From Acetobacterium malicum subsp. dehalogenans DSM 11527 (GTDB lineage Bacteria; Bacillota; Clostridia; Eubacteriales; Eubacteriaceae), in the NCBI RefSeq assembly GCF_000472665.1, contig NZ_AXAC01000003.1, positions 62,001 through 126,000 on the forward strand: a DNA stretch of 64,000 nucleotides, read 5' to 3'. Under the pieces are notes generated by a model. The model was not told where the DNA came from. It did no database searches and saw nothing but the letters and a program-made list of their open reading frames with translations. Positions 1-64,000 of this stretch are shown here, piece by piece. Numbering within the stretch: the stretch's first letter is position 1; every line of letters begins with the position of its first letter. The position numbers were made by a program, and so were the translations under genes.

Positions 1-483
1 ACAAACGTACTCCGGGTGATGGGAAAAAATGTCGCCATTCCCGTGTTTCTGCTTGACGCATTAAAGGGCTGTCTGGTGGTTGTCATTGGTCGCTATGTTT
101 TAAGCCTGAACGAGGTCTTTCTTGTTTTAGGTGGAATCGCCGTTGTCGCTGGTCATAACTGGCCTGCCTTTCTGCAGTTCCGCGGCGGTAAGGGCACTGC
201 AACTTCGCTGGGCGTCTTTCTGACCTATGACTGGGAGGTTGCTATCATTGCCATCATGATCGGTTTGATTGTTCTGGCTATCTGGAAAATGGTTTCCCTG
301 ACATCGATGGTTGGGATGACGATGCTGCCAATTTTCGCCCTTTTGTTTGGCCGTACTGTGACCGAAGTTATTTTTGCGGTTGTTTTATGTCTTTTCAGTT
401 TATTCCAGCATCGCAAGAATATCGGCCGGATCATTCAGGGGCGGGAAAGCAAGCTGGGACAAAAAGTTAAAATGAAAAATTAG
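1..483 (+). CDS. plsY: Glycerol-3-phosphate acyltransferase PlsY (5' end cut by window)
   Basis: Membrane enzyme that transfers the acyl group of acyl-phosphate to glycerol-3-phosphate, the first step of phospholipid synthesis in most Gram-positives. The reading frame is open from base 1, so the first Met at 16 is internal: the visible protein begins TNVLRVMGKN, the conserved motif that normally lies some 35-40 residues into PlsY. A second signature, HNWPAFLQFRGGKGTATSLG, follows at about residue 48, and hydrophobic segments alternate with short loops. The C-terminus is basic, as usual. About 160 residues are present, consistent with loss of only a short N-terminal piece. An intrinsic terminator follows directly, so this ends its transcription unit. 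Confidence 0.95.
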   Translation, partial: TNVLRVMGKNVAIPVFLLDALKGCLVVVIGRYVLSLNEVFLVLGGIAVVAGHNWPAFLQFRGGKGTATSLGVFLTYDWEVAIIAIMIGLIVLAIWKMVSLTSMVGMTMLPIFALLFGRTVTEVIFAVVLCLFSLFQHRKNIGRIIQGRESKLGQKVKMKN

Positions 484-526
484 ATAATTGAATTTTTAAT
501 AATCAATAAATACAAGATTCTCTTAT

Positions 527-552
527 AAAAAGGCTCTGTCATGAGCCTTTTT
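527..552 (+). terminator. Intrinsic terminator of plsY
   Basis: Ten-base stem AAAAAGGCTC / GAGCCTTTTT with a six-base loop, 44 bases after the plsY stop and ending in a T-tract. Confidence 0.85.
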
Positions 553-604
553 ATTTGCTCTGAGACACACTTTGAAATTTGCAACATACGCATTAAAAAA
601 TACA

Positions 605-633
605 TTGTTAAACACTATATATATGATTATAAT
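605..633 (+). promoter_or_regulatory. Probable sigma-A promoter of nrdJ
   Basis: TTGTTA (605-610), 17-base spacer, TATAAT (628-633). Transcription would begin near 640. That lies inside the open frame extending upstream of nrdJ, which argues that translation starts at the TTG at 683 rather than at the earlier TTG at 572. Confidence 0.6.
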
Positions 634-682
634 TAGAGATAAAACCCAAGATCATGTAAAAAAATTAGGAGGAACAAAAGAA

Positions 683-3628
683 TTGAATCAAATAAATCAA
701 CTGTTCAAACGGGTATTCACCAAAGAACTGGAAAATTCAGATAAAACGGTTTATGATCTGTTTCAATGGCAGACTGTCGACGTTATTTTAAAAAACTATA
801 AAACCGGTGCAACCATTTATGAAATGAAAGACCTGGAATTCCCTGAGCATTACTCTCAAAATGCCTGCAATATTATCGCCACCAAGTACTTCCGTCGAAA
901 AGGTGTTCCCAATCAATTTGGTTATGAACACAGCATGCGCGAAATTGCTGACCGTCTGGTCGGCTTTTGGACTGACGCCATTCGCGAAGAAGGACTAATT
1001 AACTCTGATGAGGAATGGCAGATTTATTACGATGAACTGGTTTATGCCTTTCTGATGCAAATGTGGGCGCCTAATTCACCCCAATGGTTTAACACCGGGC
1101 TGATGCGCAGCTATCAGATTGCCGGTTCCAAAGATGATTTGTATTTTTACGATGAAAAAACCGAACAGGTTCTCGAATCCGAAGATCGCTACACCCGCAC
1201 TCAGGCCAGTGCCTGCTTTATTTTATCGATTGAGGATCGGCTACTTGGTGATCATTCCATCTCTGAACATTATGTCAGTGAAACCAAGTTATTCAAAGGT
1301 GGATCCGGTGTCGGCACGAATTTTTCCAGCCTCAGAGCTGCCAATGAAGGTCTTACCAGTGGTGGGCAATCATCAGGGATGATGAGTTTTCTTCAGGGTC
1401 TGGATCGCAATGCCGGAGCGATTAAATCGGGGGGAACGACGAGGCGGGCCGCCAAAATGGTGATCGTCGACATTGATCATCCGGAAATAGATAATTTTAT
1501 CAACTGGAAAGTCAAAGAAGAACAAAAAGTCCGGGCGTTGGGAAAAATGGGCTACGACATTTCGATGGATGGTGAAGCCTACCAGACCGTCAGCGGCCAG
1601 AACAGCAATAACTCGGTCCGTCTCAACGCTGAATTTATGCAGGCCGTCTTGAATTTAAAAAACGAGCCGGATCATAAGTTAAAACTGCGGGGGCGGGTTG
1701 ATGATAAGGTTGATCGGGAAGTACCGGTGCAGGAATTATGGAATCATCTTAATCAGGCTACCTGGGAATGCGCCGATCCGGGCATTCAATTTGACGATAT
1801 TTTTAATGCCTGGCATACCTGTCCCGGCGGCGAAAATGGCAACATCAATGAAAAATTCAATCGGATCAATGCCACCAATCCCTGTTCAGAGTATGCTTTC
1901 TTAGATGATACCGCTTGTAATCTGGCTTCCATTAATATTTTTAAATTTTATAATCAAGAAGACAATAGTTTTGAACTTGAACCCTACATCCACCTGGTAG
2001 GCTTGATCCAATGTGCCCTGGAAGGCTCTATTTATCACGGTCAATTTCCCACTAAAGACGTCGCCCGAAAAAGTTATCTGTTCCGCACCACCGGTCTCGG
2101 TATTGCCAATGCAGCATCCTTGCTACTAGCCCTGGGCTATCCCTATGATTCCGCGGAAAGTCGTAATCTGATCGCCGGAATCACTGGCATCATGACGGGA
2201 ACATCGTACTATGTTTCGGGACTGATGGCCGGAAAAATTGGGGCCTTCCCGAAATATCAAGTCAATGAGCCCTATATGAAACGGGTCATCCGCAACCATA
2301 GTCGGGTTGCCGGGGCCCGCATCGACGACTATGAAGAACTTCATTATGAACCGATTAAGATCAACCATAAACTGCTTCAAAAAATGGGCTTTAAAGAGAT
2401 CAGCAATCAGTTGAAAAATGCCTGGAAACTGGCCGAAGAAGCTGGCGATGCTTATGGCTATCGCAATGCCCAGGTATCTGTCATTGCGCCGACCGGAACC
2501 ATTTCCTTTGCAATGGACTGTGGCGCTACCTCGGTGGAACCTTTTTATAATCATGTTGTCTTTAAAAAACTGATTGGCGGCGGATCAATGGAAATCGTTA
2601 ATCCAGTAATGGAAATGGCGCTTTACAATCTCGGTTATAGTGAAAAAGAAATCGGCGAAATCCTGACATACCTACTGGAAAAAGATAACCAGGGCTATTT
2701 TCTTCACGAAGGAGTGGCTGGCGCCCCCCATATCAAACCGGAACATTTGCCGATTTTTGATACCGCCAACACCATTTCACCAATGGGCCACGTCTTAATG
2801 GTTTCTGCGATTACCCCAATGATCAGCGGCTCGGTTTCTAAAACTGTCAATCTACCCAATGATGCCGCCGTGGAAGATGTCGAAAACATCCATTTGCTGG
2901 CCTATCGAACCGGAACCAAGGCCATCGCCATTTATCGCGATGGTTGTAAAGCCTCTCAACCGTTAAGCTCGGGGATGGCTGATGACCACGATAAGGTGCT
3001 GGACGACTACTCCTATGCTGAATTACTGGCACTGGTAAAAGACGGCTCAACCAAAGCCCTAAATCGGGTCCGTCCGGAAGGCATGCGGCTCAGTCGCACC
3101 CATGCAGCGAAGATCGGTGATATTGAACTTTATATCACGATTGGATTTTATGAAGATGGTGGCATTGCCGAGATATTTGTATCGACTGACAAAGAGGGAA
3201 CCGTTGTCAAAGGGCTGTTGGCATCATTGTCCAAATCGATATCCAACATGCTCCAATACCATATCCCGCCCGATCAGATTTCCAAAATGCTTAGAGGTCA
3301 GAAATACGAACCCTCCGGTTTTGTTTCACGCCATCCATACATAAAATTTGCGTCGTCAATTTCTGATCTGATCAGCAAGGTCATTGATATTGAACATGGG
3401 GATTTTTCCAATTGTCAAGTTAAACCAAAAAACTTTACCTTGATGCATAAACAAAACATGGTCAAAAGTGTCAGTACCGCCGAAAACACGCCGCATGACT
3501 ACAATAATGAGGTGTCAGGCGAGGTATTATACGGCGAAACCTGCAGTCATTGCGGTAGCGACCGGATGATGCGCAATGGAACCTGTAAGTTATGTCTCGA
3601 CTGCGGCACAACCACTGGTTGCAGCTAA
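683..3628 (+). CDS. nrdJ: Class II (adenosylcobalamin-dependent) ribonucleoside reductase
   Basis: Reduces ribonucleotides to deoxyribonucleotides using a thiyl radical generated from coenzyme B12, without oxygen, as expected in an anaerobe. Visible active-site parts (numbered from the TTG at 683) are C178 in SACFILSIED and C412 in TACNLASIN as the redox pair, and the N-x-C-x-E motif ATNPCSEYAF with C401 and E403 at the radical site. The last 28 residues form a C-x2-C...C-x2-C zinc ribbon ending in TTGCS, the swinging-arm/NrdJ tail. About 981 residues, normal for the long form. The frame is open back to 572, but a promoter sits at 605-633 and an AGGAGG (667-672) stands 10 bases before TTG 683. 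A separate promoter precedes the next gene, so this looks monocistronic. Confidence 0.93.
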   Translation: MNQINQLFKRVFTKELENSDKTVYDLFQWQTVDVILKNYKTGATIYEMKDLEFPEHYSQNACNIIATKYFRRKGVPNQFGYEHSMREIADRLVGFWTDAIREEGLINSDEEWQIYYDELVYAFLMQMWAPNSPQWFNTGLMRSYQIAGSKDDLYFYDEKTEQVLESEDRYTRTQASACFILSIEDRLLGDHSISEHYVSETKLFKGGSGVGTNFSSLRAANEGLTSGGQSSGMMSFLQGLDRNAGAIKSGGTTRRAAKMVIVDIDHPEIDNFINWKVKEEQKVRALGKMGYDISMDGEAYQTVSGQNSNNSVRLNAEFMQAVLNLKNEPDHKLKLRGRVDDKVDREVPVQELWNHLNQATWECADPGIQFDDIFNAWHTCPGGENGNINEKFNRINATNPCSEYAFLDDTACNLASINIFKFYNQEDNSFELEPYIHLVGLIQCALEGSIYHGQFPTKDVARKSYLFRTTGLGIANAASLLLALGYPYDSAESRNLIAGITGIMTGTSYYVSGLMAGKIGAFPKYQVNEPYMKRVIRNHSRVAGARIDDYEELHYEPIKINHKLLQKMGFKEISNQLKNAWKLAEEAGDAYGYRNAQVSVIAPTGTISFAMDCGATSVEPFYNHVVFKKLIGGGSMEIVNPVMEMALYNLGYSEKEIGEILTYLLEKDNQGYFLHEGVAGAPHIKPEHLPIFDTANTISPMGHVLMVSAITPMISGSVSKTVNLPNDAAVEDVENIHLLAYRTGTKAIAIYRDGCKASQPLSSGMADDHDKVLDDYSYAELLALVKDGSTKALNRVRPEGMRLSRTHAAKIGDIELYITIGFYEDGGIAEIFVSTDKEGTVVKGLLASLSKSISNMLQYHIPPDQISKMLRGQKYEPSGFVSRHPYIKFASSISDLISKVIDIEHGDFSNCQVKPKNFTLMHKQNMVKSVSTAENTPHDYNNEVSGEVLYGETCSHCGSDRMMRNGTCKLCLDCGTTTGCS

Positions 3629-3634
3629 AAAATG

Positions 3635-3663
3635 TTTGATGTTTTCCCATTGTTTGATATAAT
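3635..3663 (+). promoter_or_regulatory. Possible promoter of the proB unit
   Basis: TTTGAT (3635-3640), 17 bases, TATAAT (3658-3663), with an AGGAG-type ribosome site before proB. The -35 is a weak match. Confidence 0.5.
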
Positions 3664-3696
3664 AATTAACTAGGATACACAACTTAGGAGATTTAG

Positions 3697-4503
3697 ATGC
3701 GAGAAAAGATTAAAAATGCCACAACAATTGTTGTTAAAATGGGAACAACATCAGTTACACATGCCAATGGAACCCTGGATCTACGAAAGCTGGAAATCCT
3801 CGCCAGGGTTCTGACGGATCTTGAAAATGGCGGTAAAAAAATGGTACTGGTTTCATCTGGAGCCATTGGTGCCGGTATGAATCGGATGAAGCTGAAAGAG
3901 CGACCAAAAACCCTTAAGGAAAAACAGGCCGCAGCTTCGGTGGGACAAGGCTTGTTGATGCGGGTCTATCATAAATTTTTTGATGAGTACCATCAAACAG
4001 TGGGACAGATTCTGCTGACCAAAGATGTTTTCAAACATACGATTAAGCGGAATAACGCCATGAATACCTTCAATGCTCTGATTGAAGGGGGAATTATCCC
4101 GATTGTCAATGAAAATGACTGTATCGCCACCGATGAAATTCAGGAGGAATGTTTTGGCGATAATGATATTCTTTCGGCCATGACTGCCAACCTGGTCGAT
4201 GCCGATTTGCTAATCATTTTGTCTGATGTCGATGGGCTATATGATGATAATCCAGCCATTAACAGTGAAGCCAAACTGATCCGAACGGTTCATCACGTTG
4301 ACAGCAAAATTATGAAAAGTGCCGGCAACACCGCCTCGTGCCTGGGCACCGGTGGCATGATCACCAAACTGGGGGCTGCAAAATATGCTACTGATCGCGG
4401 TATCGATGTGATCATCGCGTCTGGGGAAGATGTTAAAACCCTTTATGATATTCTCAATGGAAAAGAAATAGGGACCGTTTTCTTAAGTGATTCAAAAGAA
4501 TAA
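3697..4503 (+). CDS. proB: Glutamate 5-kinase, short form without PUA domain
   Basis: Phosphorylates glutamate to glutamyl-5-phosphate, the first step of proline synthesis, in the cytoplasm. It is an amino acid kinase (AAK) fold throughout: N-terminal VVKMGTTSVTH, VLVSSGAIGAG near residue 50, the substrate loop IVNENDCIATDEI near 138, LLIILSDVDGLYDDNP near 170, and GTGGMITKLGAAKYA near 213. At 268 residues it ends after the kinase domain. The C-terminal PUA domain of the 367-residue E. coli enzyme is absent, a form known in other Firmicutes. ATG start follows an AGGAG site at good spacing. proA (glutamyl phosphate reductase), often adjacent, is not here. It may be cotranscribed with the small membrane protein and glycosyltransferase that follow. 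Confidence 0.93.
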   Translation: MREKIKNATTIVVKMGTTSVTHANGTLDLRKLEILARVLTDLENGGKKMVLVSSGAIGAGMNRMKLKERPKTLKEKQAAASVGQGLLMRVYHKFFDEYHQTVGQILLTKDVFKHTIKRNNAMNTFNALIEGGIIPIVNENDCIATDEIQEECFGDNDILSAMTANLVDADLLIILSDVDGLYDDNPAINSEAKLIRTVHHVDSKIMKSAGNTASCLGTGGMITKLGAAKYATDRGIDVIIASGEDVKTLYDILNGKEIGTVFLSDSKE

Positions 4504-4533
4504 TACAAATACAATAAAATATGGAGGATTCTT

Positions 4534-4689
4534 ATGTTAAAAAAAATATTCGTAGGATTTTCTGCCGTTGCCGCAGGAATGTTAATGGTTTTTGGTGGCA
4601 TCTATTTTGTCGAAAAAAGAAAAGAAGAAGCCATGGGTGGTAAGCTCATGCGGGTAAATTACAAGTTTACTAAAGAATTCGAAGATTAA
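4534..4689 (+). CDS. Small single-pass membrane protein, unknown function
   Basis: A 51-residue frame with an ATG seven bases after a GGAGG. The sequence starts with two lysines, then a hydrophobic helix at about residues 5-26 (IFVGFSAVAAGMLMVFGGIY), then a charged tail containing EKRKEEAMGG and ending KEFED. The layout predicts an N-in or N-out single membrane span with a cytoplasmic or external charged tail of about 25 residues. It lies 30 bases after proB and 8 bases before the lipid glycosyltransferase gene, so it is probably translated from the same message. I do not recognise a family. Being too short for many gene callers, it could be overlooked. Confidence 0.6.
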   Translation: MLKKIFVGFSAVAAGMLMVFGGIYFVEKRKEEAMGGKLMRVNYKFTKEFED

Positions 4690-4697
4690 GGTTTGCC

Positions 4698-5879
4698 ATG
4701 TCAAAAGTATTTATTTTTACAGCTTCAACCGGTGCTGGTCACAATTTAGCAGCCCAGTCGTTAAAAGAGTCGCTGGACGATACCGGCTTTCAGACTGAAG
4801 TTTATGATGCGTTTAAAGAAACGAATATCACCCTGGACCGGCTGATTACAAAAGGCTATCAGCAAATGGTGGTGAATGTGCCGAAGCTTTATGAGCAAAT
4901 GTACAATCAGTTCAATAATATGAATCATTTTCAGCAGGGCATTTTTCAGGTGCTGACCAAGGTCATGAATCCTGATATTGTGCCACTGATCAATTCTGGA
5001 AAACCGGATTTAATCATTACCACCCATCCGTTTGTAACCAATGTATTAGGTACGCTTAAAGAGCATAATGCTTTTGATGTTCCGGTTTTATCGATTGTCA
5101 CAGACTATAAGATTCATACCCTTTATCTGAAAAAAATGATTGATGCCTATGTTGTCGGCAGTGACTATACCAAGCAAACCATGGTCGAAAAAGGGGTGGC
5201 CGAGGAGATCATTTATCCCTATGGCATTCCGATTCGGCAGACTTTTTTAACCAACAATCATCTTGAGCGAAAAGAAATCTCCGATGTAGCGGGCACAATC
5301 CTGTTAATGGCCGGCAGTTTAGGCAGCAAACAAATGGAAAAAGCCTTTTCATCGTTGCTGAAGGTCAAAGAGAAAATCCGGATTATTGTGGTCTGTGGCA
5401 ACAATGCTAAAATTGAAAAAGAAATTAAAAGTCTCTACGCCCGGGAAATGGATGATGATAAAATTGTCGAAATCCACGGTTTTGTCAATAATGTTTCCGA
5501 GCTGATGGATCAATCCGATGCCATCATTTCCAAGCCCGGGGGACTCACCACCACCGAAGCGATTGTAAAAAACATCCCCATGATTATTCCGTTCTATTAT
5601 CCCGGTCAGGAAGAAGAAAATGCCGATTACCTGGTTGATGGGGGAATGGCCATTAAAGTTGATAAGATCAAAGATTTGACCTCGATGGTTGATTTTTTGT
5701 TTGAAAATAAATATATCATTAAACGGATGTCCGAAAACATGTCGGAGGAGGCACAGAAACGATCGATGAGTAAAACCATCGAGCTCTGCAAAAACCTGAT
5801 TGCCGCTTATACCACCCGAAAAGCCCTCCCTGAACCGCAACCGGATCCCTACAAAATCAAAGAAATTGAAGACCATTAA
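4698..5879 (+). CDS. MGDG-synthase/UgtP-like diacylglycerol glycosyltransferase
   Basis: Member of the MurG-like GT28 family that adds sugars from a nucleotide-sugar to diacylglycerol at the inner face of the membrane, making glycolipids and the lipoteichoic acid anchor. The N-terminal MGDG-synthase domain begins [13 protein letters not shown] (glycine-rich, residues 4-16). [11 protein letters not shown] near 110 is also typical. The C-terminal GT28 half shows [12 protein letters not shown] near residue 200 and the nucleotide-sugar loop [12 protein letters not shown] near 278. The length of 393 residues matches the family. No transmembrane helix is seen, consistent with peripheral membrane binding. 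The exact sugar and processivity cannot be read from sequence. It lies between a small membrane protein and valS, 17 bases upstream of the latter. Confidence 0.85.
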
Positions 5880-5896
5880 GAAGAGCAGGTGCAAAA

Positions 5897-8545
5897 ATGA
5901 AGAAAGAAATGTCAAAAACTTATGATCCCAAAGAAGTAGAAGATAAAACCTATGCCAGCTGGCAGGAAAAGGGTTATTTCAAACCGGAAGTCAATCCTGA
6001 CGGCAAACCGTTTACGATTGTGATGCCACCCCCAAATATCACCGGACAGCTCCACATGGGCCACGCCTTTGATGGTACCCTGCAGGATGTTTTGACCCGC
6101 TATAAGCGGATGGATGGTTATTCCGCCCTGTGGCTGCCGGGAACCGACCATGCCAGTATTGCTACGGAAGTCAAAGTCGTCGATAAGCTCCGTGAAGAAG
6201 AAGGCAAAACCAAACAGGATATCGGTCGGGAAGCCTACCTGGAACGGGCCTGGGACTGGGCGCTGACTTATAAAACCCGGATTACCGACCAACTCAAAAA
6301 ACTGGGAGCCTCCTGTGACTGGAGCCGCGAACGCTTTACCATGGATGAAGGCTGTAGCCAGGCCGTAAACGAAGCCTTTGTCAACCTCTATGAAAAAGGC
6401 CTGATTTATAAGGGCAGCCGCATAATCAACTGGTGTACTACCTGCAAAACGGCGCTCTCTGAAGCCGAGGTGGAATATGCTGAACACCAGGGTAATCTCT
6501 GGCACATCCGCTACCCGCTAACCGAAGGTGACGGCTATCTGGTCGTTGCCACGACCCGACCCGAAACAATGCTGGGGGACAGTGGCGTCGCTGTTCATCC
6601 GGAAGATGAGCGCTATGCCCACCTGATCGGCAAAACCGTGATGCTCCCTTTGCTTGACAAAGAAATCATCATCGTTGCCGACGACTATGTTGATATGAGC
6701 TTTGGAACTGGGGTGGTTAAAATGACCCCTGCCCATGATCCCAATGACTACGAGGTGGGGCTGCGCCATAATCTGGAACAGATTCGGGTGCTGAACGATG
6801 ATGGCACGATGAACGAACTGGCTGGAAAATATGCTGGTATGGATCGCTATGACTGTCGTAAAGCGGTCGTCAAAGATCTGGAAGCGCTGGAACTGCTGGA
6901 AAAAATTGAAGAACACCAGCATAATGTTGGCGAATGCTACCGCTGTTCAACCACGGTCGAAACCATGACCTCCGAACAATGGTTTGTCAAAATGGAACCA
7001 CTGGCGGGTCCAGCCCTCGATGCGGTACGCAATCACGAGACTGATTTCATTCCTGAGCGTTTTAACAAAATCTACTACAATTGGTTGGAAAACATCAGAG
7101 ACTGGTGTATTTCCCGGCAATTGTGGTGGGGACATCGAATTCCTGCTTATTATTGCGACGATTGTGGAGAGATGGTGGTTTCCAAAACAGCACCTGAAAG
7201 CTGTCCCAAGTGTGGTTGTACCCAGCTTAGTCAGGATGAAGACGTGCTGGATACCTGGTTCAGTTCCGGCCTATGGCCGTTCTCAACCCTAGGCTGGCCG
7301 GAAAACACCGAAGATTTGAAAAAGTTCTATCCGACCACAGTGCTGGTCACCGGTTATGATATTATCTTCTTCTGGGTCGCCCGGATGATTTTTATGGGCC
7401 TCTTCGAAATAGGCGAAACGCCCTTTAAAGATGTCTATATTCATGGTCTGGTGCGCGATTCCCAGGGCCGTAAAATGAGCAAGTCATTAGGCAACGGCAT
7501 CGATCCGCTGGAACTTATCGAAACCTACAGCGCCGACGCCCTGCGCTTTACCATCATCACCGGGAACTCCGCCGGCAACGATATCCGCTGGCAGGATGAA
7601 AAGGTCGAATCCAGCCGTAATTTCTTAAACAAGATCTGGAACGCCGCCCGCTTTGTGCTGATGAATCTGGATGAAGACATTATGGACAAAAAGGATCAGG
7701 CTTTGACTTATCTGGGGAACACCGATAAGTGGATTCTGTCCCGAATGAACACCATCGTCGCTGAAGTCAACCATAATATGACTAAATATGAATTGGGCAT
7801 CGCCGCTTCCAAAATCTATGATTTTGCCTGGAACGAATATTGTGACTGGTATATCGAACTGGTGAAGCCACGGTTATACGGCGAGGAAATGCAGACCAAG
7901 ATCTCGGCCCAGTATACCCTGCGCGTAGTGCTGGATACGATCCTGCGGTTACTCCACCCCTTTACGCCCTTTATTACCGAAGAAATCAACGGCTACCTGC
8001 CGGGTACCACCGGTGATATCATGGTGGCCCAATGGCCCCACTTCAACGAGGCTTATGTCTTCCCGGAAGATGAAAAACAAGTGGAGTTTTTAATGGCCGC
8101 AATCCGCAGCATCCGCAACATCCGTGCTGAAATGGATGTACCTAATTCCAAAAAGACCCAGTTATTCTTGATTTGTGATAATCAGGCCCACCTGTCACTG
8201 ATGGCCGACTCACTTCATTATTTCCAGAAGCTGGCCTCAGTATCGACGATTCTGCCGATCACCAAAGCCGAGATCCAGGAAAACTATGTCTCCGCGGTGG
8301 TGGAAGATCTGGAAATCTATATTAACCTCGACGAATTGGTCGATAAGGAAAAAGAAATTGCCCGTCTGGAAGCCGAGAAAAAGAAACTCCAGCAGGAAAT
8401 TGACCGGGTCACCCAGAAGCTGAGCAACAAAGGATTCACCGACAAAGCCCCGGAAAAGGTAGTCGAAATTGAACGGGACAAACAGAAAAAATTCATCGAA
8501 ACGATGGAAAAAGTAGTCGAACGGTTGGAGTATTTTAACAAGTAA
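5897..8545 (+). CDS. valS: Valyl-tRNA synthetase
   Basis: Charges tRNA-Val. Class I synthetase: HIGH-type motif [13 protein letters not shown] at residues 45-56, editing (CP1) domain including [10 protein letters not shown] near 219 and the aspartate-rich [12 protein letters not shown] near 279, and KMSKS at residues 526-530. The final ~65 residues form the lysine/glutamate-rich coiled-coil arm seen in bacterial ValRS. Length 882 is standard. Cysteine pairs near 416-435 (CDDCGE, CPKCGC) are a zinc-binding insert found in many Firmicute enzymes. Unlike pheS and thrS in this window there is no T-box directly upstream: only 17 bases separate it from the glycosyltransferase, so it depends on the upstream promoter. 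A second Met four codons in (MSKTYD) is a possible alternative start. Confidence 0.97.
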
Positions 8546-8580
8546 CAATTTTTTTAAATAACTTAATTGAAATCAATCAG

Positions 8581-8626
8581 AACCCGGAGCAACCTGAAGT
8601 CATTTCAGTGTTATTCCGGGTTTTTT
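8581..8626 (+). terminator. Intrinsic terminator of valS
   Basis: Outer stem AACCCGGA / TCCGGGTT with a nested CTGAA/TTCAG hairpin, ending in six Ts, 36 bases after the valS stop. Confidence 0.85.
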
Positions 8627-8922
8627 GTCGTGCGCAGGTAGGCAACCGCCAGATCCCAATTACAGAGCTGTGTCGGTCTGGTGGCGGATGATCCCAAATT
8701 TGACATGGTTTCTGAATTATCAACATAGTAACCCATTGTGATGGCAATCGTCCTAATATTAAGTATAAAAAAACATCAGCATTACCTGAAACGAAAATTG
8801 TTATGGTCAGTAGTGGAGTATAAGCGTATAATTAGAATACAACAAAAACAGGCAACTTTGATTAGTGCTGAATGTGCAGAGCTCACGTGACTGATGAGCT
8901 GCATAACAAAGGAGAATCAAAA
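8627..8922. other. Gene-free spacer between valS terminator and the MBL gene
   Basis: No open frame of note on either strand. It contains an isolated GC-rich inverted repeat (CCGCCAG at 8646-8652 against CTGGTGGCGG at 8678-8687) with no T-tract after it. A TATAAT at 8827-8832 could be the -10 of a promoter for the following gene, although no convincing -35 is placed correctly. Nothing else seen. Confidence 0.4.
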
Positions 8923-9558
8923 ATGAACATCATCACCATCTCAGCCGGTTCTAATTGTCACCTGATCTCCGATGGGGAACGTCATCTGATGATTGACGCC
9001 GGTGCTCCGGGTATGGGAGCTAAAATTGAAAGAACCCTGGCACAAAATAAGATTGCCATGGAACAAATCAGTTATCTGGTTCTGACCCATGGTCATAGCG
9101 ATCATATTGGCAATGCTGCTGTTTTTCAGAAAAAATATGGAATCCCGATTGTCATCCATGAAAACGACCTCTCGCTGATTGACAATCCGTTGTCTCAGGA
9201 GATGCAGGCCACCCATCCCATCGGTAAAATGATCAAATGGGTGGGGCAGGGTTCCATGAAGCGGAATCCGCCCCAACCCTTCAAGCCGGATCTCGTCATC
9301 ACCGGGCCACAAACCAACCGGCTGGGTTTTGGTGAAACCATCCAGCCCCTGCCTGGTCATACCCGGGGCTCCATGGTCGTTTCTTTTCCCAGCGGTGAAT
9401 TATTTGTAGGGGACATCCTCATGAATCTGACCGGCCCACATCCGGCGTATCTTTGGGAAGATACCGCAGCCTTGCAAAAGAGTATTCAGGCGGTGCAGCA
9501 GCTGCCCGCAAAAACCGTATACTACGGTCATGGACGACCGACACCGGTAGAACAATAA
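8923..9558 (+). CDS. Metallo-beta-lactamase-fold hydrolase
   Basis: Likely a glyoxalase II-like or related metal-dependent hydrolase; the substrate cannot be told. The signature THGHSDHIGN (about residues 59-68) supplies the H-x-H-x-DH metal ligands. GHTRGSMVV near 145 and a GD...L motif (FVGDILMN) near 163 supply the further His and Asp ligands, and YYGHGRPTP near the C-terminus the last His. The ATG at 8923, seven bases after AAAGGAG, is preferred over an in-frame start 51 bases earlier that has no ribosome site, giving 211 residues. It stands alone, 120 bases before the restriction genes, and may share no function with them. Confidence 0.8.
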   Translation: MNIITISAGSNCHLISDGERHLMIDAGAPGMGAKIERTLAQNKIAMEQISYLVLTHGHSDHIGNAAVFQKKYGIPIVIHENDLSLIDNPLSQEMQATHPIGKMIKWVGQGSMKRNPPQPFKPDLVITGPQTNRLGFGETIQPLPGHTRGSMVVSFPSGELFVGDILMNLTGPHPAYLWEDTAALQKSIQAVQQLPAKTVYYGHGRPTPVEQ

Positions 9559-9681
9559 GCTCAACGGCGATCGCCCGGATAACAAGGTCTGGTGTCCGAA
9601 CACTTGCGGCTACCGATTGTTGCCTGGAACCAAAGCCAACCCTTTATAATGTAACAAAAGCGCAACAGAAAGGACAGGTTG

Positions 9682-11940
9682 ATGAATAAATTATTTATTG
9701 GAAAGTTCAAAACGGGGGATCAGCTCGATAAAAACTACTATCGAATTGATACCACGGATCAAGATTTTTTTAAACAGCACTTTAACGGTATGGAGGCGGG
9801 TGATTATGTGTTGCCTGTGAAAGCCGGTGAGATCGAAAAACTTTTTATGCTTGAGCAATTTGAAACGAATGAAACAAATATTGAGGCAAAATTTAGAGTT
9901 GTACAAGTTTATGAGCCCAAACTGGCTTTAACTGGAAATATTGTTAGTTGTAAATATTTTCAGCCGGATTTAAATTTGTTGAACAAAGCCATAAAATCGA
10001 CGAGAGGTGTTGGTTTTATCCCGGTTGCGTTGGAAGAAAACAGTCCCGAAATACCAGAAATTGACTTTAATAAATCAAAACGACGATTCTTTGTTTGCCT
10101 GAAAAGTAAATTGGAACAGGTTGCTTTTTTTAAGCCTTTTGATATCTGCCTGGTTATTTCCGATATGGAAAAAACAAGAATCGAAGATATTCTTGAATTT
10201 AATGGTCAATCGTTCAGTCGAAAAAATGTTTTGTGGGATCTTTATCTTGACAAAACCTCAAATGGCAATGAGAAGTATTCCTTGCGCCAATTACTGGAGT
10301 TTGCAAATGAAAAAAATGATGATGCTCCTAAAAAACGCAACTATATCACGTCGTTGCTGAGTGAGTTGGATTCCGAGTCGATCTTTCCGGTTGATAGTCC
10401 AATCTCGTTATATGATAATGTAATTGTCGGACGCAAACGATCAGCATCAGGCGGTTCAACAGGGACAGTCAGTACAACGGTTGAGGATGATCTAACCGAC
10501 GTTGAAGAAACCACCGATTATGAAAAATATGCAAAGCTGATGCAATTCAATCCCAATGTAATCTTGTACGGTCCGCCAGGTACAGGTAAAACTTACGGGG
10601 CAATGCGTATAATTGAAGCATTTGAGAAGCAAAACGGTAGTCCGGTTTCATTCAAGCAAGTGGTGGCTGAAAAACGGGCAAAATTTATTACCTTTCATCA
10701 GGCCTTTTCCTACGAAGAATTTGTAGAAGGCATACGTCCGCAAATCGATGAAGAAGGTCAGATGGCATATCCGGTGCAGCCAGGTGTTTTAAAAGAATTT
10801 GCTGATGCATGCAGTATGCAGTCAAAAAAGAAAAATATAAAAGAAGAAGCGCTAAATAATACAACACCCAGCAATCAGGTCTGGAAGGTTTCACTTGGAC
10901 AAAAAAAAGAAAACCACATCTATACAACCTTACGCGATAAGAATGTCATCGCCATTGGTTACGGGCCAGAAGAAGATGTCAGCGACTGGAATGATGCCCA
11001 ATTAGATCAAAGCGATCCGACAAGTACGCTAAAATGTCTGCATAGCCGCGTGAATATTGGCGATATTGTCATGGTCTTCAATAGTCCCCAGACCATACGA
11101 CTGATGGGTGTTATCACCAGTGATTATTTTTATGATAATAGTGACGGGTTTGGTTACAGACATCGACGAGCGGTTAAGTGGTTAGCTAATTTTGAAGCGA
11201 AGCCAAAAGATATTATTGCGATTAACAAAAATAAGCAACTGGTGCAGGGTGCCATCTATAAGCTGAGAGTTTCTGTTAATGATGCCTTGGCGCTACTAGA
11301 AAAAGAGGAAAACAAAGACGATTTACCTAAGCCATATTACCTGATTATTGATGAGATAAACAGAGGGAATATTGCCAAAATATTCGGTGAATTGATTACT
11401 TTAATTGAGAAAGATAAGCGCGAACTTCTGACCTGTGAACTGCCCTATTCCCGGGATGCGTTTTCAATCCCAGGCAATTTATTTCTGATCGGCACCATGA
11501 ACACGAGTGACCGAAGCATCGCCCTGTTAGATACTGCGTTGCGTCGTCGTTTTGCCTTTGTTGAAATCAACACTGACGCGTCGCTTGTGGAACGATTCCA
11601 TCCTTCAATTGGCGGAAATGTGTCGCCGGGTAAATTATTACAGGCATTGAATAATCGTATAACGGACAAAATAGACCGGGACCATCGCATTGGCCACAGC
11701 TATTTTATGGGTGATGATCTGGTGACAAAATATGATTTGTATAATGTCTGGTATTATAAACTGCTACCTTTGCTGATGGAATATTTTTACAACGATATCA
11801 AACAGGTCGGCCAGATTATTGGCGATCGTTTTTTTGATAAACAGACAGGTGAGATTATTCAATTCAGCTTAAAACCTGATGAAGATGGCATATCTCAATT
11901 TGAAGCTGCGCTGATTTCAATCTATGAAAAAGGGGTATAA
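9682..11940 (+). CDS. mcrB: McrB-type AAA+ GTPase of a type IV restriction system, with EVE-like insert
   Basis: Motor subunit that would use GTP to translocate on modified DNA and drive the McrC nuclease. Residues 1-270 are an N-terminal region of unclear family that should hold the DNA-recognition module. Then come Walker A GPPGTGKT (297-304), Walker B LIIDEINRGN (554-563, the extended McrB form) and the sensor motif GTMNTSDRSI (604-613) followed by arginines ALRRRF. The AAA+ core is split: residues about 399-531 between Walker A and B look like an EVE/PUA-like modified-base pocket (VWKVSLG..., a GDIVMVF strand, RLMGVITSDYFYD, RHRRAVKW). Start ATG 9682 follows AAAGGA; a TTG directly before it is less likely. 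The stop lies five bases before mcrC. 752 residues, longer than E. coli McrB (459) because of the insert and larger N-terminal region. Confidence 0.88.
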   Translation: MNKLFIGKFKTGDQLDKNYYRIDTTDQDFFKQHFNGMEAGDYVLPVKAGEIEKLFMLEQFETNETNIEAKFRVVQVYEPKLALTGNIVSCKYFQPDLNLLNKAIKSTRGVGFIPVALEENSPEIPEIDFNKSKRRFFVCLKSKLEQVAFFKPFDICLVISDMEKTRIEDILEFNGQSFSRKNVLWDLYLDKTSNGNEKYSLRQLLEFANEKNDDAPKKRNYITSLLSELDSESIFPVDSPISLYDNVIVGRKRSASGGSTGTVSTTVEDDLTDVEETTDYEKYAKLMQFNPNVILYGPPGTGKTYGAMRIIEAFEKQNGSPVSFKQVVAEKRAKFITFHQAFSYEEFVEGIRPQIDEEGQMAYPVQPGVLKEFADACSMQSKKKNIKEEALNNTTPSNQVWKVSLGQKKENHIYTTLRDKNVIAIGYGPEEDVSDWNDAQLDQSDPTSTLKCLHSRVNIGDIVMVFNSPQTIRLMGVITSDYFYDNSDGFGYRHRRAVKWLANFEAKPKDIIAINKNKQLVQGAIYKLRVSVNDALALLEKEENKDDLPKPYYLIIDEINRGNIAKIFGELITLIEKDKRELLTCELPYSRDAFSIPGNLFLIGTMNTSDRSIALLDTALRRRFAFVEINTDASLVERFHPSIGGNVSPGKLLQALNNRITDKIDRDHRIGHSYFMGDDLVTKYDLYNVWYYKLLPLLMEYFYNDIKQVGQIIGDRFFDKQTGEIIQFSLKPDEDGISQFEAALISIYEKGV

Positions 11941-11945
11941 ACCTG

Positions 11946-13193
11946 GTGCAAACCGTCATTACAGTTTTTGAAGACCGCCAACAGAAATGTGAACTTTTAC
12001 CCTGGCAGAAGACTGATATTCTCGAACTTCGTCACATCATTGGCGAAAACCGCCTGTCATTATCGTATGATGGCGTGCTTCACATTCGACATTATGCTGG
12101 TTTTATTTCCAAGGGAAACACGCGCCTGCAGATCTTGCCAAAAATATATGAAAACAGCGGTTTGACCGAACAAGACGAACAGCGTGAGGCAATGAAAGTA
12201 TTACTGAATTTGCTGCGAGTGTCGGAGTTCAACAAAATTCTATGCTTACCAAACCAGTCCAGTGCCGCTGAACAATCAGACATTATGGAGCTCTTCATTT
12301 CGCTATTTGGCGATAAAGTATTTCAAGTATACTCTCGCCAAATGAACCGCGAATATGTGGATATCAGCGAAAACAGTTCTTTTGTAAAAGGGAGCATCGA
12401 TTTCTCTGCAAATATTCGTACAAATCCCATCAGACGAGACAGACATATGATCACATATCAAAGCTACGAACATGATAATGTGTTAAATAACACGATTAAA
12501 AGTGTTTGTTTAAAATTGATTCAATTGACCAGCGTACCGGAAAATAAAAAGAAACTCAAGAAAGCCCTGTTTCTTTTAGATGATGCCAGCGATGTGGCTT
12601 TAACGAAAGAGTTGTTTGATGCCGTTAAATTTACACGTTTGAATATGTCATTCAAACCAGTTTTTGAAATGGCAAAGATGTTTTTTTACAACTTAACACC
12701 ACAGAGCTACCAAGGGGACGATACCGTTTGTTCATTTTTGATTCCATTAAATGAATTATTTGAATTTTATCTTTATAAACTCTTTTCTAATTTGGGAGAA
12801 GGCTATCACGCAAATTATCAAAACAGCCGTCGATTTGCCAGTAGTCAAAAAGCAGTTTTTGGCAGACAGGTACGACCGGACATTATTCTTGAACATCACG
12901 AGAAAACGGTTTTAATCGCAGATGCCAAATATAAAAACCCCCATTATCAGAATGGAAAGTACGACCATATTAGTCAGGCTGATATTTACCAGGTTTTTGC
13001 CTATGCAAAGATCTATGGCGTTGATTCAGTGACGTTGATCTATCCGCTGTTTGAGAAAGACTTGCCAGCTCCAATGATTGTTGATTTACAAGATCATCTT
13101 TCTAAAACGAAATTAATAATAGGCTGTCTTGATATAAAAAAAGCCAATATCGAGAAGGACAGTGCATTATTAAAGCTGATGATGAATTTATAG
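11946..13193 (+). CDS. mcrC: McrC-type nuclease subunit
   Basis: Partner of McrB: stimulates its GTP hydrolysis and carries the nuclease. The N-terminal portion resembles the McrC adaptor (LSYDGVLHIRHYAGFI, then RLQILPKIYE near residue 62). The C-terminal half holds a PD-(D/E)xK nuclease core with RPDIILEH (D312) and VLIADAKYK (D326-A-K328); a QADIYQVFAYAKIYG helix follows, as in the family. GTG start five bases after the mcrB stop implies translational coupling. 415 residues. The pair forms a complete two-gene type IV restriction module that would cut incoming methylated or hydroxymethylated DNA. No methyltransferase is nearby, as expected for this type. Confidence 0.9.
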   Translation: MQTVITVFEDRQQKCELLPWQKTDILELRHIIGENRLSLSYDGVLHIRHYAGFISKGNTRLQILPKIYENSGLTEQDEQREAMKVLLNLLRVSEFNKILCLPNQSSAAEQSDIMELFISLFGDKVFQVYSRQMNREYVDISENSSFVKGSIDFSANIRTNPIRRDRHMITYQSYEHDNVLNNTIKSVCLKLIQLTSVPENKKKLKKALFLLDDASDVALTKELFDAVKFTRLNMSFKPVFEMAKMFFYNLTPQSYQGDDTVCSFLIPLNELFEFYLYKLFSNLGEGYHANYQNSRRFASSQKAVFGRQVRPDIILEHHEKTVLIADAKYKNPHYQNGKYDHISQADIYQVFAYAKIYGVDSVTLIYPLFEKDLPAPMIVDLQDHLSKTKLIIGCLDIKKANIEKDSALLKLMMNL

Positions 13194-13400
13194 GTACAAA
13201 TGCATAAACTGTAGCCCAGTTGTAAATGATACCAATGTTTAAATATGTATAATATCATTGATCTTTACAGCGAGATGGGGTAGAATTACTACAATAACAA
13301 AACAGAGCGTGAACGCAAACCGTTTTTCAGATTACCTGAGGAGCGGTTTTGTTAATAATCGAATGCCAAGGTGTGTTCGATGAAAAAATCGGAGGAATAA

Positions 13401-14480
13401 ATGGAATCCCCTTATGACAAAAAAAGACAGTTTATCATCAATGCTGTTTATATTCTATTGATAGCAGCGATTGTATACCTGATTTTTGAGTATGCAATAT
13501 CGCTGCTGAGCCCTTTTATCCTGGCCTTTCTGATTGCTTATGTGCTTAAAGGACCCGCCAAAGCGATTTCAGAATTGACAAAATTACCCAATAAGCTGGT
13601 GTCATTTATTCTGGTGCTGGTGTTTTATGGTGGTGCCGGGATTCTGGTGTCACTAGTAGGGGTCAAATTGATCTCAATCATTTCGCAAACAAGCAGTGCA
13701 TTGCCAGAAATCTATGAGTATCAACTGAGACCTTTTCTGATGACCACTTTTGACGGGATTGAACAAACGGTTTTTCTGATTGATGCGGCACTTGTTGATG
13801 TTTTGAATGCGACGACGGAACAGCTGATCAATTCCTTAGGTGATAATGTAACCAGCATATCATTGACTTTTGTAGCATTCTTGTCAGACCTTGCAGGATC
13901 CCTGCCGGCATTTTTAATAAAAATTTTGTTGATGGTGATCGCGACCTTTTTTATGGCGGTTGATTATGAGATGCTGTCATCATTTGTTTTCAGGCAGTTT
14001 TCGGAAAAAGGAAATGAGATTATCCAGACAATTAAAAATTTTATTGTCAATACCTTGTTTGTTGTCGTTCGATCCTATGCACTGATTATGTCAATTACTT
14101 TTGTTGAACTCTCGATTGGGCTGTCAATTGTCGGGATTGACAATCCCATCCTGATTGCCTTTTTTATTGCCATCTTTGATATTTTACCAGTGCTGGGAAC
14201 CGGCGGTATTATGATTCCCTGGACGATTATAACTCTGCTTCAGGGAAATTATCAGACAGGACTGGGATTGCTTCTGGTTTATCTTTTTGTGACGGTGATC
14301 CGAAATATTTTAGAGCCCAAGATTGTTGGTAGCCAGCTTGGACTTCATCCGGTGGTTACTTTAATGAGTATGTTTTTGGGTGTGAACTTGCTGGGGGTTT
14401 TGGGTCTATTTGGATTTCCAATAGCGCTCTCGCTACTGAAACATTTAAATGATGTGGGTACAATAAAATTGTTCAAATAA
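13401..14480 (+). CDS. AI-2E / YtvI-type membrane permease
   Basis: Polytopic membrane protein of the AI-2E transporter (PerM) superfamily, which includes the sporulation protein YtvI and Na+/H+ antiporters. Two N-terminal membrane helices (residues about 10-45, with SLLSPFILAFLIAYVLKGP), a third at about 60-90, a soluble loop, then a run of hydrophobic segments containing IDNPILIAFFIAIFDILPVLG. The C-terminal family signature is EPKIVGSQLGLHPVVTLMSM. 359 residues, typical length. ATG with GGAGGA at good spacing. Monocistronic: 207 bases lie between mcrC and it, and a strong bidirectional terminator follows. The substrate cannot be inferred; a sporulation role is possible but unproven. Confidence 0.8.
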   Translation: MESPYDKKRQFIINAVYILLIAAIVYLIFEYAISLLSPFILAFLIAYVLKGPAKAISELTKLPNKLVSFILVLVFYGGAGILVSLVGVKLISIISQTSSALPEIYEYQLRPFLMTTFDGIEQTVFLIDAALVDVLNATTEQLINSLGDNVTSISLTFVAFLSDLAGSLPAFLIKILLMVIATFFMAVDYEMLSSFVFRQFSEKGNEIIQTIKNFIVNTLFVVVRSYALIMSITFVELSIGLSIVGIDNPILIAFFIAIFDILPVLGTGGIMIPWTIITLLQGNYQTGLGLLLVYLFVTVIRNILEPKIVGSQLGLHPVVTLMSMFLGVNLLGVLGLFGFPIALSLLKHLNDVGTIKLFK

Positions 14481-14501
14481 ACGAATAACTATCGAACATA
14501 A

Positions 14502-14542
14502 AAACAAAGTCATGGATTTAATGTGAATCCATGACTTTGTTT
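14502..14542. terminator. Bidirectional intrinsic terminator
   Basis: Perfect 17-bp stem (14502-14518 with 14526-14542) and a 7-base loop, A-rich on one side and T-rich on the other. It serves the permease gene from the left and the amino acid ABC operon from the right. Confidence 0.9.
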
Positions 14543-14580
14543 GTGTCTGTAAATCATTATCGATATCTTGTTTGATTTCA

Positions 14581-15240
14581 TTATCTGACTATTTCAGTTC
14601 TTTTTTGATAACCTCGGACAACACAAGAGAGGCTGAAACAAATCACAAAATAACCAACTGCCAGTACCGCAAAAATCATAAAGACCTCTGGAGTGGTAGT
14701 ATATCGTCCCATCACTACGAATCCGCTGCGGGTATACTCCGGGATCGCAACAACCTGTAAAAAAGATGTATCTTTAACAGTCGTAATGACCTGAGATAAC
14801 AGGGAAGGAATAATACTTTTGAAACATTGCGGGAGCACAATCAATATCAATGTTTGAATCAGCGTAAAACCCTGAGATTTTGCTGCTTCAAATTGTCCTT
14901 CTGCCACAGAATTCAAACCACCACGAACAATTTCAGCAATGACAGCGGATGTATATAATGTCAATGCTAAACCGCCCCGGATGACAATGGTACCATAGGG
15001 AATCATAAAACAGCAGACCAGAATCCACAGCAATAACGGGGTATTTCGAAACATTTCAATATAGAATCCGGCTAACTTACCCAAAACCCGTTTTTCATAG
15101 GTTCGCAGTAAGGCCAAAATGGTACCGAAAAGGATCGAGATAAGGACAACTGATACCGAAAGCACTAAGGTTAACGCCATTCCTTTGGCTAAAAACTCAA
15201 CGTTTGAAGGCGTAAATACATTCTGAAATACTTCTAGCAT
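14581..15240 (-). CDS. Polar amino acid ABC transporter permease
   Basis: Inner-membrane subunit of a PAAT-family importer (glutamate/aspartate/glutamine/cystine type). Hydrophobic segments at about 19-45, 65-90 and 185-210, with the permease EAA loop EAAKSQGFTLIQTLILIVLP contacting the ATPase near residues 118-137. FYIEMFRNTPLLLWILV is the family's N-terminal signature. 219 residues. Its start overlaps the end of the second permease gene by seven bases, so the two are translationally coupled and probably form a heterodimeric channel. Confidence 0.92.
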   Translation of the reverse strand: MLEVFQNVFTPSNVEFLAKGMALTLVLSVSVVLISILFGTILALLRTYEKRVLGKLAGFYIEMFRNTPLLLWILVCCFMIPYGTIVIRGGLALTLYTSAVIAEIVRGGLNSVAEGQFEAAKSQGFTLIQTLILIVLPQCFKSIIPSLLSQVITTVKDTSFLQVVAIPEYTRSGFVVMGRYTTTPEVFMIFAVLAVGYFVICFSLSCVVRGYQKRTEIVR

Positions 15241-15956
15241 GTGACCGCCTCCTCACTTGGATCAAAGGGAATACGGGCGGTGTCTTTTCGTTTGAGACGT
15301 TCTTCGTACTTTCTTGCCCAGGTTGCCAATGGAAAACAGAGCATGAAATATAAAAATCCGGCAAATACATAAGACGGACCGTAATCCAGACTGGATGATG
15401 CCCAGGAATCAGCCATATACATCAGATCAAAACCTGAAATCATTGCCAGGACTGACGTGTTTTTAATCAGATTGACAGCCTGATTTGTCAGCGGTGGAAG
15501 GATGATTTTGATGGTCTGTGGGAGAATGATATAGCGCATATACTGGACATAAGTAAATCCCTGGGACTTTGCTGCTTCAACTTGTCCTACTGGAATTGAG
15601 GTAATTCCGGTTTTGACAACCTCAGAAACATAAGCGCCGTGATAAATTCCCACCCCTAAAACACCAATCATAAACACACTTAGCCGTATTCCGGCAATGG
15701 CCAGACCATTATACATAAAGAAAACCTGAATAACTAGGGGAGTGTTTTGGAAGAACTCAACGTAAACCCTTGCAATCCCCCGCATTACTTTGTTGTTCGA
15801 TGTTGAGATCACACCAAAGATAATGCCCAGAACAAGTGCGAGGATTAAGGCGAGGGCTGCGACCTCAATCGTTCGCAGAAACCCCTCGCCAAACATTTGC
15901 CATTCGCCAAACATCTTCTCCCAACGCCATAAGGCAAAAGGATTAGAACTTTTCAT
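15234..15956 (-). CDS. Polar amino acid ABC transporter permease
   Basis: Second channel subunit of the same importer. It carries YVEFFQNTPLVIQVFF and an EAA loop VEAAKSQGFTYVQYMRYIIL near residues 125-144, with membrane segments flanking both. 240 residues, slightly longer than its partner because of a charged tail ending DPSEEAVTC. Its ATG overlaps the final base of the binding-protein gene, giving the order ATPase, binding protein, permease, permease in one minus-strand operon. Confidence 0.92.
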   Translation of the reverse strand: MKSSNPFALWRWEKMFGEWQMFGEGFLRTIEVAALALILALVLGIIFGVISTSNNKVMRGIARVYVEFFQNTPLVIQVFFMYNGLAIAGIRLSVFMIGVLGVGIYHGAYVSEVVKTGITSIPVGQVEAAKSQGFTYVQYMRYIILPQTIKIILPPLTNQAVNLIKNTSVLAMISGFDLMYMADSWASSSLDYGPSYVFAGFLYFMLCFPLATWARKYEERLKRKDTARIPFDPSEEAVTC

Positions 15957-16762
15957 TAATATTTAAGTCCCCATTTGGTAATTAGGCCTTCAATTGTACC
16001 ATCTTCAAGCCATCCATTGATATAGCCGTCAACCGCTTCAGTCAGGGCCAGGCTATCAAGCTTTGAGGTAACACCATATTGTTGCGGTGAGAATCGATCG
16101 GGTAAAATCATCGTTGAGTCATCAACATAGCCCCCCAGGATTGATCCGTCAACGCAGAAAGCATCAACTCGACCAGAGTCCAATGCCGCCTTGATTTCCG
16201 GATAGGTTGCATATTCTGAGAATGATACGGTGATACCTTTTTCATCGGCTACTTTTTGAACGGCGTCTTTGGAAGTCGCGCTTTGAGCCACACCGATTAC
16301 TTTGCCATTCATGTCAGCAAGACCTTTGAAACCGGCATCTTTTTTAACTAACAAACCGACCGCATCTTCATAATAAGGGGTCGAGAAGTTGTAGGTTAAT
16401 TTTCGTTCGTCAGTAATCGTGAAGGTTGCAATAACGAGATCAACTTCACCATTGTCAAGTAACGGACCACGGGTTTTTGCAGTTACTGGAGTTAATTCAT
16501 AAGCATTTTCATCGCCCAAAATTTCTTTGGCCAGTAGCTTGACAATATCAATTTCAAAACCTTCGATTTCACCGGTAGCGGTGTTGCGAAGTCCGAAGTT
16601 GGGAACGTCTTCTTTAACACCGACTCTTAAAACACCGGCTTTTACAACTGAATCAAGACTGCCATCAGTGGTAGCAGTATCCTTTGAACCAGTCGAAGAC
16701 GAACAGGCTGCCAGGGTAAACACCAGGCATAAAATAAGCAGAGCAGAGAGTACCTTTTTCAT
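15956..16762 (-). CDS. Amino acid ABC transporter substrate-binding lipoprotein
   Basis: Extracellular solute receptor of SBP family 3. Signal peptide KKVLSALLILCLVFTLAAC with lipobox L-A-A-C puts a lipid-anchored Cys at about residue 20. The mature part shows GVLRVGVKEDVPNFG, GEIEGFEIDIVKLLAKEIL and VDLVIATFTITDERK, the pattern of glutamate/aspartate/glutamine binders. About 269 residues. The ATG at 16762, nine bases after AGGAGG, is preferred to the one two codons upstream, which is only three bases from it. The ligand is probably an acidic or polar amino acid, but the exact one cannot be read. Confidence 0.9.
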   Translation of the reverse strand: MKKVLSALLILCLVFTLAACSSSTGSKDTATTDGSLDSVVKAGVLRVGVKEDVPNFGLRNTATGEIEGFEIDIVKLLAKEILGDENAYELTPVTAKTRGPLLDNGEVDLVIATFTITDERKLTYNFSTPYYEDAVGLLVKKDAGFKGLADMNGKVIGVAQSATSKDAVQKVADEKGITVSFSEYATYPEIKAALDSGRVDAFCVDGSILGGYVDDSTMILPDRFSPQQYGVTSKLDSLALTEAVDGYINGWLEDGTIEGLITKWGLKY

Positions 16763-16821
16763 AATCATTTTCCTCCTAAATATAATAATTATAACACCTA
16801 ATATCGTTGAGATATTAGAAA

Positions 16822-17544
16822 TTAACGCAAGATCTTACTGAGAAAAAGTTTTGTTCGTTCCTCTGAAGGATTTTCAAAGAAATGTTCCGGTTTTCCTTCT
16901 TCAACAATCCGACCTTCATCCATAAAGATGATACGGTCGGCAACCACCCGGGCAAAACCCATTTCATGGGTAACAACTACCATGGTGATATTCTCCTTTG
17001 ATAATTTGATCATGACATCAAGTACTTCTTGAACTGTTTCCGGATCAAGTGCTGATGTCGGTTCGTCGAAAAGAATGATCTTTCGTTCGGTTGCCAGGGC
17101 TCTGGCAATGGCGACACGTTGTTGTTGGCCACCAGATAAGGTTGACGGATAAGCATTCTCCTTTTCACTCAGACCAACCGTAGCCAAATATTTTCGTGCT
17201 TTTTTGATGGCTTCTTCTTTTGTCAGTTTTTGCAGTTTTATCGGCGCCAGGGTCAGATTTTCCAATACTGTTTTATGGGGGTACAAGTTAAAGCTCTGAA
17301 ATACCATCGCTGATGTTCGTCGGACCAGCTGTATTTTGTTTTTTTGGGTGAGTTCTTCGCCATCGATAATAACCTGCCCCGAAGTGGGGGCTTCTAAAAA
17401 ATTCATGCAACGAACAGTGGTACTTTTACCCGAACCAGACGGTCCGATAATAACCAATTTTTCACCTTCCGCGACGGTTAGATTAATATCTTTCAGCACA
17501 TGGTTTTCACCAAAATATTTATTTACATCTTGAAGTTTTATCAA
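16822..17544 (-). CDS. Amino acid ABC transporter ATP-binding protein (GlnQ family)
   Basis: Cytoplasmic ATPase of the importer. Walker A GPSGSGKS (about 34-41), Q-loop [18 protein letters not shown], signature [15 protein letters not shown], Walker [15 protein letters not shown] and the H-loop [11 protein letters not shown] are all present. 240 residues, standard. It is the first gene of the operon; a promoter lies about 130 bases upstream. The HKTVLENL stretch is the usual GlnQ subgroup marker. Confidence 0.94.
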
Positions 17545-17674
17545 TTATTCTTCCTCCATATCTAATGACAATAGCAAAAAAAAGAACTTCCATTAAATAT
17601 ACGCATTGTGTTATAGTATATTTGAAGCTCCTTTGCTACATCAGGCAATTTTAAAAATAAAAATCCCTTTTACA

Positions 17675-17703
17675 ATAATATTATGAAGAAGAGCTTTTGT
17701 CAA
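17675..17703 (-). promoter_or_regulatory. Promoter of the amino acid ABC operon
   Basis: On the minus strand, TTGACA (17698-17703) and TATTAT (17675-17680) separated by 17 bases. The roughly 120-base leader before the ATPase gene shows no T-box. Confidence 0.7.
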
Positions 17704-17837
17704 GAGTTTTCAAAATGTAGCACCATTAGAAACGTCAATGTTGAAAAGAACTGAATAAGCGGTTATTATTGGGGTATATACGAGAATACTAAAACAGTCA
17801 AATAAATTCTAAATTAGAGTGGAAAGAGGGCGGAAAA

Positions 17838-18203
17838 ATGGGCGAAAGAATAACAACCGTTCAGTACAAAGGTAATTTAAATGAGGTTTATCGCGTTGCT
17901 GACAAGGGCGTCGGCAATGCTTATAACGAGTATGTCATCCGGACTAAAGATGATGAACCCGTTGAACTGGCCAGAATTAAGTTTCAAAAAGGAGCCAGAA
18001 ACGAACCGGTATCGGAAGTAGGCGTAATCGATTCTGATTTGCTTGAAATTGTCAGAGATCGCTTAAAGTTATTCCAGGAAGGTGAATTTGAGTGTACTGA
18101 AAATGCGATGGCGTTAGTTCATATTGAAACCGCCATTATGTGGCTAAACCGGCGGGTGGAAGATCGGATCAAACGTGATGTCATCGGGACCCATAAAAAA
18201 TAA
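17838..18203 (+). CDS. Tad1/Acb2-like protein, possible cyclic-nucleotide signal sponge
   Basis: 121 residues. The N-terminal half (about 1-70) is strand-rich (TTVQYKGNLNEVYRV ... EYVIRTKDD ... ARIKFQKGA). The C-terminal half is an alpha hairpin with E-NAMALVHIETAIMWLNRRVEDR and ends IGTHKK. This two-part arrangement and the A-x-MWLN-RR--DR hairpin match what I know of the Tad1/Acb2 hairpin family. Phage members of that family bind and neutralise Thoeris or CBASS signal nucleotides; many homologues have been labelled ABC transporter ATPase without support, since no Walker motifs exist. ATG after a weak GAGGGCGG. It stands alone between the ABC operon and a terminator, with no phage gene beside it. 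Family call from memory of motifs; function is inference. Confidence 0.6.
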   Translation: MGERITTVQYKGNLNEVYRVADKGVGNAYNEYVIRTKDDEPVELARIKFQKGARNEPVSEVGVIDSDLLEIVRDRLKLFQEGEFECTENAMALVHIETAIMWLNRRVEDRIKRDVIGTHKK

Positions 18204-18220
18204 AATAATGTGACTGAGAA

Positions 18221-18267
18221 AAAAAGGTTTACCAAGAGGTTTCAAAAACCCGATGGCAAACCTTTTT
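18221..18267. terminator. Intrinsic terminator between convergent genes
   Basis: Stem AAAAAGGTTT / AAACCTTTTT with further partial pairing inside. Placed between the Tad1-like gene (+) and the DUF4364 gene (-), able to work both ways. Confidence 0.75.
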
Positions 18268-18289
18268 GATGTACCAGCATTGAAACTGA

Positions 18290-18811
18290 TCAGGTTAACA
18301 GACTCAATACCGAGGCATAAAGATCCTGGGTATTTTCTTTCCAGCGATTACAGATATCAAGGGCCAGCTTTAATGTGGGAGCATTTAGTGATATTTCCAT
18401 CAAGACAATATTATTCTCGTGAAGTTTTAATTCAACCAGATAATCAGTTTCCCCTAATTTCTGGTAGTTCGCGGTAATTTTCACTTCCTTGAAGATCTTT
18501 TCCCGGTTTTCCTTAAGATAAAGATCGATCATATCGCTAATATAAGCCGGAATTTTATTGCAAAAGAGCTTTAGTGCTTCTTTGCCCATCGCTGACAAGG
18601 TGAGTACTGACTTTCCGTCATAATCCAACACCGAAAGAAACTCATCTTTGATCAGATCATCAATATATAATTGAATATCAAAATAACCAATCTGTAAATT
18701 TTCGATAATTATCAGAGCGACCTGTTCGCGGGTTAATGAGGTTTTGATTTTTTTTAGTACATAAAGTATGATCAGTTTATCCTCAGCCTGTTGTTCAGAA
18801 TTAAAGAGCAT
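18290..18811 (-). CDS. DUF4364 family protein, winged-helix regulator candidate
   Basis: About 173 residues matching the DUF4364 family of Clostridia, which has an N-terminal winged helix-turn-helix (here DKLIILYVLKKIKTSLTREQVALIIIENL, then DIQLYIDDLIKDEFLSVLD as the recognition-wing part) and a C-terminal alpha/beta domain. No enzymatic motif is seen. The ATG at 18811 (MLFNSEQQAEDK) has AAAGGTGG eight bases upstream and is preferred to the GTG four codons earlier. It diverges from the Fe-S protein gene across 84 bases, so a shared control region is possible. Target genes unknown. Confidence 0.75.
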   Translation of the reverse strand: MLFNSEQQAEDKLIILYVLKKIKTSLTREQVALIIIENLQIGYFDIQLYIDDLIKDEFLSVLDYDGKSVLTLSAMGKEALKLFCNKIPAYISDMIDLYLKENREKIFKEVKITANYQKLGETDYLVELKLHENNIVLMEISLNAPTLKLALDICNRWKENTQDLYASVLSLLT

Positions 18812-18895
18812 GAATACCACCACCTTTGTTTGCTATGAATATTGTAACATATCAATGGAGCAATTTCCCTATTTCTATGTAAAAAAGAGAAAAAA

Positions 18896-19609
18896 ATGAA
18901 AAAAGAAGTCAACCGCAATCACGCGCTGGCGCAAAATCAATGTAATCAGACAATTATCAGTCTGGGGCAATCATTGGGCGCTACAGAAATCGGGTTTTCC
19001 GATTTATCGCTACTACCGGCCCAAAAAAGAATGAACTTTGAGCACGGCATCAGTGTAGTTATTAAGCTTTCTGATGGTATTTTAAATCAGATCGGGACTG
19101 AACCGACGCAAACTTATTTCAGCCACTACCGGAGTGTTAACCGTCTGATTGATGACATCTGCCTACGGATTTTATTAGCGCTGGAAGCCCAAGGTTATCC
19201 CAGTGTGGCGATTCCCGCATCTCAGTCTGTGACCGATCCGAAAGATCCGTTCACCGGCGCATTTCAACATAAAACAGCCGCCGTTCTGGCAGGACTGGGG
19301 TGGATCGGACGCAGCGCCTTATTTATTCATCAGCGCTACGGACCCCGGGTCCGCCTCGGGACTATCTTAACCAATGCTCCGATAGTCGCGGCGGAACCGG
19401 TCACTAAAAGCGCTTGCGGTTCCTGTCGGGCCTGTGTCGGTGCCTGCCCGGCAATGGCCATTGAAGGCCGGCTATGGGAACCCGGCATGCCGCGCAATCA
19501 GCTTTATGATGCCTACGCCTGCAGCCAGTATATGAAAGAAGTCTATCATCATATCGGCCGGGGTGTTGTCTGCGGCTTATGTGTTGTCGCCTGTCCGATT
19601 AAAAAATAA
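18896..19609 (+). CDS. QueG-like double [4Fe-4S] cluster protein
   Basis: 237 residues with two ferredoxin-type clusters near the C-terminus: C-x2-C-x2-C-x3-C-P (CGSCRACVGACP, about 179-190) and a C-x2-C-x3-C-P ending CGLCVVACPIKK. The middle segment AVLAGLGWIGRSALFIHQRYGPRVRLGTILT is the conserved core of epoxyqueuosine reductase QueG and related corrinoid/Fe-S reductases. It lacks the C-terminal HEAT-like region of full-length QueG (about 380 residues), ending right after the second cluster. It may therefore be a QueG relative with another substrate, and queuosine synthesis should not be assumed. No other queuosine gene is nearby. Confidence 0.75.
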   Translation: MKKEVNRNHALAQNQCNQTIISLGQSLGATEIGFSDLSLLPAQKRMNFEHGISVVIKLSDGILNQIGTEPTQTYFSHYRSVNRLIDDICLRILLALEAQGYPSVAIPASQSVTDPKDPFTGAFQHKTAAVLAGLGWIGRSALFIHQRYGPRVRLGTILTNAPIVAAEPVTKSACGSCRACVGACPAMAIEGRLWEPGMPRNQLYDAYACSQYMKEVYHHIGRGVVCGLCVVACPIKK

Positions 19610-19720
19610 GCAACTTTTGATCAAATGATTTATAAATTTTCTGCAAAAGATTGCTTTAATTGGGAAAAATGCTTAAATAGGTTTTTTTTTCTTGAAAAAT
19701 ATTATATAATAGATAAGGAG

Positions 19721-19748
19721 AACTGCCGGCTGGTTTTGCTAGGCAGTT
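19721..19748 (+). other. Hairpin in the leader of the DUF512 gene
   Basis: Inverted repeat AACTGCC (19721-19727) / GGCAGTT (19742-19748), followed by TTTT. A TATAAT lies just before it (19705-19710). It is either the terminator of the upstream Fe-S gene, 110 bases after its stop, or a leader hairpin of the downstream gene. Confidence 0.45.
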
Positions 19749-19774
19749 TTTAAATTGTAAAGAAACAGAGAGAA

Positions 19775-21109
19775 GTGTTGAAAAAATTTATAATAAACGG
19801 CGTTGAGAATGATAGCATTCTCAATGAAATGGAAGTCGAAGCGGGGGATATCCTGCTGTCGATCAATGGCATGCCGGTAACGGATATATTGGATTATCGC
19901 TATCTGATTGCCGACGATGCCCTAGAGGTCGAAATTGAAAAACCGGATGGCGAAATCTGGGTACTGGATATTGAAAAAGAATATGAAGAAGATTTGGGGG
20001 TAATCTTTCCGGAAGCGATGATTGGCACAAAGACCTGCAAGAATAATTGTATCTTTTGTTTTATCGATCAGCTGCCAGCTGGCATGCGCGACAGCCTGTA
20101 TGTCAAAGATGACGACGAACGATTATCGTTTTTAACCGGCAATTATATTACCATGACAAATCTCACCACCGATGAACTGAATCGAATTATTCGCTACCGC
20201 ATTATGCCGATGAATTTATCGATTCACACCACCAATCCCAGTTTAAGGATCAAGATGCTTAAAAACCGTTTTGCCGGGGATGTGATGGCATATCTTAAGA
20301 CCTTTTATGATAATGGTATTCAAATGAACGGTCAAATTGTGCTGGTTCCTGATTGTAACGATGGCAACGAACTGGTCAAGACACTTACTGATTTAAAAGC
20401 GTTTTATCCCGTTCTGCAGTCCGTTTCGGTGGTCCCGGTGGGTCTTTCCAACCATCGCAAGGGTTTGGAAAAGCTTCGTCAATTTAATCAGGATGATGCC
20501 CTGAAAACCCTGGAAATTATTAATGCCGTCCATAATGAAATGGAAGCCGCGTATGGCGATGGATTTGTCTATCCCAGCGACGAGTTTTTTTTACTGGCTA
20601 AGCTTCCCATTCCTGAAAGTGCTTATTACAACGACTTTCCCCAAATTGAAAATGGGGTGGGGATGATGGCTGATTTTACGGCCTCGGTTCAGGAAGCCTT
20701 ATCGGTGATCAAAACTGAGAATGCTGATTTACCAACAACCGCCACCAAAAGAATCGGGATCCTGACCGGTACAGCAGCATATGATTATCTCAACAACCTT
20801 ATTGCTGAAATTAAACAGGAATATCCATTGCTGGTTCTGACCGTTTTTCCAATTACTAACCATTTTTTTGGCGAAGCCATTACCGTATCCGGGCTGCTCA
20901 CCGGTGCTGACATCCTTGCCCAAATCAAACCCCTGCAGGAGCTAAATCCCTGCGATTTGCTGCTGCTGCCTGAAAATGCCCTACGCAGCGGTACCGACAC
21001 CTTATTGGACGACTGGACCCTGGAAACATTAGGCGAAGCCCTTAATGTGATAATTCAAGGCGTTCCGATTCAGGGTGAAGAACTGTTACAAACGTTATTA
21101 GACAATTAA
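19775..21109 (+). CDS. DUF512 radical SAM family protein
   Basis: Predicted Fe-S radical SAM-like oxidoreductase of unknown substrate. N-terminal PDZ-like domain (about 1-60: ILNEMEVEAGDILLSINGMPVTDILDYRYL). Then a cluster motif C-x3-C-x2-C in GTKTCKNNCIFCFIDQ (C88, C92, C95), a TIM-barrel-like middle with HTTNPSLRIKMLKN, and the C-terminal DUF512 domain. 444 residues, normal for the family. The start is GTG 19775 or the adjacent TTG 19778; both are close to a weak AGAGAG. The gene lies 58 bases upstream of der, an association I recall from other Clostridia; the two may be cotranscribed. Confidence 0.85.
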   Translation: MLKKFIINGVENDSILNEMEVEAGDILLSINGMPVTDILDYRYLIADDALEVEIEKPDGEIWVLDIEKEYEEDLGVIFPEAMIGTKTCKNNCIFCFIDQLPAGMRDSLYVKDDDERLSFLTGNYITMTNLTTDELNRIIRYRIMPMNLSIHTTNPSLRIKMLKNRFAGDVMAYLKTFYDNGIQMNGQIVLVPDCNDGNELVKTLTDLKAFYPVLQSVSVVPVGLSNHRKGLEKLRQFNQDDALKTLEIINAVHNEMEAAYGDGFVYPSDEFFLLAKLPIPESAYYNDFPQIENGVGMMADFTASVQEALSVIKTENADLPTTATKRIGILTGTAAYDYLNNLIAEIKQEYPLLVLTVFPITNHFFGEAITVSGLLTGADILAQIKPLQELNPCDLLLLPENALRSGTDTLLDDWTLETLGEALNVIIQGVPIQGEELLQTLLDN

Positions 21110-21167
21110 AAATATGATTAAAAAATAAAATTATGAATAATGATTATAAATGAAGTGAGGAAATAAA

Positions 21168-22487
21168 ATGCCAAAACCTATCGTAGCAGTAGTTGGCCGC
21201 CCGAATGTGGGAAAGTCAACGCTGTTTAATAAATTAGTTGGAGAACGTATAGCCATCGTCGAAGATACTCCCGGTGTAACCCGGGATCGGATCATTGCCG
21301 ACGCCGAATGGCAAAACCACCATTTTACCCTGATCGACACCGGCGGGATCGAACCCCATACCAAGGATGACATTCTTTTGCAAATGCGGATTCAGGCTGA
21401 AATCGCCATCGATATGGCCGATCTGATTGTCCTGATGGTCGACGGTCGTGAAGGAATGACCGCATCGGATCTGGAAGTTGCCAATATGATCCGAAAACAT
21501 GAAAAAGATGTGTTATTGGCCGTCAATAAGGTTGACAGCCAGGGTCTGGAAAATAACGCCTTTGAATTCTATAACCTGGGAATCGGGGAACCAATAGCTA
21601 TCTCAGCCGAGCAGGGATTGGGTTTAGGTGATTTTCTCGATGAAATCATCAACCATGTTAAGCGTTATTACGACGAAGAAGAAACCGAAGATGACCGACT
21701 ACGGGTTGCCGTTATCGGCAAACCAAATGTCGGTAAGTCGACCCTGATCAATAAGGTCCTGGGCGAAGAGCGACTGATCGTCAGCGATATCCCCGGGACA
21801 ACCCGGGATGCCGTCGATACCGGCGTCAGATACGACGGGGAAGACTATGTCTTAATTGATACCGCCGGATTGCGACGCAAGAAAAAAATCTACGAAGATA
21901 TAGAACGTTACAGCATCATCCGCGCCATTGCCGCCGTTGAACGAAGCCAGGTAGTGCTGGTTCTGATTGATGCATCCCAGGGCGTCACCGAACAGGATGC
22001 TAAAATTGCCGGGATCGCCCATAATCGCTCCAAGCCATCGATTATTATTGTCAATAAGTGGGACGCTGTGGAAAAAGATAATAAAACCATGAAGAAGATG
22101 GAAGGGGATATCCGCGACGCACTTTCATTTATGGATTACGCACCAATCATTTTTATCTCAGCCAAAACCGGTCAGCGATTGGGTAAAATATTTGAAACCA
22201 TCGAATATGTCAAAGCTCAGAGCGCCAAACGGATCACCACCGGTAAGGTTAATGAAGCGCTGGCCGAATTTGTAATGATGAAACAGCCGCCATCAAAACA
22301 TGGCCGTCGTCTGAAATTATATTATGCATCCCAGGTAGCCATTAATCCGCCAACATTTGTGGTATTTGTCAATGATATGACCCTGGTCCATTTTTCATAT
22401 CAGCGTTATCTGGAAAACAAGCTCCGTGAAACCTTTGATTTCTTTGGAACACCGATTCGTTTCTTTATCCGGGAACGGTCGGAGTAA
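21168..22487 (+). CDS. der: Ribosome assembly GTPase Der (EngA)
   Basis: Double GTPase needed for 50S subunit maturation. Two G domains in tandem: GRPNVGKS (about 10-17), DTPGVTRDR and NKVD in the first; GKPNVGKS (184-191), DIPGTTRDAVDT, DTAGLRRKKKI and NKWD in the second. A KH-like C-terminal domain contains NPPTFVVFVND and ends FFGTPIRFFIRERSE. 439 residues. ATG after GTGAGGA. Its terminator, 32 bases downstream, is the integration site of the Tn7-like element. plsY, a common der neighbour, sits elsewhere in the window. Confidence 0.97.
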   Translation: MPKPIVAVVGRPNVGKSTLFNKLVGERIAIVEDTPGVTRDRIIADAEWQNHHFTLIDTGGIEPHTKDDILLQMRIQAEIAIDMADLIVLMVDGREGMTASDLEVANMIRKHEKDVLLAVNKVDSQGLENNAFEFYNLGIGEPIAISAEQGLGLGDFLDEIINHVKRYYDEEETEDDRLRVAVIGKPNVGKSTLINKVLGEERLIVSDIPGTTRDAVDTGVRYDGEDYVLIDTAGLRRKKKIYEDIERYSIIRAIAAVERSQVVLVLIDASQGVTEQDAKIAGIAHNRSKPSIIIVNKWDAVEKDNKTMKKMEGDIRDALSFMDYAPIIFISAKTGQRLGKIFETIEYVKAQSAKRITTGKVNEALAEFVMMKQPPSKHGRRLKLYYASQVAINPPTFVVFVNDMTLVHFSYQRYLENKLRETFDFFGTPIRFFIRERSE

Positions 22488-22518
22488 GATCTCAAGTTTA
22501 ATTACCAGATTTTGTTTT

Positions 22519-22566
22519 AAAGAACGAAAATTTTGCCGCAGCGTGTGCAGAATTTTCGTTCTTTTT
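22519..22566 (+). terminator. Intrinsic terminator of der; transposon insertion point
   Basis: Perfect 14-bp stem (22519-22532 with 22551-22564), then a T-run. The Tn7-like element begins at 22567 inside this T-run, and the 5-base duplication TTTTT leaves the terminator functional. Confidence 0.9.
22562..22566. repeat. Target-site duplication, left copy (TTTTT)
   Basis: Five Ts abut the left terminus. The matching copy at 31530-31534 abuts the right terminus. Five bases is the duplication length of Tn7-like elements. Because the target is a homopolymer, the exact phase rests on the TGT...ACA termini. Confidence 0.75.
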
Positions 22567-22742
22567 TGTGCATTGACATATAACCCGTACAAAATTCAAT
22601 TATAAAAATCCCATAAAAAAGCCATTCGTTTTTTTTATTACCACTTATATGTCAAAATATTTTGACATATAAGTGGTAATTTTTGATTTTTTGACATATA
22701 ACACGTAAAAAACGAAAATTTGACATATAACACGTAAAAAAA
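22567..22742. repeat. Left transposon end with five TnsB-type sites
   Basis: Core TGACATATAA followed by a CCGTA/CACGTAAAAA-type tail. Copies pointing inward start near 22574, 22663, 22692 and 22721. One copy points the opposite way (about 22638-22655) and forms a palindrome with the second. The last two copies are nearly identical (TGACATATAACACGTAAAAA). Confidence 0.85.
22637..22680. repeat. 44-bp perfect palindrome inside the left end
   Basis: Two TnsB-type sites head to head: 22637-22658 is the exact reverse complement of 22659-22680, and five Ts follow. It could form a cruciform, bind two TnsB molecules in opposite orientation, or act as a terminator shielding the cargo. Confidence 0.85.
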
Positions 22743-23035
22743 GTTAGAATCATTATTATGAACTTTAGTTTCTTTTATAAATGAAATATATATACATAGA
22801 AAGCAACTTACATGAAAAAGATCGATTTGATCGTAAATGTCAATTAAACATGATTGTATTGCTTATAAATCATTTCTGAATGTTTGTGAAAGTAAAGATT
22901 GATAAAATATGTAGCCAATACCATATTACCCTTCCCGAAACAATGTAACTTTGTCATAAATGTACTCATAGACTTTATACTCGGAGCTGAACATCTTATT
23001 TTAAATGAATATATGAACAATTATTCAAATATTGA
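22743..23035. other. Gene-free spacer between left end and cargo promoter
   Basis: AT-rich, no open frame or ribosome site worth naming on either strand, no further copy of the end repeat. Nothing recognised up to the operator-like repeat at about 23010. Confidence 0.5.
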
Positions 23036-23091
23036 TTGACAATTAGTCCATGAAAGAGGTATAATCGATACATGAATAGCTGTTCATGTAT
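23010..23091 (+). promoter_or_regulatory. Promoter and ArsR-type operators of the metal resistance genes
   Basis: TTGACA (23036-23041), 18 bases, TATAAT (23060-23065). Two imperfect inverted repeats of the ATATGAACA / TGTTCAT kind flank it: one upstream at about 23010-23031 and one just downstream of the -10 at 23068-23091 (ATACATGAA ... TTCATGTAT). This fits metal-relieved repression by the ArsR-family regulator encoded next. Confidence 0.7.
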
Positions 23092-23118
23092 AAATCTTTT
23101 AAATGTAAGGGGAATGAC

Positions 23119-23487
23119 ATGATTCGTATTGAGAATCCAATCGAACGTTGTGATTGTAATGTAATCCATGAGGATGTTGTAAAGCAAGTTAAGGATAAAA
23201 TGCCAAAAGAAGAGCTCCTATATGATCTTGCTGAGTTATTCAAGGTTTTTGGAGATTCAACAAGAATCAAAATATTGTGGGCATTAGCTGAAAGTGAGAT
23301 GTGTGTATGTGACATCGCATTTCTATTGAATATGACACAATCCGCCATTTCACATCAGCTAAAGGTTTTAAAACAAGCAAAACTTGTGAAAAATAGAAAA
23401 GAAGGAAAAGTAGTATTCTACTCATTGGATGATGACCACGTTAAGCAAATATTTAATCAAGGGATGGTACACATAAACGAAAAGTAG
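23119..23487 (+). CDS. ArsR/SmtB-family metal-sensing repressor, CadC-like
   Basis: 122-residue winged helix repressor. Likely metal ligands are C11 and C13 (CDCNVIH) in the N-terminal arm and C62 and C64 (EMCVCDIAF) in the alpha-3 position, the ELCVCD-type box of CadC/ArsR. This suggests thiolate coordination of Cd, Pb or Zn. The recognition helix is MTQSAISHQLKVLKQAKLV, followed by the wing KEGKVVFYSLDD. Start ATG 23119 with AAGGGGA upstream; the frame stays open 11 codons further but without a ribosome site. It precedes its probable target, the ATPase, by 36 bases, behind a promoter flanked by operator-like repeats. Confidence 0.88.
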   Translation: MIRIENPIERCDCNVIHEDVVKQVKDKMPKEELLYDLAELFKVFGDSTRIKILWALAESEMCVCDIAFLLNMTQSAISHQLKVLKQAKLVKNRKEGKVVFYSLDDDHVKQIFNQGMVHINEK

Positions 23488-23523
23488 AAATATAGTTGAT
23501 AATAAAAAAGGAGGAGATCAATA

Positions 23524-25875
23524 ATGGAAGAATCAAAAATTGAACTTGTTTTAGATGGTTTGGATTGTGCTGTCTGTGCGGCAAAAATTAATGATAAAGC
23601 GAACAATATAGAGGGAGTTAAAGAGTCCACGCTTAATTTCGTCTCTAAAATTATGACTATTGAACTGGATAATGCTGATATGAAAGAATCTGTTATTAAA
23701 CATGTAACGGAAATTGTATATAAGATTGAACCTGATGTCACTGTGTCTGAAAAGTTGCATGATAAATACATTAAAAAGACACTTGTATTAGAAGGACTTG
23801 ATTGCGCTAATTGTGCTTTGAAAATTGAAGGAAAAATCAAGGAACTAGATAGCATAAAAAACGCCAATGTTGATTTTACAACGGGTAAACTTAATATTGA
23901 AACAAGAAATAGAGATCTCGAAACAGCAATAAAAGATATTAAACTTATTGTAAAAAAAATAGAGCCTGATGTAATGGTAAACGAAGAAGCTAAAAAAGCT
24001 ACCGAGGAACATGTGGAAATTGGTGATGAAAATAGGAAAGAGCTTGTCAAATTAGCAATCGGTGGGGTGTTGTTTGCCATTGCTTTAATATTTACATTCC
24101 AAACACCAGTGGAATTTATTTTGTATTTTGTTGCGTATTTGATAGTTGGCGGAGAAGTTGTGTTGCGAGCTGCTAAAGATATAAAAAACGGACAGCTTTT
24201 TGATGAAAGTTTTCTGATGTCAATCGCAACGATAGGAGCATTTGCTATCGGTCAATATCCAGAAGGTGTTGCAGTAATGCTGTTCTATCAAGTGGGCGAA
24301 TTCTTCCAGGATTTGGCGGTAAACAGGTCCAGACGATCGATTGCCGAACTTATGGATATTAGACCTGATTACGCAAATTTAAAGGATGGGGATGATATCA
24401 AAATTGTTTCTCCAGAGGATGTGCTTATCGGAGAATATATTATTGTGAAACCAGGTGAAAAAGTACCACTTGATGGAGTTGTTGTTGAAGGGAAATCCAT
24501 GATGGACACTTCAGCACTTACGGGGGAGTCCGTTCCTCGTGAAGTAGAAGTTGGTAATGAAGTCTACGGAGGGTTCATCAATAAAAACGGGTTATTAACG
24601 ATTGAAGTTAAAAAAGAATTTGGCGATTCCACGGTATCAAGAATTTTGGAACTGGTTGAAAACGCCAGCAGTCGAAAAGCGCCTACGGAACAGTTTATTA
24701 CAAAGTTTGCGCGAGTATACACCCCAATAGTAGTAGTAGCAGCTTTAGCGCTTGCGATTATTCCGCCTTTAGTTATCCAAGGTGCAACTTTTTCTGACTG
24801 GATTTACAGGTCATTGGTTTTTTTGGTAATTTCTTGTCCTTGTGCATTGGTTATTTCAATCCCGCTGGGCTTTTTTGGTGGAATTGGAGGCGCTTCAAAA
24901 AATGGTATCTTGATAAAAGGTGGAAATTATCTAGAGGCTTTGAATAATGTTGATACTGTAATATTTGATAAAACTGGAACCTTGACAAAAGGTGTGTTTA
25001 AAGTAACAGAAATTAAAGCGGTCCAAGGCATAACCAATGATGAGCTTTTAATGTATGCTGCATATGCTGAAAATTATTCCAACCATCCCATTGCTCAATC
25101 AATTATGAAAGCTTATGGCAAAGAAATTGACAAAGGCGTAATTGAAGCGCATGAAGAACTACCCGGCCTGGGATTAAAGGTTAATATTAAAGGGAAGGAA
25201 ATTTTTGCAGGTAATGCAAAGCTGATGGCCGATAAAGAAATAGCCATACTGGAAAATGATGAACCTGGAACAATTGTATATATAGCGATAGATCGGAGTT
25301 ATGCAGGTTCGATTGTCATCTCAGATGAAATCAAAAAGGATTCTAAAAAACTTGTTGGTGACTTAAAAGCACTCGGTATAAAAAAGACTGTTATGCTGAC
25401 AGGCGATAATAAGATCATCGGTGATAAAGTTGGTAAGCAACTAGGATTGGACTTAGTTTATTCGGATCTACTTCCCGATCAAAAGGTAGAAAAACTGGAG
25501 CTGCTTTATAACCAAAAAAGCACTAAAGGATGCGTTGTTTTTGTTGGAGATGGTATAAATGATGCCCCAGTCTTAGCAAGAGCTGATGTTGGCGTTGCAA
25601 TGGGGGGGTTAGGATCTGATGCCGCTATTGAAGCTGCGGATGTTGTGCTAATGACTGATGAACCGAGTAAACTGATCAGTGCAATAAATATTTCAAAGAA
25701 AACGAGACGTATAGTATTACAGAATATTACTTTGGCGTTTGTTGTAAAAGTAATTGTCCTAATATTAGGTGCCGGTGGACTTGCTACAATGTGGGAAGCA
25801 GTATTTGCTGATGTAGGAGTTGCATTGTTAGCAGTCTTAAATGCTATGAGAGTCATGAATACGAAAAATTTGTAA
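23524..25875 (+). CDS. P1B-type heavy metal exporting ATPase (Cd/Zn/Pb), CadA-like
   Basis: Membrane pump expelling divalent soft metals. Two N-terminal heavy-metal-associated domains with C-x2-C sites: DCAVC (C15, C18) and DCANC (C94, C97). Then membrane helices, phosphatase motif TGES (ALTGESVPREV), the transport motif C-P-C (438-440, in ISCPCALVIS) and the phosphorylation site DKTGTLT (D482). Nucleotide-binding SNHPIAQS and the hinge GDGINDAPVLARADVG are also present. The CPC motif, MTGDN-type loop and ADVV segment indicate the Zn/Cd/Pb (P1B-2) group over copper pumps. 783 residues with tandem HMA domains. GGAGGAG before ATG 23524. A terminator follows. Confidence 0.92.
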   Translation: MEESKIELVLDGLDCAVCAAKINDKANNIEGVKESTLNFVSKIMTIELDNADMKESVIKHVTEIVYKIEPDVTVSEKLHDKYIKKTLVLEGLDCANCALKIEGKIKELDSIKNANVDFTTGKLNIETRNRDLETAIKDIKLIVKKIEPDVMVNEEAKKATEEHVEIGDENRKELVKLAIGGVLFAIALIFTFQTPVEFILYFVAYLIVGGEVVLRAAKDIKNGQLFDESFLMSIATIGAFAIGQYPEGVAVMLFYQVGEFFQDLAVNRSRRSIAELMDIRPDYANLKDGDDIKIVSPEDVLIGEYIIVKPGEKVPLDGVVVEGKSMMDTSALTGESVPREVEVGNEVYGGFINKNGLLTIEVKKEFGDSTVSRILELVENASSRKAPTEQFITKFARVYTPIVVVAALALAIIPPLVIQGATFSDWIYRSLVFLVISCPCALVISIPLGFFGGIGGASKNGILIKGGNYLEALNNVDTVIFDKTGTLTKGVFKVTEIKAVQGITNDELLMYAAYAENYSNHPIAQSIMKAYGKEIDKGVIEAHEELPGLGLKVNIKGKEIFAGNAKLMADKEIAILENDEPGTIVYIAIDRSYAGSIVISDEIKKDSKKLVGDLKALGIKKTVMLTGDNKIIGDKVGKQLGLDLVYSDLLPDQKVEKLELLYNQKSTKGCVVFVGDGINDAPVLARADVGVAMGGLGSDAAIEAADVVLMTDEPSKLISAINISKKTRRIVLQNITLAFVVKVIVLILGAGGLATMWEAVFADVGVALLAVLNAMRVMNTKNL

Positions 25876-25977
25876 AAATAGATTAAAGGATCATTAATTT
25901 AGTGTTGCTATTTTAGTTTCAAATGAAGCTTAAACATTAAACACTACTATACTTTTAACAAATTAAATTGAGCCTAA

Positions 25978-26009
25978 TGACGGATTGAAATAAAAAATTC
26001 AATCCGTCA
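25978..26009 (+). terminator. Terminator of the metal resistance operon
   Basis: Perfect 12-bp stem TGACGGATTGAA / TTCAATCCGTCA with an 8-base A-rich loop and a T-run after it. It separates the cargo from the transposition genes, which therefore need their own promoter in 26016-26139. Confidence 0.88.
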
Positions 26010-26139
26010 TTTTTGGTATTTAAACCTTAAAGTATCTTTGAATAAATTTCTGTGATTATTCTAAAGAAAATTGGATAAGTAAACGATAACAATATTTGCT
26101 TTTGAGTTTTGAGATTAATAAATATTGCGGAGGAAGCCC

Positions 26140-26820
26140 ATGTTAAGTGAAAAGCCAATCGAAATGCCACGCTCACAGAGCTATGGATCGAATTACTTTA
26201 TTTGTCATAGTCTAAAACTAAATCGAAGGGCATGTTTTTACAGTAATCTGGAATATGCGAACTTTTTATCTGTTGAATTGAACCCGCAAATTATTAAATA
26301 CGTCGAACAACCACTTCAAATAACTGGAAAAAATGATGATGGCAAAATGTGCAAAACAGTGTTTGATATGGAAGTTCTTTATGAAGACAATATTAATGAA
26401 TTATGGGAAATTAAGTATTCTTCTGATTTAACTGGAGACAATAAATCCGCAGTCAGAGCAAAGTCTCAAATTGCTATCCAAAAAAATTGGTGTTTGAAAA
26501 ATAATATTCTATATCGTGTGCGTACTGAAAATGATATTTTTCAAGGTCTGGAACATCTCAATAATATGAGATTTATGTATCACTGCATTTGTAGAACTGA
26601 TGAAAGGTTACTCGGAAATTGTATAAAACGAATAAAACGATTTATAGAACAAGTAGGGGATACTACAATTGGACATATCTATGAATCTGATCCAGAGCCA
26701 ACAATGGTATTTCCAAGCCTGGTCTATTTGCTGATACGTGATCAGATCAAAGCGGATGTGTTTAATCAGGAATTGAACTTTTATACAGAGGTGTGTTATG
26801 GCAAACGTTTTTTGGAATAA
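26140..26820 (+). CDS. tnsA: TnsA-type transposon endonuclease
   Basis: Makes the 5' nicks at transposon ends so that excision is cut-and-paste. 226 residues. The restriction-enzyme-like catalytic set is visible: E38 in FYSNLEYANF, D76 in KTVFDMEVLY, and E90-x-K92 in LWEIKYSS. VEQPLQI precedes the second motif, as in the family. A C-terminal helical part would contact TnsC. ATG 26140 directly follows GCGGAGG. The stop overlaps tnsB by 23 bases. Presence of a separate, intact TnsA sets this element apart from Tn5053/Tn402-type relatives, which lack it. Confidence 0.88.
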   Translation: MLSEKPIEMPRSQSYGSNYFICHSLKLNRRACFYSNLEYANFLSVELNPQIIKYVEQPLQITGKNDDGKMCKTVFDMEVLYEDNINELWEIKYSSDLTGDNKSAVRAKSQIAIQKNWCLKNNILYRVRTENDIFQGLEHLNNMRFMYHCICRTDERLLGNCIKRIKRFIEQVGDTTIGHIYESDPEPTMVFPSLVYLLIRDQIKADVFNQELNFYTEVCYGKRFLE

Positions 26821-28699
26821 TAAGATCGCAAAATTTTATGAAGAAAGTAAAACATGGCGAACTGTAAGTACCTATAATATGTCAGACTCTGATAAACAAA
26901 TCTATGAATCAAGGAAAAAAGCAGTTGATTTGTATTTAAATGGTGAGTCAATGAAAAACATAGAAAAAATGACCGGCATAAACCATTCTCATATTAAAGA
27001 GTTTGTCGATCGATGTGCAAGCCTTGATACGAGTGGCCAACCTGTAGGTTATATTGGATTAATAAAAGGGCACCGATTGAAATCGAGAAAGGGTCCATTT
27101 ATTAAATTAATGGAGGATCACCCCGATATTCGAGATCAATTACTATTAGATTATTTTAATGAAAAAAAATCAAAATGGGACAAATTATCATCTTTTAAAA
27201 CAATCCATGAATCTTTAATAAAAAATCTGATAGCAAACGGCTTTAAAGAGACCGACTATCCATTTGAAACTAAATCCCAAGGATATCGATCAATGGTCAG
27301 ATTTTTGCATAATATTGGTGACGAAAATCCTTATGCTTCATTGAATCGTTACGGAAAAAATGCGGAGCAATTATTTCGCAACACAAGATGCATACAGCCG
27401 GATCAATCCAGTCCTAAACGACCTTTTGCAAAAGTTGAGTTAGATGGGCATAAAATCGATGCATTATTTACAGTTGCTGTTGAAAATGAATATGGAGATA
27501 CTGTCTATGTTTTAGCAAACCGTATTTGGATTTTAGCAATTATTGACGTAGCGACTCGCGTTATACTTGGGTACACTATTTCTGTTAGTCAAAACTATAA
27601 TCGATTTGATGTATTGGAATGTATTCAAAATGCAATAATTCCACATAAAGCATTGAATTTTAGTCAATTCAATTTAATAAAAAGTATTGAAGGATACCAT
27701 TCAGTAGCAGTCCCTTTTACGCAATGGGCGCTCTTTGATGAGATTTGTATGGATAATGCACTCTCTCATCTTTCACGTGACGTTACGGATAATCTAGAAA
27801 AATTAGGTATCAGTATAAATTTTGGCCCTGTTGCAACACCTCATAGACGCCCACTCATTGAACGATTTTTTAGAACTTTAGAAGAGAAAGGTTTTCATCG
27901 AATGCCATCTACAACGGGGAGCAACATTAATGATATTCGTCGAATCGGAGCAGAAAAAGATGCTGTTACATATCGGATTACCCTCAAAGAGATCTCCGAA
28001 ATTGCTGAAATAATTATTTCAGAATACAATTTGCAACCTCATCAAGGATTAGGAGGCTTTTCGCCTCTATCAGTTATGAGAGACCGAATTGATCGAGGTT
28101 TGATTCCATCATATGTTTCAGATGATAGCAGAAAGGATTTTTCGCTAATGAAATGTTATCAAATCAGAAAAGTTCAAGGCAATAAAAAAAAGGGAATCCG
28201 GCCATATATCAATTTTGCTGGATACAAATATACAAGTTCTGTTTTGTCTTCAAGCTATACACCAGTCGGTAAGAATATTGTAATCGAGTTTGATCCGCTT
28301 GATATTAGAGAGATGGAAGCATATTTAGAAAATGGCGCTCATATTGGACATTTAGTGATCAAAGGTAAACAGATTGGAACTGCGATTTCCTTAAAAACAA
28401 ATAAATTAATTCGAGATTTTGCGAATAATAATGACATGAATAACAGTCACGTCGAAGATATAATAACAAATTTTGCAAATAATCTGGAAGAAAAAGCCCT
28501 ATTCAGTAAAACGGCGGCAACTCACTTGGCATCTGTTCGAAATGAGGCTGAAAAAAGAAGTCCAGGATCAAATATTCTACCTCAAAATAAAAAATGTTCC
28601 AATACTACAGACGAAATCACTCGTGAAGATGACAAAAATTTGTTAAGCGATGAGGAATTAATGGCGAAATGGTCAGACCCATCCAAGCGCACATGGTAA
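26798..28699 (+). CDS. tnsB: TnsB-type DDE transposase
   Basis: Cuts the 3' ends and joins them to target DNA. Retroviral integrase/Mu fold with D216 (KVELDGHKID), D319 (EICMDNALSHLS) and E355 (PLIERFFRTLEE); the 35-residue spacing of the last two is typical of DDE enzymes. Upstream are helix-turn-helix segments (SMKNIEKMTGINHSHIKEF) for binding the end repeats. After the core is a Mu C-terminal beta-barrel-like region (KYTSSVLSSSYTPVGKNIVIEFDP) and a low-complexity tail, probably the TnsC-contact part, ending DPSKRTW. 633 residues. Translation is coupled to tnsA through a 23-base overlap. Confidence 0.9.
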   Translation: MANVFWNNKIAKFYEESKTWRTVSTYNMSDSDKQIYESRKKAVDLYLNGESMKNIEKMTGINHSHIKEFVDRCASLDTSGQPVGYIGLIKGHRLKSRKGPFIKLMEDHPDIRDQLLLDYFNEKKSKWDKLSSFKTIHESLIKNLIANGFKETDYPFETKSQGYRSMVRFLHNIGDENPYASLNRYGKNAEQLFRNTRCIQPDQSSPKRPFAKVELDGHKIDALFTVAVENEYGDTVYVLANRIWILAIIDVATRVILGYTISVSQNYNRFDVLECIQNAIIPHKALNFSQFNLIKSIEGYHSVAVPFTQWALFDEICMDNALSHLSRDVTDNLEKLGISINFGPVATPHRRPLIERFFRTLEEKGFHRMPSTTGSNINDIRRIGAEKDAVTYRITLKEISEIAEIIISEYNLQPHQGLGGFSPLSVMRDRIDRGLIPSYVSDDSRKDFSLMKCYQIRKVQGNKKKGIRPYINFAGYKYTSSVLSSSYTPVGKNIVIEFDPLDIREMEAYLENGAHIGHLVIKGKQIGTAISLKTNKLIRDFANNNDMNNSHVEDIITNFANNLEEKALFSKTAATHLASVRNEAEKRSPGSNILPQNKKCSNTTDEITREDDKNLLSDEELMAKWSDPSKRTW

Positions 28700-28722
28700 T
28701 GAAGTGAAAGGGCTAAAATAAA

Positions 28723-29718
28723 ATGAATGCAGATCAATTTGATCAAGTAAAATCAAAAGTAAAAAATAAACATCCCATTCACACTGGTAATTACAAAATA
28801 AAAACATCGATTGTCGAAGAAGCAATCAAAAAAATAGACGAAGCGATCAAATTTAGAATACAAGGGATGATTATTTATGGACCATCAGGTTATGGAAAAT
28901 CGACAGCAATCAATATAATAAAAAATGAAATATACGAAAAGTATGACCGCGAAATTTTAACGTTTGTGAGCTCCATGCCTGATCCACTAAAGAACACCAA
29001 TGTTTTTTACACGCGATTATTGAAAGCCACAAATCATGATTTATTTAACAAAGGTTCAGCACAAGATAAATCGGATCGATTGTGTTCTCAGCTAATAAAT
29101 TTAGCCCTTGAAGAAAACGGAAATCGAAAAATCCTTTTTTTCATAGATGAAGCAGATGCGTTAGATAAGAATGAATACCAATGCCTTAAAGATATTAATA
29201 ACCAGTTAAAAGCTCAAAGTATAGAAATGACGACAATTTTAGTTGGTACTGAAGATTTAATCTCGCAGCGGAACTTGTTCTCAGGAATGAAGGAAGTCCA
29301 GATTGTGCGACGTTTCATGCAAAAAACGCACATATTCAATGGTATTCGGACAAAGAAAGAACTTCAAGATGTCCTCGGTGCATACGATTTCGGTATGCGA
29401 TTTCCCTTAGATTCAGACTTGACATACACGAACTATTTTTTTCCAACGGCATTCAGTGAGAGTAAATTTTTGATCCATGAAACTGAAAATTTATATAATT
29501 GTATTTGTAATATTTATGGAAAAACTATTTTCAGTAAACATGGATTGTCAATGAGTCATTTATGTAACATGATTGAATTTCTTTTTATAGAACATGGAAT
29601 TGAAGGGGCAGGGGATGGATGGATTACCGAAGATATGTGGATCGAGACTGTCAAATTTGCAGACTGTGGCCACGAGCAAGACCTTTTAAATGCATGTATC
29701 AATGGAAAGCGAAAGTGA
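28723..29718 (+). CDS. tnsC: TnsC-type AAA+ target-selection ATPase
   Basis: Regulator that forms ATP-dependent filaments on target DNA and passes the target from TniQ to TnsA/TnsB. 331 residues: Walker A GPSGYGKS (53-60), Walker B ILFFIDEADAL (D142, E143), sensor region TTILVGTEDLI, then an arginine-containing VQIVRRFMQKT stretch. Clearly shorter than Tn7 TnsC (555 residues) and closer to TniB or the TnsC proteins of other Tn7-like groups. Lies 23 bases after tnsB in the same operon. Confidence 0.88.
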   Translation: MNADQFDQVKSKVKNKHPIHTGNYKIKTSIVEEAIKKIDEAIKFRIQGMIIYGPSGYGKSTAINIIKNEIYEKYDREILTFVSSMPDPLKNTNVFYTRLLKATNHDLFNKGSAQDKSDRLCSQLINLALEENGNRKILFFIDEADALDKNEYQCLKDINNQLKAQSIEMTTILVGTEDLISQRNLFSGMKEVQIVRRFMQKTHIFNGIRTKKELQDVLGAYDFGMRFPLDSDLTYTNYFFPTAFSESKFLIHETENLYNCICNIYGKTIFSKHGLSMSHLCNMIEFLFIEHGIEGAGDGWITEDMWIETVKFADCGHEQDLLNACINGKRK

Positions 29719-29741
29719 GTATAAAACTAGGATAAGCTGGT

Positions 29742-31211
29742 ATGCTAACAAAATTTAAGCGAAATCAATATGAAAGTTTTTATGATTATTTAGTTAAATC
29801 ATGTTACGTGAATTCTTGTTCTTCAAATATATTGATTAAACCAATATTGGTAAACAATAATGATACAAATAAATTTTTGCCAGAACTTTTATTTCAATAT
29901 AGGGGTAAAATAAACGTTGAAGGTTTAAATTCCATAATTGAAGAACCAGTTCTTCTGCAAATAAAAGAAGATGTGAAGAGACTATTAGGTCCATTTTCAA
30001 TATTTCTTTCCCATAATCTCATTTTTCTATTCGATCATTATTTTAAATATTGTCCAAAGTGCCTGGAAGAAGGAAATCATTATTTATTTCATCAATTTTC
30101 TTTTTTAGATCAATGTCTTATACATAATATGCTTTTGGTTGAACATTGCCCTGTTTGTAACCATCGCAGATTTTCGGAATTTTGCTTCAATAAAAAAAGT
30201 TATTATATTTGTCCCCATTGTGAAATTGACTTATTCCGACATTTCATGATACACTCACCAATGGAGCTTGTTGCAAGAAGTTATCATAATAAATCAATAC
30301 CGTTGAATCTTCCATCTATTTCGGATAGAAGTTGTACTATAATTGAGATTAATCCCTGGCAATTAAAAATTAAAAATAAACTTCCGGATTTTGGCGCTAA
30401 ATTTATAAAAGATTATCTTATCAACGGCGAAAAGAGTAGTCTAGCGACAATTAGTGTGCGAAAAGTAACGAAATTAACTAAATATGAAATTAGTAATCTG
30501 AACAATTATTACTCAAATTGCGATTGTGATTGGATTAATTTAGTAAAAGACTATTCAAAAAATGATTTGTCAATTCTTTCATCACTTGAAGATATCATAA
30601 ATAAAGTCGACAGCCGGATCAAGAAAACTTTCCGAGTTGGTTATCATTGCGAAAATATGAATCGAACAAATATTGATTACAAAACGAAATTAAATAATAT
30701 TTTTGTAAAATGTCTCTATGGTAATAAAAAAATAAAAAAAGAACAATATGCATATTATCTATGGTTATATTCTTGTATATTGAGAAATAGGGCAGGAGAG
30801 TGTAATACTTCTTTCTTGTTGTCCTTATATGAATACCTCATTCAACTCTTTTATGATTTCTTTAATGATCCCAAAAGCACAACAATTTCGGCCGATGTTT
30901 TCCAGCTTGCTTGTAAAATTATCGAGTTTTATTTATTTGAATACTTTTGTAGACTATTAGGTTTTATTGAGAATAATATTAGAAATGGTGACTTTATAAA
31001 AATAATTACAGAAGATCTTTTAGATTCTGGTATTTCAGTTGGCCCAGCCTATAAAGGCATTATTATCGAGAATGATCTCTTTTATAATGTCTATTTTTTC
31101 GAAGAAGAAGAGTCTCAGGTGAATGAAGATTATCGAAACAATATAGATAATATGGAAACAATGGTTGGGGGATATAGTCTGATTGTACGCTACAATGTTT
31201 CCATTGGATAA
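29742..31211 (+). CDS. tniQ: TniQ/TnsD-family target-site protein
   Basis: Expected to recognise the attachment site and recruit TnsC. 489 residues. The N-terminal half carries the family's zinc-finger array: KYCPKCLEEGNHY, then DQCLIHNMLLVEHCP (C..H..C-P), CPVCNHRRF, and YICPHCEIDLF. The length resembles Tn7 TnsD (508 residues) more than the short TniQ of CRISPR-linked elements, and no CRISPR is present. This suggests sequence-specific DNA reading by its long C-terminal part. It is the only TniQ in the element. A plausible target is the der 3' region, where the element sits. Confidence 0.85.
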   Translation: MLTKFKRNQYESFYDYLVKSCYVNSCSSNILIKPILVNNNDTNKFLPELLFQYRGKINVEGLNSIIEEPVLLQIKEDVKRLLGPFSIFLSHNLIFLFDHYFKYCPKCLEEGNHYLFHQFSFLDQCLIHNMLLVEHCPVCNHRRFSEFCFNKKSYYICPHCEIDLFRHFMIHSPMELVARSYHNKSIPLNLPSISDRSCTIIEINPWQLKIKNKLPDFGAKFIKDYLINGEKSSLATISVRKVTKLTKYEISNLNNYYSNCDCDWINLVKDYSKNDLSILSSLEDIINKVDSRIKKTFRVGYHCENMNRTNIDYKTKLNNIFVKCLYGNKKIKKEQYAYYLWLYSCILRNRAGECNTSFLLSLYEYLIQLFYDFFNDPKSTTISADVFQLACKIIEFYLFEYFCRLLGFIENNIRNGDFIKIITEDLLDSGISVGPAYKGIIIENDLFYNVYFFEEEESQVNEDYRNNIDNMETMVGGYSLIVRYNVSIG

Positions 31212-31285
31212 TTATAAGGCTTAATACATTTTCACTGAAAGTTGGCATTACATATAGAACTTATTTTTTTCATGAAAACCTTCCA

Positions 31286-31529
31286 TTTTTTACGGGTTAT
31301 ATGTCAAATTTTACCTATTTTTAAAATAAAATAGGTATCATACGAACCTGTCATTTTATTTTTCATTTTCTTCACCGGAGATAATAAAATTTCATATTTC
31401 TGATTATTGTTCATAGAATTCAATTAAATTCGTTATTTATGTCCGATCAATTATACATAAGCGCAAACAAATGAATTATTTTTTACCATTTATATGTCAA
31501 ACTATGTCCGAAGTATATGTCAATGCACA
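31286..31529. repeat. Right transposon end with three TnsB-type sites
   Basis: Inward-facing copies (read on the minus strand) lie at 31286-31306, about 31479-31500, and at the terminus 31514-31529. The innermost (TTGACATATAACCCGTAA) is nearly identical to the outermost left copy. An AT-rich hairpin TACCTATTTT/AAAATAGGTA (31312-31337) lies between and may end tniQ transcription. Confidence 0.82.
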
Positions 31530-31534
31530 TTTTT
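31530..31534. repeat. Target-site duplication, right copy (TTTTT)
   Basis: Matches the five Ts at 22562-22566 on the far side of the element, immediately outside the right terminus ending TGCACA. Confidence 0.75.
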
Positions 31535-31738
31535 AAATCTGTATTTCTGAGTAGATTCGATCGAGAGCCTGAAATCTTTTGTCGCGAAATGTAAGTTTCG
31601 TGACAAAAGTGTCAAAATATGATAAGCTATCAACAAATCATCCGTCGCCGCCAGATTAATTTAATGATCTGTACTGAGCGGCTTTTCTGGAGCTCATGTT
31701 CTCCAACTGACTGCCAAATAAATTTTAGGAGACCTGTC
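31535..31738. other. Chromosomal spacer right of the transposon, with one hairpin
   Basis: Before insertion this DNA directly followed the der terminator. It contains a 14-bp stem with one wobble (31576-31589 with 31596-31609) and a 6-base loop but no T-tract. No credible gene lies here. The xerC-like frame is open from 31619, but the better start is 31739. Confidence 0.5.
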
Positions 31739-32722
31739 ATGACATCCCCAACAAATCTAACAGATAAAATAATTCCGAACAACAGCTTGATTGATGAATT
31801 TCTGAACTATGTTTTGACCATTAAAGGTTACTCTGATAAATCAGCTCAGGCCTACCGTTATGATCTGATTATCTTTTTCAGATTTATTAAGCGCTATTTT
31901 GCGATGGTTCCGCAAGCCCTTGACTTTGATGAAATTCCCATCGATGATGTCACAATTGATGATTTGAAAGCTGTCAATCTCGGGATTCTCTACGCCTTTC
32001 TTTCTTATTCAAGCAAAGAGCGCCATAATGCTGATGCCGCCCGTAGCCGGAAGGTTTCGTCACTCCGCTCTTTCTTTAATTACCTTTGTAATAAGCAGAA
32101 GTACTTTCTTCCTAATCCGGTGACTGAATTGGAAATGCCCAAGCTACCGGCCCGTCATGCCCGTTATCTGGAATGGGATGAAGCCGTTGATCTACTAAAA
32201 GGAATTACTGGCCGTCATAAAGAACGGGACTTTGCTATTGTAACGCTGTTTTTAAATTGTGGAATGCGACTTTCCGAACTGACCCAAATTAAAATATCTG
32301 ATATAAAGAATGATTCCCTGCGGATTATTGGCAAAGGAAATAAGGAACGAACCGTCTTTTTAAACCATGCCTGTCTCAAAGCGGTTAACCGATATCTGGC
32401 TGTTCGTCAGGAATCAGACTCCCCCTACTTATTTCTCAGCCAGCAGAATACGCCCATCAGCAACCGGGCGGTTCAACATCTGGTCAAGAAACACCTGGCC
32501 AGCTGTGGACTGAATACCGACGAAATCAGTGTCCATAAACTCAGACATACAGCGGCAACTCTGATGTTTCGCTATGGCAATGCTGATCTACGGTCGGTTC
32601 AGGAAATTTTAGGTCATCAGAATGTTTCGACAACCCAGATCTATACCCATATCAATGAAGAAACGCTGCGGGACACCTTAAATCAAAACCCGTTATCGCA
32701 ATTTGAAAGCGATGATGACTGA
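31739..32722 (+). CDS. XerC/XerD-like tyrosine recombinase
   Basis: 327-residue site-specific recombinase. N-terminal SAM-like core-binding domain (LIDEFLNYVLTIKGYSDKSAQAYRYDL), then the catalytic domain with the first Arg in NCGMRLSELTQI, the H-x-x-R box HKLRHTAATLMF, the His of LGHQNVSTTQIYTH and its nucleophile Tyr in IYTHI. ATG 31739 follows TAGGAGA; 40 upstream codons are open but look unlike the family. It sits just before lexA, outside the transposon, so it is more likely a chromosomal Xer-type protein than a mobile-element integrase. Which chromosome-dimer or other site it acts on is unknown. Confidence 0.85.
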   Translation: MTSPTNLTDKIIPNNSLIDEFLNYVLTIKGYSDKSAQAYRYDLIIFFRFIKRYFAMVPQALDFDEIPIDDVTIDDLKAVNLGILYAFLSYSSKERHNADAARSRKVSSLRSFFNYLCNKQKYFLPNPVTELEMPKLPARHARYLEWDEAVDLLKGITGRHKERDFAIVTLFLNCGMRLSELTQIKISDIKNDSLRIIGKGNKERTVFLNHACLKAVNRYLAVRQESDSPYLFLSQQNTPISNRAVQHLVKKHLASCGLNTDEISVHKLRHTAATLMFRYGNADLRSVQEILGHQNVSTTQIYTHINEETLRDTLNQNPLSQFESDDD

Positions 32723-32738
32723 GAATTTGTTTAAATGA

Positions 32739-32777
32739 GAACTTACGTTTGTTTTTATTTTTCGGATATGGTATAAT
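32739..32777 (+). promoter_or_regulatory. lexA promoter with SOS box
   Basis: GAACTTACGTTT (32739-32750) is one base from the Firmicute LexA box GAAC-N4-GTTC. It abuts a -35 (TTGTTT, 32749-32754), with 17 bases to TATAAT (32772-32777). The placement fits self-repression by LexA. Confidence 0.65.
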
Positions 32778-32804
32778 AAACTATAAATTTTTGGAGGAAT
32801 GCTA

Positions 32805-33449
32805 ATGTATGAGGATTTAAACAGCAAACAGTTTGCAATATTAAAATTTATTGAAACTCAAATGCGTGATAAACGTTATCCCCCTTCGGTACGGGAAATA
32901 TGTGCCGCTGTTAACTTAAAATCGACTTCCACTGCTCATACCTACCTTAAAAAGCTGGAAGAACTTGGTTATATTAAACGAGACTCAACAAAAACCCGGG
33001 CTATCGAAGTCCTTCGCCATGATCCTAACGAAACAATTTCTAATTACTTTGACGAAAAAACGATTGTTTCACTGCCAATTTTAGGTTGTGTTACGGCGGG
33101 CTCTCCGATTCTGGCAATCGAAAATATTACTGATATTTTCCCGCTGCCGCTGGATTTTACCGGAACTGATGCCGCGTTTATTCTTGAAGTTAAGGGCACC
33201 AGTATGATTGATGCCGGCATCCTTGATGGGGATAAAATTGTCGTCAGAAAACAGGAAACCGCGAGAAATAATGAAATTGTTGTGGCCCTCATGCTTGAAG
33301 ATAACGAAGCCACCGTAAAGCGGATTTTTTATGAAGACACCAATAAAATTCGCCTTCAGCCGGATAATAAAACGATGGATCCAATTATCTGCAATGAAGA
33401 AGATGTCAAAATTCTTGGTAAGGTTACCGGATTAATCCGTAAATTCTAA
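32805..33449 (+). CDS. lexA: SOS repressor LexA
   Basis: Represses DNA-damage genes and cleaves itself when RecA filaments form. 215 residues. Winged helix at the N-terminus ([18 protein letters not shown], with recognition helix [14 protein letters not shown]), then the A98-G99 cleavage site in CVTAGSP, catalytic S133 (GTSMIDAGI) and K172 (ATVKRIFY). All residues for autoproteolysis are intact. The ATG at 32805, seven bases after GGAGG, is preferred to the ATG at 32799, which is too close to it. An SOS-like box overlaps its promoter. Confidence 0.95.
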
Positions 33450-33487
33450 ACACAAAAAAAGATGTTTGCACATCTTTTTTTGTGTTT
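33448..33487. terminator. Bidirectional terminator between lexA and zapA
   Basis: Perfect 18-bp stem with a 4-base loop (33448-33465 with 33470-33487), A-run and T-run in the arms. It overlaps the lexA stop codon. Confidence 0.9.
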
Positions 33488-33504
33488 GTTTTTTTATCAG
33501 TTTT

Positions 33505-34065
33505 TTAATCCAGTTTCATTTTGTCTTCAATACTTTTGAAGACGTCTTTTTCAATATGATTTTTGTTAGCTTTTACTAATTCAATCTGACTTTCAAAAAG
33601 TTGATTTTGTAAATCCAGAATTGTTTTGCGGCTGGTTTCGCTTTCGATCTTACTTTGGCGCAAATGTTCACGATACTGAGCCAGTAAATCATTTTTTTCA
33701 TCCAATTCTTTTTGCAGTATTTCGGTTTCTTCAACCAGGGTTTCATATTTTGCTTTTTCTTCAGCTAAAATGTCGTTTGTTTTCTTAAGTTCTTCTTTGA
33801 CGAGTTTAATCTCGCCGCTTTCCTTAACTTTGAACTCTTCACTGGTACGAACTTCTTCTTCAGCAATAAATAACCGCTCGGTAATATTCATACAGCCGAG
33901 GATCGCGATCCGAATGTGGTTGGTAAAAGGATTAGCAGCCTTGACGCGTTCCAATTCGGCATTGACGTAATCAGAAACATGTTTGATATGCTCTTCGTTT
34001 CCCTTTGCCTTTAAATTAAATTCGGTATCTAATATGCGTAATTCCATTATTGTTTGTTCAGGCAT
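33505..34065 (-). CDS. zapA: Cell division protein ZapA, extended form
   Basis: Binds FtsZ and bundles its filaments at the division site. Residues 1-90 match ZapA: MELRILDTEFNLKAKGNEEHIKHVSDYVNAEL and RIAILGCMNITERLFIAEEE. The remaining ~95 residues form a long Lys/Glu-rich coiled coil (LAEEKAKYETLVEETEILQKELDEK and onward), making 186 residues against roughly 85-110 for most ZapA. Coil-extended ZapA proteins occur in other Clostridia. AGGAGG five bases before the ATG. It is downstream of dprA and pheT in the same orientation, a common ZapA neighbourhood. Confidence 0.85.
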   Translation of the reverse strand: MPEQTIMELRILDTEFNLKAKGNEEHIKHVSDYVNAELERVKAANPFTNHIRIAILGCMNITERLFIAEEEVRTSEEFKVKESGEIKLVKEELKKTNDILAEEKAKYETLVEETEILQKELDEKNDLLAQYREHLRQSKIESETSRKTILDLQNQLFESQIELVKANKNHIEKDVFKSIEDKMKLD

Positions 34066-34173
34066 TTTTTCCTCCTGTGAAATAAATTTAATTCTCTGAA
34101 AGTAATAATCATATTCTACTCTGTTATCTTCTATTATATGTAATAAACAAAAAAATTACAAATGATTTGTCAA

Positions 34174-35052
34174 TTAATAATTTTCGATGACTTGTGTCAG
34201 CTCGGTATTCTGGATAATCTGAAAGTTAATCCCCTTCTGGTTAAGGTGATTAAAACCATCCCGTGATTCTTCATAAATGATCGGGATGGAATAAACCGGC
34301 TTATTATATTTGTTGGCGTAATCCAGGGTATGGATGGTTCCGCTGCCCGGTGCAAAATTGGATACGATGACAAACTGACTCGTGCTACTTTGCAGCCGAT
34401 CGCGTTCGATGAATTTATAGGGCTGAACCATTTGATGATGATTGTACTCTGAAATCAGGCAACCACCCTGGTCGCAAATTTTTCCCGCTAAATCGCGATT
34501 TGTGTCCGGATAGATCTGTGTCAAACCCGAAGGTAAAAACGCTACCGTCTTTCCACCACCAGCCAGACAGCCTGAATGTCCATAAGAATCGGTGCCAACT
34601 GCCAGGCCGCTGATCACCACAAAATTGTTTTCGGCCAGCATTTTACCAGCCTGAAAGGCGAAGTCGGAACCCAGCCGGGATGGTGTCCGACTGCCGACAA
34701 CCGCGGCCCGTTTGGGGTGATTTAAAATTTCAAGATCGCCCTTATAGTAAATCAAGACCGGATAATCATTAAAATACAGGCTAACCGGAAAACCATCATC
34801 TAAAAATGATGTGCGATCAATGCCCAGCTCATTGCATTCATGGATTAGCCGTTTGGCGTAATCCATGGATGCCTCAATTTCGGTTTGACTGATTTGATTA
34901 GGGATAATATGAAGGGCTTGGCCGATTTCCACCATCTCTCTGAACGAGAGATCCTGGGGTGCGGTAAGTATTTCCAGTAGCAGTCTAACTTTCTGGCGTC
35001 CGACCCCTTTTAATTGCATGAGTCCAATAATCAGCGTATGGATGTTATTCAT
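34174..35052 (-). CDS. DprA/Smf-family DNA-processing protein, divergent
   Basis: DprA loads RecA on incoming single strands during transformation. Here a Rossmann-like fold is clear (AAVVGSRTPSRLG near residue 115, NNFVVISGLAVGTDSYGH near 140, TVAFLPSGLTQIYPDTN, and FVIVSNFAPGSGTIHTLDYANKYNKPVYSIP). The usual core motifs SGGARGID-x-x-AH and GS-L-T-A are altered to SGLAVGTDSYGH and GSGTIHT. There is a helical N-terminal part but no clear C-terminal winged helix; 292 residues, shorter than the usual ~360. It may be a second, specialised Smf-type protein. It follows pheT by 17 bases. Confidence 0.7.
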   Translation of the reverse strand: MNNIHTLIIGLMQLKGVGRQKVRLLLEILTAPQDLSFREMVEIGQALHIIPNQISQTEIEASMDYAKRLIHECNELGIDRTSFLDDGFPVSLYFNDYPVLIYYKGDLEILNHPKRAAVVGSRTPSRLGSDFAFQAGKMLAENNFVVISGLAVGTDSYGHSGCLAGGGKTVAFLPSGLTQIYPDTNRDLAGKICDQGGCLISEYNHHQMVQPYKFIERDRLQSSTSQFVIVSNFAPGSGTIHTLDYANKYNKPVYSIPIIYEESRDGFNHLNQKGINFQIIQNTELTQVIENY

Positions 35053-35069
35053 ACCCGTTCGTTTAACAA

Positions 35070-37448
35070 CTACTCGCGCAGCTGGGCGTCAAATGATCGC
35101 TTTAATTCACCGAGGATTTGCTCGATCACCGGGTTGATGTCATTGTCATTAAGGGTCCGGCCATGATGTCTGAAGTTTAAGGCATAAGCCAGACTCTTGT
35201 AACCATCGGGAATTTGCGCCCCGGTATAGACATCAAATAAATCGATGCTTTCAAGAATATCACCACTGTTTTTGCGGATAATGGTTTCAACCGCCGCCGC
35301 CGGAATATCGGCCTTTAATAAAATTGCCAGATCGCGATTTGACGCCGGGAATTTGGGCAGATCGGTAAATTTATTATCCAGTGATGAGCAGTCAAATAGC
35401 GCCTTAAACGACAATTGACAGATATAACAACGCTTGGGCAGTTCATAATTCTTTACAACAACTGGATGAATCTCCCCAATCTCGCCTAATATTATCCCAT
35501 CGACAAAAATTTCAGCTTTGCGGCCGGGATGCAGGAAGTCTGAGCCACCGGCAATAAAATCGGGATATTTAATGCCGGACTGCTCCAGTAACAGCTCGAC
35601 AACCCCTTTTAATTCAAAATAATCCTCACCGCCATAGCTACTGATAGCCAGTTTCTGTTCCTCGATCGGTAATTCCCCTGACTTCGTATTCTTGCGATAT
35701 GTATTGGACAGTTCAAAAAAACGACCAAACGGATTTTTGCGATTATAGTTGAGTGAAATCACTTCCAATTGATGTCCGATTAGCGTATGGCGCATAATAC
35801 TGTTTTCTTCGCCCAATGGGTTAATCAGTGGGACGAGGTTTTCGTCAAGCTGTGAATTAAGCCCGTGAAGACGTTTTTCGCTAGTGAAAGAGGATGTCAG
35901 GGTTTCATAATAGCCCTGACCGACCAGGATGTTCTTAAGGGCGTCTTCAAATTTCTGCACCGGGGTTTTACCGCCAACCATGGTTTCGCCGCCCATGATG
36001 GTGCCAGGAATCATATCGTAACCAAAAATCCGGACCACTTCTTCGGCCAGATCTTCTTTAAGGTCAATATCCAACCGATAACTGGGGACTTCCACTTCCA
36101 GCACATAATCAGAGCTTTTTTCGACGTTGAAAAACAACCGGGTCAGCATTTTGGCAATCTCATCAATTGTGAGCGAAATACCAACAAAGGTATTGAACCA
36201 ATTAATGTCCAGGTTGACTTTTTTTAAGGATGCGACGCTGGGATAAACATCGATCAGCCCTTCAATGACTTCGCAAGCACCGATTTCCAGCAACAGCTGG
36301 GTGGCCCGCAGCGCTGCCATACCAGCCAGTTCGGGATCGACGCCCTTTTCAAAACGAGATGATGCCTCGGTTCTCAGGCCCAGCTTTTTAGCGGTTAGCC
36401 GAACACTGCCTTTGTTAAAATTGGCCGATTCCAGCACAATCAGACTGGTTTTTTCGGTTATCTCGGAATTTTCGCCGCCCATGACGCCGGCAATCGCTAC
36501 TGGTACCTTACCGTTGGTGATCATCAGCATCGTTTCATCGATGTCCCGTTCTTTGTCATCAAGGGTTACAATCTTCTTATTGGTGGTGGTTTTAACCACA
36601 ATTTCCTGGGACTGGAGGCTGTCATAATCAAAGGCATGCAGCGGCTGGCCCAGTTCCAGCATCACGTAATTGGTGACATCGACAATATTATTAATCGGAC
36701 GCACGCCACTGTTTTGCAGTTTGATCTGCATCCACAATGGCGATGCTTCAATTTTCTTAACTTTCAGCATCTTGGCGACATAACGAGGACAAGCGGGATC
36801 TTCGATTCTGACACTCAAATAATCGGCAATCTGATTGGTACTTTCAACGGTATCATAGGTGGTTACACCGGCCATCGGGAGATCCAGAGTTGCTGACGCT
36901 TCCCGGGCGATGCCAATGATCGATTGGCAGTCCGACCGGTTAGCCGTCAATTCCACATCGATGATCACATCATTCAGCCACAGCAGTTCCCGGGCATCCA
37001 TTCCCAGCGGGGTATTTTCTGGGAGAATCAGAATTCCTTCCATGATTTCTTTGGAAAACAAATCGGTATTCATACCCAGTTCTTCAATCGAGCAGAACAT
37101 CCCGTGGGAAAGCAGTCCTCTAAAATCATTGGTGCCGATTTTGGTACCATTGGCAAGCACGGCCCCATCAACAGCAACGGAAACAATAGCGCCTTCAAAG
37201 ACGTTCTTGGCGGCAGTGACAATCACCCGTTCGTCTGCTCCCATATCCACCGTACAAACAGTTAGCTTATCGGCATTGGGATGGGGTTCAATTTTGGTAA
37301 TTTTTCCAGTCAAGATATTGGCAACATTTTCAGAAACAACAGTCAGTGTTTCGACCTTTGTGCCTGACATGGTCAGGGCCTCGCCAAAATCATAAGGGGA
37401 CATTTTTATATCAACAAATTCTTTTAACCAATTCAGTGAAACGAGCAT
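35070..37448 (-). CDS. pheT: Phenylalanyl-tRNA synthetase beta subunit
   Basis: Large subunit of the alpha2-beta2 enzyme. 792 residues with the usual order: tRNA-binding OB fold (about 40-150, ILTGKITKIEPHPNADKL), the B3/B4 editing domain (VRPINNIVDVTNYVMLELGQPLHAFD near 250), B5, the catalytic-like core (ASSRFEKGVDPELA; EEVVRIFGYDMIPG) and the C-terminal FDX-ACB anticodon-binding domain (PKFPASNRDLAILL near 700). 13 bases after pheS, sharing its T-box. Confidence 0.96.
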   Translation of the reverse strand: MLVSLNWLKEFVDIKMSPYDFGEALTMSGTKVETLTVVSENVANILTGKITKIEPHPNADKLTVCTVDMGADERVIVTAAKNVFEGAIVSVAVDGAVLANGTKIGTNDFRGLLSHGMFCSIEELGMNTDLFSKEIMEGILILPENTPLGMDARELLWLNDVIIDVELTANRSDCQSIIGIAREASATLDLPMAGVTTYDTVESTNQIADYLSVRIEDPACPRYVAKMLKVKKIEASPLWMQIKLQNSGVRPINNIVDVTNYVMLELGQPLHAFDYDSLQSQEIVVKTTTNKKIVTLDDKERDIDETMLMITNGKVPVAIAGVMGGENSEITEKTSLIVLESANFNKGSVRLTAKKLGLRTEASSRFEKGVDPELAGMAALRATQLLLEIGACEVIEGLIDVYPSVASLKKVNLDINWFNTFVGISLTIDEIAKMLTRLFFNVEKSSDYVLEVEVPSYRLDIDLKEDLAEEVVRIFGYDMIPGTIMGGETMVGGKTPVQKFEDALKNILVGQGYYETLTSSFTSEKRLHGLNSQLDENLVPLINPLGEENSIMRHTLIGHQLEVISLNYNRKNPFGRFFELSNTYRKNTKSGELPIEEQKLAISSYGGEDYFELKGVVELLLEQSGIKYPDFIAGGSDFLHPGRKAEIFVDGIILGEIGEIHPVVVKNYELPKRCYICQLSFKALFDCSSLDNKFTDLPKFPASNRDLAILLKADIPAAAVETIIRKNSGDILESIDLFDVYTGAQIPDGYKSLAYALNFRHHGRTLNDNDINPVIEQILGELKRSFDAQLRE

Positions 37449-37461
37449 ATTATGGTTCCTC

Positions 37462-38484
37462 CTATTTAAATTGCGCTAAAAAACGCAGATCATTTTCAAA
37501 TAATAAACGCAGATCGTTTATTCCGTACTTGATCATCGTGATCCGGTCAAGGCCCATGCCAAAGGCAAAGCCACTGTATTCATCCGGGTCGATGCCACAA
37601 AACCGCAGGACATTCGGGTGAACCATACCGCAGCCCAGAATCTCGATCCAACCGGTGTTGCTGCAAACCTTGCAGCCGACGCCGCCACATTTGAAACAGG
37701 TGACATCCATTTCCGCGCTGGGTTCGGTAAAATAAAACTGGTGCGGGCGGAATTTTGTTTTGGTCTGTTCGCCAAACAGCTTTTTGGCAAATAAATCCAG
37801 AGTTCCTTTAAGATCACTCATGGTAATGCCCTTGTCGATGACCAGGCCTTCCATTTGATGGAAAACCGGCGAATGGGTGGCATCTATTTCGTCGCAGCGA
37901 TAAACCCGGCCTGGTGAAATAATCCGCAATGGCGGCTTTTGTTCCTGCATAACCCGTACCTGCACTGGCGAGGTCTGAGTTCTCAGAACAATATCGTCTT
38001 CATAATAGAAGGTATCCTGCAAGTCTCTGGCGGAATGATCCTGAGGAACGTTCAGGTAGTCAAAATTATATTTAGCCCATTCAATTTCCGGACCTTCGGC
38101 AATCGAAAAGCCCATGCCCAGAAAGATTTCTTTCAATTCGTTGACGGTGGTGGTCAGCGGATGGAGATTTCCGGCCTGGTGCTTTTTCCCCGGTAAGGAC
38201 ACATCGATACTCTCTTCTTTGATCTGGGCTTCGATTTCTTTTTGCTCAAGGGCGTGTTTCTGAGCTGAAATATTATTTTCAATTTCTTCCCGGATTTCAT
38301 TGGCCAATTTTCCAATGATCGGTCGTTCTTCGTTGGAGAGCTTGCCCATGCCCTTCAGGGCAATGGTCAGCTCCCCTTTTTTCCCCAGGTACTTTATTCG
38401 CACATTATCCAGTGTTTTTAATTCTTCAACGGCATTAAGATCAGCCAAGCAGCGATCTCTTAATTGTTTGAGTTCTAACTCCAT
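37462..38484 (-). CDS. pheS: Phenylalanyl-tRNA synthetase alpha subunit
   Basis: Catalytic subunit. 340 residues: N-terminal coiled coil for tRNA contact (1-90), class II motif 2 region LRIISPGRVYRCDEIDATHSPVFHQMEG, and motif 3 GFAFGMGLDRITMIKYGI. A cysteine cluster, VTCFKCGGVGCKVCSNTGW near residue 255, forms a zinc-binding element found in many Gram-positive PheS. Expression should respond to uncharged tRNA-Phe through the T-box just upstream. ATG with AAAGGAG. Confidence 0.97.
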   Translation of the reverse strand: MELELKQLRDRCLADLNAVEELKTLDNVRIKYLGKKGELTIALKGMGKLSNEERPIIGKLANEIREEIENNISAQKHALEQKEIEAQIKEESIDVSLPGKKHQAGNLHPLTTTVNELKEIFLGMGFSIAEGPEIEWAKYNFDYLNVPQDHSARDLQDTFYYEDDIVLRTQTSPVQVRVMQEQKPPLRIISPGRVYRCDEIDATHSPVFHQMEGLVIDKGITMSDLKGTLDLFAKKLFGEQTKTKFRPHQFYFTEPSAEMDVTCFKCGGVGCKVCSNTGWIEILGCGMVHPNVLRFCGIDPDEYSGFAFGMGLDRITMIKYGINDLRLLFENDLRFLAQFK

Positions 38485-38553
38485 TTCTTTCTCCTTTATT
38501 AATTATCTTATTAAATGCTTTTTTGAATTCTTTGCATATTTAATCATTAAAAT

Positions 38554-38800
38554 AAAAAAATCGTCCTTCTGAAAAAGGACGAAATAATTCCGCGGTACCA
38601 CCTTAAATTAATACTGATTGTATTCACTCAAAATTTTAACGCAATTAACGTTAGAGGCTAAAGGCCATCGCAATCGGATGACGTTCACGTCTAAAACTCC
38701 AGAGGGAACTTCAATAAAATTAAACACAAAATCTCTCAGCCTGGGATTTTTTCTCTGTAAAATTTAAAATTTATTTACTCGCTCTATCATTGTTGATAAG
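38554..38800 (-). promoter_or_regulatory. T-box leader, phenylalanine specifier, controlling pheST
   Basis: Minus-strand leader. The T-box core AAGGTGGTACCGCGGAA is at 38588-38604, followed by an intrinsic terminator GTCCTTTTTCAGAAGGAC and a T-run (38554-38580). Stem I contains AG-bulge-type sequence GCTGAGAGA, and GAAGTTCCCTCTGGAG places a TTC (Phe) codon at 38706-38708. The terminator-to-start gap is about 70 bases. Upstream limit approximate. Confidence 0.9.
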
Positions 38801-38838
38801 CTATTCAATTTTTCTTTTGATTTTTCTCGATAAAGCAT

Positions 38839-39630
38839 TTATTGAAAATCTCTGACCAGGTCATACATAATAATTCCTGCTGCGGTTGCCACATTAAGCG
38901 ACTCGGCCTGACCCAAAATGGGGATTTTAAGTAACAGGTCACAGCATTCACTCATTTCATGTGTCATTCCCCTGGACTCGTTACCCATCACAATGGCTAA
39001 TGATCTGTTAAGGGGTTCGCGCTCCCATAAGGAACTGCCCATTAAGGAGGTGCCAATGATGGTAATCGACTGGTCTTTTAATTGCTGCACATAATCGAGC
39101 AAGGACTCGACTTGATAAATCGGCAGGTGAAAAACTGAACCCATCGACCCGCGCAGTACTTTTTCGTTATAAACATCGGCCGTTTTGGTGGATGTCACCA
39201 CACAGTCAAAGCCAGCTGCATCAGCCGTTCGGATGATGGTGCCAACATTGTAGGGATCCTGAACGTCCTCCAGTAAAACATAACGTTTGAATGTTGCCGG
39301 GGGGAAGTTGATTTTAGGCAACACACAAATAATTCCTTCAGATTTTTGCAACGTTGAAACTGATGAAAATACAGAAGGGCCAACAATGGCGATGGTCACA
39401 TCCTTTTCAGCTAGCGACAGCAAATAATCACTGTTCGATCCCGCATTGATATCCAGCCATTCTTTAGTAATAAAGACTTGTTTAATTGGCAACTGCGCTT
39501 TGACAGCCTCGAGAAATAACTTGGTTCCTTCGATTGCGAAGGAACCCTCCGCATCTCTAAATGATTTACTGGTAAGTTTGCGGAGATATTTGAGCTGTTC
39601 ATTATTTTTTGAAGTAATTTCCTGAAACAT
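38839..39630 (-). CDS. SpoU/TrmH-family RNA 2'-O-methyltransferase
   Basis: Knotted SAM-dependent methyltransferase acting on rRNA or tRNA. N-terminal substrate-binding domain (FQEITSKNNEQLKYLRKL, FAIEGTKLFLEA, residues 1-90). Then the SPOUT core with motif 1 VLLEDVQDPYNVGTIIRTADAAG, motif 2 IAIVMGNESRGM and motif 3 IPILGQAESLNVATAAGI. 263 residues. It is most like the YsgA/RlmB group often linked to pheST in Firmicutes. It is three bases downstream of ktrA and precedes the pheS leader. Confidence 0.88.
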   Translation of the reverse strand: MFQEITSKNNEQLKYLRKLTSKSFRDAEGSFAIEGTKLFLEAVKAQLPIKQVFITKEWLDINAGSNSDYLLSLAEKDVTIAIVGPSVFSSVSTLQKSEGIICVLPKINFPPATFKRYVLLEDVQDPYNVGTIIRTADAAGFDCVVTSTKTADVYNEKVLRGSMGSVFHLPIYQVESLLDYVQQLKDQSITIIGTSLMGSSLWEREPLNRSLAIVMGNESRGMTHEMSECCDLLLKIPILGQAESLNVATAAGIIMYDLVRDFQ

Positions 39631-39632
39631 CG

Positions 39633-40301
39633 TTAATGGTCTTTTCGGGAGAGTTTATTAATCTCATTAATCGATCGGTTTTCGCCCATAACAATCAACT
39701 TATCGCCAGAACGAACGATATCACTTGCAACCGGGGAAGCATTTAGAACATCTAGGGTCCGAATGGCAATCACATTTAAGCCATGCTTTTCTCTCAGGTT
39801 CAGTTGCTCCAGAGTTTTTCCTTCCCAGATATGGAGGGACTCCACTTCGACAATCGAATGATTGGTATCCAATTCTAAAATATCGATAAAATCGCCAGAG
39901 AACAGATTATGTGCAACCCGCTCGCCCATATCACGTTCTGGTGAAAACACCTTTTTAACCCCTAATTTTAGCAATACCTTTTCATGCTGAGCATTGTTAG
40001 CTTTCCCATAAATTTCGCTGATTCCCAGCTCCTGAGCATTGACAATGCCCATGATACTGCTGTTAATATCGGAAGTGATCGAAACAACCACGGCATCGAC
40101 ATTTTTTAACCCAATTGACTTCAGGGCATTGATATCGGTGACATCGGCCTGGACCGCATAGGTTACTAAATTCGCAATGTTTTGAATCTTTTCTTCGTCT
40201 TTATCGACAACAACAACATTACAGCCCAACTCACTGAGAGTGATGGCAAGTGCTTCACCAAAACGCCCTAAACCAAGGACTGCAAACTGCTTTTCTTTCA
40301 A
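39633..40301 (-). CDS. ktrA: Potassium uptake regulatory subunit KtrA (RCK protein)
   Basis: Cytoplasmic gating ring of the KtrAB channel. RCK-N Rossmann domain with the dinucleotide loop GLGRFGEALA (about 9-18) and acidic strand end VVVVDKDEEKI, then RCK-C ligand domain (SIVEVESLHIWEGKTLEQLNLREKHGLNVIAI, from about 145). 222 residues. Follows ktrB by 14 bases. The ring binds ATP/ADP and in relatives c-di-AMP through the RCK-C domain. Confidence 0.92.
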   Translation of the reverse strand: MKEKQFAVLGLGRFGEALAITLSELGCNVVVVDKDEEKIQNIANLVTYAVQADVTDINALKSIGLKNVDAVVVSITSDINSSIMGIVNAQELGISEIYGKANNAQHEKVLLKLGVKKVFSPERDMGERVAHNLFSGDFIDILELDTNHSIVEVESLHIWEGKTLEQLNLREKHGLNVIAIRTLDVLNASPVASDIVRSGDKLIVMGENRSINEINKLSRKDH

Positions 40302-40315
40302 TTAATACTCCTCCT

Positions 40316-41692
40316 CTAGCCAATCATAATATTGCCTTCCGGCAATTTAAAATTACCCACGTTTTCCCGGGCGCGTTTTTCACTACGTGAAATAGCATAG
40401 GCTACTGTCAATGGACCCAGCCGACCGACAAACATGGTAATACTTATGGCTATTTTTCCCCCAATTGATAATTGAGGGGTTAATCCGGTTGTTAAACCAA
40501 CCGTGCCAAATGCAGAAAGCACTTCAAAAACCACGGTTTCAAAAGAAGCTTCGGGTTCAGTACATAATAACACAAAAATCATAAAGATGACAATAGCGAA
40601 AGCAATAACCAGCACTGAAATTGCCCGACGGATGGCCGGACCTAAGATACTGCGTTTAAATGCAACGACATCCTTGCGGCCATGCAGGACCGAGACAACA
40701 GTCATAATGATGATGGCAAAGGTGGTTGTTTTAACACCCCCGCCAGTGGAGCCTGGTGATGCACCTACAAACATTAAAAGCATCGTTAAAAACAGCGATG
40801 GCGTTGTGAGGGCAGCAATATCGATGGTATTATAACCGGCTGTTCGCGGAGTGATCGACTGAAAAGCTGCAGCCATAAATTTTACCGGCAACGATAAATT
40901 ACCCATTGTTTTGGGGTTATTATACTCAAAAATAAAAAAGAGCACAAAACCGACAACTAACAAAGCGCCGGTAACGGTTAATACCAGCTTGGTATGCATA
41001 CTCATTTTATCAAACTTACGGATATTAATTAAGTCACTGGTAACGGCAAAGCCCAGACCGCCGAGAATAATTAAACCGCCAATCACAAAATTGACAATAA
41101 AATTGCCGACGTATTTTGTTAAGCTGGAATAATTTCCAAATAAATCAAAACCAGCATTGCAAAAAGCCGAAATAGAATGAAAAAAACTATAGGCAGTCCC
41201 CTGTAAAAACCCGTATTCCGGGATAAAAACAAGAGCCAGCAACAAAGCTCCAATTCCTTCTATCACCAAGGATGAGAAGAAAATATACTTGGTAAATTTA
41301 ACAATCCCTGAGATCGAATCCATATTGACGGAAGATTGAATTAGCAACCGGTCTTTGATGGTGATCCGTTTCCCGGCCAGAACAAAAAACATCGTGGTCA
41401 GTGACATGAAACCCAATCCACCAATTTGAATCAGCAAAATAATGACAACTTTCCCGAATCCTGACCAGAATGTCCCCGTATCGACAACTACTAATCCGGT
41501 CACACAGACAGCCGATGTTGATGTAAACAAAGCGTTGATGAAACCGCCGCTCTCCCCAGAATTACTGGCAATGGGCAGAGTAAGAAGAATTGCACCCAGC
41601 AAAATAACCAGTGCGAATCCGTAAATCAGCATTTCCGCAGGGGAGCGCTGTCCAACAAATTTATTAAAATTCCAACGTATTTTTTCTGCCAC
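40316..41692 (-). CDS. ktrB: Potassium channel subunit KtrB (TrkH/KtrB family)
   Basis: Membrane K+ translocation subunit, Na+-dependent in known relatives. Four pore repeats are recognisable by their filter glycines: TSTSAVCVTGLVV, ISAFCNAGFDLFG, SITPRTAGYNTID and SAFGTVGLTTG. Each is flanked by hydrophobic helices. A further typical loop is GASPGSTGGGVKT. The open frame begins with a TTG at 41722, but the GTG at 41692 has GGAG eight bases upstream and gives a normal N-terminus (VAEKIRWNFN, about 459 residues). Confidence 0.9.
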   Translation of the reverse strand: MAEKIRWNFNKFVGQRSPAEMLIYGFALVILLGAILLTLPIASNSGESGGFINALFTSTSAVCVTGLVVVDTGTFWSGFGKVVIILLIQIGGLGFMSLTTMFFVLAGKRITIKDRLLIQSSVNMDSISGIVKFTKYIFFSSLVIEGIGALLLALVFIPEYGFLQGTAYSFFHSISAFCNAGFDLFGNYSSLTKYVGNFIVNFVIGGLIILGGLGFAVTSDLINIRKFDKMSMHTKLVLTVTGALLVVGFVLFFIFEYNNPKTMGNLSLPVKFMAAAFQSITPRTAGYNTIDIAALTTPSLFLTMLLMFVGASPGSTGGGVKTTTFAIIIMTVVSVLHGRKDVVAFKRSILGPAIRRAISVLVIAFAIVIFMIFVLLCTEPEASFETVVFEVLSAFGTVGLTTGLTPQLSIGGKIAISITMFVGRLGPLTVAYAISRSEKRARENVGNFKLPEGNIMIG

Positions 41693-41773
41693 AATTCTGT
41701 CTCCACATATAATATTTGACAATCATACATATTTTAACACGCTGCTATAAAAAAGCAACAATTATATACAATA

Positions 41774-41815
41774 AAAAAACTTCCCAAGCATGGATAATCC
41801 GTTGAGAAGTTTTTT
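41774..41815. terminator. Terminator downstream of rplT
   Basis: AAAAAACTTC / GAAGTTTTTT with a 22-base loop, between the end of rplT and the start of ktrB, on the minus strand. Confidence 0.75.
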
Positions 41816-41823
41816 CAGTACGA

Positions 41824-42177
41824 TTAGTTCATGTTTTTCTTTGATACTTCAACTAAATCTTTGAATGCATTGATGTCATTCATGGCCAAATCAGCTAAGA
41901 TTTTACGGTCAATTTCAACACCTGCCTGTTTTAAACCAAACATGAATTTGCTGTAGCTTAAGCCATACATTCTGGCACCGGCATTGATTCGGGTGATCCA
42001 TAATCTTCTGAAATTTCGCTTCTTTTCTTTACGGCCAACATATGAAGATCTGAGTGCTCGCATAACGGCTTCATTTGCTGATCTATATAACTTACTTTTA
42101 GCACCATAATAGCCTTTTGCAAGTTTAAGTACTTTTTTATGTTTCTTTTTGGCATTAACGCCTTTTTTAATTCGCAT
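41824..42177 (-). CDS. rplT: 50S ribosomal protein L20
   Basis: 117 residues, highly basic, beginning [22 protein letters not shown], the L20 signature, with [22 protein letters not shown] in the C-terminal globular part. Early-assembly protein of the 50S subunit and, in Firmicutes, the repressor that binds its own operon leader. Third gene of infC-rpmI-rplT. Confidence 0.98.
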
Positions 42178-42203
42178 TATCTATTTCCTCCTATCTTCAA
42201 ATA

Positions 42204-42407
42204 TTATCTTTTTACCATTTTGATCATTTTCATTACTACTTTAGCATCTCCAGGAGCTAAACCAGTAGCTTTTCTGAGGTTTCTTTTTCGCTTACTGCTT
42301 TTTTTGTTTAGAATATGGCGTTTACCAGCTTTGGTCCGTTTAATAAAACCTGATTTTTTTATTTTAAAACGCTTTGCAGCACCACGGTGTGTTTTCATTT
42401 TTGGCAT
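42204..42407 (-). CDS. rpmI: 50S ribosomal protein L35
   Basis: 67 residues starting [19 protein letters not shown], with the conserved [20 protein letters not shown]. The ATG at 42407 has a GGAGGAAAT site upstream. An open frame 8 codons further has no support. Confidence 0.98.
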
Positions 42408-42517
42408 AACTATTTCCTCCTCCCTGTACAAGGTATCTTTTATAAAAAACTATATCTGAGAAACTTAATTAACAATAACTAAGTTTCGATAACAGATAGT
42501 CAATTAACGTTGTTTAC

Positions 42518-43039
42518 TTAACTTATCTTTTTGGGGGCGATATACATAACCATATTTCGGCCTTCAATTTTCGGCGCTTTTTCAATAACGGCAAGATCAG
42601 AAACACGTTCGGCAAAATCAAGTAATACTTCTTTTCCCTGTTCCGTATAAGCCATTTCACGGCCTCTGAAACGAATAGCCACTTTAACCCGACTACCTTG
42701 TTCCAAGAATTTAATGCAATTTTTAATTTTAACATTAATATCATGCTCTTCAACTCGAACTGACATACGAATTTCTTTAATAACCACAGCTTTTTGATTT
42801 TTTTTAGCTTCTTTTAATCGTTGAATTTCTTCGTATCTAAACTTTCCGTAGTCAAGAATCTTACAAACCGGCGGTTTTGCGTTTGGTGAAACTTTCACTA
42901 GATCCAAATTTTTCTCATCGGCTAATGCTTGAGCGTCTTTTGTATTCATGACTCCCAACATCTCACCTGCTTCGTCAATTACACGGATTTCGCGATCACG
43001 GATCTCGTTATTAATTTCGTGTTGAACTTCTTTGCTAAT
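42518..43039 (-). CDS. infC: Translation initiation factor IF-3, AUU start
   Basis: Keeps 30S subunits free and proofreads initiator tRNA. The first ATG in frame (42961) would delete the start of the N-terminal domain. Upstream the frame continues with ISKEVQHEINNEIRDREIRVIDEAGE, the expected IF-3 N-terminus. The only well-placed start is an ATT at 43037-43039, eight bases after GGAGGT. AUU is the known start codon of infC and allows IF-3 to limit its own translation. The result is about 173 residues, normal. The C-terminal domain carries VRVEEHDINVKIKNCIKFL and KVAIRFRGREM. Confidence 0.93.
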   Translation of the reverse strand: MSKEVQHEINNEIRDREIRVIDEAGEMLGVMNTKDAQALADEKNLDLVKVSPNAKPPVCKILDYGKFRYEEIQRLKEAKKNQKAVVIKEIRMSVRVEEHDINVKIKNCIKFLEQGSRVKVAIRFRGREMAYTEQGKEVLLDFAERVSDLAVIEKAPKIEGRNMVMYIAPKKIS

Positions 43040-43059
43040 AGTAATATACCTCCATATAT

Positions 43060-43184
43060 AAAAATTGCAGGTAGAGTCACTCCACCTGCAAAAAAATACT
43101 AACGAACATTCATCATGCGTTCATTCATATTTACCTATTTCCCTGAGAAATGAGGTGAGAAGTGTGTTTCCTCTACTTTGTTAC
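43060..43184 (-). promoter_or_regulatory. L20-type leader with attenuator upstream of infC
   Basis: Between the promoter and infC lies a 27-base hairpin with 8-bp TTGCAGGT / ACCTGCAA arms plus inner GAGT/CTC pairing (43064-43091). It is followed in the direction of transcription by five Ts, i.e. an intrinsic terminator just before the ribosome site. In Firmicutes this operon is shut off by L20 binding that favours such a terminator. L20-binding folds were not modelled. Confidence 0.7.
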
Positions 43185-43190
43185 TTAGCT

Positions 43191-43219
43191 ATTATATGCT
43201 TATCCATCACCGTTGTCAA
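43191..43219 (-). promoter_or_regulatory. Promoter of infC-rpmI-rplT
   Basis: Perfect consensus on the minus strand: TTGACA (43214-43219), 17 bases, TATAAT (43191-43196). It starts only nine bases after the preceding ABC gene ends, with no terminator between. Confidence 0.88.
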
Positions 43220-43227
43220 GCGTTTTT

Positions 43228-44022
43228 TTAGGAAAGTAACGCCCGGTCATTAGCAAATTCTTCACCACTGACCTGACCAAAGCGTTTCAGTAAATCTTCA
43301 ACGGTCAGCTGTTGCTTTTCTTCGCCCTTAATATCCAGGATAACCCGTCCTTCATGCATCATGATCAGACGATTGCCATGTTCAATCGCGTGGCGCATGT
43401 TATGCGTGACCATCAGGGTTGTCAGATTACCTTCCTTGACAAAACGGTCACTTAGTTGCAGTACCTTATCGGCTGTTTTTGGATCCAAAGCTGCCGTGTG
43501 TTCATCCAGCAACAGCAGTTTCGGTTTTTTCAAGGTCGCCATCAACAAGGTCAATGCCTGTCGCTGTCCCCCCGAAAGCAAACCGACCTTGGCATGAAGA
43601 CGATTTTCCAGCCCCAAATCCAGATGACTGAGGTATTCTTTGTAAATCTCCCGTTCCTTATTGCTGATGCCCCAGCTCAATGACCGGGTTTTGCCGCGAC
43701 GATAAGCCAGGGCAAGGTTTTCTTCAATCCCCATATTGCCGGCTGTCCCCATCATCGGGTCCTGAAAGACCCGGCCGATGACCGCCGAACGTTTATGTTC
43801 CGGAAGCTTGGTGACATCTAAGCCATCAATCTGGATGGAGCCCTTATCGACGCCAAAGACTCCAGCCACACAATTAAGAAAGGTCGATTTCCCGGCGCCG
43901 TTGCCGCCGATGACGGTGACAAAATCGCCTTCGGTTAAGGACAGGCTAAAACCACTGAGCGCTACTTTTTCATTGACCGTCCCGGCATTGAATTTTTTCT
44001 CGATATCTTTAATTACTAACAT
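43228..44022 (-). CDS. ABC transporter ATP-binding protein (TrpZ-like), probable tyrosine uptake
   Basis: ATPase of the three-gene importer under the tyrosine T-box. Walker A GGNGAGKS (about 39-46), Q-loop RVFQDPMMGT, signature LSGGQRQALTLLMATL, Walker B LLLLDEHTAALDP and the H-loop MVTHNMRHAIEHG. The DEHTAALDP variant of Walker B is typical of the TrpZ/YrpC-type ATPases that pair with ABC_sub_bind receptors. 264 residues. Last gene of the operon. Confidence 0.88.
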   Translation of the reverse strand: MLVIKDIEKKFNAGTVNEKVALSGFSLSLTEGDFVTVIGGNGAGKSTFLNCVAGVFGVDKGSIQIDGLDVTKLPEHKRSAVIGRVFQDPMMGTAGNMGIEENLALAYRRGKTRSLSWGISNKEREIYKEYLSHLDLGLENRLHAKVGLLSGGQRQALTLLMATLKKPKLLLLDEHTAALDPKTADKVLQLSDRFVKEGNLTTLMVTHNMRHAIEHGNRLIMMHEGRVILDIKGEEKQQLTVEDLLKRFGQVSGEEFANDRALLS

Positions 44023-44919
44023 TTATAGGTCCCCTCCATTCATCGATTTTTTAATCGGTCGGAGATAGGTTTTAAAGACCGGTAATGACAGCGCAATGGC
44101 CACGGTAATCGCCGTGAACAATTTCAAGTCGTTGGCCGGCATCCCCATTTTCAATACCAGTGCGATGATAATACGATAGGTAATGGCACCGAGAACTAAT
44201 GAAATCAGGCAATTGAAAAAATTACGGGTCCCAAAAATAACTTCACCAATAATAACCGAGGCTAAACCGATAACGATTGAACCGATTCCCATCTGAATAT
44301 CAGCAAAGCTCTGGCTCTGGGCGATTAACGACCCGGAGAGAGCAACCAGACCATTGCTGATGACCAAACCGAGAATAATCATATTATTGGTGTTGATCCC
44401 CTGAGCCCGGGCCATTTGCGGGTTGTTACCGGTAGCCCGGATCGCACAGCCGATTTCGGTTCCGAAAAACCAGTATAAAAGACCAACTATCGCCATTACA
44501 CTGATAAAGCCAAAAAGCATGACCGAATATGTTGGGCTTAATCCCAGGTTCTCCATGGGGGTGAAGACAGTATCAATCCGTAACAGTGACAGGTTGGCCT
44601 TCCCCATGATCCGCAGATTGACCGAATAAAGCGCGATCATTGTTAAAATACCGGCCAGTAACGCGGGTATTTTTAGTTTTGTATGAAGAATTCCAGTGAC
44701 CAGTCCGGCCAGCATCCCGCCGACAAAGGCTAAACATGTGGCGACGAAAGGATTCATCCCATTAAAAATTGAAAAAGCTGCGATGGCAGCTCCCATTGCA
44801 ATACTTCCTTCTACTGTTAAATCAGCAATATCGAGTATTCGGTAGGTGATATAAACGCCGATCGTCATGATCGCCCATAGCAGACCCAGCGATATTGCAC
44901 CTAATATAATCTCAAACAT
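44023..44919 (-). CDS. ABC transporter permease (TrpY-like, branched-chain type fold)
   Basis: Membrane channel of the same importer: about eight hydrophobic segments, LivH-like pattern, with IADLTVEGSIAMGAA near the N-terminus and GCAIRATGNNPQMARAQGIN (EAA-like loop) near residue 155. 298 residues. Its stop is adjacent to the ATPase start (no gap). A strong hairpin lies between it and the receptor gene. Confidence 0.88.
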   Translation of the reverse strand: MFEIILGAISLGLLWAIMTIGVYITYRILDIADLTVEGSIAMGAAIAAFSIFNGMNPFVATCLAFVGGMLAGLVTGILHTKLKIPALLAGILTMIALYSVNLRIMGKANLSLLRIDTVFTPMENLGLSPTYSVMLFGFISVMAIVGLLYWFFGTEIGCAIRATGNNPQMARAQGINTNNMIILGLVISNGLVALSGSLIAQSQSFADIQMGIGSIVIGLASVIIGEVIFGTRNFFNCLISLVLGAITYRIIIALVLKMGMPANDLKLFTAITVAIALSLPVFKTYLRPIKKSMNGGDL

Positions 44920-44966
44920 TATTCTGCCTCACTTTTTATCTATTGATTATCTTGATTAATAATTAT

Positions 44967-44999
44967 AGCAAGCAGTAATGGTGTTCATTACTGCTTGCT
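44967..44999 (-). other. Intercistronic hairpin after the binding-protein gene
   Basis: Perfect 14-bp stem AGCAAGCAGTAATG / CATTACTGCTTGCT (44967-44980, 44986-44999) with no long T-run. A candidate 3' mRNA stabiliser or weak terminator that lets the receptor be made in excess over the channel, as in many binding-protein operons. Confidence 0.7.
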
Positions 45000-45021
45000 A
45001 AATCGTTTTTATTTAAATCTT

Positions 45022-46014
45022 TTATTTTGCGGTAATAACATATTGCTGAAGATCAGCGGGAATGGTTAAACCAATTTCCTGAGCGACGGCACCATTGATC
45101 GCATACTCAAATTTAGTTGCGGATTCGATTGGCATGGTTGCTGGTTCGGCTTCGCCTTTAAGAATTTTTACGGCCATTAAACCCGTCTGGTAACCCAGGT
45201 CTGAGTAGCTGATTCCCAGGGTAGCTAATCCACCGGATTCAACCATCCCGGATTCACCGCAGATTACCGGTGTTTTTGACTGGGAGGTAATGCTTTGAAC
45301 CTGAGGCATAGCTGAGGCAAAGACATTATCGGTGGGAATGTAAATGGCATCACATTGGCTGACAATCGATTGAGTCGCTTGTTGAACATCATTTGAATTG
45401 GTAACTGTTACTTCCACATATTTCAGCCCCAGTTTTTCAATCGCTTCTTTGGCAATTTTAGCCTGGATTACTGAATTATCTTCGCTGGAAGTGTAAAGAA
45501 CTCCAACTGTTTTGGCAGTCGGCACCAGTTTTACCAGCAGGTCAATTTGCTCCTTAATTGGGTTCATATCGGTTGTTCCGCTGACATTTCCGCCCGGTGC
45601 TTCATTTGAAGTGACCAGTCGAGCGGCTTCATAATCGGTAATAGCAGTTCCCAAAATTGGGATTTCGGTCGTTTTACCAGCGATGGCCTGAGCCGCCGGG
45701 GTCGCAATGGCTAGAACCATATCAACCTTGTTGCTGACAAAACGGTCACTGATGGTTGATAAATTACTTTGATCACCCTGGGCATTTTGGACATCAATGG
45801 TAATATTGTCGCCATCGGTATAACCATTGTCGGCCAGTGCGGTAACAAAGCCTTCTCGAGCCGCGTCCAGGGCGACATGATCGACGTATTGAACAATCCC
45901 GATAGTCGCTTCTTGACTTTCTTCTTTTGTGGCCGAGCTTGTGCATCCGGCGCCTAAGGCAACCATAGCTGCAACGAGCAGAACGGTCATTAATTTTCTT
46001 CCGTGTGTTTTCAT
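45022..46014 (-). CDS. ABC transporter substrate-binding lipoprotein (TrpX-like), probable tyrosine receptor
   Basis: 330 residues, ABC_sub_bind family. Signal peptide KLMTVLLVAAMVALGAGC with lipobox G-A-G-C (Cys 24). Mature part: ATIGIVQYVDHVALDAAREGF, DMVLAIATPAAQAIAG, LVPTAKTVGVLYTSSEDNS, CDAIYIPTDNVFASAMP. This family supplies the receptors of TrpXYZ transporters. The leader upstream has a UAC specifier, so tyrosine (or a Tyr precursor/peptide) is the best ligand guess. That assignment comes from the RNA, not from the protein itself. Confidence 0.85.
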   Translation of the reverse strand: MKTHGRKLMTVLLVAAMVALGAGCTSSATKEESQEATIGIVQYVDHVALDAAREGFVTALADNGYTDGDNITIDVQNAQGDQSNLSTISDRFVSNKVDMVLAIATPAAQAIAGKTTEIPILGTAITDYEAARLVTSNEAPGGNVSGTTDMNPIKEQIDLLVKLVPTAKTVGVLYTSSEDNSVIQAKIAKEAIEKLGLKYVEVTVTNSNDVQQATQSIVSQCDAIYIPTDNVFASAMPQVQSITSQSKTPVICGESGMVESGGLATLGISYSDLGYQTGLMAVKILKGEAEPATMPIESATKFEYAINGAVAQEIGLTIPADLQQYVITAK

Positions 46015-46102
46015 TTCTTTTCCTCCATTTTCATTTTTTATTCAATAAAACCTTTTCAGGTCGAATTGTTCGTACAGATTGCTGCTTTTTTTACCTTCAC
46101 GC

Positions 46103-46345
46103 AAAAAAAATTCGTCTCTGAATAACAGGGACGAATACAAATTCGCGGTACCACCTTGCCTTTGATGCTTACACATCACACTCTGCAAGCAACCTTAGTC
46201 ACTTAGCCATGATAACGGTTGGTATCCGGCCCAGCCTACCGGGCAAAGCCTTTCGGTGAGCAGCTCACAGGATGTATTCATAACGGGGTCCTGCTTTCTC
46301 ACACCAACCGAAAGCTCTCTGCAAAGATCATCCAATTATTACTTG
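46103..46345 (-). promoter_or_regulatory. T-box leader with tyrosine specifier upstream of an ABC transporter
   Basis: T-box core AAGGTGGTACCGCG at 46144-46157. The terminator hairpin CGTCCCTG / CAGAGACG with eight Ts is at 46103-46136. Stem I (AGAGAGC, GGTTGGTG and GTGAGCTGC motifs) contains GAATACATCCTG, placing codon TAC (Tyr) followed by A at 46274-46276. The stem III region has GTAGG...GCCGG. The 5' limit is set by the promoter at 46373-46401. Confidence 0.85.
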
Positions 46346-46372
46346 TTCCTGGTCATCACTTTATTGTTTTTT

Positions 46373-46401
46373 ATTATATTTATACGAGCCGAATTTGTCA
46401 A
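46373..46401 (-). promoter_or_regulatory. Promoter of the Tyr T-box transporter operon
   Basis: TTGACA (46396-46401), 17 bases, TATAAT (46373-46378) on the minus strand, just after thrS. It overlaps an inverted repeat (about 46382-46398 with 46410-46425) that may end thrS transcription. Confidence 0.8.
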
Positions 46402-46436
46402 CCATTATTGCAAATTCGACCCGTATTATTCCTGAT

Positions 46437-48353
46437 TTATTCCAGGGTCAATGATTTTGTCTTAATTTTTTCGATCAGTTTTTCTTTGAGATCGGCCAGA
46501 CTGATCAGGCCGGCATCGCCAGTATCGCGGATTCGCAGGGCTAGATCGCCGCCTTCAGCTTCTTTATCACCGACGACCAGCATATAAGGTACTTTTTGCA
46601 TCTGTGCTTCCCGAATCCGGTAGCCCAGTTTCTCATCCCGGATATCCACCGAGGCGCGAACGCCGATGGCGGTCAGTTCTTCGGCAATACCTTTGGCAAA
46701 ATCGTGATGAGCATCCGCCACCGGAATGATCATTACCTGAACCGGTGCCAGCCAAACCGGGAATTTTCCGGCAAAGTGCTCAATCAGGATCCCGAAGAAG
46801 CGTTCGATACTACCTAAAATGGTGCGGTGAACAATAACCGGACGGTGTTTTTCGCCGTCTGAGCCAATATAGTTCAGGTCAAAGCGTTCCGGCATCTGGA
46901 AATCCAGCTGAATCGTCCCACATTGCCAGGTCCGACCGAGACTATCCTCCAGATGGAAGTCGATTTTAGGACCGTAGAAAGCCCCATCACCAGGGTTTAA
47001 ACGATAGTCAATCCCTTTTTTCTCCAGCGCTTTACGCAAGGCCTCGGTGGCGATTTCCCAAACCTCATCCGAGCCAATAGCTTTATCTGGTTTGGTTGAT
47101 AATTCAACCTTGTAGTTAAACCCAAAGACCCGGTAAACATCATCGGCAAGATCGATGACCTTGATGACTTCGGCTTCAATCTGATCTGGAGTCATAAAGA
47201 TATGGGCATCATCCTGAGTAAAGTTTCGCACCCGCATCAGGCCGTGGAGGGCACCATGCAGCTCATGACGATGGACCAGACCAAGCTCGGCCATTTTTAA
47301 CGGCAGGTCCCGGTAAGAGTGGCCTTTTCGTTTATAAACGAGCATACCACCCGGGCAGTTCATTGGTTTAACGGCATAGGAGGCTTCATCAATTTCGGTG
47401 AAATACATATTCTCTTTGTAATGATCCCAGTGACCGGATCGTTTCCACAGCTCAGCATTGAGGATAATTGGGGTTTTAATTTCCTGGTAGCCCCGCAGTT
47501 GATGGATCTGGCGCCAGAAATTTTCCAGTTCGTTGCGAATAATCATGCCTTTGGGATGGAAAAATGGGAACCCCGGACCTTCTTCCTGGAGCGAGAAAAG
47601 ATCCAGCTCTTTTCCCAACTTACGGTGATCGCGTTTTTTGGCTTCTTCCAGCCGGGTCAGATAGGCTTCCAATTCGCTTTTTTTAGGGAAGGTAATGCCG
47701 TAGATCCGCTGTAGCATCTTATTTTTTTCATCACCGCGCCAATAAGCACCGGCCAGACTTAACAATTTAACCGCTTTAATCCCGCTGAGGTTTTGAATAT
47801 GAGGACCAGCGCAAAGGTCGGAGAACTCACCCTGGGAATAAAAGCTGATGATGGCGTCTTCCGGCAGGTTTTCGATCAGTTCGGCTTTGTAAATCTCGCC
47901 TTCAGCATTCACTTTGGCCAGAGCCTCGTTGCGGCTTAGTTCATAGCGATCGATGGCCAATCCTTCTTTGACTATTTTGGCCATTTCTTTCTCAATTTTT
48001 TCCATGATTTCCGGAGTGATTATCACATCCACATCGATATCATAGTAAAAACCATTGTCGATCGCCGGTCCAATCGCCAGTTTTGCTTGTGGATAAAGGC
48101 GCTTGACTGCCTGGGCCAGCAGATGGGAACCGGTATGCCAGAAGGCATGCTTGCCGCCTTCGTCTTCGAATTTCAACAGATTGAGGGTGGCATCTTCATT
48201 AATTGGTTGGCGGATATCGACAACCTCACCGTTAAGTTCTCCCGCCATGGTATTTTTAGCTAAACCGGGGCTGATATCATTGGCAACTTCAAGAACAGTG
48301 ATTCCGGGTTCATAAGTCTTTATGGATCCGTCTTTTAACGTAATAGTAATCAT
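46437..48353 (-). CDS. thrS: Threonyl-tRNA synthetase
   Basis: 638 residues with the full set: TGS domain (1-61), editing domain with HTGSHLLAQAVKRLYP (H-x-x-x-H near 74) and the distal Cys/His of CAGPHIQNLSG. Class II core follows with KPMNCPGGM (zinc Cys near 333), ELGLVHRHELHGALHGLMRVR, and HRTILGSIERFFGILIEH (motif 3). The anticodon domain begins at about 535 (PVWLAPVQVMIIPV). Controlled by its own Thr T-box. The start ATG follows AAGGAG. Confidence 0.97.
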   Translation of the reverse strand: MITITLKDGSIKTYEPGITVLEVANDISPGLAKNTMAGELNGEVVDIRQPINEDATLNLLKFEDEGGKHAFWHTGSHLLAQAVKRLYPQAKLAIGPAIDNGFYYDIDVDVIITPEIMEKIEKEMAKIVKEGLAIDRYELSRNEALAKVNAEGEIYKAELIENLPEDAIISFYSQGEFSDLCAGPHIQNLSGIKAVKLLSLAGAYWRGDEKNKMLQRIYGITFPKKSELEAYLTRLEEAKKRDHRKLGKELDLFSLQEEGPGFPFFHPKGMIIRNELENFWRQIHQLRGYQEIKTPIILNAELWKRSGHWDHYKENMYFTEIDEASYAVKPMNCPGGMLVYKRKGHSYRDLPLKMAELGLVHRHELHGALHGLMRVRNFTQDDAHIFMTPDQIEAEVIKVIDLADDVYRVFGFNYKVELSTKPDKAIGSDEVWEIATEALRKALEKKGIDYRLNPGDGAFYGPKIDFHLEDSLGRTWQCGTIQLDFQMPERFDLNYIGSDGEKHRPVIVHRTILGSIERFFGILIEHFAGKFPVWLAPVQVMIIPVADAHHDFAKGIAEELTAIGVRASVDIRDEKLGYRIREAQMQKVPYMLVVGDKEAEGGDLALRIRDTGDAGLISLADLKEKLIEKIKTKSLTLE

Positions 48354-48430
48354 AATTTTCTCCTTTTTCTTTGGCGTTTATTGAAAAACAGGGTATTTTT
48401 TAGCGACCGCTGTTTAAAAACACTTATTTT

Positions 48431-48715
48431 AAAAACAAAAAAGCCCCTTTGTCAAACAAAGGGACGTATCAACGCGGTTCCACCCAATTTGATTCACTTG
48501 CGTGAATCCACTTAAGTTCTGAATAACGGTCAGCTCCGAAAAACCCTACTATAAAAGAAAGTGCCAGCAGGTGCATAACGCGACTTTCCAATCAATTTCA
48601 GGTTTACGACTCCAAGGTGGTTTTCAATTATCTGCAGTATAGGCAATTACAGCCAGGTTGCCTACTCTCTGAAACGTATGGATAACTTACTCGTCCTTAT
48701 CAGCGTCTTTTTTTA
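48431..48715 (-). promoter_or_regulatory. T-box leader with threonine specifier, controlling thrS
   Basis: T-box core TGGGTGGAACCGCG at 48473-48486. The terminator GTCCCTTTGTTTGACAAAGG with a T-run is at 48431-48464. In stem I, GAAAACCACCTTGGAG places ACC (Thr) followed by A at 48619-48621. AGAGAG starts stem I near 48671. Confidence 0.9.
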
Positions 48716-48730
48716 TTTTTATTGCTTATC

Positions 48731-48759
48731 AGTATAACCTTTATCTAACCAGGAATCAA
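48731..48759 (-). promoter_or_regulatory. Promoter of the thrS leader
   Basis: TTGATT (48754-48759), 17 bases, TATACT (48731-48736) on the minus strand. Confidence 0.65.
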
Positions 48760-48782
48760 TACTTTTCAGCAAATTTAATATT

Positions 48783-50489
48783 TTATTGAATGATAATGCG
48801 CGAGCCCGCTGCCGAAAATACCATTAATCCCGGTTTGTCTGCGGGTGATAAAGCAGTTCCTGAGAGCCGACTGAGAAAGGCCGCCGAAAAATACTGAAAT
48901 TTGACCCGGGTGTAGATTTTTTTCGGTGCCAGATCAATAAATTCACTCAGATACGTTTCAATGTTCTGGGAGTCTTTTAAAAACTCAAAAATCCATTCTT
49001 TATCAGGGCTGGTATCGCCCATGCCGGCTGGCAGTCGGAGATTCTGGGTGAGGAAATCAAATTTAAGCCATTCCCCGATCAGCTGGAATTCTTGATGATC
49101 CTTGAAAAAGTCCTCGAGGATCCCGAAGAGCTGTTCCTTTGATTTGCCCACATCATAATAACCCTGGCGGTCCCAATAATGGGAAAAGGCTTCAAAAAAA
49201 TCAAAGGGGGTGTCATAAATCCGGGCTGCCAAAATAAAAGCCAGACTATCTTTGAAGGTGCCGCTATTGTAGTAACGGTCCACCAACATTTCAATTTGCC
49301 GCAATTGATAGAGTTCTTCAGCGCTGATGTACTTATTTGAAATAATTTCATAGGGCGGAAAACTGGCATACTGATAATTATGGCTATCCGCTTCTTCGCG
49401 AATCCGGGTCCCTTTCAGACATTTCAGGAAACCCAGCTGTAGCATATCCGGCTCAAGGGCAATCACCCGATTAAAGGATTCTTTGAAAACCGCATAGGTT
49501 TCATAAGGTAAGCCGGCAATCAGATCCAGATGAATATGAATGTTCTGCTGAGCCAACAGTTTTATTACGTGTTCTGCGGTTCTGGTCACACTGATTTTTC
49601 GGCCAATCGCCGAGAGTGTCGCCGGGGCGGTGCTCTGGACGCCGATTTCAAACTGGATCAATCCCGGCGGTGCTGTGGCAAGCAGCGCAATCATCTCATC
49701 GTCGATCAGGTCGCCGGTCATTTCAAAGTGGAAATTAGTATCGCCGCCCTGTTTAATCAGATAGAAAAATATTGCTTTAGCCCGGTCCAGGTTGCAGTTA
49801 AAAGTCCGGTCGACCAGTTTAACCTGCTTGACACCAGCCTGAATAAAGAAATCCAGTTCCGCAAAAACCCGGTCCAGACTCAACATATTCAATCCCTGTT
49901 TAGCCGAGGAAAGACAATACGAACAGGAAAATGGGCAGCCCCGCATGGTTTCATAATAAATGATTTTATGATCAAGACTGTCCATATCAATATTTAAATA
50001 GGGAAAAACGAATTGGTTTAATGAGACCGGTTCAGCATCGGGATTTTCGCTCAGTTCCCCGGCGCGGCTGCGATAACAGAGACCGGGAATGGTCCTTAAG
50101 TCATCCGGATCATCGTTTGCCAGTAATGCTCTTAGCTTGGCTTCCCCTTCGCCCTGGATAATGAGATCGCAAAAAGGGTGGGCTTTCATCAGTGCCAAGC
50201 CATCAAAACTGACCTCCGGTCCACCCCAAATAATCTGCACCTGGGGCCGGGCTTTTTTAAGGACTTCGGCCAACTTAAGGACAAGCTCCATATTCCAGAT
50301 ATAACACGAAAAACCAATCCGTTTGGTATTCAGATCCAGCAACAGCTTGATGATCCGATGAAGCGGATCGTTGATCGACATTTCCAGAATTTCGACATCA
50401 AAATCCGGCAATTGCGCTTTTAATGAACGAACGGCCAGATTGGTATGGATGTATTTGGCATTGATGGCGACTAAAACAAGATCTTTCAC
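48783..50489 (-). CDS. B12-binding radical SAM protein with DUF4080
   Basis: 568 residues. N-terminal cobalamin-binding Rossmann-like domain (1-150: LVLVAINAKYIHTNLAVRSL, QIIWGGPEVSFDG, DLIIQGEGEAKL). The radical SAM core has C-x3-C-x2-C in RGCPFSCSYCLSS (C185, C189, C192), and the C-terminal DUF4080 begins near 370. Such proteins are common in anaerobic Firmicutes; I know of no assigned reaction. ATG after TGGAGGT. The ychF gene lies downstream? No: ychF reads in the same direction upstream, 50 bases away, so cotranscription is possible. Confidence 0.85.
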   Translation of the reverse strand: MKDLVLVAINAKYIHTNLAVRSLKAQLPDFDVEILEMSINDPLHRIIKLLLDLNTKRIGFSCYIWNMELVLKLAEVLKKARPQVQIIWGGPEVSFDGLALMKAHPFCDLIIQGEGEAKLRALLANDDPDDLRTIPGLCYRSRAGELSENPDAEPVSLNQFVFPYLNIDMDSLDHKIIYYETMRGCPFSCSYCLSSAKQGLNMLSLDRVFAELDFFIQAGVKQVKLVDRTFNCNLDRAKAIFFYLIKQGGDTNFHFEMTGDLIDDEMIALLATAPPGLIQFEIGVQSTAPATLSAIGRKISVTRTAEHVIKLLAQQNIHIHLDLIAGLPYETYAVFKESFNRVIALEPDMLQLGFLKCLKGTRIREEADSHNYQYASFPPYEIISNKYISAEELYQLRQIEMLVDRYYNSGTFKDSLAFILAARIYDTPFDFFEAFSHYWDRQGYYDVGKSKEQLFGILEDFFKDHQEFQLIGEWLKFDFLTQNLRLPAGMGDTSPDKEWIFEFLKDSQNIETYLSEFIDLAPKKIYTRVKFQYFSAAFLSRLSGTALSPADKPGLMVFSAAGSRIIIQ

Positions 50490-50540
50490 AGTAACCTCCA
50501 GGTAATTGGGTGGTGTCAGTTCATAACAGTTAATGAAAAA

Positions 50541-51638
50541 TTATACGTTAAACCGGAAAAAAGTAACATCGCCATCTTTCATGACATACTCTTTTCCCTC
50601 CACCCGGGTAACACCGCTTTCCTTGGCTTTCACTTCAGAACCGGCTTCAATCAGTTGATCAAAGCTGGTAATTTCAGCCCGAATAAATCCGCGCTCAATA
50701 TCACTATGGATCTTGCCGGCGGCCTGGGGCGCTTTGGTGCCTTCGATAACCGTCCAGGCCCGGATCTCCTGGGGACCGGCAGTTAAGAAAGTTATCAGAC
50801 CTAAGAGCTTATAGCCGGCCCGAATAACCTGATCCAACCCGGATGCTTCCAGACCCATGTCGGATAAGAACTCAGCTTTTTCCTCATCATCAAATTGAGC
50901 AATTTCTTCCTCAATTTTTGCCGATATTTTAATAATATCGATATGATTTCCGGAATGGTTTTCCAAAACAGTGGCTTTCAAGCGCGTTACCATATCATTA
51001 TCTTCATGAAGATCGTCTTCAGAAACATTGGCAATGTACAGGACTGGCTTAATGGATATCAGTTGATTGGTTTGAATGAACTCCCATTCGTCGGCAGTAA
51101 ACTCATCATCATTGGGCATCTTACCCGTCTCCAGAATTTCCCGCAGACGCATGGCTACTTCGATATTGGCTTTCTCCTGGGGGTTTGTTTTAGCCAGTTT
51201 TTTGTTCTTTTCAATCCGTCGATCGAGCATTTCGATATCTGAGAAAATCAGTTCCAGATTAATGGTTTCGAGATCGTCAATGGGATCGATTTTTCCTTCC
51301 ACATGGACAACGTTGTCATCTTCAAAACAACGGACAACATGAACAATGGCATCAACCTCGCGGATATGTGAAAGAAACTTGTTACCAAGACCCTCACCTT
51401 TGCTGGCGCCGCGCACGAGACCGGCGATATCGACAAATTCGATGGTGGTGGGAATCACTTTTTTCGAGTTATACATTTTTTCTAAAACCGCCAGGCGGGG
51501 ATCTGGTACCGTCACAACCCCGATATTGGGGTCAATGGTGCAAAATGGGTAATTGGCAGACTCTGCCCCAGCCTTGGTCAACGCATTGAATATGGTGCTT
51601 TTCCCGACGTTGGGTAAGCCAACGATTCCTATCTTCAT
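50541..51638 (-). CDS. ychF: Ribosome-associated ATPase YchF (OLA1 family)
   Basis: 365 residues. G domain with GLPNVGKS (about 6-13), DIAGLVRGASKGEGLG and the altered specificity motif NVSED in place of NKxD, which makes the family prefer ATP. Then a coiled-coil hairpin (130-190) and the C-terminal TGS domain (GPQEIRAWTVIEGTKAPQAAGKIHSDIERGFIRAEI). Implicated in stress and translation control in other bacteria. Confidence 0.96.
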   Translation of the reverse strand: MKIGIVGLPNVGKSTIFNALTKAGAESANYPFCTIDPNIGVVTVPDPRLAVLEKMYNSKKVIPTTIEFVDIAGLVRGASKGEGLGNKFLSHIREVDAIVHVVRCFEDDNVVHVEGKIDPIDDLETINLELIFSDIEMLDRRIEKNKKLAKTNPQEKANIEVAMRLREILETGKMPNDDEFTADEWEFIQTNQLISIKPVLYIANVSEDDLHEDNDMVTRLKATVLENHSGNHIDIIKISAKIEEEIAQFDDEEKAEFLSDMGLEASGLDQVIRAGYKLLGLITFLTAGPQEIRAWTVIEGTKAPQAAGKIHSDIERGFIRAEITSFDQLIEAGSEVKAKESGVTRVEGKEYVMKDGDVTFFRFNV

Positions 51639-51639
51639 A

Positions 51640-51885
51640 GTTACCTCTTTCTAATTTTCATATTAGATAATTGCGAAAGTATCGTGAACATTGTTCAATA
51701 TTTATCCCTTACGCAACTGTCACATTTTCTTATTAATGATATTTGTTAATTTGGTTCGAGTCCAAACATACGGGCTGGACTCAAAATTAATCCTGACATT
51801 TAAAAAGGTGGGTTTCCCTGGTCCCGAGGGATCAAGAAGTGCCACCATTTCGATTTGTTCAGAGATTGGTCTGACAGACAGCCGT
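51640..51885. other. Non-coding spacer with several inverted repeats, ychF to rsfS
   Basis: Contains GAGTCCA (51758-51764) / TGGACTC (51776-51782) and a larger imperfect hairpin between GGTGG at about 51807 and CCACC near 51845. Open frames here are short and do not resemble proteins. GGTTCGAGTCC at 51753-51763 mimics a tRNA T-arm, but no acceptor, D or anticodon arm accompanies it. Confidence 0.45.
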
Positions 51886-52230
51886 CTAGCGACTGACTGG
51901 GCTGTTTTTCCAAAGTTTTTCAAGGCTATAAAACTCGCGTTCCTCAGCATGGAAAATATGGATGATCACATCGTAATAATCCAATAAAATCCAACGGCCT
52001 TCGCGTTGGCCTTCGATGTTTTTAGGGAATATTTCTAATTCTTTGGCTTCATATTCAATATTGTCAGCGATGGCTTTGACCTGACGTTCAGAACTCCCGC
52101 TGGCAATAACAAAATAGTTGGCGATGGATGTCATTTCCGTTACATTAATGACCTCAATGTCGATCCCATTCTTGTCTTCAATCCACCCTTTTATTTTTTG
52201 TGCAAATTCTTCTGGATTAATAAAAATCAC
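51886..52230 (-). CDS. rsfS: Ribosomal silencing factor RsfS
   Basis: 114 residues; binds L14 and blocks subunit joining when nutrients are short. Signatures: KNGIDIEVINVTEMTSIANYFVIASGSSERQVKAIADNIE, then EGQREGRWILLDYYDVIIHIFHAEEREFYSLEKLW. Final gene of the obgE-yhbY-nadD-yqeK-rsfS run, 28 bases after yqeK. Confidence 0.95.
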   Translation of the reverse strand: MIFINPEEFAQKIKGWIEDKNGIDIEVINVTEMTSIANYFVIASGSSERQVKAIADNIEYEAKELEIFPKNIEGQREGRWILLDYYDVIIHIFHAEEREFYSLEKLWKNSPVSR

Positions 52231-52258
52231 TCACTTTCTTTTATAATTTTAAATTCTT

Positions 52259-52840
52259 TTATTTTAATTTCAGGTTTTTAGTTTTGATAATTAAATCATT
52301 TCGGGCATCGATGGTTCGCATGTGAAGCAAAGCACCGGTTTGAGCTACATGACAGATGCAGTTGGTCAGTGCCATAATGGTGGCCCCGTCCAGATCAGTT
52401 TCGGCTATTCCCCGAATGATCTCAACCCCTGGGAAGGAACGGTCTTGTTCAATATAATCAGCCAGATAGATGATCTTATCCAGGGTGCTCATATGCTGGC
52501 AACCGGTGGTATGACAACTAATGGCGTTTTGAATCGCGGCATCTGTGACGCCATAACGTTCTTTGGCCAGTACCGCGCCCACTGGGCCGTGTAGCAATTG
52601 AGGATCATTTTGACTGACCCGATCGATCTTGATCTGGTGCTGTTTGGCATAGTCCAGCTGCTGCCCATCGGTTAGATTCTTGGCACAGTCATGCAACAAC
52701 GCCGCCAGCCGGGCCTGCTCTGGATCACAGCCAAAGGTGCGGGCCAGTTTTTCAGCTGCTTCTATCACATTCATCGTGTGCCTAAACCGTTTTGGGGTTA
52801 GCCGTTTTTTTAAATCAGCTTCGATATCAGTCCAATTCAT
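52259..52840 (-). CDS. yqeK: HD-domain Ap4A hydrolase YqeK
   Basis: 193 residues, symmetrical bis(5'-nucleosyl)-tetraphosphatase. HD metal ligands: RFRHTMNVIEAAEKLA (H near 22), AALLHDCAKNLT (HD near 51-52), LHGPVGAVLA and ISCHTTG, then KIIYLADYIEQDR. The start MNWTDIEADL at 52840 overlaps the end of nadD by 14 bases. The frame is open further upstream, but that is nadD read in another phase. The nadD-yqeK pair is conserved in Firmicutes. Confidence 0.92.
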   Translation of the reverse strand: MNWTDIEADLKKRLTPKRFRHTMNVIEAAEKLARTFGCDPEQARLAALLHDCAKNLTDGQQLDYAKQHQIKIDRVSQNDPQLLHGPVGAVLAKERYGVTDAAIQNAISCHTTGCQHMSTLDKIIYLADYIEQDRSFPGVEIIRGIAETDLDGATIMALTNCICHVAQTGALLHMRTIDARNDLIIKTKNLKLK

Positions 52841-53468
52841 CGTTAAACTCACTTGAAGTGTTCGGCAAGTAAAGGTGATGTTCATGAATGTAGTCTGCCA
52901 CCGCATCGGGTAAAAGGTAACGGATCGAGTAACCATTTTTGATCCGCGCCCGGATGTCCGAAGAGGCGATATCCATTTCAGTGGCGTACAGTTTAAAGAT
53001 AGATGCCCCGTAAATCTCCTGCAATTCTTTGATCCGCATATCCAGTCGATCATGACTATAGCCCGGCCGGAAGGTGGTGATAAACTTCACCGACTTCAAC
53101 AGCTCCGGGGCACCCTTCCATAAGGTGATTTCAAACATTAAATCAGCCCCGGCGATGAAATAAAAATCGCAGTCCGGATAAATTTCTTTAATGATATTGA
53201 TGGTATCAATGGTATAGGTGATGCCATTCTGATCAATTTCATGGGTCAAAATTTCAAAACTGTCATTGCCGCCGATGGCCAGTTCCACCATTTTCAGCCG
53301 ATGTTTTCTGGCAATTTCGTCCTGAGATAACTTAAATGGGTTATTCCCGGTGGGAATAAACAATACCTTATCCAATTCATATTGATCCCGGGCCGACTCT
53401 GCCAGCAGCAGGTGACCCGTATGGATGGGATTAAAACTTCCTCCCAGAAGACCGATTTTTTTCTTCAT
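52827..53468 (-). CDS. nadD: Nicotinate-nucleotide adenylyltransferase
   Basis: 213 residues; joins nicotinate mononucleotide and ATP in NAD synthesis. Nucleotidyltransferase motif GGSFNPIHTGHLLLAE (H-x-G-H at about 17-20) and the C-terminal SSDIRARIKNGYSIRYLLP matching the ISST-x-x-R motif. PTGNNPFK is the substrate loop. Overlaps yqeK. Confidence 0.96.
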   Translation of the reverse strand: MKKKIGLLGGSFNPIHTGHLLLAESARDQYELDKVLFIPTGNNPFKLSQDEIARKHRLKMVELAIGGNDSFEILTHEIDQNGITYTIDTINIIKEIYPDCDFYFIAGADLMFEITLWKGAPELLKSVKFITTFRPGYSHDRLDMRIKELQEIYGASIFKLYATEMDIASSDIRARIKNGYSIRYLLPDAVADYIHEHHLYLPNTSSEFNDELD

Positions 53469-53484
53469 CTCAAACCCTTACTTA

Positions 53485-53847
53485 TTATGAATTTGTGAAT
53501 TTTCGTGATGGACTTAGTGCTTTTTTCTTAACCCGTTTAATGGGTTTCTGATTTTTTGTCGGCACTTCGATTTTGGTTTTTAATAAATTCTTTTTATAAA
53601 GAATGAATTTACTTCCAATGGTGCAGACAATATCAGATTTTGTGGCAGCGGCTAATTCCCGGGCCACATTATTGACATCTTCCAGAGAATTATTCTGAAC
53701 CTTTCCCTTGATCAGTTCCCGGGCAATGATGGCATCCCTGGTCTGCACGATGACTTGTTCGGTGATACCTTCCTTACCGATGAAAATGATATCGGGAATA
53801 TCCATGGCAAGCTTTCTTAAATAACTTCTTTGTTTACTTGTTAACAT
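53485..53847 (-). CDS. yhbY: YhbY/CRM-domain ribosome assembly RNA-binding protein
   Basis: 120 residues. CRM domain at 1-95: LTSKQRSYLRKLAMDIPDIIFIGKEGITEQVI, REL(I/V)K pattern in ALIARELIKGKV-like IIARELIKGKVQNNS, and IVCTIGSKFILYKK (the GxxF motif variant). A basic tail (PIKRVKKKALSPSRK) follows. Associates with pre-50S particles. Sits between obgE and nadD as in other Firmicutes. Confidence 0.9.
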   Translation of the reverse strand: MLTSKQRSYLRKLAMDIPDIIFIGKEGITEQVIVQTRDAIIARELIKGKVQNNSLEDVNNVARELAAATKSDIVCTIGSKFILYKKNLLKTKIEVPTKNQKPIKRVKKKALSPSRKFTNS

Positions 53848-53898
53848 TTTTTCTCTACTTTCTACGACGCTATTATAACATATAATAAAGCGGGAAAT

Positions 53899-55182
53899 CT
53901 ATTTAAAATACTCAAATTCGATGTCTTCCAATTGAACCACATCTTCATCCTGAATGCCCATGCTTTCCAACTCTGCGAAGACGCCTTTATCTTTCAGAAC
54001 TCGCTGGAAGAAGCCAATGGAATCCAAATCTTCAAAGTTAACCGAAGTAATCAGTCGTTCCAGGAAGGCCCCCTTAACCACAAATAAGTGATCAAATTTT
54101 TCAACCGTGAATTGCTTTTCTTTAAAGTCTGGAGTGAAAATGGTTTCTGCTTCGGGTTCAAAGTCAAAGATTGGTTCAACTTCGCCAATTTCATCCAGCA
54201 ATTGAATCGTCCGGCTTAACAGTTCGTTGAGTCCCTGACCGGTGACGGCTGAAATAACAAAGACTTCATAGCCCAATTTTTCCAATTCAGCTTTTAATTC
54301 ATCCGTTTCCGCTGGTTCAGAAAGTAGGTCAACCTTGTTCAAGGCCACGATCTGAACCCGTTTTGCCAATTTTTCGTTGTATTTTTCCAATTCAAAATTG
54401 ATCTTTTTAAAATCATCCAATGGTTCCCGACCTTCACTGCCAGAGGCATCGAGAAGGTGAATCAGAAGTTTGGTTCGTTCCACGTGTCGGAGGAACTGAT
54501 CCCCCAGTCCGGTACCCTCATGGGCGCCTTCAATCAAACCGGGAATATCGGCAATCACAAAAGGATCGAAATTTCGCCATTCGACCACACCCAGATTGGG
54601 CACGATGGTGGTAAAATGGTAATTGGCAATCTTGGGTTTGGCTTTGGTGATAACCGATAGAAGGGTTGATTTACCAACATTGGGAAAACCAATCAGGCCC
54701 ACATCGGCCAGCAGTTTCAGTTCAAGAATAACAGTGCGTTCCTGACCCTTAACCCCACCCTGGGCAAAACGAGGTGCCTGTCTGGTGGCAGTTGCAAAAT
54801 TCATATTCCCACGTCCACCCCGGCCGCCTTCGGCTACCCGGTATTTTTGACCGTGTTCCGAAAGATCGCAGATGATCCGTCCGGTCTCTTTATCTTTAAT
54901 AATGGTTCCTACCGGTACTTTGATGATCAGATCTTCACCGGTTTTACCCGTCGATCGACAACCGGTACCGTTTTCGCCATTTTCCGCTTTGTGTTTTCTT
55001 TTATATTTAAATTCCATCAGGGTCCGAAAACCATTGTCGGCCATAAAAACAATATTGCCGCCATGCCCTCCGTTACCGCCATCAGGACCGCCATTGGGAA
55101 CGTATTTTTCGCGGCGGAAACTCATCCCGCCGTGTCCGCCGTTGCCAGCCTTCAGAATAATCTCTGCTTTATCTACAAACAT
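53899..55182 (-). CDS. obgE: GTPase ObgE/CgtA
   Basis: About 428 residues. Glycine-rich Obg fold at 1-158 (FVDKAEIILKAGNGGHGGMSFRREKYVPNGGPDGGNGGHGG region). The G domain has GFPNVGKS, DIPGLIEGAHEGTGLG and NKVDL. The C-terminal OCT domain (about 350-427) ends DIEFEYFK. 50S assembly and stress GTPase. The ATG at 55182 is preferred over an ORF extension of 11 codons lacking Obg similarity. Confidence 0.96.
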   Translation of the reverse strand: MFVDKAEIILKAGNGGHGGMSFRREKYVPNGGPDGGNGGHGGNIVFMADNGFRTLMEFKYKRKHKAENGENGTGCRSTGKTGEDLIIKVPVGTIIKDKETGRIICDLSEHGQKYRVAEGGRGGRGNMNFATATRQAPRFAQGGVKGQERTVILELKLLADVGLIGFPNVGKSTLLSVITKAKPKIANYHFTTIVPNLGVVEWRNFDPFVIADIPGLIEGAHEGTGLGDQFLRHVERTKLLIHLLDASGSEGREPLDDFKKINFELEKYNEKLAKRVQIVALNKVDLLSEPAETDELKAELEKLGYEVFVISAVTGQGLNELLSRTIQLLDEIGEVEPIFDFEPEAETIFTPDFKEKQFTVEKFDHLFVVKGAFLERLITSVNFEDLDSIGFFQRVLKDKGVFAELESMGIQDEDVVQLEDIEFEYFK

Positions 55183-55227
55183 TGCTACCTCGCTTTTTTT
55201 ATGGTATCTACCCAAACAACAAAAAAT

Positions 55228-55266
55228 AAAACCTCTTATCTTGTAAAAACGAGCATAAGAGGTTTT
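55228..55266 (-). terminator. Terminator between rpmA and obgE
   Basis: 12-bp stem AAAACCTCTTAT / ATAAGAGGTTTT (55228-55239, 55255-55266) with a T-rich run after it on the minus strand. It would separate the ribosomal protein genes from obgE, or attenuate read-through. Confidence 0.85.
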
Positions 55267-55294
55267 ATGGATGTATTATTTTGTCACTGGAAAA

Positions 55295-55582
55295 CTAGAT
55301 GGCTTCCCGAGGATAAATACTTACTTGTTTTTTATCTCTGCCTTTTCGTTCAAAACGTACGATACCATCTTCTAATGCGAATAATGTATCATCTCCGCCT
55401 TTTCCAACGTTAGTACCTGGGTGAATTTTTGTTCCTCTTTGACGAACAAGAATATTTCCTGCTAGTACGAATTGACCGTCTCCTCTTTTAACTCCAAGAC
55501 GTTTGGCTTCACTGTCACGACCATTTCTTGAACTACCAACCCCTTTTTTATGGGCGAATAGTTGAAGGTTCATTTTTAACAT
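55295..55582 (-). CDS. rpmA: 50S ribosomal protein L27 with cleavable N-terminal peptide
   Basis: 95 residues. The chain begins [21 protein letters not shown]. The first nine or so residues form the Firmicute prepeptide removed by Prp at the LQLFA|HKKG-type site before L27 can enter the peptidyl transferase centre. The rest is standard ([19 protein letters not shown]). The ATG at 55582, eight bases after AGGAGG, is preferred to the GTG three codons upstream that overlaps the ribosome site. Confidence 0.96.
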
Positions 55583-55598
55583 GTTGTTCACCTCCTAT

Positions 55599-55925
55599 TT
55601 ATTGTTCTTCAAACTGGATATAATCTCCATAAGCTTCCTTGATCCCCCGGATGCCCAGGAGATAAGTCGAAATCAGGGTATCTGTTTCCAATTTCATTGA
55701 TTCATCTGTGATTTCGGGAATGATAAAGTGGACATAGCCTTCTTCGATCACTTCGCCAAGATCTTTCCGACCAACAATTTCGGTGAGACCGTTTAAGATG
55801 CTGATGGTTAAAACTGAAACAGCAGCACAAACGATATCCTCGCCATGATCAGCAAAACCGGCATGACCAGACACAATTATTTCACTTGCTTTATTATTCT
55901 TACCTTGAATCTTTACTGAAATCAT
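55599..55925 (-). CDS. prp: Ribosomal-processing cysteine protease Prp
   Basis: 108 residues. Catalytic His in SGHAGFADHGEDIVCAAVSVL (about 21-22) and Cys about 13 residues later, in the arrangement of the YsxB/Prp family. Removes the L27 N-terminal peptide encoded by the neighbouring rpmA. Its place between rplU and rpmA is the conserved one. Confidence 0.93.
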   Translation of the reverse strand: MISVKIQGKNNKASEIIVSGHAGFADHGEDIVCAAVSVLTISILNGLTEIVGRKDLGEVIEEGYVHFIIPEITDESMKLETDTLISTYLLGIRGIKEAYGDYIQFEEQ

Positions 55926-55933
55926 AAAATGTC

Positions 55934-56251
55934 CTAGGCTTGGATGCCAGTAATTTTAACTTTCATGAATGGTTGTCGATGACCTTGTTTTTTACGATAA
56001 TCTTTTTTAGATTTATACTTGTAAATTATAACCTTAGGTCCTTTTGCAACTTCTAAAATTTCAGCCTTAACAACAGCATTTTCAACCACTGGAGTACCAA
56101 TGATCATTTCGCCATCTTTGTTGACTGCTAAAACTTCAGTAAAAGTAATTTCTTTTACATCTTCTTCTGTGAAATTGATTTTTTCAATTTGAATAACATC
56201 ATTTTCTTGAACGCGGTATTGTTTACCACCTGTTTTAATAATTGCATACAT
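55934..56251 (-). CDS. rplU: 50S ribosomal protein L21
   Basis: 105 residues, MYAIIKTGGKQYRVQENDVIQIEKI start and KGPKVIIYKYKSKKDYRKKQGHRQPFMKVKI end, both diagnostic. First gene of rplU-prp-rpmA. ATG at 56251 with GGAGGTG upstream. Confidence 0.98.
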   Translation of the reverse strand: MYAIIKTGGKQYRVQENDVIQIEKINFTEEDVKEITFTEVLAVNKDGEMIIGTPVVENAVVKAEILEVAKGPKVIIYKYKSKKDYRKKQGHRQPFMKVKITGIQA

Positions 56252-56330
56252 GATTCTACACCTCCTCATACCAGACTCGCCACAAAAGGTGCTCTCGACT
56301 TAAAACCTTGTGTGTGCGGCTACATAACTT
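56252..56330 (-). promoter_or_regulatory. L21-type leader of rplU
   Basis: A GC-rich imperfect hairpin on the minus strand (CCGCACAC/AAGG arm near 56306-56320 against CCTTTTGTGGCG near 56278-56290) lies directly between the promoter and rplU. It fits the L21 leader element known upstream of rplU in Firmicutes. Structure was read by eye only. Confidence 0.6.
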
Positions 56331-56335
56331 TATAA

Positions 56336-56364
56336 ATATTAACATGCGCAGCACATAAAGTCAA
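56336..56364 (-). promoter_or_regulatory. Promoter of the rplU operon
   Basis: TTGACT (56359-56364), 17 bases, TAATAT (56336-56341) on the minus strand. Confidence 0.75.
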
Positions 56365-56489
56365 TCAAAATAATAAATAATCAAATCCTGTCATGCAATA
56401 AGAACTTTAAACGCCTGAACTCTTTTCATTTTTTTGGTGATTTTCAGGATAATTGGGTATAATAATAATAAATGAGCTTTAGGAGGAAA

Positions 56490-57206
56490 ATGAAATTGCA
56501 AAAAAGCATGCCTAGAATAAAGATTGTGGCCGTCGTTTTACTAATTGTTGTGGCGATGGGATTCATTATTTATAATTTTTATCCGAAGATTAATCAAACG
56601 ATGCAAAAGGATAAAATTATTGCCGTTGCCAAAGAAAACCATACCGAGGTCGCCGACCGTATTGATTTTGCTGCCCTACTGGCGATCAATCCTGAGACTA
56701 TCGGTTGGGTTCAAATCGAAGGAACCCCGTTGGAGTATCCGGTTGCGCAAACTGATAACAATGATTATTATCTGTCCCATAATTTTTTAAAGGAAGCATC
56801 CTTTGAAGGCGCAATTTTTCGGGACTACTTAAGCGATCCCGTCACGACCCGGAATCACGTCCTCTATGGTCATTATATGTCCGATGAATCGATGTTTGGC
56901 AGTTTGTGGAATTATCAGGATCAGGCCTATTTCAAGCTCCATCCGGTGATTCAGTTTGACCAACCCGGGAATCCCGGTGATTGGGAAATCTTCTCGGTTT
57001 ATATTACCGAAGCCGAATACGATTATCGCCAGCCCAGCTTCGCCAACGATACTGATTTTATAAATTATATGAATCGGTTAAAAGCCAGGTCGCTATATGA
57101 CACTGGAGTGGTCGTTTCACCAACTGATGAAGTACTGACCCTGTCAACCTGTATTTACACCTTTGATGATGCCCGTTTTGCCGTTCATGCCCGAAAAATA
57201 AAATAA
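56490..57206 (+). CDS. Class B sortase
   Basis: About 239 residues. Short basic N-terminus, one membrane helix (IKIVAVVLLIVVAMGFIIYNFY), then the sortase barrel on the outside. Catalytic H128 (VLYGHYMSDESMFGSL), C221 (LSTCIYTF) and R229 (DDARFAVHARKI); the region before the His and the TLSTC motif match class B. ATG 56490 follows AGGAGG by three bases; a TTG six bases later is better spaced, and an ATG at 56472 is also in frame. No sortase substrate with an N-P-x-T-type motif is encoded in this window, so its target is elsewhere. Confidence 0.88.
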   Translation: MKLQKSMPRIKIVAVVLLIVVAMGFIIYNFYPKINQTMQKDKIIAVAKENHTEVADRIDFAALLAINPETIGWVQIEGTPLEYPVAQTDNNDYYLSHNFLKEASFEGAIFRDYLSDPVTTRNHVLYGHYMSDESMFGSLWNYQDQAYFKLHPVIQFDQPGNPGDWEIFSVYITEAEYDYRQPSFANDTDFINYMNRLKARSLYDTGVVVSPTDEVLTLSTCIYTFDDARFAVHARKIK

Positions 57207-57210
57207 CTAT

Positions 57211-57266
57211 AAAAGTGTCCGCAACTTAGACATCATTTATCATGATGCTTAGTTGCGGACACTTTT
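57211..57266. terminator. Bidirectional terminator between sortase and symporter genes
   Basis: 16-bp perfect outer stem (57211-57226 with 57251-57266) plus inner CATCAT/ATGATG pairing; strong in both directions. Confidence 0.9.
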
Positions 57267-57290
57267 TTAATGCGTTCGCACGATTATCAA

Positions 57291-58727
57291 CTATTTGTTT
57301 TCGACAACTGCTTTCTTGCCCAGTTTTCTTAATTCCCGCTCTGGTTTGATTACTTTTTCTTCATAATCAAAACATTCTTTAGCAATGACATTGCTTAAAA
57401 CAAGCAGTGAGATCAGGTTTGGAATCGCCATCAAACCGTTCATCGTATCTGAGAAATCCCAGACAATCTGCAGGGCAGTAGTGGCACCGACAAAGGCGAC
57501 CAAGCTGTAAAACAGACGATAAATAGTTACCGCGATCGGAGCTTTAATCAAGTACTCCAGAGATTTTTCGCCGTAATATTCCCAGCCTAAAATCGTTGAG
57601 AAGGCAAACAACATAATCCCAATGGTGACAATGTATCCACCAATTGGACCCAATGCCGATTCAAATGCGGCAATCGTCAAATCTGCGCCACTGAGTAGTT
57701 TGCCGGCTTCGGTCATGGTTCCCAGTACCCCGGAAGAAGCAATAACCAAACCGGTGATCGAACAAACGACCAGGGTATCAAAGAATGTCCCGGTCATATT
57801 AATATAACCCTGTCGTGAGGGATGATCGGTTTTGGCAGCAGCTGCAGCAATCGGAGCCGAACCTAAACCCGCCTCATTTGAGAAAACACCCCGGGCAACA
57901 CCCCAACGCATGGCGCTGAGCATGCTGGCAATCACGGTACCGCCGACACCACCGGCAACTGCCATTGGTGAAAAGGCCATCGTAAAGATTTGAGCAATAC
58001 CTGCTGGTAGATTTTCAAAATTAATAATAATAACTAATATCCCAGCAACAAAATAAAATACTGCCATAAATGGTACAAAAACACCACAAACCCGACCGAT
58101 ACTCTTGATTCCGCCTAACAGCACAACAATTGCCAGGATCGTAATTATCGCACCGGTAATCCAGGTTGGGATGCCAAAGGTTCCTAACACCGCACCGGAA
58201 ATGGAATTTGCCTGAGTCATGTTACCGATTCCAAAAGAAGCGACCACCGCAAAAGCCGAGAACAGCACCGCCAGGATTGACCCGATAGTTTTGTTTTTGA
58301 AGCCATTTTTCATGGCGTACATTGGTCCGCCAGCCATTTCGCCTTTGGAATTTGTTTCCCGGTACTTAACCGCCAGAACACTTTCTCCGTATTTAGTCGA
58401 AAGACCAAATAAGGCACTGATCCACATCCACACTAATGCGCCGGGTCCCCCCAGTACCATAGCCGTAGCTACCCCGACAATGTTACCGGTTCCAATGGTT
58501 GCCGCCAGTGCCGTCATCAAAGACTGGAATGGCGAGATATCCCCACTCGATTCTTTTTTTGATGGATCCTGTTTGGTAAAAACCGATTTCAACGCATAGC
58601 CCAAGTTTCGCCATGGCAAAAACTTCAACCGAATTGTTAAAAAGATCCCGGTTCCCATGAGTAAAGCCAGCATTACAGGTCCCCAAACAAAATTGTTGAC
58701 AGCTGCAATAATTTCAGAAAAATTCAT
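57291..58727 (-). CDS. Alanine/glycine:cation symporter (AGCS family)
   Basis: 478 residues, about 11 hydrophobic segments. Family motifs: GTGIFLTIRLKFLPW near residue 25, ALAATIGTGNIVGVATAMVLGGPGALVWMW near 80, and SNEAGLGSAPIAAAAAKTDHP near 285. Imports alanine or glycine with Na+ or H+; which ion cannot be seen. In a fermentative anaerobe it may scavenge amino acids. Convergent with the sortase gene across a shared terminator. Confidence 0.92.
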   Translation of the reverse strand: MNFSEIIAAVNNFVWGPVMLALLMGTGIFLTIRLKFLPWRNLGYALKSVFTKQDPSKKESSGDISPFQSLMTALAATIGTGNIVGVATAMVLGGPGALVWMWISALFGLSTKYGESVLAVKYRETNSKGEMAGGPMYAMKNGFKNKTIGSILAVLFSAFAVVASFGIGNMTQANSISGAVLGTFGIPTWITGAIITILAIVVLLGGIKSIGRVCGVFVPFMAVFYFVAGILVIIINFENLPAGIAQIFTMAFSPMAVAGGVGGTVIASMLSAMRWGVARGVFSNEAGLGSAPIAAAAAKTDHPSRQGYINMTGTFFDTLVVCSITGLVIASSGVLGTMTEAGKLLSGADLTIAAFESALGPIGGYIVTIGIMLFAFSTILGWEYYGEKSLEYLIKAPIAVTIYRLFYSLVAFVGATTALQIVWDFSDTMNGLMAIPNLISLLVLSNVIAKECFDYEEKVIKPERELRKLGKKAVVENK

Positions 58728-58933
58728 CTTAACCCCCTTAAAAATATAGTGGGATCATTTTATCACTATTTTTCTCACTTCACAATAAAAAATTAACCTA
58801 AACTGACTAATGACAAATATTTACCAGCAGCTGATCCGGATCAGGATCAAGAGGTAATATGCCAATTTCTTTAGCTATTCTTAATCAATTCTTTAAAAAG
58901 TTAGTCTTACTTTGATAGCTGAATTGATATGAT

Positions 58934-59425
58934 TCAGTCAACCAGGCTGATCAGAGGAGCAAACACTTCATAGGTTTCTGGTTCAAACCATAGCTTTAAT
59001 TCAGCTAATAATGATTCATTTGAATCGCTGCAATGGATTAAATTATAGCAGCACCGTTCTTCCTGGTCAGCACTTTCAAAGGAATCTGTCCCCAGATCAC
59101 CCCTGATTGTACCCGGCCGGGCCTTGGATGGATCGGTGGCACCAGTTAATTCCCGGGCATTGGCAATGGCATTTTCGCCAACTTGACTAAGAATAATCGG
59201 AATCATCGGTTTTCCGACAAAAGCCATAATGGCCATTTTTTTAAAAGATTCCCCCAGTTTTTCAACTACGTGTGCATAATGGGTTAAGATTAAATTTTCA
59301 TCAGCACGCTTAAATCCCATCATCTCAATCTGAAACCCCTCCTCAATAAATCGACGGATAGTCGGTTCCACTAACTCTGCTTCCAGAGCGTCCGGTTTCA
59401 TAATAATCAAAGCGTATGTTTTCAT
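58934..59425 (-). CDS. ndk: Nucleoside-diphosphate kinase-like protein
   Basis: Transfers the gamma phosphate between nucleoside triphosphates and diphosphates. 163 residues with KTYALIIMKPDALEAEL, RPGTIRGDLG and the phosphorylated His in YNLIHCSDSNESLLAEL (the family's NxxHgSDs). Slightly longer than the usual ~150, and the catalytic segment reads HCSDS rather than HGSDS, so this is a slightly variant NDK. Promoter at 59460-59488. ATG 59425 begins MKTYAL; the frame stays open 21 codons more without support. Confidence 0.9.
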   Translation of the reverse strand: MKTYALIIMKPDALEAELVEPTIRRFIEEGFQIEMMGFKRADENLILTHYAHVVEKLGESFKKMAIMAFVGKPMIPIILSQVGENAIANARELTGATDPSKARPGTIRGDLGTDSFESADQEERCCYNLIHCSDSNESLLAELKLWFEPETYEVFAPLISLVD

Positions 59426-59459
59426 CGTAAGCCTCACTTTCAGGGTTTTATTTAGAACT

Positions 59460-59488
59460 ATTTTACAGCGATTGGGTGAATAAAACAA
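59460..59488 (-). promoter_or_regulatory. Probable promoter of ndk
   Basis: TTGTTT (59483-59488), 17 bases, TAAAAT (59460-59465) on the minus strand, downstream of the terminator at 59530-59571. ndk therefore need not be read from the upstream RNA unit. Confidence 0.6.
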
Positions 59489-59522
59489 CGATCAAGAAAT
59501 AAGTACAAACAAATAAAATTAC

Positions 59523-60113
59523 AAAAAACGCTGAAGCCGATTCCACATCACTGTGCAGAACCGGCTTCAGCTTTTAACTTCTGATATCATTCCTTTTGGA
59601 CTCACCCCTTTCAATTAACCAAAAATCTTCTATTCGCTTTTCACAAGTAATAAACACTTAACCTGGGAAACTTTGTATTCAGAAATCTAAATCTGTTTTA
59701 CAACCTGGAATCATATCCATTTTTACGGTTTTTTTCCATTCTATTTCCTATTTATTGTTAATTGAAATCTCCTGTCAGGTGGATTATTATCTTTGATCCA
59801 TTATTCGTATTTATGGCCACATCATTTTGTACTGTTAAATATTTGATGTTCTTTTTCCATAATGTAAATACCGATCTCTAATCAATCACACAATGATTTT
59901 CTACAACCTGACCATTTAGCCAATTAGACTCTGGTCACTGTTGCATCTCAGGAGGTGACAAGTGATAAAACTTAATTAATCATCCGGTTTGGGTTAAATT
60001 TCAGTTCGAACCGATCACCGTCTTCCGTTAATCTTTATCAGCAGTTAAGGTTTATTTACTTTTCAATGACCGTGTCAGTCAATCTGGAAAAGGATTGAGT
60101 TGATCTTTGATTT
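59523..60113 (-). ncRNA. Candidate ~590-nt non-coding RNA unit of unknown family
   Basis: About 590 bases with no significant open frame, yet bounded on the minus strand by a promoter (60120-60147) and a strong terminator (59530-59571). It contains small hairpins such as TGACCA/TGGTCA (59909-59914, 59932-59937) and AATCA/TGATT (59884-59898), and two copies of CCAGGTT. Only mini-frames of about 12-13 codons exist. Signatures of tmRNA, RNase P RNA, SRP RNA or 6S RNA were not seen. The alternative is a long attenuated leader for ndk, but ndk appears to have its own promoter. Confidence 0.5.
59530..59571 (-). terminator. Terminator of the candidate RNA
   Basis: 10-bp perfect stem GCTGAAGCCG / CGGCTTCAGC. 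On the minus strand GTTTTTTGT follows, so it acts against minus-strand transcripts. Confidence 0.88.
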
Positions 60114-60119
60114 AGCTAA

Positions 60120-60147
60120 ATTATAGCACGTTTTTTTTAAAGGTCAA
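60120..60147 (-). promoter_or_regulatory. Promoter of the candidate RNA
   Basis: TTGACC (60142-60147), 16 bases, TATAAT (60120-60125) on the minus strand, 39 bases after the end of the upstream gene. Confidence 0.65.
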
Positions 60148-60185
60148 GTCTTTTTTTGTAAACGTTTTTATGCCTTATGTAAACC

Positions 60186-60869
60186 TTAAGCATCGGCTGT
60201 AATCAGCAATTTTTCCCGATGAATCTCGATGGTGGGATCAATGAGAAAGACAGCACTATTCTGATTATTGATACTCTCTAAAATCTGTTCCGGCTTGACA
60301 CATTGTTGCTCAATATAAATCAGGGTCATTTTGATGTTGACCTTATCAGTACCCGGGTCGGCAAATACCGCAATCGATTCAATAAAGGGCCGAATATCTT
60401 TTTCCACATACTTCCCTTTTTTATTTCTTTTCTGGATCAAAATCTGCGGCAGCGCCAGATATGACTGGATTGCTTCTGCCAGTGCTGCTAAATCTGTTTC
60501 CGGTATAACTTTAATGCGAATCCGATAGACGCTCTTGCTCAGCGCTGCTGACAGCGAGCCAACCCCTTCGCCACAGATGTTGGCGGAGACGATTTCCAGA
60601 CCATTGGGCAATACCTTATTCATGCGACTGATAAATGTTTCGACATCGATGTCCTCTGACACAATCACTTCGCCGTATTCGCCATCACTGGTCAAGCCCA
60701 CGGACATGGCCAGAGCGAATGACATTCGGGGATGGGGATTAAAACCCTGGGAATATTCAACCGGCATATTTGCCCGGCGAAAAGCCCGCTGAAACAGGCG
60801 CTGCTGATCCAAATGGGATAAAAAACGCAGCGGAGTGGAGCGCTTAAACTGATATTGAATTTTAACCAT
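60186..60869 (-). CDS. TIGR03936/DUF2344 radical SAM-associated protein
   Basis: 227 residues. Opens QYQFKRSTPLRFLSHLDQQRLFQRAFRRANMPVEYSQGFNPHPRMSFALAMSVG, the signature of the small partner of TIGR03960 proteins. It contains no Cys motif of its own. The pair often precedes rng-rplU-rpmA in Clostridia, and here the pair and the rplU operon are separated by about 4 kb. Function in RNA or ribosome modification is suspected for the pair, not shown. Overlaps its upstream gene by eight bases. Confidence 0.85.
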   Translation of the reverse strand: MVKIQYQFKRSTPLRFLSHLDQQRLFQRAFRRANMPVEYSQGFNPHPRMSFALAMSVGLTSDGEYGEVIVSEDIDVETFISRMNKVLPNGLEIVSANICGEGVGSLSAALSKSVYRIRIKVIPETDLAALAEAIQSYLALPQILIQKRNKKGKYVEKDIRPFIESIAVFADPGTDKVNIKMTLIYIEQQCVKPEQILESINNQNSAVFLIDPTIEIHREKLLITADA

Positions 60870-62709
60870 TGCATTTCCATCCTTTCTTGAATTCCATAAT
60901 GCCGCAATTTGAACAACTTTCCGGGCAAAAAGGAGTTGTCACAGCCGCTTCGGCTTTTTGCGCCTCGGCTTTTAAAAATTTCTTGGTAACCCCGGTATCA
61001 ATGAAATCCCAGGGCAGGATTTCGTCGTAGTCGCGGTTTCGTAGAGCGTAAAAATCCGGATCAATCCCGGCTTCGACAAAGGCTTCGGTCCATTTCTGGA
61101 GATCAAAGTATTCGCCCCAGCCATCAAAGCGGCAGCCCTTTTGATGGGCTTTTTCCAGTACCAGACCGAGGCGGCGGTCACCCCGGGCAAAAACCGCTTC
61201 CAGAAAGCTGACTCCGCTGTCGTGCCAGCTGTAGGAAATCTTGCGATCCTTAATGCTGGCTTTTAAGTGACGCTGTTTGTTTTTAAATTCTTCTGGCGTA
61301 TTCTGTCCCATCCACTGGAATGGAGTGAAGGGTTTCGGCACAAACGATGAGGCACTTAAGACGACTTTCAGACTTTTATTTCGGGACTCCCGATCAATTT
61401 TATAGTACTCATCGACGACCTTTTGACCCAGATCGGCAATGCCTTCGATGTCTGCCAGGGTTTCGCCCGGCAGACCAATCATAAAGTAGAGCTTGACGTG
61501 TCCCCAACCCTTTTCAAAGGCCGTTTTGACGGTATCCATCAGGTTTTCTTCGGTTACGCCTTTATTGATAACGTCCCGCATCCGCTGCGTTCCAGCTTCC
61601 GGGGCCAGGGTCAATCCGGCTTTCCGCACTTTTTGAATTTCTTCCAGCATCTCAATGCTTAAGGAGTCAATCCGCAGTGATGGCAGCGAGATACTGACTT
61701 TTCCGGATTCAGCATCACAGACCAGGTTTTTGATCAGGGTTTCTATTTCGCTGTAATCACCGGTGCTCAGGGATGATAATGAAACCTCATCATAACCGGT
61801 AGCTGCGATCAGGGCTTTAATTTTTGACTGGATCGTCGGTACGGTTTTTTCCCGGGTGGGCCGGTAGATCATCCCAGCCTGGCAAAAGCGACAACCGCGG
61901 CCACAACCTCTAAAGATTTCGTAGCTGATCCGGTCATGGACGGTTTCGGTATAAGACACCACGATTTTATCCGGAAAGTAAGCCTGATCCAGGTCTTCAA
62001 TAAATTGTTTGCGGATCGTCGCCGGGGCTTCTTCAATAACTGGGGCGAAGGCAGTAATCACACCGGTTGTTTCATCATAACTGACCGCATAAAAAGCCGG
62101 CACATAAACCCCTTCAATCGCTGCCGCCATTTTCAAAAAGTCCTGACGAGCGCCACCAGTTTTCTTCCACTCCCGGTGGGTCGCCATGATTTTCAGAATC
62201 ACCTCTTCCGCTTCGCCGATGACAAAAATATCAATAAAGTCAGATAGCGGTTCGGGATTATAGGCGCAGGGCCCCCCGGCAATGACAAAGGGTTCGGCTT
62301 CTTTTCGCTGGGCGCTGCGCAGGGTAATCTTGCCTAATTCCAGCATATTTAAAATATTGCTGAAGCTCATTTCATATTGCAGCGTAAAACCGACAAAATC
62401 GTAGTCGTTTAAGGGCATCATCGATTCCAGTCCGTACAGAGGCAGATCATGGCGCCGTAATTGTTCTTCCATATCCACCCAGGGAGCAAAGACCCGCTCA
62501 CACCAGATATCTTTTTCTTCGTTTAGTAATCCATACAGAATTTTCATACCCAAATGGGACATGCCCACCTCATAGGTATCCGGGAAGGCAAAGGCAAAGC
62601 GAATCATCTCCGGACTTGGGATCTTATGGACCGCATTCACCTCATTGCCAAGATAGGTGATCGGTTTTGTGACCAGGGGTAAAATATTTTTTTCGATATA
62701 ATTATTCAT
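60862..62709 (-). CDS. TIGR03960-type B12-binding-domain radical SAM protein
   Basis: 615 residues. N-terminal cobalamin-binding-like domain (IRFAFAFPDTYEVGMSHLGMKILYGLLN, DFVGFTLQYEMSFSN, VIAGGPCAYNPEPL). Radical SAM cluster C-x3-C-x2-C in RGCGRGCRFCQAG (C269, C273, C276). LSSLSTGDYSEIETL, SLPSLRIDS and TLAPEAGTQRMRDVINKGV follow in the TIM barrel. A C-terminal Cys-rich tail (FCPESCSNCGIMEFKKGWKC) may hold another metal site. Its reaction is unknown to me. The genomic context hints at RNA or ribosome work. Confidence 0.9.
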   Translation of the reverse strand: MNNYIEKNILPLVTKPITYLGNEVNAVHKIPSPEMIRFAFAFPDTYEVGMSHLGMKILYGLLNEEKDIWCERVFAPWVDMEEQLRRHDLPLYGLESMMPLNDYDFVGFTLQYEMSFSNILNMLELGKITLRSAQRKEAEPFVIAGGPCAYNPEPLSDFIDIFVIGEAEEVILKIMATHREWKKTGGARQDFLKMAAAIEGVYVPAFYAVSYDETTGVITAFAPVIEEAPATIRKQFIEDLDQAYFPDKIVVSYTETVHDRISYEIFRGCGRGCRFCQAGMIYRPTREKTVPTIQSKIKALIAATGYDEVSLSSLSTGDYSEIETLIKNLVCDAESGKVSISLPSLRIDSLSIEMLEEIQKVRKAGLTLAPEAGTQRMRDVINKGVTEENLMDTVKTAFEKGWGHVKLYFMIGLPGETLADIEGIADLGQKVVDEYYKIDRESRNKSLKVVLSASSFVPKPFTPFQWMGQNTPEEFKNKQRHLKASIKDRKISYSWHDSGVSFLEAVFARGDRRLGLVLEKAHQKGCRFDGWGEYFDLQKWTEAFVEAGIDPDFYALRNRDYDEILPWDFIDTGVTKKFLKAEAQKAEAAVTTPFCPESCSNCGIMEFKKGWKCNG

Positions 62710-62993
62710 TCATTTCCTCATATTTATAATTTTTTAAAAGTCGGCCTAATTTTAGCACACCTTATCTTACATGATTCTTAACAGCTTGTACAGTCCCCGC
62801 CTCAGAATAAATATTCACCGCTTCAGCTTAGCTCCAGTCATTATTAGAAAAGGCGCATTTGATAAACGATATCAATTGTGATAGACTACTCCCTGTTTGA
62901 AAATTTTAAGTCAGGTATTGCGAAACTGCTACTCAAATCTCACGGTTGTTTTGCAATTATCTGAAATTATTATGTTCGTGAAAGGAGAAAAAA

Positions 62994-64000
62994 TTGTTTG
63001 AAACAGTCGATGTGGGCATTTTGTCCATCATTCCACCAATTATTGCCATTGTTTTGGCTTTGATTACTAAAGAAGTTATTTCTGCTTTGTTGATCGGAAT
63101 CCTCTCCGGAACTCTGATTTATGTTGTTAGCAGTGGCGGCGGAGGCCTGATTGAAATGGGTACGGTGGCTTTTGGTTTAATCGCCGAAACCGTCGGTGAA
63201 CCGGGTAAATTCAATATCATCCTATTTTTGGGGCTGCTGGGTGCCCTGGTTTATGTCGTGACCATTGCCGGCGGTTCACGGGCCTATGGCAACTGGGCCG
63301 CAACCAAGCTTAAATCCCGACGCAGTGCCCAGCTGGCCACCAGTGTTCTGGGCGTGATCATTTTTGTCGATGATTACTTCAACTGCCTCACTGTCGGCAC
63401 GGTCATGAAACCCGTTACCGACAAATATCAGATATCCCGGGCCAAGCTGGCTTATATCATCGATTCTACCGCGGCACCAGTGTGTATCATCGCACCGATT
63501 TCCAGTTGGGCGGCAGCAGTGGGCTCGACGCTTTATGAAACCGGCGCGTTTCAGAATGAACTGAGCGCCTTTATCGCAACGATCCCCTATAATCTCTATG
63601 CCTTATTAAGCATTTTGATGGTCATTATTCTGTCGGTGACTAACCTCGATTTTGGACCGATGGCCCGGATTGAAAAGCAGGCCATCGAAACCGGCGAACT
63701 GGGGGCCCTGGATACTGAACTGGAAGAAAAAATTCTGATGGATGGCAAGGGCACAATCTGGGATCTGATCATTCCGATCAGTTCACTGATTGCCTTTTCA
63801 ATTTTGTCAATGCTCCAGAACGGCGGCTACTGGTCGGGCGAAGGTTTATCCCTGTCGGAAGCCTTCGGTAATTGCGATGCCTCGGCAGCTTTGGTAATGG
63901 GGGCCTTTTGGGCACTGGTGGTGACCTTCCTGCTCTTTGTTCCCCGGAAACTGATTGACTTTAAAACCTTTATGGGGGGGATTGGTGAAGGGATTAAAAC
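62994..64000 (+). CDS. NhaC-type Na+/H+ antiporter (3' end cut by window)
   Basis: The window holds the first ~335 residues of a polytopic membrane protein beginning MFETVDVGILSIIPPIIAIV. Motifs: ALITKEVISALLIGILSGTLIY, GGSRAYGNWAATKLKSRRSAQ, IIFVDDYFNCLTVG (acidic pair in a helix) and STAAPVCIIAPISSWAA. These fit the NhaC/ArsB-like antiporter superfamily. It starts with TTG after AAAGGAG and reads on past 64000. Divergent from the TIGR03960 gene across 284 bases that hold no other gene. Confidence 0.87.
   Translation, partial: MFETVDVGILSIIPPIIAIVLALITKEVISALLIGILSGTLIYVVSSGGGGLIEMGTVAFGLIAETVGEPGKFNIILFLGLLGALVYVVTIAGGSRAYGNWAATKLKSRRSAQLATSVLGVIIFVDDYFNCLTVGTVMKPVTDKYQISRAKLAYIIDSTAAPVCIIAPISSWAAAVGSTLYETGAFQNELSAFIATIPYNLYALLSILMVIILSVTNLDFGPMARIEKQAIETGELGALDTELEEKILMDGKGTIWDLIIPISSLIAFSILSMLQNGGYWSGEGLSLSEAFGNCDASAALVMGAFWALVVTFLLFVPRKLIDFKTFMGGIGEGIK

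Follow-up and report, generated by a model that had tools for sequence, protein, structure and literature searches.

What kind of gene occupies the roughly 590 nucleotides that separate a promoter from a terminator upstream of ndk in Acetobacterium malicum subsp. dehalogenans DSM 11527? We approached this question within a window of 64,000 nucleotides (contig NZ_AXAC01000003.1, positions 62,001 to 126,000). A preliminary description had proposed a unit without a coding sequence that would suit a large structured RNA. Judging from sequence comparisons with relatives, the unit appears to be one member of an apparently undescribed multicopy family of large folded RNAs, in which a seven-codon reading frame is fused to the terminator. 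Its features are collected in Table 1.

Table 1. Predicted features of the unit and other RNA elements, in window coordinates.
Feature	Position	Strand	Basis
Conserved upstream box AAACGTTTACA, candidate operator	60157..60167	-	exact in 52/73 copies
Promoter, sigma-70-type, TTGACC-N16-TATAAT, extended -10 (TG before -10)	60120..60147	-	scan and conservation
Transcript, ~590 nt, predicted	59522..60113	-	positioned from promoter and terminator
P1 5' strand AUCAAAGAUC	60102..60111	-	pairs with P1' zone
P2 5' strand CUUUUC	60088..60093	-	own-partner duplex test
P4 5' strand GUAAAUAAACCUUAACUG	60042..60059	-	own-partner test; in MFE fold of window copy
Internal stretch resembling internal stretches at other loci	59767..59898	-	several blastn matches within query 263-394
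P4' strand CAGGUUAAGUGUUUAUUAC	59647..59665	-	window MFE fold and own-partner tests
P2' strand GAAAAG	59637..59642	-	
P1' strand GAUUUUUGGU, immediately 5' of ribosome-binding site	59618..59627	-	
Shine-Dalgarno region GAAAGGGGTGAG	59601..59612	-	anti-SD duplex energy
Micro-ORF ATG ATA TCA GAA GTT AAA AGC TGA (MISEVKS*), 24 nt	59567..59590	-	counterpart in 73/73 copies
Terminator stem-loop followed by U run; stop codon and part of codon 7 in stem foot	59530..59571	-	
Three T-box leaders and one L21 leader	38572-38799, 46124-46365, 48457-48712, 56263-56331	-	Rfam

The promoter matches the consensus at 11 of 12 positions and is the best of seven promoter-like sites in 2.4 kb, a number at chance level (5.7 expected by shuffling), as is that of terminator-like hairpins (two, with 2.6 expected). 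What raises this promoter and this terminator above chance is that both, together with the adjacent sequence, are conserved at many loci in relatives, which bears out the promoter-to-terminator unit first described, here placed on the minus strand. The -35/-10 pair and the T run were likewise recognized correctly, but the terminator is not a 10-bp hairpin: it has 18 pairs (59571-59530), and the T run behind it reaches 59522. The 595-nt stretch between promoter and terminator folds better than its shuffled versions (z -3.68, 0/100). The separate promoter that had been ascribed to ndk is possible but weak (TTGTTT-N17-TAAAAT, 59488-59460, -35 matching at 3/6 positions); it was read by eye and is absent from the list of the promoter scan.

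A blastn search of the unit against 61 genomes (its own and 60 relatives; E ≤0.01, nine candidates scored per genome) gave matches in at least 33, the own genome included, some of the weak ones perhaps by chance. Within the genus the matches are paired, with query positions 1-140 and ~510-640, the two ends of the RNA, recurring at variable distance at several loci. Iterative nhmmer over 60 fetched loci plus the window yielded 73 complete copies, ranging from 339 to 1,130 nt in length, and a single 3' end that lacks a partner. Each of 16 Acetobacterium genomes holds one to seven copies (four or five in 12 of the 16), and three Eubacterium genomes hold two complete copies each. The unit is thus not a lone element; its own genome holds five complete copies (the window, L031, two in L032, and L033). 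The comparison with relatives that had been suggested at the outset thus shows a conserved region present at multiple loci.

To delimit the family we used a covariance model of the 3' module (R1, built from 57 copies), which matches 18/19 genomes of the genus, 28/40 of the family and, outside the family but within the order, one genome (G041, peptide MTSEIKN). Because R1 recognizes the terminator in the reverse orientation as well, its raw counts are too high: the eight matches in the own genome comprise the five copies, the divergent locus L121, one match on the opposite strand, and what is probably the terminator of a gene. Across the class, R1 found at least 6 of 391 genomes, all of this family, a lower bound from a search with eight candidates scored per genome and strict filters that missed G041. 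When a collection covering 84,980 species was searched with a DNA pattern from the 3' end, 17 records matched. Sixteen of these are from Acetobacterium, Eubacterium (callanderi, barkeri, aggregans, and others), one MAG assigned to Eubacteriaceae, and two MAGs with broader taxon names; the 17th (L171) is a chance match inside a gene. No copy was found on plasmids, two patterns had no match among viral contigs, and phage matches amounted to three records sharing one 29-nt piece, which we attribute to chance. None of the titles and abstract openings surveyed in the literature describes this RNA; tables of intergenic transcription starts for E. limosum and A. bakii lay outside that search and may list copies. 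Altogether, the existence and overall build of the RNA family are well supported by these comparisons, and the family is new as far as the searches reach.

We sorted the copies by eye into ortholog groups with conserved neighbors (A, 14 copies; B, 9; C, 11; D, 8; E, 7), leaving 24 unplaced. Group E copies are short, at ~365-412 nt. The own genome has one copy of each group: A, the window copy, follows the DUF2344 gene and precedes ndk; B lies between alpha/beta hydrolase and DUF389 genes; C follows a PHO4 transporter and a DUF47 gene; D follows a universal stress protein gene; and E lies between GGDEF and Crp-type genes. In two Eubacterium genomes (G022 and G029), one copy each lies behind an ORF judged by eye to be similar to the DUF2344 gene. 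Copies of groups C and D stand in tandem at eight loci (L032, L035, L040, L047, L053, L062, L070, L073), their starts ~1.3-2.7 kb apart, and at six of the eight a universal-stress-protein-like ORF directly precedes the D copy.

The window copy could be a long leader or attenuator of ndk, given its position upstream of ndk in the same orientation and the weak -35 of the supposed separate ndk promoter. Yet at L050 and L061 the same locus precedes another, transporter-like ORF (presumably alsT), and across the family the downstream ORF differs, which makes a leader function exceedingly improbable. No constant co-oriented downstream gene, as expected for a cis-acting leader, was found: among the 69 copies with a mechanically called ORF of ≥70 codons downstream in the fetched DNA, the nearest runs in the direction of the copy in 48 and against it in 21. 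As judged from this varying downstream gene, the copies are free-standing RNA genes, not leaders.

The signals in front of the copies are shared as well. With loose patterns, a -10 is present in 71/73 copies (with the TG in 66), a -35 (≥4/6 matches, 16-18 nt spacing) in 68/73, and a T run in 71/73; transcript 5' ends are predicted at the ATCAAAGATC motif. A longer form of the upstream box, TNTACAAACGTTTACA, occurs at zero or one mismatch at four places in the genome, each preceding a copy, and the window copy has two mismatches to it; at up to two mismatches, the genome holds 10 matches vs 18 for a backward control. A second GTTTACA lies ~22 bp further upstream of the AAACGTTTACA box in the window, and by eye GTTTACA-like half-sites recur upstream of copies. 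Operators of CcpA, LytTR, or PhoP type were considered and set aside, and we name no regulator; the pst promoter lacks the AAACGTTTACA box. The region before pstS (L144, ~1375-1400) contains TTAACA repeats 11 bp apart, which we take to resemble a PhoP box.

At its 3' end, the window unit contains a 24-nt ORF with a strong Shine-Dalgarno (SD) sequence and a counterpart in all 73 copies, which refutes the claim that it lacks a coding sequence. The frame has seven codons including the ATG in 72/73 copies and eight in the remaining one (L080, through an in-frame 3-nt insertion), and the anti-SD duplex reaches -6 kcal/mol or better in 73/73 copies vs 31/73 when shuffled. It is the only frame placed alike in ≥80% of copies across all five groups. 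A conserved small frame had been named beforehand as evidence against the original proposal, and it does remove a purely non-coding reading; still, the frame takes up 24 of ~590 nt, and the rest is unexplained by it.

How far the frame is constrained as a coding sequence can be read from its variation. The copies end in TGA (31), TAG (29), or TAA (13), and none of the 46 distinct seven-codon ORFs has TGG in place of the stop, although G is common at both letters (P 3.4e-5, a value that assumes independence and ignores descent). Since the stop lies inside the terminator stem, and codon 7 and the stop are partly stem, the choice of both is limited. The 46 ORFs specify 29 peptides (four different ones among the five copies of the own genome), with Glu at codon 4 in 41/46 and Thr at codon 2 in 35/46, and third positions vary most. 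Codon statistics are mildly coding-like, synonymous single-base neighbors making up 21/65 in frame vs 16/70 and 17/81 in the other frames. The start is perhaps not always the ATG, because group A has an in-frame GTG five codons upstream, within the SD, with the frame open in 14/14, and because in L051 and L071 another ATG lies upstream in the same frame. Further overlapping ATG frames occur in L051, L057, L060, L063, and L071, and other small ORFs are conserved within single groups.

Many divergent copies also keep seven codons while the peptide differs (MKPESER, MVIEQHC, MQTEPKN, MTKESQD, MTEQIWD, MTSEIKN). In 22 covariance-model matches that we inspected, 19 have seven codons, one eight (L134), one nine (L121), and one none (L122); in 16 others, nine have seven codons and seven have none (the first in L175, L177, L178, L180, L181, L182, and the first in L184). 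These matches come from related species and include some ordinary copies, and thus are not independent. By eye, L122, L177, L178, and L182 resemble terminators of protein genes.

It is conceivable that the micro-ORF is untranslated, its ATG, stop, and spacing belonging to a conserved element that only mimics a gene, either an RNA motif or a binding site for a protein. The 73 intact frames with strong SD sequences, the three interchanging stops without TGG, the in-frame insertion in L080, and the retention of seven codons in many diverged copies all argue against this; in its favor are the weak codon statistics and the conservation of the terminator stem and of the SD-to-ATG stretch AGTCCAAA beyond the needs of translation. 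On balance, we consider an untranslated motif improbable.

The much larger remainder of the RNA appears to be organized by pairing between its ends. When the two ends of all 73 copies were folded jointly with alifold, the terminator alone was recovered; aligning each ortholog group separately was more informative. The consensus of groups A, B, C, and E contains P1, which pairs the 5' end AUCAAAGAUC with GAUUUUUGAU just before the ribosome-binding site, and that of groups B, C, D, and E contains P4; P1 is missing from the consensus of group D, and P4 from that of group A. P1 forms 9-10 of 10 pairs in 56/71 scored copies vs 1.4% of shuffled zones, and it ends 26-28 nt before the ATG in 54/71. 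The helix is nearly invariant and its covariation weak, with double changes as frequent as observed reached by 34/1000 shuffles (51 copies).

P2 and P4 were evaluated by exchanging strands between copies, in 60 copies chosen for ≥8 P1 pairs (two of the 73, in which the 5' end was not located, were left out). Mean duplex energies with the own partner vs exchanged partners are -9.23 vs -6.64 kcal/mol for P2 and -14.12 vs -11.20 kcal/mol for P4, with 0/5000 permutations as good in either case. By group there are exceptions: P4 strands of group B pair better with A strands and those of D and E with C, while P2 strands of group A pair better with B and those of C with A or B. An earlier P4 test on 48 copies also gave 0/2000 permutations as good; at that stage eight copies were omitted, their P1' pattern being absent, and the P1/P2 row contained one artificial energy that came from an empty window (L077). 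The P4 windows had been narrowed after a weak result with loose windows, in which the cognate duplex surpassed 95% of other-group partners in only 15/73 copies. Covariation terms of alifold within groups are near zero or unfavorable (-0.68 to +2.98). The terminator does covary, both sides having changed at 9/16 pairs with 97.8% of cells paired (0/500 shuffles, 57 copies).

Taken together, these comparisons support a model in which P1, P2, and P4 close one large domain just upstream of the micro-ORF module. Multi-locus conservation, end pairing, and terminator covariation speak for the large structured RNA of the preliminary description, an interpretation that nevertheless missed both the multicopy family and the seven-codon frame. 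When the P1 5' strand is removed from the group E alignment, alifold instead pairs the P1' strand with the bases that precede the SD, giving a hairpin (covariation term only -0.29), and we leave as an idea that this hairpin and P1 might be mutually exclusive. Masking of the SD by the start of the RNA is unsupported, with 880/5000 shuffles equally good. At the ndk locus of three genomes (L034, L045, L064), the copies are ~500 nt longer (1,123-1,129 nt) and contain no sense ORF of ≥70 codons.

Is this a known RNA? The window copy has no match at gathering score in Rfam 15, which includes OLE, GOLLD, ROOL, HEARO, 6S, and riboswitches; at E up to 10, the hits were to one microRNA, one snoRNA, and, weakly, an alphaproteobacterial leader, none of them plausible. 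Nineteen further loci gave only two L21 leaders, both outside the copies, so the covariance search agrees with the initial failure to assign a family. ARAGORN found no tmRNA or tRNA gene in the window. Elsewhere on the minus strand of the window, four elements reach or exceed their Rfam gathering scores, three of them T-box leaders and the fourth an L21 leader.

OLE, GOLLD, and ROOL presumably have transcription units of their own, as this RNA is predicted to have. They also share with it a size of several hundred nucleotides and long-range structure, according to PMC12286853. Unlike them, the present RNA is multicopy, carries a conserved ORF, varies threefold in length, and has no Rfam match. 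Dual-function RNAs such as RNAIII/hld, SgrS/SgrT, and SR1/SR1P, which we take to be free-standing structured RNAs with a short ORF, offer a second parallel: by sequence, the unit has its own promoter and terminator, a structured body, and a short frame conserved in 73/73 copies. It differs from them in that its ORF has seven codons, is 3'-terminal, and is fused to the terminator, and again in the lack of an Rfam match.

The closest analog is mccA of microcin C, which according to PMC6495379 is a seven-codon ORF conserved in length and not in sequence, with a strong SD and a terminator directly behind. There the message yields an fMet-heptapeptide and keeps the ribosome at the RNA 3' end, ribosome binding is said to induce transcription termination, and the fitted number of rounds in vitro without ribosome dissociation is ~71 for 7 codons, 30 for 11, and 6 for 15 (PMC6495379). 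The family shares the seven codons (72/73), the strong SD (73/73), and the T run (71/73). In contrast to mccA, the ORF here follows a long structured domain, has its stop within the terminator stem, and is repeated several times on the chromosome of a genome.

This likeness to mccA (PMC6495379) raises the question of whether the heptapeptide is made into a peptide-nucleotide antibiotic of the microcin C kind. MccB requires a C-terminal Asn (PMC6495379), but only 9/73 peptides have one. No adjacent ThiF enzyme was found among 10 neighbors at four loci of the own genome (one neighbor has no Pfam family), and the six ThiF matches of that genome all lie elsewhere, the nearest ~16 kb from a copy. 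A microcin C-like precursor is therefore very unlikely. Two ThiF-family genes stand close together at G000:C4:65347-68669, ~16-19 kb from the group E copy.

What, then, would such an RNA do? The reading that we tentatively favor, at somewhat below even confidence, is that the window unit belongs to a multicopy set of free-standing dual-function RNA genes whose micro-ORF is translated repeatedly. We propose repeated translation because a fixed length with a looser sequence fits mccA-like behavior. By analogy with mccA, ribosomes would enter at the accessible 3' module and read its seven codons again and again. The foot of the large domain ends about where the upstream edge of such a ribosome would be. 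It would thus adjoin the ribosome's place, and the domain might set the timing or act itself; its folding could govern ribosome access or RNA lifetime. The most likely output would be regulated formyl-heptapeptide synthesis, with the RNA body as sensor or regulator.

Alternatively, the RNA body itself may be the effector, either an RNA machine of the OLE, GOLLD, or ROOL type or an antisense RNA that acts in trans, in which case the seven codons would only hold a ribosome at the 3' end, stabilizing the RNA or timing its termination, with the peptide as a by-product. Most of the 340-1,130 nt is indeed non-coding, the large domain is closed by end pairing, and length is kept better than peptide (29 peptides in 46 ORFs, with MVIEQHC, MQTEPKN, and MTKESQD among the divergent ones). 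Further, a U/C-rich 5' segment conserved in the Acetobacterium copies could bind the Shine-Dalgarno sites of other mRNAs; this segment, however, is not conserved in the Eubacterium copies. The peptide is also constrained at codons 2 and 4, with third positions differing most, and a threefold variation in RNA length would be unusual for a machine. We regard an RNA effector as possible, though less likely than not.

Repeated translation of the micro-ORF, our preferred reading, bears on a wider point. To our knowledge, conserved seven-codon genes have scarcely been described apart from microcin C, and annotation pipelines pass over frames this short. In the present family, a seven-codon frame is the fixed end of a multicopy large structured RNA in Acetobacterium and Eubacterium, acetogens studied for gas fermentation. 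This makes it testable whether very short ORFs are kept for their peptide or for ribosome holding and recycling, and it offers a new large RNA family to structural work. More speculatively, and with some doubt on our part, a large sensor-like RNA domain closed onto a terminator-fused seven-codon "ribosome parking" gene might represent a new class of RNA device, providing an acetogen lineage with formyl-heptapeptide signals or ribosome-holding RNAs. If so, this lineage would run such signals or RNAs from genes that seem non-coding.

Two kinds of divergent loci stand apart from the complete copies. A sub-family with MTMEKRS-like frames (L121, L123 at G002:C79:74556-74680, L176 at 385-499, L179, L180, L181) has no promoter by pattern within 900 nt; its frame has nine codons in L121 and is lost in L180 and L181. 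At L138 (G013:C22:252986-253111), the upstream box and -35 run straight into an MTSEIES micro-ORF and its terminator, and by eye the RNA body and the -10 look deleted.
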